From positions 1 to 22,571 of IMG/VR virus record IMGVR_UViG_3300009285_004574: a stretch of 22,571 nt of DNA; one strand, written 5' to 3'. Shown one piece after another: positions 1 to 22,571 of the stretch. This stretch comes from a virus. The translations under genes and the position numbers were made by a program. The notes under the pieces are model-generated. The model was not told the origin of the DNA. It did not search any database and saw only the letters and a list, made by a program, of their open reading frames with translations. Each line of letters begins with the position of its first letter. Position 1 is the first letter of the stretch.

Positions 1-390
1 CTCGGCGAAGTAGCGCACGACCTCCAGCACGCCCCCCCTGGCCGCCCGGGCCGCCTCGCCCACCCAACCAGCCTGTGCCCGGCGCGCCTCCACGGCCGGG
101 GGGTCCTCCCCCTCGGCCGGCTCGCTCGCCATCGCCTGCACCAGCCCGCGCACGTCCGCGCGGTCCATCAGCGTCCACGCGTCCAGCAGCGCCGCCGGCA
201 TCTCCTGCTCCACGTCCGCCTCGGTGATGCGGTAGCCCTCGGGCTTCACCGCCGCGATGGCCCGCGCGAAGCCCGCGAACGCCTCCAGCATCGCCTGCCA
301 GTCGGCCACCGATACCCGCCGCATCGGAATCACGACGCCCCCGGCCTCGAAAGGCGCGGGGGCGTTCAGAAGCTGACTCAGGTCTGCCAT
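1..390 (-). CDS. Probable tail assembly chaperone (N-terminal 130 residues, cut by window edge)
   Basis: The gene starts with ATG at 388-390, two bases after the stop of the tail tube gene, and runs off the left edge. The visible part begins MADLSQLLNAPAPFEAGG and continues with a short beta-like stretch (VVIPMRRVSVADW), then mostly helices rich in Ala and Glu. A small, acidic, helical protein directly after the tail tube gene is the usual place and look of the siphophage tail assembly chaperone, which coats the tape measure protein during tail building and is often extended by a programmed frameshift. The call rests on position and general character; no diagnostic motif is visible and any frameshift site lies outside the window. 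Confidence 0.5.
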   Translation of the reverse strand, partial: MADLSQLLNAPAPFEAGGVVIPMRRVSVADWQAMLEAFAGFARAIAAVKPEGYRITEADVEQEMPAALLDAWTLMDRADVRGLVQAMASEPAEGEDPPAVEARRAQAGWVGEAARAARGGVLEVVRYFAE

Positions 391-392
391 AC

Positions 393-1160
393 CTAGTTCG
401 CCTCATCGAACCGGAACAGGGACCCCTGGCTCCCGTCCGCGTTCTCGACACCCCATACGGCGAAGGTCATCGGGATGACGCTCTCCTGCTCCGCGCGGAT
501 GCTGTAGCCCGACCGTGCGAGCAGCCGGCACCCATATGCGTAGAGCACGCGGCTCCCGGTGTAGGGTATCATGATGTCCACCGCGCTGATCGTCCGGGTC
601 GCGGGGATGGTCACGATGTCCAGCGCGGGGTCGTAGGTGCCGCCCAGCGCCTGCGCCAGGTTCAGACCGTTGATCTGCTTCAAGCTGAAGCTGATGGCCC
701 CGCGGCTCCCGACCACGGTGATGGCGTGCGGCAGGAAGCGGTCGCCTGCTTTGTGCTCCACCTGCATCTCATCGGGCGCCGGCACCTCCACGTCGCCGTT
801 GTGGAGGCCCACGTCCAGGCCCGCGATGTACACCTTGTCGATGAAGGGCACCAGCAGCTCCGTGGCGTCCTCCACGTTCGTGTCATCGTAGACATAGACC
901 GCCTTCTTCACGGTCATTGCCGACCCGCCATCCGGGGTCAGCACCAGGTCCTGCGCGCCCAGCGGCGTCGCCGGGCTGTTGTCGGCACGAGCGCCCACCG
1001 CGGTGTCGCTCCAAGTGCCTACGATCATCGCCACGCCGCCCAGTGTCAGCGTGCCGGCCCCTATCACCGCCCCGAAGCCCGTTCCGGCGATGGTGATGAG
1101 CGTGCCGGTGCCCGCCTCGCCTCGCACCGCCTTCTGCGGGGTCACACTCGTAATTGGCAT
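393..1160 (-). CDS. Major tail (tube) protein with N-terminal IPT/TIG domain
   Basis: Likely the tail tube subunit, 255 residues. The start is taken at ATG 1158-1160 because GGAGG lies 8 bases upstream; an earlier TTG at 1175 would place that motif inside the gene. Residues 2 to about 85 form an IPT/TIG immunoglobulin-like domain (ITSVTPQKAVRG..., then TITIAGTGFG-like strands, ending near AVYVYD). The remainder is beta-rich (VDIMIPYTGSRVLYAYGC, IPMTFAVWGVENADGS), as expected for a tube subunit. It lies between head-tail completion genes and a probable tail chaperone. Phage tail tubes more often carry extra Ig-like domains at the C terminus, so the N-terminal placement is less usual. The IPT domain is clear; the tube role comes from gene order and fold character. 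Confidence 0.68.
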   Translation of the reverse strand: MPITSVTPQKAVRGEAGTGTLITIAGTGFGAVIGAGTLTLGGVAMIVGTWSDTAVGARADNSPATPLGAQDLVLTPDGGSAMTVKKAVYVYDDTNVEDATELLVPFIDKVYIAGLDVGLHNGDVEVPAPDEMQVEHKAGDRFLPHAITVVGSRGAISFSLKQINGLNLAQALGGTYDPALDIVTIPATRTISAVDIMIPYTGSRVLYAYGCRLLARSGYSIRAEQESVIPMTFAVWGVENADGSQGSLFRFDEAN

Positions 1161-1175
1161 CTCTTCATCCTCCAA

Positions 1176-3083
1176 TCATGGCTTGGTTGCGACGAACTCA
1201 TCCAGGGGGAGCACGCGCATCCCGTTGGCGCTTGCCGCGTCGAGTATCGCCTGCATCAGTGCCAGGGTCGTCTCTGTCGCTACTGCACTCCCCGCCAGGT
1301 GGAATTGGATGGAGTGCAGGCAGTTCCCACCCCCGGCCGCCAGCAACGCGGCGATGCACGCCGCCGCCTTGGCCGCGTCGTCTGCCCCGGCATAGCTGTT
1401 GTTGTAGACCGACTGCGAGTTGCGCACGGCGTTCGCCACCAGCGGCATGTTGTTGACGGTTCCAGCCGACGACCCCCGCACCTCTGCCCACCGTGCGGTC
1501 AGCTCAGACACCAACGACGCACCCGCGAAGTCCAGCGTCTCTCCGCCCGGCGCAACGAACACGCACGACGGGCGCAGGCCGTGCAGATACATCGCGTCCC
1601 GGCCCCGGTCCATGGCAGCGATCGCTGCTGCTCGGGTCGCATAGCCACTCAGCGTGGTGTTACTCCACAGGTGGCAGCTCAGGTGATGTCCGCACCGCTG
1701 CAGGAGCCGCCACACCCGCCATGGCGGCGACGCGTAGCCGCCCGCGAACCCGACGATGATCGAGAAGTAGCCCCGAACCGCACGCGACGCGAACAGTTGG
1801 CGGTGCATGGAGGCGTTCTGGATGTAGCCGTCATCGAAGCCTGCGGCCAGGTGGATGCCGCCGCTGTGCGTGCGCGAGCGCTGCCCGAGGCCCCGCGCGA
1901 ACGCCGTGAACGTGCCTGTCGGCTGGCTCGCATCCGCCAGCGTCAAACGCACCGTGTGCGCCCCATAGCCGATGGCCGACCCGGGGATGCCCACGCGGTA
2001 GGTGCCTGCAACGACCTCCTTCACGCGCCATGCATTGAAGGTCTGCAGCACCTGCGTGTTGCTCCCGCCCGCGTAGGCCACAGTCGGGATGGCGAGCCAC
2101 CCTGGACACTCCGCCAAGTAGGCGGTGCCGGACACGCCCGGCGTGGTCTGCTCGTGACGCACCACCTGAGATGCAGGCAGGAGGTCGCACGGCGGCGCCG
2201 TAGCCTCCACCAGACACCCGTCATACGTGCCGGTGGCCGCGTCCAGCTCAGCGGCGATGAGGTCGGCTACGCCCTGAGTGGCATCGGTTCGCGTGCCTGC
2301 CAGCGCGGCGAGAGTGATGTCGGTCCAAGCGCCGGCACCCTGGCGGATCTCCACCGTCGCGATCGCCTGCGCTGCGTTCCCAGCGACGTCGATGACACCA
2401 GGGACTCCCTGGTGGTAGACCCCCCTCCCCGCCGCGTAGTGGACCTCCTCGGCATCGGTCAGACGCGCGTCGTACACCTCTACCGAGTGGATGTGGAGCT
2501 TGCCGACGAGCGCGTTGTCACATTCCATCATCCCTACGCGCAGCTTCCGCACGCTCAGGGTGTCGGAGTCCATCGCCACGCGGCTGCCTGTGCGCTGCTC
2601 GGTGCTGCCCGCCAAGCCACAGTATCCATCATTAGCACCAGGCGCGGTCGCGGCCTTCCAGAGCAGCAGCAGCTCCCGGATGCCGGGGTTGCCCTCCAAC
2701 ATCCTGCCACAGGTCACCAGCACACTGCTGCCGTCGTCCAAATAGGCACGAAACCGCAGGTTATTGTTCAGGATGGTATGCCAGCGGATCGACGCCACTT
2801 CAGCGTCGGCGGCAGACAGCAGCGTTAGCAGGCTGTGAGCGGCGGTGGGGATCCAGTCGACGTCCGTCTCCACGATCAGTCGCACCAACAGCGCCGTCTG
2901 GTTGGCCCCGAGGTCCTTCTCCACGTAGACGGTGTTCGTGCCCCCGTCTACGCCGTCGCCCTCAACCGTCAGGTGGGGCGCGGGCCAGCCCGCCAGGCTC
3001 CCAACGGCGACAGTGCCGTTCGTCTGGACCACGGAGCTCCAATCACCGGTGCCGGTGAGTGCTGCGCGAAAGAGCAGCGCCAT
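1176..3083 (-). CDS. LamG-like plus polysaccharide deacetylase (NodB-type) virion protein
   Basis: A 635-residue two-part protein. Residues about 1-225 resemble a concanavalin/LamG domain, ending with the typical VYDARLTDAEE followed by YAAGRG. A linker with a second beta-rich region spans about 230-400. From about 405 it is a NodB-fold polysaccharide deacetylase: FDDG at 416-419 (catalytic and metal-binding Asp), the metal-site segment SCHLWSN at 469-475, FVAPGG at 509-514, and a C-terminal SIQFH ending at His595. In the usual HxxxH metal motif the second His is Asn475 here. Members of the family remove acetyl groups from peptidoglycan or capsular sugars. The gene overlaps the preceding stop by one base (TGATG) and precedes the tail tube gene, so the protein is probably a virion component acting on the host surface. 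Activity despite the Asn change is uncertain. Confidence 0.75.
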   Translation of the reverse strand: MALLFRAALTGTGDWSSVVQTNGTVAVGSLAGWPAPHLTVEGDGVDGGTNTVYVEKDLGANQTALLVRLIVETDVDWIPTAAHSLLTLLSAADAEVASIRWHTILNNNLRFRAYLDDGSSVLVTCGRMLEGNPGIRELLLLWKAATAPGANDGYCGLAGSTEQRTGSRVAMDSDTLSVRKLRVGMMECDNALVGKLHIHSVEVYDARLTDAEEVHYAAGRGVYHQGVPGVIDVAGNAAQAIATVEIRQGAGAWTDITLAALAGTRTDATQGVADLIAAELDAATGTYDGCLVEATAPPCDLLPASQVVRHEQTTPGVSGTAYLAECPGWLAIPTVAYAGGSNTQVLQTFNAWRVKEVVAGTYRVGIPGSAIGYGAHTVRLTLADASQPTGTFTAFARGLGQRSRTHSGGIHLAAGFDDGYIQNASMHRQLFASRAVRGYFSIIVGFAGGYASPPWRVWRLLQRCGHHLSCHLWSNTTLSGYATRAAAIAAMDRGRDAMYLHGLRPSCVFVAPGGETLDFAGASLVSELTARWAEVRGSSAGTVNNMPLVANAVRNSQSVYNNSYAGADDAAKAAACIAALLAAGGGNCLHSIQFHLAGSAVATETTLALMQAILDAASANGMRVLPLDEFVATKP

Positions 3084-3523
3084 CAGGCCACCTCGTCAAC
3101 CGAGACGTTCGCCCCAGCGGTCGAGAACAGCTTGAGAGTGCTGGCTTGAGAGGAGCGGAACAACAGGCCGCCCACCGGCAGCTTGGCACTGGTGGCACTC
3201 GCGTTGCCTGTCGGGTTGTAGCGCACGTCATCGGTCGCCAGCTCCGGGCGGACCGATAGCATCAGCGTTCCGGCCTCCAGGGCGCTCCCCTTCAGGGTTG
3301 CCAGCGTCTTGCCGTTGAGGGTATTGTCCACGGCGGCTCGCCAGGACGCCTGGTAAGCCGGAGCGCGCTCCTGGACCGGCGCCGGATTGGCGGGCCCCAC
3401 GTCCGTACTGCCTACACGCAGGTTGGCCTCGCGCTCGGGCACGTAAGGATCCTCACTCGTGCCTGCACCAGTAGCCGCGAACGTCTTCGTCGCCCCAGTC
3501 GCATCCTTCGCCTGAAACCCCAT
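3083..3523 (-). CDS. Small virion structural protein, function unknown
   Basis: 146 residues. The N terminus (MGFQAKDATGATKTFAATG, then GTSEDPYVPE) resembles a segment shared by small virion proteins encoded near head-tail genes of many phages. The C-terminal half is beta-rich (LPVGGLLFRSS, STLKLFSTAGANVSVDE) and may form a small sandwich domain. GAGGG lies a few bases upstream of the ATG. Its stop overlaps the start of the LamG/deacetylase gene by one base, so the two are probably translated together, and the products may assemble together on the particle. I do not recognise a defined family. Confidence 0.5.
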   Translation of the reverse strand: MGFQAKDATGATKTFAATGAGTSEDPYVPEREANLRVGSTDVGPANPAPVQERAPAYQASWRAAVDNTLNGKTLATLKGSALEAGTLMLSVRPELATDDVRYNPTGNASATSAKLPVGGLLFRSSQASTLKLFSTAGANVSVDEVA

Positions 3524-3530
3524 GACACCC

Positions 3531-3983
3531 TCAATCCAGACACAGCGCCGTGCCGTACAACGAGAAGTCCAACCGCCCGGCAGGACTCACCGGCCGGTAA
3601 CGCAACTGGCAGCTTATCGCCGCCCGGTAGAGGTCCGCCCCTTGCCACGGGAGCACCGGGAGCGAGACCACCGGATCGGCGTGAATCCACATCGCCATGT
3701 ACCAGTCGGTCTCCCCATCGGCCTCCCACCCGATCTCCCACTCGTTCGTCTGGTGCAGGAGGTTCCACGCCGCCTGCGCCGCCTCGTGCGCGCCCGCCTG
3801 GTCGGTGGCGTAGACCGTCACCTGCACCCGCGACAGCCACGACGGCACCGAGGGGCTGGCCAGGCCGGCATAGGGCCGCAGCACCGCGCAGGGGATGGAC
3901 GCGTTCGCCGGTAGCTCCCCCCCGTAGGCCGTCTGCCCCGTCAGCGTCGCATAGCCCTGCACCAGCGCCTCGAGGGGACTCAT
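3531..3983 (-). CDS. Tail terminator / tail completion protein
   Basis: 150 residues, starting MSPLEALVQGYATLTG. The layout fits the phage tail terminator group: an N-terminal helix for a short region of sequence, an early beta strand with a conserved Pro (ASIPCAVLRPYAG), then a strand VQVTVYATDQAGAHEAAQAAW in which a nucleotide-like alpha/beta unit describes tube coordinates, and C-terminal strands (AAISCQLRYRPVS). The gene follows a gp10-like gene with a 4-base ATGA overlap, the normal order of connector, gp10-like and terminator genes ahead of the tail tube. The terminator caps the tail tube and joins it to the head. The assignment relies on size, order and strand pattern. Confidence 0.6.
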   Translation of the reverse strand: MSPLEALVQGYATLTGQTAYGGELPANASIPCAVLRPYAGLASPSVPSWLSRVQVTVYATDQAGAHEAAQAAWNLLHQTNEWEIGWEADGETDWYMAMWIHADPVVSLPVLPWQGADLYRAAISCQLRYRPVSPAGRLDFSLYGTALCLD

Positions 3984-4429
3984 CGCAGCGCCTTCCGCAG
4001 CTCATCCATCAGGTCCGCTGCTATGCGCTCCATCATCTCGCCGCCCAGCTCCGGAAGCACCTTCTCGATGAACTTCGCCTCGCCAACGTCGTGATGAGCG
4101 TCCATATCCTCGTGCACCGCAGCCGCATACGACATCGAGTTGTAGAGGTAGCCCTCGCCGGCCTTCGCCTCGGCGGGGAATGGCCGGGGCATTTCAGCTT
4201 CCGGATGGCCTGAAGCTCCAGGCGCTTCCTCGCCCCCGTGCCACTTCGCCGCATTGGCTGCCTTCAGGGCCCCGGTCAACACCGGCGTGCGGTCCTGCGC
4301 CAGCTTCACACCCGCCTGCAGCACCTGACCCAGGAGCTTATCCTCGGCACCCGGCAGCTTCGCTGCCAGCCGCTGCAGGTTGCGGGAGACCTCGCTGGTG
4401 TCGATCACCGTGTGCTTGTCGTCGGCCAT
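3980..4429 (-). CDS. HK97 gp10-like minor head/tail-joining protein
   Basis: 149 residues. It shows the typical plan of the HK97 gp10 family: an N-terminal helix (SEVSRNLQRLAAKLPG), a helix LQAGVKLAQDRTPVLTGALK carrying the family hallmark P-V-L-T-G, the segment YNSMSYAAAVHED with the conserved Y-A-x-x-V-H-E, and AKFIEKVLPELG near the end, where family members have a conserved KFLxKa-like motif. These proteins act at the head-tail interface or in tail assembly. The start ATG at 4427-4429 lies just after the stop of the preceding gene (4433), and the stop overlaps the next start by ATGA. The hallmark motifs make the assignment firm. Confidence 0.82.
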   Translation of the reverse strand: MADDKHTVIDTSEVSRNLQRLAAKLPGAEDKLLGQVLQAGVKLAQDRTPVLTGALKAANAAKWHGGEEAPGASGHPEAEMPRPFPAEAKAGEGYLYNSMSYAAAVHEDMDAHHDVGEAKFIEKVLPELGGEMMERIAADLMDELRKALR

Positions 4430-4432
4430 CGC

Positions 4433-4750
4433 TCAATCCAGGTAGCAGCGGTAGTGATCCGTCGTCGCGTCGAGGAGCTGCACCGCCGTGAAGCGGAGCA
4501 CCACGTAAGCCCGCGCGTCTCCAGTCACCGTCACCTTGGTGCCCACCGCCACGGTGGCCGTCTCGGGCAGCAACAGCACTCGCGAGTACTCGATGATTTC
4601 TCCGTCCGAGAGCTGGAGCTTCTTGCCCTCCAGCCACGTCCGGCAGGCCGAGCTGGCTGCGGCGGCATAGGTAACGGCGCCCATGCGGTCCGGTCCCCCC
4701 GGCGCCTGCAGGCTGCACGTCTGGGTCATCTCGGGGTCGAAGAGCGACAT
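4433..4750 (-). CDS. Head closure (stopper) protein, putative
   Basis: 105 residues starting MSLFDPEMTQTCSLQAPG. The start is ATG 4748-4750, which overlaps the upstream stop as TGATG; an 18-codon upstream extension in the same frame has no support. A short N-terminal segment describing the chemistry-neutral beta barrel (TCSLQAP...VTYAAA, then CRTWLEGKKLQLSDGEIIEYSR...VLLLPETATVAVGTKVTV) matches the plan of head closure proteins such as SPP1 gp16 and HK97 gp7-like families: a small beta barrel with an internal loop. It sits between a connector gene and a gp10-like gene, the standard place for the stopper that closes the filled capsid. The role is inferred from size, beta pattern and order. Confidence 0.58.
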   Translation of the reverse strand: MSLFDPEMTQTCSLQAPGGPDRMGAVTYAAAASSACRTWLEGKKLQLSDGEIIEYSRVLLLPETATVAVGTKVTVTGDARAYVVLRFTAVQLLDATTDHYRCYLD

Positions 4751-4962
4751 CAGTTCCCCACCGTCCTCTCCTCGTCCTCGGTCAGGCGGGCCGTCGGATC
4801 CCAACCCTCGTCACGGCGCAATGGAGACGTGACTGCAAGGAGCGCGGCGTAGGCCGCCTTGCTGCCGGCCAGCGCCTTGTAGCGGGCCAGCCGCGCCTTC
4901 TCCCGCGCCGTCTGGTCGCGCCGGTACTGCGCCGCCTTCTCCTCCTCAGTCATCGTAGTCAT
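4750..4962 (-). CDS. Small charged helical protein, unknown
   Basis: 70 residues (MTTMTEEEKAAQYRRDQTAR...), mostly helical and very rich in Lys, Arg, Glu and Ala, with no membrane segment or Cys. The start may be ATG 4960-4962 or the in-frame ATG 4951-4953; neither has a strong ribosome site, and both lie inside the end of the preceding connector gene, so translation is probably coupled. It overlaps the next gene by one base. Its place among head-tail connector genes suggests a minor structural or assembly role, but nothing in the sequence shows which. Confidence 0.5.
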   Translation of the reverse strand: MTTMTEEEKAAQYRRDQTAREKARLARYKALAGSKAAYAALLAVTSPLRRDEGWDPTARLTEDEERTVGN

Positions 4963-5308
4963 CCCGGTTCATCACGCCTGGTGTGGGAATGCTGGCCGCG
5001 ATCTTGCGCCGATACTCATCCGCCATGGCGAGGCAAGCCTTGCGGATCTGGCTCTTGGAGACCCCGAGGCCGGCGGTCCGATAGTCGTGCAGGCCGGCAG
5101 CCTTCCCGGCCTTCAGGCGCCAGCCGTGGGCCGCCCCGATGTTCAGGTCGTAGGTGGGCGTCCAGTCGGCGTCGGAGGGCGCGAGGCCATCGGCGTCTAT
5201 GACCCGGCTGCGGTTCAGGCACAGCGTCACCTCAGTCGTGGTGAGGGCCGGCACGGCCTCCCAGGCCAGCATCGCCTCCAGCTCATCGCGCGCCTCCGAT
5301 ACCGTCAT
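4946..5308 (-). CDS. Head-tail adaptor (connector) protein, putative
   Basis: 120 residues. The start is ATG 5306-5308, with GGGAG 7 bases upstream and the previous stop at 5313; a longer in-frame version lacks support. The protein opens with MTVSEARDELEAMLAWEAVPAL, then TTTEVTLCLNRSRVID, which resembles the helical N-terminal part of adaptor proteins of the SPP1 gp15 / HK97 gp6 group (a helix describing residues that dock under the portal, followed by a helical bundle). The later part is helical with basic residues (KSQIRKACLAMADEYRRKIAAS). Location between capsid-associated genes and the stopper fits. The evidence is position plus helical character. Confidence 0.6.
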   Translation of the reverse strand: MTVSEARDELEAMLAWEAVPALTTTEVTLCLNRSRVIDADGLAPSDADWTPTYDLNIGAAHGWRLKAGKAAGLHDYRTAGLGVSKSQIRKACLAMADEYRRKIAASIPTPGVMNRDDYDD

Positions 5309-5312
5309 GGCC

Positions 5313-5693
5313 CTACTCCCGGACGTAGCCGATGTAGGCGTTGCCCACCAGGCCCGCCGCTGCACCGGTCTTCATCGAGACCGTCAGGTACTCCCCGGCC
5401 GGCCACTTCACCGGCCCGCCGTTGGTCCCCTTGTCCGCGATGTTGTCGAAGGTGCCTGCCGCCGCGTTGGCGTCCAGGCCGTCGATCAGGGTGTCGTACA
5501 CCGTGGTCGCACCGGAACCGACGCCGCCGTCCAGGGTGCAGGCCGCCGTAGACTTGGTGGTGATGTCCAGAAGCAGCCCCCCGCTCGGGATGATCAGGTC
5601 CACCCCCTCGGGGTTGAGTAGCGACAGGACGCCGCCGCCGGTGTCCAGCGCGCCCAGGGCCACCGGACCGTATCTGCCTTTCTGCTCTGCCAT
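5313..5693 (-). CDS. Small head-associated structural protein, unknown (decoration-like)
   Basis: 126 residues (MAEQKGRYGPVALGALDTGGG...). The start is ATG 5691-5693 because GGGGAG lies 7 bases upstream; an ATG two codons earlier would be only one base from that motif. The protein is Gly/Ala-rich and beta-like, with strands such as GEYLTVSMKTG and GNAYIGYVRE and no long helices. It follows the beta-helix gene across an intergenic stem-loop and precedes the connector genes. A small beta protein here could be a capsid decoration protein or another abundant virion part. No family is recognised. Confidence 0.5.
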   Translation of the reverse strand: MAEQKGRYGPVALGALDTGGGVLSLLNPEGVDLIIPSGGLLLDITTKSTAACTLDGGVGSGATTVYDTLIDGLDANAAAGTFDNIADKGTNGGPVKWPAGEYLTVSMKTGAAAGLVGNAYIGYVRE

Positions 5694-5706
5694 GCTCATT
5701 CTCCCC

Positions 5707-5728
5707 GGGGCCGGCCCGCGCCGGCCCC
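5707..5728 (-). other. GC-rich stem-loop before the 5313-5693 gene
   Basis: A perfect 9-bp stem (GGGGCCGGC pairing with GCCGGCCCC) with a 4-base loop. In the minus-strand mRNA it is followed directly by GGGGAG, the ribosome site of the next gene, so the CCCC arm could pair either within the stem or with the ribosome site. There is no T-run, so it is not a standard terminator. It may act in mRNA stability or translation. Confidence 0.6.
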
Positions 5729-5751
5729 GCTTGTCCTACTCGCTCGTTGGC

Positions 5752-6720
5752 CTACGTCACGGCGCTGGCCTGCAGGATGCCGGCGTTGCCCCCGGCGGTG
5801 ATCGTGCCGCGGCTCAGGTAGACCGCGCCGCGGTCGTTCGCTTCCCAGTCGGTGGCGCCCAGCAGGCTGCACTCCTCCAGGAGGAGGCGCTTGTTGTTGG
5901 CGTCGAACCCGGCCGCTACCGCGATCGCCTGCGTCATCGCCGTGCCGGAGAGGTTGATGAACTGGCAGCGGTCGAAGATCTGATAGCGGTCGATGCCACT
6001 GTTACCCAGCACCTCAACGAAGATCGCCCCCGCATGGCCTGCCTGCAACGTGAACCGGCATCTCCGGAACACGTTCCGAGCCGCCCCGCCTGTGGCCGCG
6101 AACACCAGGGCCGCCATGCCGGTCGCCGCGTCGACGGTATCCACGCCGATGGTGCAGCCATCGAAGAGGTTCTCGGAGCCGCCGTTGATGTAGACACTGG
6201 CTCCGCCGTCCACTGCCTGCGTCGCGTGCCCGCCCCCGGCGAAGTGGACGTTGTGGAACAGGTTTCGCTGCCCGGTCATGTCCACGTTACGCAACGAGTC
6301 GGCGTCATCTCGCCCCTGCCAGATATACAGGTTGTCGAAGATGCACCCATATGCGCTCACCGTCAGGAACGCGTAGGTGGATGCCGCCTGGTCGTACCCG
6401 CAGGTGATGCGGGTGCGCTGCGCCACATGCGTGCGCGCCCCCAACCCCACCAGGTGTGTCAGGTTCTTGGACCACGTGATCCGCGCCAGCTCGTTCACTG
6501 CCTGCGCGCTCGCTACCAGCAGCACCGTATCGTGCTGGCCGGAGACGCACTTGGCATAGGCGGCCGAGACGGTTGCCAGGGGCTTGCCCCACCGGTCGCC
6601 GTCGTTGCTGTCGCTGCCCACGCCGGTCGTGGGGTCCACGACGTAGATGTTGGAGTTCTTCCCGCGCGGAATGCCCGCCAGCGCCAGGTACTCCAAGACT
6701 GCCTTCGGGTAGAGACCCAC
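5752..6720 (-). CDS. Right-handed beta-helix protein downstream of the major capsid gene
   Basis: 322 residues, starting with GTG 6718-6720, supported by GGAG 7 bases upstream. After an N-terminal part (MGLYPKAVLEYLALAGIPRG, then NIYVVDPTTGVGSDSNDG, which resembles the opening of many pectate-lyase-like repeats), the protein shows repeated rungs of the form N-x-F-x-x-C/V-x-F: NLFHNVHF, NLFDGCTIG, NVFRRCRFTL, QIFDRCQFINLS and LLLEECSLLG. This is a right-handed parallel beta-helix. No catalytic residues of a lyase are recognisable. The gene directly follows the major capsid gene and sits before connector genes, so it is more likely a head fiber or decoration protein than a tail spike. Role inferred from context. 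Confidence 0.68.
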   Translation of the reverse strand: MGLYPKAVLEYLALAGIPRGKNSNIYVVDPTTGVGSDSNDGDRWGKPLATVSAAYAKCVSGQHDTVLLVASAQAVNELARITWSKNLTHLVGLGARTHVAQRTRITCGYDQAASTYAFLTVSAYGCIFDNLYIWQGRDDADSLRNVDMTGQRNLFHNVHFAGGGHATQAVDGGASVYINGGSENLFDGCTIGVDTVDAATGMAALVFAATGGAARNVFRRCRFTLQAGHAGAIFVEVLGNSGIDRYQIFDRCQFINLSGTAMTQAIAVAAGFDANNKRLLLEECSLLGATDWEANDRGAVYLSRGTITAGGNAGILQASAVT

Positions 6721-6736
6721 TGTCGTTCTCCTCGCC

Positions 6737-6800
6737 TCCGGACTCTCCGGGTGAGACGCATCGGCGCCGATGCGCCGTCATCTCACCCGGAGGCTCCGGA
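6737..6800 (-). other. Large composite stem-loop after the major capsid gene
   Basis: Nested inverted repeats. Outer arms TCCGGA (6737-6742 and 6795-6800); main arms of 12 bp, CTCCGGGTGAGA at 6745-6756 and its exact complement at 6781-6792; and inside them a perfect 18-bp palindrome at 6757-6774 built from CGCATCGGC and GCCGATGCG. The structure lies in the 103-bp gap between the capsid stop (6824) and the next start (6720). No T-run follows on either strand. It is a likely mRNA stabiliser, processing site or factor-dependent attenuator. Confidence 0.72.
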
Positions 6801-6823
6801 AGCCATGCGTCGTCGGATGCGTC

Positions 6824-7765
6824 CTACGGGAGGAGGATCGCGAAGGGGAAGCGGCTGCCCTCCGTGGGCTGCATCTGGGTGACGGGGTTCGGCACCTGCC
6901 AACCGAGGCGGAACACGGCTCGCATCGCCACCATGTCCTGCTGAGCCAGGTTGTAGACGATGTTGCCCGCGCCGTCCTGGATGACCGCCTGGTCGAGGAT
7001 CTTGTAGCTGATGTCCTGCCGCACGGCGTACACCAGCTTCTTCCAGTTGCCGGCGATCTGCAGCGCTGCCGTCGAGTCGATGGAGTCGTTCTCCGCGAAG
7101 GCCACCGGCGTGCCGTCCAGCAGGTACTGCGTGGGCACCTGGGGATTCACCATGAAGATCGGCTGCCCGTTCGCATCGCGCAGGCCGCGCAGCTTCGCCT
7201 TCACCGTCATGTGCGCCAGGCTGCCACTCACGTAGTAGCCGTCGCTCTCCACCTTTGCGAAGACACCGCCCTCGCCCAAGAGAGCGTCGAACAGGTCGGC
7301 GCAGGCGGCCAGCGACACCGTGTTCGCTGCCGCAGTCGCCTTCGTCACCAGGTCGTCGGGCCAGGAGGATGGGGCATTCGTGCCGTGGATGACCGCCGCG
7401 TCGAACGCCTTCCCGAAGGCCACCTCGACCAGCGGCCGGATCTCCCCCCAGATGTCGTAGTCGCTGTCGTCCAGCACCGACTCCGGGATGGGCACGATGA
7501 CCGCCAGCTCCTCGGCGTCGATGTACTTGTTCACCCACTCGACATTCGTCGTCTGCTTCGTGCCCGTATCCCCGTTCACGAAGTAGGCGACAGGCAAGCT
7601 GGAGAGCACCGGCATGCGCCGCTGCGCCCGTGCCATGTTCTGCAGCTTGGAGGCCATCGGCATGATCACGCTGTTGGCCACCGAGTTCTTGATGATCTCC
7701 CGGGTCACGTCCTCCGGTATCAGGGCGCCGGCGTCTGTGCGGTCGATCACGCTCGTATAAGGCAT
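6824..7765 (-). CDS. Major capsid protein (HK97 fold)
   Basis: 313 residues. The sequence follows the family pattern: an N-terminal arm (MPYTSVIDRTDAGALIPEDV), an early helix with hydrophobic face (REIIKNSVANSVIMPMASK), the E-loop region PVLSSLPVAYFVNGD, then WVNKYIDAEELAVIVPIPESVLDDSDYDIWGEI, which is a strongly recognisable spine-helix region of this family, and the P/A-domain part ending in IVYNLAQQDMVAMRAVFRLGW. It forms the icosahedral shell. GGAAGG lies upstream of the ATG (7763-7765). No prohead protease gene is seen upstream, but a scaffold gene is, so assembly probably resembles that of SPP1-like phages with a separate scaffold. Stem-loops flank the gene on both sides, and the gene is likely strongly expressed. 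Confidence 0.9.
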   Translation of the reverse strand: MPYTSVIDRTDAGALIPEDVTREIIKNSVANSVIMPMASKLQNMARAQRRMPVLSSLPVAYFVNGDTGTKQTTNVEWVNKYIDAEELAVIVPIPESVLDDSDYDIWGEIRPLVEVAFGKAFDAAVIHGTNAPSSWPDDLVTKATAAANTVSLAACADLFDALLGEGGVFAKVESDGYYVSGSLAHMTVKAKLRGLRDANGQPIFMVNPQVPTQYLLDGTPVAFAENDSIDSTAALQIAGNWKKLVYAVRQDISYKILDQAVIQDGAGNIVYNLAQQDMVAMRAVFRLGWQVPNPVTQMQPTEGSRFPFAILLP

Positions 7766-7789
7766 TGCCTTCTACCTTCCTTTCAGGTC

Positions 7790-7839
7790 GCCGGCCCTTG
7801 GTGCCGGCAGCCGGCATACGGTAGGCGGCTATCGCCGCC
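7790..7839 (-). other. GC-rich inverted repeats between scaffold and major capsid genes
   Basis: Three copies of the palindrome GCCGGC lie at 7790-7795, 7803-7808 and 7810-7815, any two able to form a short stem. A separate GGCGGC/GCCGCC stem (7824-7829 and 7834-7839, 4-base loop) covers the stop codon of the scaffold gene. There is no T-run. They resemble the other stem-loops that separate the abundant structural genes here. Confidence 0.5.
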
Positions 7840-8461
7840 CTGCCGCCCGCCGGATCGCATCATTCATACTTGGGCCGGCAGCCGCGTTGTTGCCGGCCCC
7901 GCCATCCGCGCCGCCCGTCCTTGGCCGGCGCGCCTTCTCGCGTTCCTTCGCGTCCTCGGCCTCCGCCTTGGCGTCAGCCTCGATCTCCTCGGCCGTAGTC
8001 CCCTGCAGGCGACCGGCCTGGCGCTCGGTTAACCCGTACTTCGAGCCCATGGCGGTGCGCACCGCAGAGAGCTCTGCCTCGCGCGCCTTCGCCTCCGCCT
8101 TCTCGCGCGCCGCCTTCTCCTGCTCGTAGAGCTTCTGATACTCGCCGGCAGCCTTGGCCTTCTCGTCGTCGGCTTTGCGTTGGGCGCGCTTCTGCTCCTC
8201 GGCCAGGCGGTCACGGACGACCCGATCCAGGTCCGCCTGGCTGAACTTCTTGTCGTCCACGGTCGGCTTCTCGTCGCCGCCGGTCTGCTGCCCGGCTCCG
8301 GCTCCAGCCTTCTCCTCGCCCGGCTTCTGGGTGCCGGTGTCCCCGCCCGCGCCCTGGTCGTCTGCGCTTTTGCCCGGCTCGCCCCCGGTCTGCGACCCTG
8401 CGTCGGTTGCCCCGAGGAGCGCCGGCAGTGCCAGCGCACCCAGGGCCGTCAACATGCTCAT
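7829..8461 (-). CDS. Capsid scaffolding protein
   Basis: 210 residues. The start is ATG 8459-8461, with GGAGG 8 bases upstream; a 12-codon upstream extension is unsupported. The first 17 residues (MSMLTALGALALPALLG) are hydrophobic, residues about 20-65 are a Gly/Pro/Lys-rich acidic linker, and the centre is a long charged coiled-coil (SQADLDRVVRDRLAEEQKRA onward). The C terminus is basic and disordered (REKARRPRTGG ... RRAAGRR). This layout, directly before the major capsid gene, is that of the phage scaffolds which line the procapsid and leave before packaging. The hydrophobic N terminus is not typical of scaffolds; I see no signal peptide cleavage pattern that would argue for export. Confidence 0.83.
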   Translation of the reverse strand: MSMLTALGALALPALLGATDAGSQTGGEPGKSADDQGAGGDTGTQKPGEEKAGAGAGQQTGGDEKPTVDDKKFSQADLDRVVRDRLAEEQKRAQRKADDEKAKAAGEYQKLYEQEKAAREKAEAKAREAELSAVRTAMGSKYGLTERQAGRLQGTTAEEIEADAKAEAEDAKEREKARRPRTGGADGGAGNNAAAGPSMNDAIRRAAGRR

Positions 8462-8487
8462 GTTTAATCCCTCCTCGTACGTGCGAA

Positions 8488-8509
8488 GGGCCGGCACTCA
8501 GGCCGGCCC
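8488..8509 (-). other. GC-rich stem-loop before the scaffold gene
   Basis: A perfect 8-bp stem, GGGCCGGC at 8488-8495 with GCCGGCCC at 8502-8509, and a 6-base loop. In the minus-strand mRNA it lies 26 bases before the scaffold start, ahead of its ribosome site. No T-run. The sequence CGAAGGGCCGGC here also occurs at the junction hairpin near 14728. Confidence 0.6.
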
Positions 8510-8536
8510 GGTCCTGCTCCTCTCTCGCGGCGTGGC

Positions 8537-8854
8537 CTACAGCCGCCGGCTCCCCGCCCGCATGCGGATGTTGGCGTTCACCTGCGCGTTCTGGGCCCCG
8601 CCGTTGACGGCCACCCACGCCTGCGCCACCTCGGTCTCATCCTTGCCCAGGACGACCTCGCCCTTGTCACCCCAGGACCAGGTCCGCTCCTTGAACACCG
8701 CGGACTTGTCCTCCCGGTAGATGACCACGTCCTCGTAGACCCAGGTGGAGATGTAGAAGTAGGTGTCCCTCGGCAGGTTCTTCGGCTTCAGCAGCTCGCG
8801 TAGAGCTTCCGAGACGGCTGCGTCCTGCTGCGCCAGCGTCAATCCTGTGTTCAT
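8537..8854 (-). CDS. Small protein between MuF-like and scaffold genes, unknown
   Basis: 105 residues (MNTGLTLAQQDAAVSEALRE...). It has an N-terminal helix, then a beta-rich core with many aromatic residues (RDTYFYISTWVYEDVVIYREDKSAV, RTWSWGDKGEVVLG), and ends in a helix with a basic tail. The ATG overlaps the stop of the MuF-like gene as ATGA, so translation is coupled. Small genes at this place, between minor head protein and scaffold, are common in phages. It is soluble and has no Cys. No family recognised. Confidence 0.5.
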   Translation of the reverse strand: MNTGLTLAQQDAAVSEALRELLKPKNLPRDTYFYISTWVYEDVVIYREDKSAVFKERTWSWGDKGEVVLGKDETEVAQAWVAVNGGAQNAQVNANIRMRAGSRRL

Positions 8855-11295
8855 GCCCCGCTCCTCGCCCCGAAGATGCCGCGCCCCTGCGCCTTCAGCC
8901 GCTCACCCGTCACCTGCCCGATGGCCTGTGCGTAGCTCACCCGCCCGCCGCTGCGCAGCACCCGCCGGGTCGCTTCCAGGCGCCGGCTCTCGATGCCGGC
9001 CTCCCGCCAGCGCGGACCGTGCGTCGCCCCCTGACCCTTCAGCCGCCGATACTCGGGCCAGTTGCGGAAGCCCAGGCGCGCCGCCCGCATCCGCTCCCTG
9101 CCCTGCGGCACGTCATCTCGCATCCGGGCGTAGAGCTCCCGGTCCGTCATCGCCAGGAACTCAGGCGTGGCCTTCTGGCCCTCGCCCGCCGCCGCTACAA
9201 TCCACGGAGCCACGGAATGCCGACAATTTGGGTGGAATGGTGGCCCCGGCCGGTTCAGCCGCGGATACCCCAACGCATCGCCTGCCTCATCCACGCTGAA
9301 GACGAGGCCCTCGTAACCCTGGCAGTTGTGGGTTACGAAGCCTTCAGCGACGAAGCTCTCGTCGTCTTCCACGGCCAGGTTGAAGACAGGTAGGCGCTGC
9401 GCCACTCGGCGAGTAACCCGGACTGAGTGAAACACATACTCGGCGTCAGGCGCCGGTCCACCCCATAAAACCGCTCCACGATCTTGTGGCACGAACCGCA
9501 CAGCGTGATCATGTTGCCCAGGCAGTTCGCATGCTCCGGCACAACGAACGCCTTCACAGGAACGATGTGGTGAACCGAGGTCCTGCCTGTCTTCCCGCAC
9601 ACCCGGCAGACACGCTTGTCGCGCATCCTGGCCATCTTCGCCACCCAATACCAGTTGTCGCCGTAACCGTGCGCAGCCTTCCCGCGCCCAGTCATCCAGT
9701 GATCCGCACCCCGTTGCCTGACGGACTGGGCCCTGCGCTCTGTTGGTGTCTTCCTCTTGGAGAACGGATGCCGCTTCTGGGCATGCAGCTCTCTCGTCAC
9801 CTCGTGCGCCTTCCACGTAGACGGGCGCACCTCGATCCTGTATCTGTGAAGCCAGTCTAGCACCGTAGAGGCATTGACACCCGCGACTGGCGCGATTTCC
9901 TCCGAACTCAGCCGCCTCGTAACGTAGAGTTCGTAGAGCTGATCTCGGGTCAGGCAGAACTTCACCTGGCGCGCCGGTTGGCCCTCCTGGCTCCTGTAGC
10001 GGCACTTCAGGGAACAGAACTTCCGCCTTCCCTTCGCCACCTGGCTTGCCAGGAACTCGAATTCCTTGCCGCAGACGGAGCATTTCACCGTCGCCCGTGG
10101 CAGCTTCCGGCACCGAATTGGGATACCATACCTGTGCAGCAGTCTCGCAACGGTCGATGCGTTGATCCCGGTGATAGCTGCGATCTCGGTCGTCGCCTTG
10201 CCCTGATGCGCGTAGAGGTCCTGGAGGGCCTCCTTCTCGATGCACTGACGTGACATATTCCACCTCCTGAAGTGGGTCCTGGTGTGGTGTAGGGAAGGCG
10301 CCCCAGGAAAGGCGCCTTGTTGGGCTGCAGACCCTATCCCCACACATCAGAACTTCGTCACCCGTCGAGAGTTCTCCTGCCGCCCTCCACCCTCCTGGGG
10401 TAAGCACCGGGTGCTCTGGCGTCACGGTGAGTGATTGACCCAATGCCTCTATGGTCACCAGATCACCAGAATGCTCGTGGGCCATTGCGCGGACGACCGA
10501 CCGCCACCGACCCTTGTGTGTTCGGACCAACTCGCCTGCCTGCACTGCCTCAACCGGCTTGTATCCGGTAGATGTCAGCACCCGGGAACCCCTAACAAGG
10601 CACAGGAAGCAGAGCGTCTGGTGAGTGCTGACCTGCACCAGGTGGATGCCGGCCTGCTCGTAGCGCTGCAGCGCGCCTTCGTTCAGCGCCGCCAGCGTGC
10701 CGGTGCGCGCTGACATCTCCCCGTAGGCGTGCAGGCTGTGAACCGAGCCGTCTGCGTAGACCACCCCGCAGGCCCGGTCGATCCCCTCGACGAGCGCCTG
10801 CAGCGGCTGCCGGTCCAGCAGTCGGGCGATGCCCTGCTCTCGGATGGCGCGGCCCACGGCCAGCGGGCTGTCACCCAGACCCAGGCCGCGCGCCAGCTCG
10901 CCACCGGCCAGCGTTCGCAGGTAGTCTCGGCTCTGGCGCAGGATGGCTCCCACGAAGCGGCTGCGCTGCCCCGCCACCTCTCGCGAGAGCGCCTGCAGCG
11001 GCTCCCTCGGCAGCGTGGCGAACGCGCGGTCTACCCCAGCGGTCTGAGGGAGCGCCGCGATCCGCTCGATGGCCGTGTCTCCGCCCTGCCCGTAGGCCAG
11101 CGCGAGCTGCCCGTTCTCCCAGTTCCCGACGTAGGTGTTCAGCCGCGCAAGCTCGGCCTCTACCTGCCGCAGGAGGAGCTGGCTGCGCCGCTGGTCGAAG
11201 CTGCCGAGGGTCGCGCTGAGCAGAGCCTGCCGGATGCGTATCCCAGAGGCCAGGTAGACGCGGCGCAGCGCCTCAATCTGTGGGTCCAGCAGCAC
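8851..11295 (-). CDS. MuF-like minor head protein precursor interrupted by an intein
   Basis: An 814-residue open frame starting with GTG 11293-11295 (GGAG 8 bases upstream). Residues 1-231 and 658-814 form a MuF-type minor capsid protein. The N part is helical, and joining the halves restores STHQTLCFL plus CQGYEGLVF, then PPFHPNCRHSVAPW, the classical CxxC ... HPNCRH motif of Mu gpF and SPP1 gp7 relatives. The spliced product would have 388 residues, normal for the family. Residues 232-657 are an intein, described separately. The protein binds the portal and may be carried into the head or cell. The gene lies directly after portal, as usual. An HNH gene in another frame overlaps codons 347-655. 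Without splicing, the CxxC motif would be broken, so function probably depends on the intein. Confidence 0.85.
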   Translation of the reverse strand: MLLDPQIEALRRVYLASGIRIRQALLSATLGSFDQRRSQLLLRQVEAELARLNTYVGNWENGQLALAYGQGGDTAIERIAALPQTAGVDRAFATLPREPLQALSREVAGQRSRFVGAILRQSRDYLRTLAGGELARGLGLGDSPLAVGRAIREQGIARLLDRQPLQALVEGIDRACGVVYADGSVHSLHAYGEMSARTGTLAALNEGALQRYEQAGIHLVQVSTHQTLCFLCLVRGSRVLTSTGYKPVEAVQAGELVRTHKGRWRSVVRAMAHEHSGDLVTIEALGQSLTVTPEHPVLTPGGWRAAGELSTGDEVLMCGDRVCSPTRRLSWGAFPTPHQDPLQEVEYVTSVHREGGPPGPLRASGQGDDRDRSYHRDQRIDRCETAAQVWYPNSVPEAATGDGEMLRLRQGIRVPGKPGGEGKAEVLFPEVPLQEPGGPTGAPGEVLPDPRSALRTLRYEAAEFGGNRASRGCQCLYGARLASQIQDRGAPVYVEGARGDERAACPEAASVLQEEDTNRAQGPVRQATGCGSLDDWAREGCARLRRQLVLGGEDGQDARQACLPGVREDRQDLGSPHRSCEGVRCAGACELPGQHDHAVRFVPQDRGAVLWGGPAPDAEYVFHSVRVTRRVAQRLPVFNLAVEDDESFVAEGFVTHNCQGYEGLVFSVDEAGDALGYPRLNRPGPPFHPNCRHSVAPWIVAAAGEGQKATPEFLAMTDRELYARMRDDVPQGRERMRAARLGFRNWPEYRRLKGQGATHGPRWREAGIESRRLEATRRVLRSGGRVSYAQAIGQVTGERLKAQGRGIFGARSGA
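9333..10256 (-). CDS. HNH endonuclease (homing-type) nested out of frame in the intein
   Basis: 307 residues, read in a frame one base off the intein frame. The ATG 10254-10256 has a perfect AGGAGG 6 bases upstream. Two related helix-turn-helix units (about 11-49, AHQGKATTEIAAITGINAS..., and about 104-143, LSSEEIAPVAGVNAS...) flank a Cys4 zinc motif (C59, C62, C81, C85). The HNH nuclease is at 217-257: CRVC, then VHHIVP with H229/H230, N248, and CGSCH at 253-257. HNH endonucleases of this kind cut near their insertion site and spread the element. The stop TAA (9333-9335) lies inside the last intein codons, so the gene fits exactly inside the intein. Codons such as AGG, GTT and CCA are more common than in neighbouring genes, suggesting transfer. 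Confidence 0.88.
   Translation of the reverse strand: MSRQCIEKEALQDLYAHQGKATTEIAAITGINASTVARLLHRYGIPIRCRKLPRATVKCSVCGKEFEFLASQVAKGRRKFCSLKCRYRSQEGQPARQVKFCLTRDQLYELYVTRRLSSEEIAPVAGVNASTVLDWLHRYRIEVRPSTWKAHEVTRELHAQKRHPFSKRKTPTERRAQSVRQRGADHWMTGRGKAAHGYGDNWYWVAKMARMRDKRVCRVCGKTGRTSVHHIVPVKAFVVPEHANCLGNMITLCGSCHKIVERFYGVDRRLTPSMCFTQSGLLAEWRSAYLSSTWPWKTTRASSLKAS
10263..10268 (-). promoter_or_regulatory. Ribosome binding site of the nested HNH gene
   Basis: AGGAGG on the minus strand, 6 bases before ATG 10254-10256. A perfect site placed inside the intein coding sequence supports independent translation of the endonuclease from the same mRNA. Confidence 0.8.
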
Positions 11296-11298
11296 GCG

Positions 11299-12639
11299 CT
11301 ACACTCCACCCCCGAACGGGTTCCCCAGCGCCGGCTGCGCCAGGTCCTGCTCCGCCTGCGCTTCGGCGAGCACGCTCTCCAGCTCCTCGCCCTCAAGGCC
11401 AACATCGGCTGCGAACACGTAACGCTTTGGCAGTCCGGCGTTCCGGTGCAGGCCGGCGATCTCCGCGCGCTCCCGCAGGCTGGCCGGCGCCGGGTCCTCC
11501 CACTTGCACGTCACCCGCGCCTGCGGGCGCCCGTCCATCAGCAGCGCCAGCCGGAGCACCGTCTCCCACGCCGACCCGAAGGTCCCCTGCCTGTCCTGAC
11601 ATTTCTTGACGATCGGAACGTCCAGCGCCTTCAGGGCCTCGCCCGAGGGCGCGCTGTTGTGCAGGAAGATGTAATGCGGCGGGATGCCTGCCTGCCGGGC
11701 GATCTTCTGCTCCCAGTCCTGCTGCACGGCCAGGAGCTGGGTCAGATCCGCCGCGGGGAACTGCCCGAAGCCCACGTCCGGGCTTGCCACGGTCCACACG
11801 CGATCCACCGCCGGGATGAAGGTCGGCTTTGGCTTGCCCGTGTCGGGATCGATGTCCACCTCTAAGCCGGTCGCGTAGCGCTGCGGCAGGGAGACGTACT
11901 CCATGCCCACGAGCGTGTCGCAGATGGCCTTGTTGTAACCGTCCTGCAGCGGGATGATGTTGCGCAGCTCGGATTTCCCCTGCCCGTCGATGTCCGGGTC
12001 ACAGGGGAAGTGGACGATGGGCACCTCGCCGTAGGGGTTCGGCTCGCCCGGGTCCTCCTCGAAGACACGGAACGTGTCCGCCTTCTCGGGGATGCCGCCG
12101 CCGCTCGGCTTCTCTGCCACGTACTTGGTGATCTCCTCGGGGGTGTAGACGTTCAGCCTCACCTTGCCGTCCGGCAGCGCCCACCACTTCGCGGCCCACA
12201 ACAGCCGGTCCGGATCCTCCTCATCATGGGCCACCGTCATCCGGCAGGCGAACTGCGGATAGATGCGTGGAGCCTCCGCCCCCTCAGGCCTCCACACGAT
12301 GCAGTAGGCGTCACCTGTGCGAAGCGCCTCCCTGTGGACACGCCCGGCGCGGTCGTCCATCCGGTTCAGCTTCCAGATCTCTGCGGCCCGGTCCGCGTCC
12401 TGCTCCGCGCCCTTGCTGGCCTGGAACCCCTTCACCTGCAGCCGGTCCGAGATGGTATCGACCACGACGGCACTGATGTTGCAGGCGAAGGCGGCGAGCA
12501 CGCTCCCGAACGCCTGCCGGAACTTGTCCGTGGCGAAGGCGAGGCGTTGCTTGCCGCGGTAGTACTCGGCATAACGCCGGTAGTCATCCTGCCTGGCCCG
12601 AAGCTGCTCCAGCGCCCGGGTCACGATGGGATCTGCCAT
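11299..12639 (-). CDS. Portal protein (SPP1 gp6-like)
   Basis: 446 residues. The pattern is that of SPP1-type portals: an N-terminal helical start (LEQLRARQDDYRRYAEYYRGKQ), NISAVVVDTISDRLQVKGF, GDAYCIVW, the segment PIVHFPCDPDIDGQGKSELRNIIPLQDGYNKA with the conserved G-x-S-E-L...I.PLQD-x-N-K, and then the long helix and C-terminal acidic part. Twelve copies form the DNA entry channel at one capsid vertex and bind the terminase during packaging. The ATG overlaps the large terminase stop as TGATG, and the MuF-like gene follows after 3 bases, so terminase, portal and minor head protein are in one translationally coupled block. Confident from motif and order. Confidence 0.9.
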   Translation of the reverse strand: MADPIVTRALEQLRARQDDYRRYAEYYRGKQRLAFATDKFRQAFGSVLAAFACNISAVVVDTISDRLQVKGFQASKGAEQDADRAAEIWKLNRMDDRAGRVHREALRTGDAYCIVWRPEGAEAPRIYPQFACRMTVAHDEEDPDRLLWAAKWWALPDGKVRLNVYTPEEITKYVAEKPSGGGIPEKADTFRVFEEDPGEPNPYGEVPIVHFPCDPDIDGQGKSELRNIIPLQDGYNKAICDTLVGMEYVSLPQRYATGLEVDIDPDTGKPKPTFIPAVDRVWTVASPDVGFGQFPAADLTQLLAVQQDWEQKIARQAGIPPHYIFLHNSAPSGEALKALDVPIVKKCQDRQGTFGSAWETVLRLALLMDGRPQARVTCKWEDPAPASLRERAEIAGLHRNAGLPKRYVFAADVGLEGEELESVLAEAQAEQDLAQPALGNPFGGGV

Positions 12640-13967
12640 CAGAACGTCACCAACTTCCGGCTCGGCTCGGCGGGCACCATGAGATCAGTCAGCGCCCATA
12701 CCATCGCGTCGAGACGATCCGGGCTGTCCTCGCCCGGCTCCCACTGGCAGAGCTGATCCTCAAGCTCAGGGAATGCTCCCACATGATGCACCAGCCCTTG
12801 CTCTGATAATGCGCTGATCGGCTCGGCGCGCGTGTGCTTCCCGCGCGACGCATGAACCTTCTTGTAAGAGAGCTTCTGGCCGCCTTCGACGCTGCGAATG
12901 GTGTGCTCCACCATATCGCCGCCCTGATTGGCTTCTCCGACGATCCGGTCTGCTTTGTAGGTGTTGTAGGCGGCCACCACCTGCGCCGCCCACCTGGCGG
13001 GAGATGCGTGGAGGCTGCGATCGTCCAATACGTAGCCGTGGATGATGCCGCCCACCTTGGCGATGCCGGCCACAACAATCCCCGTGTCCGCCGAACCCTC
13101 TGCGCTCGTCGTCGCGGGGTCGACCGCCACGACGATGCGCTGCAGCTCGGGCGCCTTGCTCACACGGTCGCGGTCGATCCACTCCCGCTTCCACAGCGCC
13201 CCGGGGTTGTCGTCCAGGAGTTCGGCATTCAGCTCCTGCCGGCCCAGGCGGGTGCCCTCGAACCGCCGGATCACCCGGTCGATGAACGCCGGGGCAAGGT
13301 TCGCGAAGTTCTCGTACGTAGACCCGCGGGTGACGTGAGTGTTCGGGTCCTTGACCAGCTCCCGGATGTGGGGGACCGGCTTTGGCGTCGTGGTGATGAC
13401 GCAGCGCGGGTCCTTGCCCAGGCGAAGCCCGAGCAGGAACATATCCCACGCCTCGGGATACCGCCACGATGCGAGCTCGTCGCACCAGCCCCAGTGGTGC
13501 TGCGGGCCGCGCAGGGCCGCTGGCTCGTCGCCGCTGAACGTCGTGGCCTGAGAACCGTTCGGCCAGGTGAGGCGCCGCTTGCTCGGCTCATACCGGGGCC
13601 GAAACGACGGCGGCGAGATGGCCATGATCCCGCTCTCACCCTCCACCATCACGTCGCGCACGTCCGCAGCGGTGCGAGCTACCAACGCCCCGCGGCTCTT
13701 CGGGTGCCGGCGCGCCTGCTCGATCGCCCACTCGGCGCCGGTCCTGCTCTTGCCGAACCCGCGGCCGGCCAGCAGGAGCCAGTAGCGCCACTCGCCGGGA
13801 GGGGGGAGCTGCGCGTCGCGCGCCCAGAAGGGCCAGTGGCAGTTCAGCCGCTCCTTATCCTGGGGCGTCAGGGCCGCCAGGAATGCGTCCCTCGTCTCCC
13901 TCGGCTGGCTCAGCAGCCACCCCGCAGATACGCGCGGCAAGGTCTGCAAGCCTCGCATCGAAGTCAT
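12639..13967 (-). CDS. terL: Terminase large subunit
   Basis: 442 residues if started at ATG 13965-13967 (13958 is also possible; neither has a clear ribosome site, and coupling to the small subunit gene is likely). Residues about 46-80 carry WARDAQLPPPGEWRYWLLLAG and then the Walker A motif GRGFGKS (68-74). Walker B is WGWCDE (159-164, D163, E164). ITTTPKP at 191-197 is the coupling motif. The C-terminal nuclease has AVDPATT (Asp283), a middle acidic site near VGEANQGGD, and DAMVWALTDL near the end. The enzyme pumps DNA into the prohead and cuts the concatemer. It overlaps the small subunit gene by about 113 bases in a different frame, a longer overlap than elsewhere in this window. Confidence 0.9.
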   Translation of the reverse strand: MTSMRGLQTLPRVSAGWLLSQPRETRDAFLAALTPQDKERLNCHWPFWARDAQLPPPGEWRYWLLLAGRGFGKSRTGAEWAIEQARRHPKSRGALVARTAADVRDVMVEGESGIMAISPPSFRPRYEPSKRRLTWPNGSQATTFSGDEPAALRGPQHHWGWCDELASWRYPEAWDMFLLGLRLGKDPRCVITTTPKPVPHIRELVKDPNTHVTRGSTYENFANLAPAFIDRVIRRFEGTRLGRQELNAELLDDNPGALWKREWIDRDRVSKAPELQRIVVAVDPATTSAEGSADTGIVVAGIAKVGGIIHGYVLDDRSLHASPARWAAQVVAAYNTYKADRIVGEANQGGDMVEHTIRSVEGGQKLSYKKVHASRGKHTRAEPISALSEQGLVHHVGAFPELEDQLCQWEPGEDSPDRLDAMVWALTDLMVPAEPSRKLVTF

Positions 13968-14463
13968 CTGCCGTCCGCTCGTCGTGCAGGTCCACGTCGT
14001 GCCGCTCCGCCCACTGCCCCAGTTCCTTCGCCGCCTGCTGCTCGTGGGCCCGCAGCTCACTCAGAAGGCCGTCGTCAACCTTGTACTCGTCAACGACCTG
14101 GAAGTCATCCCCCCGCCCGATGCCTTTCACCTGATGCACCAGGAGGCCGGACTGGCCGCCGGGGATGCCCTGCATCTGCGGGTCGGCTGCCCGCTCCTCG
14201 ATCACCTGCTGCATGCGGCGCCACCGGTCGTGTAGGGCGGCCACCCGCCGGCCCTTCTGGGCAATGGCGTATCGCTCGACGCGTGCGGCGAACTCGGCAA
14301 TCAGCTCATCGACCCGCCGCTGGAACTCAGGTTGCTTGCGCCAGTTGTAGAGGGTGCGGACGCAGATGCCGACCTGCTTCGCAATCTCCTCGTCGCTCAA
14401 CCTGTCCTCGGCCGCGAGCTTTGCAGCCTCCTCGGCTCTATATGTCATGCGAAAGGCGGGCAT
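13855..14463 (-). CDS. terS: Terminase small subunit
   Basis: 202 residues. The N-terminal part MTYRAEEAAKLAAEDRLSDEEIAKQVGICVRTLYNWRK is a helix-turn-helix typical of small terminase DNA-binding domains. A long helical oligomerisation region follows (EFQRRVDELIAEFAARVERYAIAQKGRRVAALHDRW), and an acidic C terminus that would bind the large subunit. The start is set at ATG 14461-14463; the in-frame ATG at 14446-14448 is also possible, and neither has a strong ribosome site. It recognises the packaging start on phage DNA. Its end overlaps the start of the large subunit gene. It is the first gene of the late block, following the tRNA region. Confidence 0.82.
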   Translation of the reverse strand: MPAFRMTYRAEEAAKLAAEDRLSDEEIAKQVGICVRTLYNWRKQPEFQRRVDELIAEFAARVERYAIAQKGRRVAALHDRWRRMQQVIEERAADPQMQGIPGGQSGLLVHQVKGIGRGDDFQVVDEYKVDDGLLSELRAHEQQAAKELGQWAERHDVDLHDERTADDFDARLADLAARICGVAAEPAEGDEGRIPGGPDAPG

Positions 14464-14490
14464 CTGCCTGCAATTCCCTGCAACTTGAAG

Positions 14491-14524
14491 TGCCAGGGCG
14501 GGGAGCGCCGGCCCCGCCCTGGCA
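14491..14524 (-). other. 13-bp perfect stem-loop upstream of terS
   Basis: TGCCAGGGCGGGG at 14491-14503 pairs exactly with 14512-14524 across an 8-base loop. It lies 28 bases before the terS start in the mRNA. There is no T-run, so intrinsic termination is unlikely. It may protect the 5' end of late mRNA or belong to the packaging site. Confidence 0.65.
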
Positions 14525-14725
14525 CGGGCCGCGGAAGGAGACCAACGCGGCCCGAGGTCTGATCTCCGGCTCGGTGTGCTTCGGAGGCGCGCGTGCCGTC
14601 GGGTCCGTCCGCCGGACGGTGCGCACCGCCCCCGTCGCGCATCCTAATGGGCGCCAGCACGGCACGGGCCGAAGCGGCGCCGGCGCAGGTGAAGGGCGAG
14701 GTAGGAGCATGGCACTCCTGGAATC

Positions 14726-14764
14726 GCGAAGGGCCGGCCTCATCGAGACCAGCCCTTCGCTTTT
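14726..14764 (+). terminator. Terminator-like hairpin for plus-strand transcription
   Basis: GCGAAGGGC (14726-14734) pairs with GCCCTTCGC (14752-14760) and is followed on the plus strand by TTTT (14761-14764). That is the form of an intrinsic terminator, though the T-run is short. No plus-strand gene precedes it, so it would stop antisense transcripts before they enter the tRNA gene. In the minus direction no T-run follows, so late transcription would not stop here. Confidence 0.45.
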
Positions 14765-14815
14765 GCGCCCGCCAGCCATGGCACGCGCCCTGCCGCTATC
14801 GCGGCCCTGTAGTGA

Positions 14816-14888
14816 GGGCGGGGGCAGGACTCGAACCTGCGCCCTCCTGGTTATGAGCCAGGCTCGCTACCAACTGCGCTACCCCGCC
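14816..14888 (-). tRNA. tRNA with anticodon CAU (tRNA-Met, or Ile2)
   Basis: A full cloverleaf on the minus strand. Acceptor stem GGCGGGG/CCCCGCC (7 bp), D arm GCGC-AGTTGGTA-GCGA (last pair mismatched), anticodon stem CCTGG/CCAGG with loop CTCATAA, so anticodon CAT, a 5-base variable loop, and T arm GCAGG-TTCGAGT-CCTGC. The 3' CCA is not encoded. The anticodon stem lacks the three G-C pairs of initiator tRNA, so it is an elongator Met or a lysidine-modified Ile2 tRNA. The base at position 73 would be C, whereas A is usual for these tRNAs. A strong promoter lies 37 bases upstream. Confidence 0.93.
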
Positions 14889-14924
14889 ATGTGAGGTGGT
14901 ATCCACAACGCGCCCCACGATACC

Positions 14925-14953
14925 ATCCTACTGCAACTCTGCCCGCGTGTCAA
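14925..14953 (-). promoter_or_regulatory. Sigma-70-type promoter driving the tRNA and probably the late genes
   Basis: On the minus strand, TTGACA (14948-14953) and TAGGAT (14925-14930) are separated by exactly 17 bases. The -35 box is perfect and the -10 box keeps T, A and the final T. It lies in the short gap between the ASCH gene stop (14959) and the tRNA (5' end 14888). It is the best promoter match found in the window. Confidence 0.72.
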
Positions 14954-14958
14954 GCCCC

Positions 14959-15495
14959 TCATCTCATGTACACCCCGTCTACCGGTTCCTCCTGATACTG
15001 TGCCCACACGCTATCGGGGCACTCCCACTGCCACAGGCGCTGCATGCCACGGGCCGGTATCGGATGAGGCAGGCGCAGGAGCGGCCCCGAGAGGAACCAC
15101 CCGAAGCGCCCGGCCCGGTAGTCACCGAAAGCCATTTCCTCGAACGACAGGCCAGAGACCCAGGCAGAGGCCACGCGTTGGATGCCGAACGCACCGAAAC
15201 CCAGGGTGCTGGTCGCCTTGCAGTCCTGCAACGTGGCGATGGCGACAACGGCTCCGAGGGGCAAGTCCGGCAGGCCGATACCGCTGTCGCGAAGCACCTC
15301 ACCGATACGGTTGCGCAGACCCGTCAGGTGGCGTGCAGTCACAAGTGCCTTCGCCGAAGCAGGCATTTGCTTCGCCGCGTGGATGACAAGCGGTCCGCGG
15401 TAGCCGGTGCTCCACGAACGCGTCTCGATGCACTTGGCGCCGATGGCAACGAGTGTAGCCCACGGCTGTGTCAACGACAGGCACGGGATATTCAT
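14959..15495 (-). CDS. ASCH-domain protein
   Basis: 178 residues. The N terminus MNIPCLSLTQPWATLVAIG, then AKCIETRSWSTGYRGPLVIHAAK, is the classical ASCH domain opening (L-x-x-x-Q-P-W...G-x-K-x-x-E-x-R-x-W...Y-R-G-x-L-x-I-H-A-A). The later GAVVAIATLQDC and FGDYRAGRFGWFLS are the following strands of the beta barrel. ASCH domains resemble PUA domains and are thought to bind RNA or nucleotides; some are RNases or amidohydrolases. AGGAGG lies before the ATG (15493-15495). It is the last gene before the tRNA/promoter region. The phage role is unknown; acting on RNA or modified nucleosides is plausible. Confidence 0.83.
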   Translation of the reverse strand: MNIPCLSLTQPWATLVAIGAKCIETRSWSTGYRGPLVIHAAKQMPASAKALVTARHLTGLRNRIGEVLRDSGIGLPDLPLGAVVAIATLQDCKATSTLGFGAFGIQRVASAWVSGLSFEEMAFGDYRAGRFGWFLSGPLLRLPHPIPARGMQRLWQWECPDSVWAQYQEEPVDGVYMR

Positions 15496-15521
15496 AGCCT
15501 ACTCCTCCTGCCTTTCGGCAC

Positions 15522-15929
15522 TTACTGAAAGATCCCGCCCTCGAACAGCCACTGCTGCCAGCGGTCGGCCAGGTCGCACTGGGCCGGCGACACCCGCAGC
15601 TTCACCCGATTACCCCGCAGGTCCGCGAGCTCCGGTGCCGAGCCGCCGGCATCCCCGTGCAGGCACCCCACCATCTCGCCGGCAGCCGGCAGCAGCACCT
15701 CGTCGTAGATGCGCGAGTCGATGTTGGCGGCAGTCACCACGGCACGGTGGAGCCAGGCGCGCACCTGCCCTTCGGTGCGGCCCATAGCGGCCGCGATACA
15801 GAGCGTGCTCGCCCCGTCGATGCGGTCCTCGATGATGCGGCACTCCCGGCCCGTGCAGCCGGCTACGCGCAGCAGCGCGTCCAGATGAGACATGCGTCCG
15901 TGGCTCAGCACCGGTCGCGTTCCGAGCAT
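15522..15929 (-). CDS. HTH protein, candidate late-gene regulator
   Basis: 135 residues. The start is ATG 15927-15929, with GGAGG 9 bases upstream. Residues about 25-60, CTGRECRIIEDRIDGASTLC then IAAAMGRTEGQVRAWLHRAV, look like the helix-turn-helix of sigma-70 region 4 and related activators. The rest is mixed, with an acidic/helical part (SRIYDEVLLPAAGEMVG) and a C-terminal basic strand (RGNRVKLRVSP). Small HTH proteins of this kind just ahead of terminase genes (ArpU and RinA types) activate late transcription, and the promoter at 14925 is close downstream. The HTH is visible in the sequence; the regulatory target is inferred from order only. Confidence 0.6.
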   Translation of the reverse strand: MLGTRPVLSHGRMSHLDALLRVAGCTGRECRIIEDRIDGASTLCIAAAMGRTEGQVRAWLHRAVVTAANIDSRIYDEVLLPAAGEMVGCLHGDAGGSAPELADLRGNRVKLRVSPAQCDLADRWQQWLFEGGIFQ

Positions 15930-15932
15930 CCC

Positions 15933-16249
15933 CTACAGCCTCCGATCTGCCGGCTCCGCCTCGGGTGCCGGCTCCGTCTCGCCTTTCTCCTCCGGCAGGG
16001 GACCCAGGTCCTCGAAGCCGGCCCACCACAGCATGGTATTGACGACCACGCCGCGGCGATTAGGGCGCTTTGGCAGGGCTCCATCCCCTCCACGAGCACC
16101 AGCACACCCATCGCCTCGATGATGGCCACGCGCTCGGACTGCACCGACTGCGGCGGCATGCGCACCCACTGAGGGCGTACCACGTGCCCGACGAACGGCT
16201 CCAAGAACTGGTGCTCTTCGCGCGGCAGCTCGTCCGGCTTGCGCCTCAT
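15933..16249 (-). CDS. Small unknown protein with apparent frameshift
   Basis: Starting at ATG 16247-16249 (ATGA overlap with the upstream gene) the frame reads MRRKPDELPREEHQFLEPFV and on to VLVLVEGMEP. Beyond about 16076 this frame loses normal codon use (many AGG, AGA, TGT) and runs to 15905 inside the next gene. The -1 frame continues sensibly as LPKRPNRRGVVVNTMLWWAG, then FEDLGPLPEEKGE and an acidic tail, stopping with TAG at 15933-15935, four bases before the next start. The whole would be 105 residues. No standard slippery heptamer is visible near the switch, so a one-base sequence error or true mutation is likelier than programmed frameshifting. Function unknown. Confidence 0.55.
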
Positions 16250-16485
16250 CTCGCCCACCGGTGCCATGCCCACGCCAAGCCGGCCCATACCAGCGCTGAG
16301 ACGACCGAGGCGAGCAGGCAGCCGCGGCACGCCGGGACCCCGCCCTCGTCGCGTAGCTCCTCTCCCGCCGGCGGGCTGGGCAGCCTGGGCAGGCACGCCG
16401 CCAACATCAGGCCGGCCTCTCGCTCCACCCGCGCGAAGTCCCGGGCCCTGGCCGGTCTCACCCAGTGCGTTGCGCGTAGCTTCAT
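16246..16485 (-). CDS. Small protein with C-terminal membrane segment
   Basis: 79 residues, starting ATG 16483-16485 with GGAGG 8 bases upstream. The N half is basic (MKLRATHWVRPARARDFARVE) and the C end is one hydrophobic segment (LLASVVSALVWAGLAWAWHRW), preceded by ACRGC. It may be tail-anchored, with the basic part in the cytoplasm. It overlaps both neighbours by ATGA. Function unknown; with the next gene upstream it forms a pair of small membrane proteins. Confidence 0.6.
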   Translation of the reverse strand: MKLRATHWVRPARARDFARVEREAGLMLAACLPRLPSPPAGEELRDEGGVPACRGCLLASVVSALVWAGLAWAWHRWAR

Positions 16486-16775
16486 CGCGACCACCTCCCC
16501 CACGCGTAGCCGACCACGCCGGCCACCCAGGCATACAGGCCCATGCCAATGCCGGTCCGGCGCATCACCGGCGCCAGCTCGCGCGGCATCTGCGGACCGT
16601 CTGCCAGCAGCCACGCCACCAGGCACCCGAGCAGGACGAGGCCGGCCATGATAGCGGCCATCGCCACGACGAGCACCGCCCCGTAGCCGGCCGCCTCTCG
16701 CAGTCCCGGCAGGATGCTTCCTGCCGGCTGGTCACCGGGCAGCGGCTCTACTCGAAACCGCGTTACCGTGCTCAT
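16482..16775 (-). CDS. Small protein with two membrane segments
   Basis: 97 residues. A soluble N part (MSTVTRFRVEPLPGDQPAG) is followed by a first hydrophobic segment (about 31-56, YGAVLVVAMAAIMAGLVLLG and on) and a second (about 73-92, TGIGMGLYAWVAGVVGYAWG) with a short basic end. The topology is like a small holin, but no endolysin gene is nearby and it sits in the replication operon, so another membrane function, such as host takeover, is as likely. Coupled to both neighbours by ATGA overlaps. Confidence 0.6.
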   Translation of the reverse strand: MSTVTRFRVEPLPGDQPAGSILPGLREAAGYGAVLVVAMAAIMAGLVLLGCLVAWLLADGPQMPRELAPVMRRTGIGMGLYAWVAGVVGYAWGRWSR

Positions 16776-17035
16776 AGCATCCCCTTCACGCGCTTATAGG
16801 CGAGCGCCACCAGCTCCTCGAAGTCCTCCTGCGGGGGCAGCCCCGGCGCCTCCGGCATCCGGAACGCCACGAACATCCCGATGCCGGACGCCGGCTGACG
16901 CACCCCCAACAGCGGCAGCGTCTCCAGCGTCCGCAATAGGCCGTAGACCGCCGTGTCACGATCCTGGTCGGACGCCAACAGTGCCGATGCCCGTCTGCTC
17001 AGCCGCACCGCGGCGGCGTTCCAATGCTGTGCCAT
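16772..17035 (-). CDS. Small unknown soluble protein
   Basis: 87 residues, starting at ATG 17033-17035, which overlaps the RusA-like gene stop (TGATG). It begins MAQHWNAAAVRLSRRASALL, has a helical N half, a middle with FVAFRMPEAPG, and ends with a helix (DFEELVALAYKRVKGML). No Cys, no membrane segment and no familiar motif. Its place in a tightly coupled early operon suggests a real gene; the function is unknown. Confidence 0.55.
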   Translation of the reverse strand: MAQHWNAAAVRLSRRASALLASDQDRDTAVYGLLRTLETLPLLGVRQPASGIGMFVAFRMPEAPGLPPQEDFEELVALAYKRVKGML

Positions 17036-17406
17036 CAAAGCTCCTCGACCGTGAAGACGACCTCCTCACGGCCTTTCCAGCAGGCGCCAGTCTCCTGCGT
17101 CACCCCGCCGAGCCGCTGCAGCCACTTCGGGCCGTCATCAGGCGTCAACGCGTCCACGAACACCCCGTCGATGAGGGGCTTGCACCCGCCGACGATGTTC
17201 CCCAGGTCCATCGAGCGCCCGCGCCGGCAGTGGATGGAGAGCCGCACCGGCCCCGTCGCGACCGGCTTGCCGGCGGCCAGCCAGGCGGCCCGGGCCACCT
17301 CACGCGCGGTCCCGTGCAGGTCACTCCGGGAGAACCGGTTCGCGCTCTTCACCCGGTTCTCCGATGTACGGTTCGGGTCGAACGGGATCACGATGCGGAT
17401 GGCCAT
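17035..17406 (-). CDS. RusA-like Holliday junction resolvase / endonuclease
   Basis: 123 residues, started at ATG 17404-17406 (TGATG with the previous stop). The N terminus MAIRIVIPFDPNRTSENRVK, with a strand then N-rich loop, and the segment DLGNIVGGCKPLID (67-80) followed by ALTPDD (86-91) match the RusA plan D-x-x-N...K...D...DD, with likely metal ligands D67, D80 and D90/D91. RusA enzymes form dimers and cut four-way DNA junctions; phages use them to resolve recombination or branched replication intermediates before packaging. The neighbouring RecT and DnaB genes fit. The first metal motif reads D-x-G-N rather than the usual D-x-D-N. Confidence 0.72.
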   Translation of the reverse strand: MAIRIVIPFDPNRTSENRVKSANRFSRSDLHGTAREVARAAWLAAGKPVATGPVRLSIHCRRGRSMDLGNIVGGCKPLIDGVFVDALTPDDGPKWLQRLGGVTQETGACWKGREEVVFTVEEL

Positions 17407-17591
17407 CACTCGCCCACCCTCCCGAGTGGTGGCCCCTCTGGCTCCGGTTCATCTCTCGCCTCGCTCCGGAACCGCACCCACTCCATGCGGAGCGCATCGA
17501 GCTCCGGGAACACGTAGGGCGTCCGAAGCACCGCCTGCACTGCGGCCAGCAGTTCTGGGGGCACCTGTTGCGTCTCACTCATCTCCATCAT
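17406..17591 (-). CDS. Small unknown protein between DnaB and RusA-like genes
   Basis: 61 residues. The start is ATG 17589-17591, 6 bases after GGAGG inside the end of the helicase gene; later ATGs at 17588 and 17582 are less well placed. After MMEMSETQQVPPELLAAVQA it has one helix followed by LRMEWVRFRSEAR and an acidic Pro-rich end. It overlaps the helicase gene by 17 bases and the RusA-like gene by one. Possibly a small replisome-associated protein, but nothing shows this. Confidence 0.5.
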   Translation of the reverse strand: MMEMSETQQVPPELLAAVQAVLRTPYVFPELDALRMEWVRFRSEARDEPEPEGPPLGRVGE

Positions 17592-18936
17592 CGCGCTCCT
17601 CCGCGTCGATGAATTTGGCCTGCGCCGGCAGGAAGGTGAGCGGCACCCACGCCGGCCCACCGTGCCGCGCCTTGCCGACGATCAGTTTGCACGGGTCCTT
17701 GTCCGGCACCGCCTCACCCTTCGGGCGGTAGTACGAGGGCCGGAACAGCAGGCCGACGAACGCGGCGTTCTCCTCAATGCGCCCCGACTGGCGCACGTCA
17801 GCCATGTTCGGACGCTTATCGTCACGGCGCTCCACATCGCGGGAGAGCTGTGTCACCGCCACCACCGGCAGGTTCAGGTTGTCGGCCACCGAAAGGAGGC
17901 CGTCCACGATTGACGAGACCTTGTGCGTCTCGTTCTCGTGCGGCCCGTCGCACGCCATGCGCTGGATGTAGTCCACGACCACCATGTCGAGGCCAGTCTC
18001 CCGCAGGGCCCGGCGCGCCTTCGACATCACGTAGCGCGGCGTAATCCCCCGGGTGTAGTCAATCCACACCTCGCCGCCGCCCTCGACGGCTCGCATCAGT
18101 GTGTTGGTGGCTTCGGCCAGGTCTGCCCAATGGCGGTCCTCCAGCCTGCCTGTCCGCAGGCGCCAGCTCTCAACGCCGGCTACCCCCTGATAGATGCGGT
18201 TTTCGAGCTGTTCCGCGTTCATCTCCAGGCTGAAGGCCAGCACCTTCCGGCCTTGCTGTGCGGCGCTGAGAGCGCAAGTCATCCACAGCGCGGTTTTCCC
18301 CATACCTGGCCTCCCGCCGATGACGTGGAGGTCTCCTCTCTGCCACCCCTGCGTCACGTCATCCAGCGCCCGCAGGCCGGACGGCACGCCACTGGTCCCC
18401 CGCGGCTGCTCCTTCAGACGCTCATATCGCGACAGCGCCTGCTCTGCCATCCCCGCCAGGCCGATGACGCCCACCGTCTCCCGGCGCCGCTCGATTGCGT
18501 CAATAGCGGCCGCCACACGGGCCACCACGGCACCCGCGTCATCCACGTCACCGAAGCACTCCTCGACTGCATCCGTCGCCACGCCGATCAGCCGGCGCAG
18601 GACCGCCTTCTGCTCCACGATGCGGGCGTAGAACTGCACGTGCGCTGCGGTCGGTATCTGGTCAAGCAAGGCCGCCAGGTATGGGCGGCCGCCAGCCTGC
18701 TCAAGCTGTCCGCGGGTTTCCAGTTCGTTGCCGAGCGTAGTGAGGTCCACCGGTTCGTTCCGGTCCGAGAGGTCCGCCGCCGCCCGGAAGATGAGCTTGT
18801 GCGCCTCCCGGTAGAAGTCATCCGAGCGCAGCACCTCGCACGCCTTCTCGATGGCACTGCCCTCGAGCAGCATGGCCCCGAGTGTGGCCTGCTCGGCCTC
18901 CAACGACTGCGGTGGAACGTGCGCGGCCCGCAGCAT
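17575..18936 (-). CDS. dnaB: Replicative DNA helicase, DnaB type
   Basis: 453 residues, normal for DnaB. The N-terminal domain opens PPQSLEAEQATLGAML with the standard PxxxEAExxxLGxxL, and continues FYREAHKLIFRA, QIPTAAHVQFYARIV. A linker helix region leads to the RecA-type ATPase: Walker A GGRPGMGKT (207-215), SLEMNAEQL, Walker B MVVVDYIQ (318-325), and the DNA-binding/arginine-finger region TQLSRDVERRDDKRPNMADV, then RQSGRIEENA. It unwinds DNA at the phage fork as a hexamer. The start overlaps the initiator stop as TGATG, so initiator and helicase are made together, and the initiator very likely loads it. Complete and with no odd residues. Confidence 0.94.
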   Translation of the reverse strand: MLRAAHVPPQSLEAEQATLGAMLLEGSAIEKACEVLRSDDFYREAHKLIFRAAADLSDRNEPVDLTTLGNELETRGQLEQAGGRPYLAALLDQIPTAAHVQFYARIVEQKAVLRRLIGVATDAVEECFGDVDDAGAVVARVAAAIDAIERRRETVGVIGLAGMAEQALSRYERLKEQPRGTSGVPSGLRALDDVTQGWQRGDLHVIGGRPGMGKTALWMTCALSAAQQGRKVLAFSLEMNAEQLENRIYQGVAGVESWRLRTGRLEDRHWADLAEATNTLMRAVEGGGEVWIDYTRGITPRYVMSKARRALRETGLDMVVVDYIQRMACDGPHENETHKVSSIVDGLLSVADNLNLPVVAVTQLSRDVERRDDKRPNMADVRQSGRIEENAAFVGLLFRPSYYRPKGEAVPDKDPCKLIVGKARHGGPAWVPLTFLPAQAKFIDAEERDDGDE

Positions 18937-19910
18937 CAGCCTGCCCCTCCCGGTATGCCCCGCTCCGCCCGGATCTTGCGATACATGGCGCGGTTTTCCC
19001 GCTCTTCCTGCTCCAGGTCGATCAGGCCGGGAACCCTTGCGGGTTCGGCGTTGCGCCTGGCCTCCTCCATCCTGCCGCGAACCGCCTCCACGAAGTACCC
19101 CCGTGGGTTATCAAAGCGCTTGCCGGCATTCGCCATCGCCGTTGCGGCGGCCAGCATGACGTCGGCCACCTCCGTGCCGGCCTTCTCGTGTTGCTTGGCC
19201 ACCTGGCCAATTGTCACGAACCGTTGCCGCGCGGATAGGGATGACCACTCGGGCAGTTCGCTGAGCGTTTGATCCAGCAGCCGCCGCTGCTCCGGCGTCA
19301 GGATGCCGATGTAGGGTTCGGTGCGCTGTGTCTCATGCATCCGTGGGGGGGTAGGGGGGGACGTCTCCGACTCCGACTCCGACTCCGACTCCGACTCCGA
19401 CTCCGACTCCGACTCCGACTCCGTACAAGTATGCACGCCATTGCTAACAGTTGCAGGCGCTTGCTCAGCATTGCACAGGCTTGCATCCGTTTGCGCGGGC
19501 TTGCATGCGTTTGCATCAGCTTGCTTACCCTTCCATCTCGCGTTGGCCGCATCGCGCCTCACGTCCGAGAGGGTGCGGCCATCCTCGGTGGGGTACTTGC
19601 TCACCTCGGATGTCAAGCTCTGGTGTCGTGTCCACGACACCAGCCGTAGATATGCACGCGCGCCAACCCGGTATCGCGTCACGAGGCCATGCGCCTCCAG
19701 CTCATCTAGAGCGCCTGAAACCTCGGCAGGTGAGATGCTCTCCAGCATGAGCGGGAAGCACAGGGCCCGAACGACGGGGGGGTCTGCCATGTAGCGCCCG
19801 GTGTCATCAGCACTCACCAGCAGGCGCGTGAACAGAAGCTGCGCCACTGGGCTGCAAGCATTCAGGTTCGGCGACGTAATGATGGACGCGCGAAGTATGC
19901 GGTCTGGCAC
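18936..19910 (-). CDS. Phage replication initiator / helicase loader with internal origin
   Basis: 324 residues, starting with GTG 19908-19910, with GGAGG 5 bases upstream. Residues 1-110 have the winged-helix pattern of phage replisome organisers: LLFTRLLVSADDTGRYMADP, SGALDELEAHGLVTRYRV, then YLRLVSWTRHQ. Residues about 127-200 are a low-complexity linker, including a Ser-Glu repeat (about 163-183) and Pro-rich TSPPTPP. The C part (about 205-300), with PEQRRLLDQTLSELPEWSSL and FDNPRGYFVEAVRGRMEEAR, is helical and probably contacts DnaB, whose gene follows with overlap. Like lambda O, the gene seems to carry the origin within its linker-coding DNA (repeats listed separately). The domain call is sound; the loader role is inferred from context. 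Confidence 0.8.
   Translation of the reverse strand: MPDRILRASIITSPNLNACSPVAQLLFTRLLVSADDTGRYMADPPVVRALCFPLMLESISPAEVSGALDELEAHGLVTRYRVGARAYLRLVSWTRHQSLTSEVSKYPTEDGRTLSDVRRDAANARWKGKQADANACKPAQTDASLCNAEQAPATVSNGVHTCTESESESESESESESESESETSPPTPPRMHETQRTEPYIGILTPEQRRLLDQTLSELPEWSSLSARQRFVTIGQVAKQHEKAGTEVADVMLAAATAMANAGKRFDNPRGYFVEAVRGRMEEARRNAEPARVPGLIDLEQEERENRAMYRKIRAERGIPGGAG
19345..19360 (+). repeat. Two G7 runs (possible G-quadruplex) at the candidate origin
   Basis: On the plus strand, seven G (19345-19351), TA, seven G (19354-19360). Four GGG tracts with short loops can be drawn, enough for a G-quadruplex. It codes for Pro-rich residues of the initiator on the minus strand. It lies next to the hexanucleotide repeat and the 10-bp motif array. 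Confidence 0.6.
19365..19423 (-). repeat. Hexanucleotide tandem repeat coding (Ser-Glu)n
   Basis: Nine perfect copies of CTCCGA on the plus strand (19365-19418) plus a five-base partial copy. On the minus strand it codes for alternating Ser and Glu in the initiator linker. Copies are identical at every base, so the repeat is recent or kept uniform; copy number is expected to vary by slippage in steps of two residues without changing frame. Confidence 0.9.
19431..19534 (-). repeat. 10-bp-phased GCAA motif array, candidate replication origin
   Basis: TTGC on the plus strand (GCAA on the minus) begins at 19441, 19451, 19461, 19471, 19481, 19491, 19501, 19511 and 19521: nine copies at exactly 10-bp spacing, with weaker ATGC and TTCC units at 19431 and 19531. 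On the minus strand most alternate copies are GCAAG, giving a 20-bp super-period over part of the array. Ten is not a multiple of three, so the protein sequence here is not repeated and the pattern must be kept at the DNA level. One helical turn spacing puts all sites on one face of DNA, as for initiator binding. Confidence 0.8.
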
Positions 19911-19934
19911 GTCGACCTCCGGTGCTGAAGGGAT

Positions 19935-19966
19935 GCCCGGCGGCCGGCATTCACCGGCCGCCGGGC
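19935..19966 (-). other. 13-bp perfect stem-loop between recT and the initiator gene
   Basis: GCCCGGCGGCCGG (19935-19947) pairs exactly with 19954-19966 across a 6-base loop. It occupies much of the 68-bp gap between the RecT-like stop (19979) and the initiator start (19910), upstream of the initiator ribosome site. No T-run follows. Beside it, CCGGGCTCGTAGTCG occurs twice (19961-19975 and 19992-20006), the second copy inside the end of the RecT-like gene, which looks like a small tandem duplication of 31 bp. Confidence 0.65.
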
Positions 19967-19978
19967 TCGTAGTCGCGT

Positions 19979-21010
19979 CTAGCCCTCAGATCCGGGCTCG
20001 TAGTCGTCGGGCACGTCGCCCTGACCCTGGAAGAGCGTTCCACCCGTCATTCCGGGCGGACACTCACTGCAACTGGTCGCCGCCAGGGCGGCAGGTGCCG
20101 GCGTTGCCTTGGCCGCCGCGGCGGACTCCTCTGCGGCCTCGATGGCCTGGCGCACTGCCTCTGGCAGCTCGCTCGCTTTGCCGTTCTTCGCCTTGCTGCC
20201 ACACTGCCGGCACAACATCGGCCAACCGCGCTTCCGCAGCCACGGCAGCAACGTCTCGTCCACCAGCTCATCACAGGCCGCGCAGGTAACCGGCAGCGCG
20301 GCCGCTTCCGTAGGCGGTGGCTCTGCGGCTGGCGCGGCCTGTGAAGCCGCCGATACCTCCGGCAGTGACATGCCGGGCATGTAGTCGGCCCCCTGGGTCT
20401 CGGGGCCCACCCACTCGTCGTTGGAAGCCAGCCCCCCCAGCACGTCGCCAAACGTGTCCCGCAGCGCGTACTTCCGCGCCCGGAAGAGCAGCATGCGCTC
20501 GGGATACTGTCTCCAGGGCCCGTCCTTGCCCCACAGGCCCGCCTTCTTCGCCTGCGCGACGCTGAAGGAGCGGCGCACCGATTGCGGCTCGCCCCTGCGC
20601 TTGACCTCGCAACTGGCCTCCATGGCATCGCCGTCACCGACGAGCCACTCCTGGATGTACTCCAGCCTGCCGCTCGCCCGGACCACGGCCAGGTCGCCAT
20701 CGCCGAAGAGCTGAGGCCGGCCATTGATCACGCACGTCCACTGCAGCGACTGCCACAGTGTCAAGCCGACCTCAGCGCCATAGCTCGCCGCAACGATGAT
20801 GTCATCCGGCTTACCGCGATAGGCGCTGGGCACCAGGTTGCTCTTCGCGATGACGCCGGCCAGCTTCATGAGCTGCTCCATGTCGCGCGGGGCGAAGATG
20901 TCCCGCAGTGCCGGCGCGGGCGGTCTCAGTGTTGGCACCTCCTCCGGGGCAGGCTCCACCACAGCCATGCCTGCGGGCACGGGTAAGGTCTCGGCAGTTC
21001 TTGCACTCAC
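19979..21010 (-). CDS. recT: RecT-family single-strand annealing protein with zinc-ribbon tail
   Basis: 343 residues, started at GTG 21008-21010 with GGAGG 6 bases upstream; GTG 21044-21046 with its own GGGGAG is an alternative. Residues about 40-210 match phage RecT-type recombinases: IAKSNLVPSAYRGKPDD, AASYGAEVGLTLWQSLQ, VINGRPQLFGDGDLAVVRA, then KKAGLWGKDGPWRQYPERML and RARKYALRDTFGDVLGG. Residues 243-270 add two CxxC pairs (CAAC and CRQC), likely a zinc ribbon. An Ala-rich part and a short CSEC-containing tail follow. The protein anneals complementary strands during phage recombination. The stretch coding SCSECPPGMTGGT is the 38-bp repeat found again at 21486-21523. No partner exonuclease is in the window; the zinc tail is not a standard RecT part. 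Confidence 0.82.
   Translation of the reverse strand: MSARTAETLPVPAGMAVVEPAPEEVPTLRPPAPALRDIFAPRDMEQLMKLAGVIAKSNLVPSAYRGKPDDIIVAASYGAEVGLTLWQSLQWTCVINGRPQLFGDGDLAVVRASGRLEYIQEWLVGDGDAMEASCEVKRRGEPQSVRRSFSVAQAKKAGLWGKDGPWRQYPERMLLFRARKYALRDTFGDVLGGLASNDEWVGPETQGADYMPGMSLPEVSAASQAAPAAEPPPTEAAALPVTCAACDELVDETLLPWLRKRGWPMLCRQCGSKAKNGKASELPEAVRQAIEAAEESAAAAKATPAPAALAATSCSECPPGMTGGTLFQGQGDVPDDYEPGSEG
20037..20074 (-). repeat. 38-bp direct repeat, copy 1 (within recT)
   Basis: Identical over 38 bp to 21486-21523. On the minus strand it starts AGTTGCAGTGAG and ends GGGTGGAAC, and contains an 8-bp hairpin (TCCGCCCG with CGGGTGGA, one G-T pair, 6-base loop). Here it codes for SCSECPPGMTGGT near the RecT C terminus. 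Confidence 0.95.
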
Positions 21011-21092
21011 TGGTCTCCTCCATTTCCAGCCGGCGTTGTCGGGCACCGGTCTCCCCGTTTGTGTCAGATCGCTACGGCAACTGATACAGACA

Positions 21093-21473
21093 TCAGCGCA
21101 GCAGGTCTCCCAGCCGCGTCACCGCCATTTTCCGCCGTGGCTGCCCCACCGGCGCGTGGACGTGCAGACGCACGCCGCGTCCCTCTGCCTCCTGCCGCAG
21201 CAGCAGCAGCGCCTCGATGCCCTCCTCACTCAGGTAGTGGCAGCACTCCAGGTCCAGGCGCACGTGCCGGCCCGGACACCGCTCGAGGAGCAGTCGGATC
21301 ATGTGCAGGAGCCTGTCGCGACTGTGGATGGTCAGGTCCTGGCTCCACACCACCTGCAGCGGCGGCGGGGCCTGCCTGCGGATGTGCGCGTCGATGCGCC
21401 GGCGCAGCGCCTGTGTGGCACGCGTCGGCAGTGAGCGGCGGCGTGGCGGCGCCGCCGAAACCAAGCCAAGCAT
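21093..21473 (-). CDS. STAS-domain protein (anti-sigma factor antagonist-like)
   Basis: 126 residues, started at ATG 21471-21473 with GGGAGG 5 bases upstream; a longer GTG-started frame would run back into the 38-bp repeat. After a basic N part (RRRSLPTRATQALRRRIDAH), residues about 39-126 follow the STAS fold: LQVVWSQDLTIHSRDRLLHM, VRLDLECCHYLSEEGIEALL, then LLRQEAEGRGVRLHVHAPVG and a final helix TRLGDLLR. This is the plan of SpoIIAA/RsbV antagonists, which bind anti-sigma kinases. At the usual phosphorylated Ser/Thr before Gly the residue is Glu84 (S-E-E-G), so it cannot be switched by phosphorylation there and may behave as a fixed state. Such a protein in a phage early operon suggests interference with host signalling, but this is inference. 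Confidence 0.68.
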   Translation of the reverse strand: MLGLVSAAPPRRRSLPTRATQALRRRIDAHIRRQAPPPLQVVWSQDLTIHSRDRLLHMIRLLLERCPGRHVRLDLECCHYLSEEGIEALLLLRQEAEGRGVRLHVHAPVGQPRRKMAVTRLGDLLR

Positions 21474-21485
21474 CTCAACCTCCCT

Positions 21486-21523
21486 GTTCCACCCGTCATT
21501 CCGGGCGGACACTCACTGCAACT
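21486..21523 (-). repeat. 38-bp direct repeat, copy 2 (leader of the STAS gene)
   Basis: Identical to 20037-20074. Here it lies in the 61-bp gap between the coiled-coil gene and the STAS gene. Its hairpin ends 3 bases before the GGGAGG ribosome site of the STAS gene, so it could affect translation. A short frame starting MDQ would read the same 13 residues as in recT, without a ribosome site. Confidence 0.95.
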
Positions 21524-21534
21524 TTGGTCCATCG

Positions 21535-22455
21535 TTAGCCGGTCCCGAGCGTGAGCGCCTTCCCGTCCAGCCACCTGGCGAAGCGCTCGACCATCACGTC
21601 GATCTCCTCACGCAGTTCACAGCCGGCCTCGCTCTCGAACTCGGGCACAGACAGCGCGCGGACGACCCGGGCGAACGCGCGTAGTTTGTCCACGTCGGGC
21701 GCCGCGGCGGCAGCGCGCTCCGCAGCCAGGCGCTCGACTTCGGCACGCCGGGCAGCTTCCTGCACCCGGCGCTCCTCCTCGGCCTTGCGGGCCAGCTCGG
21801 CTTCGGCAGCCCGCCGGGCCTCCCGCTCGGCGGCAGCTTCGGCGGCCAGGCGCTCTGCTTCAGCACGCAGGCCCTCGCGCTCCTGCCGGTCGGCTTCCTC
21901 GCGGGCCAAGCGCTCCGCCTGCGCAAATGCCTCGGCCGCTTCGGCCGCTTCTTTCGACTCCTTGCAGCGAGCGAGGAGGGCGGTGAACTGCTCCTCGAAC
22001 AGCGTGGCGAGGTCCATTACCAGGCAGTGCTCGGCGTAAGGCGCCATCTGCTCCTCGCGCGCTGCCTGCAAAGCGGCGATCCTGGCCTTCCGGGCGATCT
22101 CCTCGACGCGCTCGATCGCGTCCATGCGCTCCTCGAGCGGCTTGAGGCGCTCCAGGAGGAGACGGTTCACGCCGTCGATAGCCTGGCCGCGCCGGAGGCT
22201 GTCCTCCTTCAGCGCCCTGCGCGTCTTCTCGGCGTCGACACGGATGCTCTTCAGCCGCATCCGCATGGCGCGGGCCACGTCGGGCGCGTCCTGCGGCACG
22301 GCCAGGGCCGCCTCCTCGATGCCGACGAAGGCAGCGAAGTGGGGGGCGTAGGCGTTGCGCAGGAGGGCCACGCTCTCCTGCGCCAACCCGGTCCTGCTGA
22401 TCTCCTGGTCGAGCTCCGCCGGCACCAGTGCGGCGGTTTGCGTCTCAGTGTGCAT
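21535..22455 (-). CDS. Coiled-coil phage protein upstream of recT
   Basis: 306 residues, starting MHTETQTAALVPAELDQEIS at ATG 22453-22455, with GAGGA about 12 bases upstream. The N part (about 20-140) has KSIRVDAEKTRRALKEDSLR and IDGVNRLLLERLKPLEERMD, a pattern seen in phage proteins encoded beside recT-type genes (DUF1351-like). Residues about 160-265 are a long charged coiled coil of Ala/Glu/Arg-rich heptads (AERLAREEADRQEREGLRAE and following). A small C-terminal domain (ELREEIDVMVERFARWLDG) ends it. It probably assists recombination or replication, but no activity can be read from the sequence. Confidence 0.62.
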   Translation of the reverse strand: MHTETQTAALVPAELDQEISRTGLAQESVALLRNAYAPHFAAFVGIEEAALAVPQDAPDVARAMRMRLKSIRVDAEKTRRALKEDSLRRGQAIDGVNRLLLERLKPLEERMDAIERVEEIARKARIAALQAAREEQMAPYAEHCLVMDLATLFEEQFTALLARCKESKEAAEAAEAFAQAERLAREEADRQEREGLRAEAERLAAEAAAEREARRAAEAELARKAEEERRVQEAARRAEVERLAAERAAAAAPDVDKLRAFARVVRALSVPEFESEAGCELREEIDVMVERFARWLDGKALTLGTG

Positions 22456-22571
22456 AAGGCTGCTTTCCTCGCCGGCCTGCCCGCTCCGCACGGCGCCGCC
22501 GCACGTCGCGGAAGTGCTCCCTGATGGCCAGCTCCTCGGCGGTCGGCTCCCGCCGCGGCGGGATGCGCACC
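22445..22571 (-). CDS. C-terminal end of an unknown basic protein (cut by window edge)
   Basis: The last 42 or so codons of a gene that enters from the right edge, ending with TGA at 22445-22447 and overlapping the coiled-coil gene start by 11 bases. The visible part reads VRIPPRREPTAEELAIREHF, then RDVRRRRAERAGRRGKQPYAH, with one helix and a very basic tail. Third positions are GC-rich as in neighbouring genes, which supports it. Function unknown. Confidence 0.45.
   Translation of the reverse strand, partial: VRIPPRREPTAEELAIREHFRDVRRRRAERAGRRGKQPYAH

What the first reader, a model, noticed from the sequence alone, without database searches (positions are those of the whole stretch)
9325..10602. 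Intein whose endonuclease is a separate gene nested in another reading frame
The MuF-like gene holds an intein with all splicing residues (Cys232, T-x-x-H, His656-Asn657, Cys658). Where an in-frame homing endonuclease normally sits, the HNH endonuclease is encoded in a frame one base off, from its own AGGAGG and ATG at 10256 to a TAA inside the last intein codons. The intein frame stays open through about 308 codons of overlap although it codes no recognisable domain there. So one stretch of DNA would give a splicing linker and, independently, the mobility enzyme. Known cases put a free-standing endonuclease between split-intein halves, or fuse it in frame; I am not aware of this nested form. 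It may be a step between the two.
Basis: partly seen in the sequence, partly recalled or inferred. Interest (0 to 1): 0.92.

Follow-up and report, generated by a model that had tools for sequence, protein, structure and literature searches.

The report
Endonuclease gene hidden inside an intein
A phage capsid-assembly gene carries a self-splicing protein insert (intein) whose DNA also encodes, one base out of register, a separate DNA-cutting enzyme that probably spreads the insert; related phages and bacteria repeat this two-genes-in-one-stretch design, often with the enzyme on the opposite strand, so it seems to be an overlooked form of mobile intein.

Summary
The MuF gene (8851-11295, minus) carries a 426-residue intein with intact splicing residues. 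AlphaFold gives a confident Hint fold for residues 1-90 and 386-426 and disorder for 91-385. An HNH endonuclease ORF (9333-10256), with AGGAGG 6 nt before its ATG, lies in the +1 frame.

The open intein frame is not chance. Synonymous shuffling of the HNH gives 9.4 stops on average and is open in 0 of 20,000 trials. None of 55 codons end in T where that T would create a stop, against 39 of 174 elsewhere (P=7e-6); other genes of the contig show no such effect.

It is not unique. The same sense +1 HNH occurs in TerL inteins of Gordonia phage Clown, Synechococcus phage S-EIVl and an uncultivated phage. About 30 further phage and bacterial inteins carry a homing-type endonuclease on the antisense strand of the linker (Jerseyvirus, Aaphi23, Gordonia and Vibrio phages, bacterial contigs). 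Paired comparisons show selection on the endonuclease and little on the linker.

Nearest published case: the ShiLan domain, an out-of-frame HNH insertion without splicing motifs. One relevant preprint could not be read. Splicing, translation and homing are inferred, not shown.

The parts
8851..11295 (-). MuF-like minor capsid gene with intein (814 aa precursor, 388 aa after splicing)
   Evidence: Pfam Phage_min_cap2 4.8e-9, PHROG 4611 minor head protein; sits after terminase and portal genes
10603..11295 (-). N-extein, residues 1-231, ending ...THQTLCFL before intein Cys1
9325..10602 (-). intein, 426 codons (Cys232-Asn657)
   Evidence: Hint fold by AF2 and Foldseek
10333..10602 (-). N-terminal splicing half (IntN, intein residues 1-90, pLDDT about 96)
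9448..10332 (-). linker of the intein frame, intein residues 91-385, predicted disordered (pLDDT about 27)
   Evidence: no family match
9325..9447 (-). C-terminal splicing half (IntC, residues 386-426, ends V-T-H-N)
8854..9324 (-). C-extein, starts C658-QGYEG (+1 nucleophile and second Cys of the MuF C-x-x-C motif)
10263..10268 (-). Shine-Dalgarno AGGAGG of the nested gene, 6 nt before ATG
9333..10256 (-). nested HNH endonuclease gene, 307 aa, frame +1 to MuF, TAA 8 nt before the intein end
10128..10217 (-). helix-turn-helix of the HNH protein (residues 14-43)
   Evidence: Pfam HTH_23 4.5e-9
9480..9608 (-). HNH nuclease domain (residues 217-259), entirely within the stretch that codes the disordered linker
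   Evidence: Pfam HNH 1.9e-7; AF2 pLDDT 67-87 over residues 201-260
9336..9461 (-). tail of the HNH protein (residues 266-307), low confidence, overlapping the folded IntC
   Evidence: AF2 pLDDT below 50 for 265-307

Best explanation
This is a mobile intein whose homing endonuclease is not a domain of the intein but an independent gene overprinted on the intein's linker, on the same strand and one base out of register. Proposed working: ribosomes reading the MuF frame make an 814-residue precursor; the Hint halves fold, the 295-residue disordered linker loops out, and splicing by the canonical Cys1 / His-Asn / Cys+1 route releases a 426-residue intein and joins a 388-residue MuF. On the same mRNA, other ribosomes start at the internal AGGAGG-ATG and make the 307-residue HTH/zinc-finger/HNH protein. 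That enzyme would cut intein-free MuF alleles of co-infecting phages at the insertion site, and repair on the intein-bearing copy would spread the element. Selection acts on the amino acids of the two Hint halves and of the endonuclease; on the linker it mainly acts to keep the frame stop-free, because a stop would kill an essential capsid-assembly gene. Shown here: intact reading frames, catalytic and splicing motifs, predicted fold of the splicing domain, non-random openness, and recurrence of the design in other phages. Inferred: translation of both, splicing, cleavage and homing.
For: Frames, motifs and RBS. Domain matches. Hint fold with disordered linker (Mtu RecA splicing domain 3ifj E=1.7e-6). 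Stop-avoidance in the window with negative control. HNH frame has coding-type GC by codon position (0.54/0.51/0.79), the linker frame does not (0.79/0.57/0.49). Same sense +1 design in three TerL inteins: L018, Gordonia phage Clown, Synechococcus phage S-EIVl; T-avoidance P=5.8e-9, 0.017, 8e-10; HNH identity 29-37% versus 14-20% in the intein frame at the same columns. Clown and S-EIVl are isolated phages, so their TerL must work. The Clown intein is absent from sister TerLs 81% identical. Antisense version in phages and bacteria with Pfam-confirmed nucleases. In 15 of 15 pairs the endonuclease frame is more conserved than the intein frame and differences concentrate at its codon position 3. 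The same nuclease family fused in frame has 7-59 stops in the opposite frame, nested copies nearly always 0.
Against: No expression, splicing or cleavage data. No close relative of this phage was found, so the window's own HNH cannot be tested for purifying selection by comparison, nor an intein-free allele shown. Predicted RNA folding leaves the RBS only partly open. The AF2 model of the HNH is of modest quality (mean pLDDT 59). The contig is a 22.6 kb virus record of unknown host.
Confidence: 0.84

Rival explanations
1. An ordinary in-frame HNH intein in which two compensating indels (real or assembly errors) put the HNH out of register.
For: In-frame HNH inteins exist (motif matches in L014, L035, L038, L060, L091). 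The contig is a single assembly.
Against: A shifted frame would carry about 9 stops and has none. The T-avoidance pattern needs long dual constraint. The HNH has its own AGGAGG-ATG and its stop at the intein end. The same register recurs in three other phages, two of them isolates.
Confidence: 0.03
2. The HNH gene landed by chance in a mini-intein linker of a GC-rich genome; the overlap is recent, or the intein is now immobile, and there is no selected relation between intein and endonuclease.
For: High GC (68%) makes long shifted frames easier: with the contig's codon usage the chance of an open frame is 0.5%. Other long shifted frames exist in the window.
Against: Recurrence in TerL and MuF inteins and in AT-richer genomes (S-EIVl HNH-frame GC3 0.43), in the same +1 register. 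Avoidance of stop-making T's shows the overlap has lasted. HNH domains are intact.
Confidence: 0.1
3. An out-of-frame HNH insertion of the ShiLan type: the endonuclease is the mobile unit and the in-frame translation is a tolerated, unspliced loop.
For: ShiLan and Pacc40 insertions carry out-of-frame HNH enzymes in phage methylases (PMC11855218).
Against: Here the in-frame product has all splicing blocks and a high-confidence Hint fold, which the ShiLan authors report to be absent in theirs. An AGGAGG is present; they report no RBS.
Confidence: 0.03

Closest known systems
ShiLan domain and Pacc40 gp60 insertion (Arsenault, Gosselin, Gogarten 2025, PMC11855218)
   Same: HNH endonuclease in a different frame from the phage host gene, host frame open throughout, sporadic distribution, start near the 5' end and stop at the 3' end of the insert
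   Different: The authors found no intein or intron splicing elements and no RBS; host is a non-essential methylase; HNH in the third frame. Here a genuine intein, a consensus RBS, frame +1, in capsid/packaging genes
Canonical inteins with in-frame homing endonuclease (LAGLIDADG or HNH), e.g. PI-SceI
   Same: Hint splicing domain interrupted where an endonuclease normally sits; Cys1, TxxH, HN, Cys+1
   Different: Endonuclease not part of the intein polypeptide; own RBS and start; the linker is predicted non-globular
Fractured genes: split inteins with a free-standing endonuclease gene between halves (Dassa et al. 2009; cited in PMC10448857, paper itself not readable here, content from my own knowledge)
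   Same: Endonuclease is a separate gene located between the two splicing halves
   Different: Host gene is one continuous ORF and splicing would be in cis; the endonuclease overlaps the intein instead of lying between two ORFs. L021 looks like a fractured version of the nested Vibrio type
Mini-inteins (Mtu RecA splicing domain, MchDnaB-1, gp41-1)
   Same: Splicing domain fold (Foldseek E 1.7e-6 to 1.6e-5)
   Different: 295-residue disordered linker whose DNA encodes another gene

Membership tests
Intein (protein-splicing element) | Nucleophilic residue 1, block B TxxH, C-terminal H-N, and C/S/T at +1 | tested here: met
   C232, TPEH, HN657, C658; Pfam Intein_splicing 9.5e-10; intein_Cterm 1.9e-7
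Intein (protein-splicing element) | Hint fold formed by N- and C-terminal segments | tested here: met
   AF2 pLDDT about 96 in both segments; Foldseek to Mtu RecA intein E 1.7e-6
Intein (protein-splicing element) | Splices itself out of the precursor | not testable with these tools
   needs expression; inferred from motifs and from position in an essential gene
Intein with in-frame homing endonuclease domain | Endonuclease domain in the same reading frame as the splicing blocks | tested here: not met
   HNH is in frame +1; no endonuclease match in the 814-aa frame
HNH endonuclease | HNH motif with zinc-binding Cys pairs | tested here: met
   Pfam HNH 1.9e-7, residues 217-259; PHROG 8446 1.2e-32
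HNH homing endonuclease | Site-specific cleavage of the intein-free allele (homing) | not testable with these tools
   no intein-free relative of this phage found
ShiLan-type out-of-frame HNH insertion | HNH gene in another frame inside an insertion whose host frame is open | tested here: met
ShiLan-type out-of-frame HNH insertion | Insertion lacks any splicing element | tested here: not met
   complete Hint domain
Split intein / fractured gene | Host gene divided into two ORFs with the endonuclease gene between | tested here: not met
   one continuous 814-codon ORF
Group I or II intron | Ribozyme fold recognised by Rfam | tested here: not met
   no Rfam match at E<=1 in 8851-11295

The most novel reading that the evidence does not exclude
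Inteins with overprinted homing endonuclease genes are a widespread, mostly unannotated class in phages and bacterial genomes. The endonuclease (HNH, EDxHD/DUF559 or LAGLIDADG-like) is encoded in the +1 frame or on the antisense strand of the intein linker. In one large antisense subfamily the conserved intein motif H-V-Y-N-L doubles, read backwards, as the enzyme's start codon and Shine-Dalgarno. Loss of the open linker frame would turn such inteins into split inteins with free-standing endonucleases (L021), giving a concrete route to fractured genes.
Probability: 0.72. Interest if true: 0.88.

Novelty: new variant of a known kind. Interest (0 to 1): 0.82.

Why it matters
Inteins are described as a splicing domain plus an in-frame endonuclease, or as degenerate mini-inteins. 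Here an intein that looks like a 'mini-intein with a useless linker' keeps its likely mobility enzyme in another frame or strand. If general, many annotated mini-inteins and odd long-linker inteins may be fully mobile, annotation pipelines miss their enzymes (Jerseyvirus, Vibrio and Gordonia genomes carry them unannotated under head-morphogenesis genes), the selection that keeps a disordered linker open becomes explicable, and the origin of split inteins becomes testable. It also gives long same-strand and antisense gene overlaps in which one product is folded where the other is disordered.

Tried and rejected
Close relatives of the window phage were sought and not found: viral contigs with the HNH (one distant, free-standing HNH, L002), with MuF, and with the portal. 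Pacc40-type inteins (L057 and others) looked like candidates because of their methylase context, but they carry an in-frame LAGLIDADG-like motif and end in VVKN/C, so they are ordinary. The C-block scan gave mostly in-frame EDxHD fusions, used as a control. A further N-block scan led by L018 gave no new sense +1 case. Escherichia phage BUCT618 methylase insertion (L206) matches an HNH with stops in the frame and was not pursued. Other long shifted frames without an HMM or motif match (e.g. L047, L081, L090) were not counted. A group I/II intron was rejected. The pooled figure of 190 expected versus 0 observed stops over 33 nested loci was not used as a P value because those loci were chosen among intact inteins; per-gene contrasts and the in-frame control do not depend on that choice. 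The A1 scan was seeded with nested inteins, so the proportion of nested cases in it is not a population frequency. Literature: 10 searches found only ShiLan-type work; the preprint 10.1101/2025.01.02.630785 ('Actinobacteriophage Inteins... Non-Canonical Architecture') and Dassa 2009 were not held.

Full report
Observation. The MuF-like gene at 8851-11295 (minus) is one open frame of 814 codons. It contains an intein of exactly 426 codons at 9325-10602, with Cys232, TPEH, His656-Asn657 and Cys658. Pfam Intein_splicing, Hint_2 and NCBIfam intein_Cterm all match. AlphaFold on a 14-sequence alignment gives pLDDT about 96 for intein residues 1-90 and 386-426 and about 27 for 91-385. The folded part matches the Mtu RecA, gp41-1 and MchDnaB-1 splicing domains. 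So it is a complete splicing domain with a 295-residue linker that is predicted disordered.

The nested gene. In the +1 frame, 9333-10256 encodes 307 residues with an HTH, a zinc-finger-like Cys pair and an HNH domain. AGGAGG stands 6 nt before the ATG and the TAA ends 8 nt before the end of the intein. The HNH frame has normal coding GC by position (0.54/0.51/0.79), while the linker frame reads 0.79/0.57/0.49. Where one product folds the other is predicted disordered: the HNH core shares its DNA with the disordered linker, and the low-confidence HNH tail (265-307) shares its DNA with IntC.

Chance. Permuting synonymous codons inside the HNH gene gives on average 9.4 stops in the intein frame, never zero in 20,000 trials; sampling with the contig's codon usage gives 5.1 and P=0.005. 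A stop in the intein frame arises only when a codon ending in T precedes a codon starting with AA, AG or GA. In the HNH gene 0 of 55 such places have T, against 39 of 174 elsewhere (P=6.9e-6). Seventeen other genes of the contig show 10.4% versus 10.7%. The frame is therefore kept open by selection and has been for some time.

Relatives with the same design. A viral-contig survey gave a first relative (L018, IMG/VR, TerL intein with a +1 HNH). tblastn with its HNH led to Gordonia phage Clown and Synechococcus phage S-EIVl. All three TerL inteins sit immediately before a C-(x)-IDDP(I/V)K motif, and all carry an HNH gene in the +1 frame starting after the N-block and ending near the intein's end. 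HNH identity among the three is 29-37%, versus 14-20% for the intein frame at the same columns; T-avoidance is P=5.8e-9, 0.017 and 8e-10. Clown's TerL relatives, 81% identical, lack the insert, so the element is sporadic. TerL is essential (established knowledge), so in these isolates the insert must be removed or tolerated; splicing is the natural inference.

A wider class. Three Vibrio phages and nine Gordonia phage records have an endonuclease gene on the antisense strand of a MuF intein linker (DUF559 7e-13; PHROG 5046 3.6e-15 and weak similarity to I-MsoI for the Gordonia one). Scanning viral contigs and genomes with the intein N-block found about 30 more, in MuF, TerL and other genes, including contigs of Rhizobium, Micromonospora, Mycolicibacterium and Ornatilinea. 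Pfam confirms most of the nucleases tested. In the phage collection 124 records match one such nuclease, many under 'head morphogenesis' or 'minor capsid protein', among them Jerseyvirus and Aaphi23; I did not check each record for nesting. In Vibrio phage 1.265.O none of 35 Leu/Ser codons of the nested gene is TTA, CTA or TCA, though 44% are in the neighbouring genes (P=1.6e-9). In 15 pairs of relatives the nuclease frame is always better conserved than the intein frame, and changes concentrate in its third codon positions. The same nuclease family fused in frame leaves 7-59 stops in the opposite frame, a natural control. In 15 loci the nested start codon is opposite the His of the intein motif H-V-Y-N-L (or a close variant) and its Shine-Dalgarno-like sequence opposite N-L; in one of these, L211, the opposing frame has 13 stops and the endonuclease is annotated as a separate gene.

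Intermediates. L021, a relative of the Vibrio type, has 5 stops in the intein frame opposite an intact antisense nuclease, with both intein halves in separate ORFs. L179 and L202 have IntN on one ORF and an HNH-IntC-extein fusion on a second.

Known literature. The nearest published case is the ShiLan domain (PMC11855218): an out-of-frame HNH in a methylase insertion, stated to be neither intein nor intron and without RBS. A 2025 preprint on actinophage inteins with 'non-canonical architecture' could not be read and may cover Gordonia examples. Hence 'new variant of a known kind', not 'categorically new'.

What is inferred. Translation of the nested gene, splicing, cleavage of empty sites and homing are not demonstrated. 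No close relative of the window phage was found in the collections searched, so its own endonuclease could not be tested for purifying selection by comparison.

Noticed in passing
L005 2642-3382 (-), L006 1965-2744, L007 1956-2735: Vibrio phages 1.265.O, 1.266.O and 1.082.O: unannotated antisense DUF559 endonuclease gene inside the MuF intein; intein-free MuF alleles exist in sister phages (1.198.B, 91% identical exteins).
   Followed up: yes
L207 1590-3449 (MuF, minus) with antisense ORF; L208, L209, L210: Jerseyvirus, Aaphi23, Gordonia Malisha and Vivi2 carry the same antisense arrangement; the intein motif H-V-Y-N-L reads backwards as start codon and Shine-Dalgarno of the nested gene in the first three.
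   Followed up: partly
L021 2733-4844: MuF intein with 5 stops in the intein frame opposite an intact antisense endonuclease: looks like a natural split intein derived from the nested form.
   Followed up: partly
L179 2931-3641, L202 2925-3650: Split inteins: a portal/MuF-IntN ORF is followed by an ORF joining an HNH endonuclease in frame to IntC and the C-extein; would need trans-splicing.
   Followed up: partly
L094 4097-5053 (-); L004 2642-3352 (-): Antisense LAGLIDADG-like gene (motif DGEG) nested in inteins of a Microbispora contig and of Gordonia phages of the Nordenberg/Lennon group.
   Followed up: partly
L206 1600-3462: Escherichia phage BUCT618 methylase has an insertion matching an HNH in another frame with stops; may be a decayed ShiLan-like element.
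   Followed up: no
L211 455-1348: Acinetobacter phage IME285: EDxHD endonuclease annotated as a separate gene whose opposite frame has 13 stops but which still starts opposite an H-V-Y-N-F motif: perhaps a fractured MuF intein.
   Followed up: no
window 18936-19910: Replication initiation gene (PHROG match) with a long Ser/Glu dipeptide run (ESESESES...), a simple repeat open in several frames.
   Followed up: no
window 6824-14463: Gene order small terminase, TerL, portal, MuF, small unknown gene, scaffold, major head protein on the minus strand; no relative in viral contigs by the portal.
   Followed up: partly

Follow-up and report, generated by a model that had tools for sequence, protein, structure and literature searches.

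The segment at 19345-19534 of the viral DNA analysed here is likely to be a phage replication origin that lies within its own initiator gene, in the stretch encoding the linker, and is built of iterons that the winged-helix (wHTH) domain of this initiator would bind. The analysis has demonstrated the repeat array, its constraint at the DNA level, its conserved position and spacing of one helical turn despite different motifs in relatives, the constant presence of a second repeat, a wHTH fold and the neighbouring dnaB gene. Binding, strand opening at the second repeat (element B), helicase loading and origin activity are inferred, and our searches turned up neither binding nor replication data on any of the initiators in this family. 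The sequence studied is IMG/VR record IMGVR_UViG_3300009285_004574, positions 1 to 22,571, and "the window" refers to this whole stretch of 22,571 nucleotides.

The replication locus

The coding strand at the locus is the minus strand. The initiator gene (18936-19910, minus strand) has a GTG start and encodes 324 amino acids; it was assigned by its open reading frame, by PHROG matches and by an AlphaFold2 model. Its reading frame matches PHROG 'replication initiation protein' (E 6e-18), with profiles phrog_1408, phrog_2149 and phrog_16167 covering the N-terminal domain and the linker at E 6e-18 to 2e-11, and PHROG initiation-protein profiles are matched by 56 of the 56 aligned family members. 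Directly downstream, and abutting the initiator gene, lies the gene for a DnaB-type replicative helicase (17575-18936, minus strand; Pfam DnaB and DnaB_C, E 3e-69). A gene for a RecT-like single-strand annealing protein is located directly upstream (19979-21046, minus strand; phrog_561, E 6e-36).

Two further features of the window were observed away from this locus. A tRNA-Met(CAT) gene (14816-14888, minus strand) is located near the terminase genes, and a minor-capsid-type gene (8851-11295, minus strand) contains an intein with Pfam Intein_splicing and Hint matches. Inside this intein, on the same strand and in another reading frame, a 336-amino-acid open reading frame with HTH and HNH endonuclease parts is present (9333-10343, minus strand), so that the endonuclease is probably encoded out of frame within the intein, as far as can be judged from sequence alone.

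A one-turn array in the linker-coding region

The array (element A, 19431-19534, minus strand) is located in the middle of the gene, about 0.4 kb into the initiator coding sequence. An earlier note on this sequence had reported nine TTGC/GCAA motifs at 10-bp intervals, and all nine were confirmed: TTGC, read as GCAA on the coding strand, starts at 19441, 19451 and so on to 19521, exactly 10 bp apart, giving nine perfect units with a core at 19441-19524. Units with one mismatch flank this run at both ends (ATGC at 19431 and TTCC at 19531), and the unit consensus is approximately CAA(G/A)CNNATG. The second-longest run of any 4-mer at 10-bp distance in the window comprises three copies, and the chance expectation for the run of nine is about 1e-17 (our own product of counts, with 96 TTGC on that strand). 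The partial 20-bp alternation of GCAAG described in the same note holds for four units (CTTGC, on the coding strand GCAAG, at 19460, 19480, 19500 and 19520), and TRF detects a period of 20 bp at 19471-19524.

In the direction of transcription the 10-bp array is followed by a 6-bp tandem repeat and two G7 runs, both of which had been claimed earlier and are present. The tandem repeat (element B, 19365-19423, minus strand) consists of 9.8 copies with 100% matches, reading CTCCGA on the plus strand and GAGTCG on the coding strand, where it encodes Ser-Glu repeats. The G7 runs are located at 19345-19351 and 19354-19360 on the plus strand (GGGGGGGTAGGGGGGG, 19345-19360). Two related loci (L012 and L009) also showed, by eye, pairs of G or C runs, six or seven long, a short way past the tandem repeat, without assessment of significance. 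Among 90-bp stretches of the window, the array ranks second in A+T content (0.46 versus 0.32 overall), and element B, at 0.32, equals the window average. Thus, judged by the composition of the window, no classical AT-rich unwinding element was found beside the array, which is only moderately A+T-rich itself, a point that counts against the origin reading.

The constraint acts on the DNA

A 10-bp step does not divide into whole codons, so the array runs through all three codon phases. In 5000 synonymous recodings of the initiator gene, in which codons were swapped for synonyms according to the gene's own codon usage, the run of nine was never reached; the longest run of an identical 4-mer at lag 10 was seven, compared to nine observed. 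A codon-preserving null was also applied to 73 deduplicated initiator genes including that of the window, with the region fixed at gene nucleotides 270-420. Here lag 10 was significant at p<=0.05 in 52 of the 73 genes and at p<=0.001 in 18, while lags 7, 8, 9, 12, 13 and 14 were at chance level. The fixed region misses part of the window's array, and the window gene alone gave p 0.026. This null is conservative since the array itself shapes the protein sequence. The codon-preserving nulls show that the constraint on the array acts at the DNA level, and the claim that DNA rather than protein is constrained is thereby supported.

Relatives keep the spacing and change the motif

No near relatives above about 40% identity to the window initiator were found; a whole-protein search for close relatives returned one partial match in viral contigs and none in genome contigs, and the array motif of the window is known from a single record, which weighs against the origin reading. 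The comparison covered phage records with roughly 30% identity in the N-terminal domain (L004-L017), together with 240 IMG/VR loci that fall into three clades: c1, which is nearest to the window, c2 with enterobacterial and pseudomonad phages such as HK639, and c3 with actinobacterial and other phages.

In deduplicated c1 relatives, the linker DNA just behind the wHTH part is enriched in 4-mer matches x14 at lag 10, x9 at lag 20 and x5 at lag 30. Lag 11 is enriched in the linker DNA of the other two clades, x7 in c2 and x9 in c3, the latter with mainly 11 and some 10. The winged-helix and C-terminal coding regions of the relatives show about 1-3x and no such lag peak, and by far the commonest best lag per gene in the array region is 10 or 11. 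In 54 of 63 deduplicated c1 loci (2.8 expected) it is the linker that holds the strongest lag-10 signal of the whole locus (about 5 kb), and in 28 of 37 c2 loci (1.6 expected) the linker holds the lag-11 maximum; c3 is noisier than c1 and c2 in this respect. According to the same earlier note, the origin reading would be refuted if relatives had kept the protein but lost the 10-bp spacing. The c1 loci did not refute it in this way, although the motif differs, and the more distant clades use mainly 11 bp, which is still one helical turn.

The units themselves are mostly CANNTG-like in c1, unlike the GCAA of the window, GTGCAAG(T/A)ACA-like in c2 and ACGCGT-like or CTCAC-like in c3; three loci (L004, L007 and L049) have TGCGGC(AA). 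What stays the same across these motifs is therefore the placing of one unit in each turn of the helix. A 10-bp unit model was trained on c1 relatives only, excluding the window, and used to scan both strands of the 22.6-kb window. Its best five-unit site lies on the minus strand from 19523 downwards with 21.8 bits, compared to 12.0 bits for the best site outside the array and a mean of -46.8 (sd 12.1). The window units read as a variant of the c1 unit. In one c1 initiator gene (L084, 2830-3060) the CANNTG-type units stand 11 bp apart and not 10, a naturally occurring change of spacing that leaves the type of motif as it was.

A short tandem repeat as second element

The hexanucleotide repeat had been described as a neighbour of the array; the comparison refines this, since it belongs to the architecture. 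In the relatives a short tandem repeat of 5-8 bp is usually located behind the array, with a period specific to the clade: 5-6 bp in c1 (AATCC, GAATCC, CGAGAAT), 7/14/21 bp in c2 (TGATTCC...) and 5-8 bp in c3 (GGAAGG, GGAACAGG). The CTCCGA repeat of the window corresponds to these elements. A universal GGA repeat as element B was considered and rejected; what the clades have in common is repetitiveness and position, not sequence.

Two loci provide a natural experiment (L072 and L083). A NucS-like domain is inserted between winged helix and linker and the c1 array is absent from its usual place, while a new phased array of ACGTTAAATC units is found about 0.7 kb into the gene, directly before the AATCC repeat; this is clearest in L072. 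Nuclease-like domains of several types (HNH, T5orf172/GIY-type, NucS-like) were observed in the initiator linker of these two loci and of two others (L011:1489-2571 and L261:1971-3152). The linker that holds them would be the place of the presumed origin.

Fold and family of the initiator

AlphaFold2, run with an alignment of 56 sequences, predicts a winged helix, a disordered linker and a helical C-terminus. The winged helix (residues 8-96, codons at 19623-19889, minus strand) is modelled with confidence (pLDDT 92-98) and is supported by secondary structure and structural matches; residues 146-199 are disordered (pLDDT < 50). Foldseek places the DNA-binding domain of RepA_N plasmid initiators at ranks 1-3 (4pql and 4pt7, E about 0.01), and VIA-align gives Z 7.5 for RepA_N structures, tied with many generic winged helices. 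The predicted fold is thus generic for winged helices, and these matches do not establish that it derives from RepA_N. At the sequence level, no Pfam match to RepA_N (PF06970) was found in the window protein or in 55 relatives, Phage_rep_O had no Pfam match in the window, PDB sequence searches returned no relatives, and no homology to lambda O or phi80 gp15 was detected (hhalign probability 0.2% and 1%). The replisome organiser TP901-1 Rep was rejected as a homologue (hhalign probability 0.2%). Plasmid carriers were rejected as independent proof of origin activity, the matches being phage-plasmid or prophage-like records.

The C-terminal domains vary among members (DnaD, Phg_2220_C and others). 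Such variation would fit an N-terminus that recognises the origin and a C-terminus tailored to the partner in helicase loading.

Blind scans and a second protein family

Blind DNA scans of 2.9 million viral contigs were carried out without any protein information. Five CANNTG at 10-bp distance were found in 72 viral loci, and in 34 of these an initiator wHTH ends no more than 60 nt from the array. The scan for six GCAA units gave 80 loci, 55 of which are simple 5- or 10-bp tandem repeats; a wHTH initiator was present in one (L345) and another type of protein in 15. GCAA arrays alone were therefore rejected as a diagnostic for origins, being mostly simple tandem repeats with a single wHTH initiator among the 80 loci.

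The protein in the latter 15 loci is mostly DUF6291 (PF19808), a domain of unknown function; Pfam matches were above the curated cut-off in 8 of 9 scanned. The array is located behind the DUF6291 domain, in most cases with a short tandem repeat next to it, and a DnaB-type reading frame was seen by eye downstream of the gene in several (L270, L278, L321 and L327). The bipartite layout of a 10-bp array followed by a 6-bp tandem repeat was observed in L270, L278, L279, L298, L311, L314, L321, L327 and L418-L496. To remove the search bias, DUF6291 relatives were gathered by protein alone, leaving out the loci derived from arrays. In the 37 deduplicated loci obtained, lag 10 is enriched x11 and lags 20 and 30 x9 just behind the domain, followed by lag 6 at x20 after the array; the motifs again vary.

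DUF6291 and the family of the window initiator showed no homology by hhalign (probability 5%, with the alignment confined to the low-complexity linker), and the common layout therefore looks convergent or modular. From the sequence layout we infer that DUF6291 is probably an origin-binding domain. A bolder reading, towards which the evidence in our view leans only slightly, is that at least two unrelated families of phage initiators (wHTH PHROG_1408-like and DUF6291) have converged on one linker-nested origin design: a dense row of 4-6 bp motifs whose spacing of exactly one helical turn, 10 or 11 bp, does not match the codon frame, and behind it a tandem repeat of 5-8 bp. The motifs would turn over fast while the spacing is held, so that spacing and not sequence would identify such origins, and DUF6291 would be an uncharacterised initiator DNA-binding domain.

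Proposed mechanism and alternative explanations

We propose that element A is an iteron array of which the N-terminal winged helix would bind one unit per helical turn, and that the winged helices may pack side by side into a cooperative row along one face of the DNA. This row would strain element B, where the duplex would be opened or a single strand held, and the C-terminal domain would then recruit the DnaB helicase encoded by the next gene. Every step beyond a phased array of sites in the initiator gene is inferred from sequence alone.

The alternative that survives best is that the array is an operator or another binding site, for the initiator or a different phage protein, which autoregulates the operon or serves as a road-block, partition or packaging site, with the origin located elsewhere. 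Short repeats phased at one turn commonly occur in cooperative operators too, and in some partition sites, and the sequence reveals a phased protein-binding array, not its role. Against this explanation, the array is located mid-gene and specifically in initiator families, no promoter-like site was found in 17400-22571, the blind CANNTG scan leads mainly to the initiator gene, and intragenic arrays are origins in all characterised precedents examined (PMC7466680, PMC6316719, PMC5703833). We consider it unlikely, but a regulatory or partition role cannot be excluded by sequence.

It might also be possible that the array is an origin whose phased sites are read by a host factor such as DnaA, IHF or HU, or act via intrinsic bending. 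The AA steps of GCAA every 10 bp might add curvature, and lambda iterons are intrinsically bent (PMC7466680). However, the motifs vary between phage clades and within one clade, unlike the consensus of a host factor, and some motifs contain few AA steps, for example the ACGCGT units of c3, which makes this explanation very improbable.

Equally hard to maintain is a by-product of coding or mutation without DNA function, that is, slippage repeats in a low-complexity linker or the periodicity of an amphipathic helix (about 10.5 bp): the linker is predicted to be disordered and thus repeat-tolerant, and the period of 6 in the window's element B keeps the frame, but slippage by 10 or 11 bp breaks it and yet lags 10 and 11 outweigh 30 and 33, periods of 5, 7 and 8 in the element B of relatives are also frame-breaking, the motif changes completely between clades with the spacing still at one turn, and a cause in the protein only is rejected by the codon-preserving null, so that neither helix periodicity nor slippage remains as sole cause.

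Comparison with known origins

The reading as an initiator-bound origin has precedents in lambda O, SPP1 gp38 and RepA_N plasmids, in which origins are nested in initiator genes (PMC7466680, PMC6316719, PMC5703833). The window has one of the features that mark an intragenic iteron origin, which is a kind of origin and not a family by homology, namely a direct-repeat array inside the initiator gene that is conserved at the DNA level; cognate binding and a need for the array in replication are inferred. The earlier proposal of a lambda-O-like origin nested in an initiator gene ahead of dnaB is supported, with the likeness being one of architecture and not of descent.

Lambda resembles the window in that its iterons (O gene nt 349-433, L264) fall in the linker-coding stretch of the initiator gene, almost equally far from its start, with the helicase-loading gene next. 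Unlike the window, lambda O and phi80 gp15 have four sites of 15-18 bp about 20-24 bp apart (about 21 bp in phi80 gp15, L267) instead of one short motif per turn, and an AT-rich tract in place of the 5-8 bp tandem repeat. The criterion for lambda O-type iterons (about 18 bp, 20-24 bp apart, AT-rich tract next) is not met by the window, with its 10-bp spacing and an element B of 32% A+T. SPP1 oriL is similar in that direct repeats bound by the initiator are located inside gene 38, with a helicase loader and a DnaB-type helicase next (PMC6316719), such binding being inferred for the window; it differs in having an AT-rich DUE.

In the RepA_N plasmids (pSK41, pTZ2162 rep) the N-terminal winged helix binds repeats in the middle of its own gene and the C-terminal domain recruits the replication machinery (PMC5703833), both of which are inferred for the window; in these plasmids the protein can do without the linker that the origin encodes (PMC5703833). 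However, pSK41 has four Rep boxes with 8-9 bp inverted sub-repeats around an A-tract (PMC5703833, PMC7145576), whereas the window has a dense one-turn array of 4-6 bp motifs and then a short tandem repeat, in a phage and adjoining dnaB. Bacterial oriC, with DnaA boxes and DnaA-trios, and the DnaD recognition element likewise have double-strand sites followed by a short repeat read on one strand (PMC8287927, PMC10201434), but the proteins are different, and recognition of element B as a single strand is suggested only by this analogy. For mycobacteriophage RepA, origins were suspected within or beside repA, and no repeats were found there (PMC7157519).

The window's element is set apart from the known intragenic origins by its density of one short motif per turn, the rapid turnover of the motif, the tandem repeat as second element and the absence of any homology that could be detected to lambda O, phi80 gp15 or TP901-1 Rep. 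No earlier description of the bipartite layout was found in the literature searched, which covered the field partially and included few subscription journals.

Significance

The origins of most phages have yet to be mapped. If this class is defined by its spacing and layout and not by sequence, raw sequence would be enough to predict origins in many temperate phages across several phyla of bacteria, and a function would be suggested for DUF6291. The initiator family would then also be a good system to study how one stretch of DNA serves both as reading frame and as phased protein-binding array, and to ask how an initiator and its iteron motif change together.
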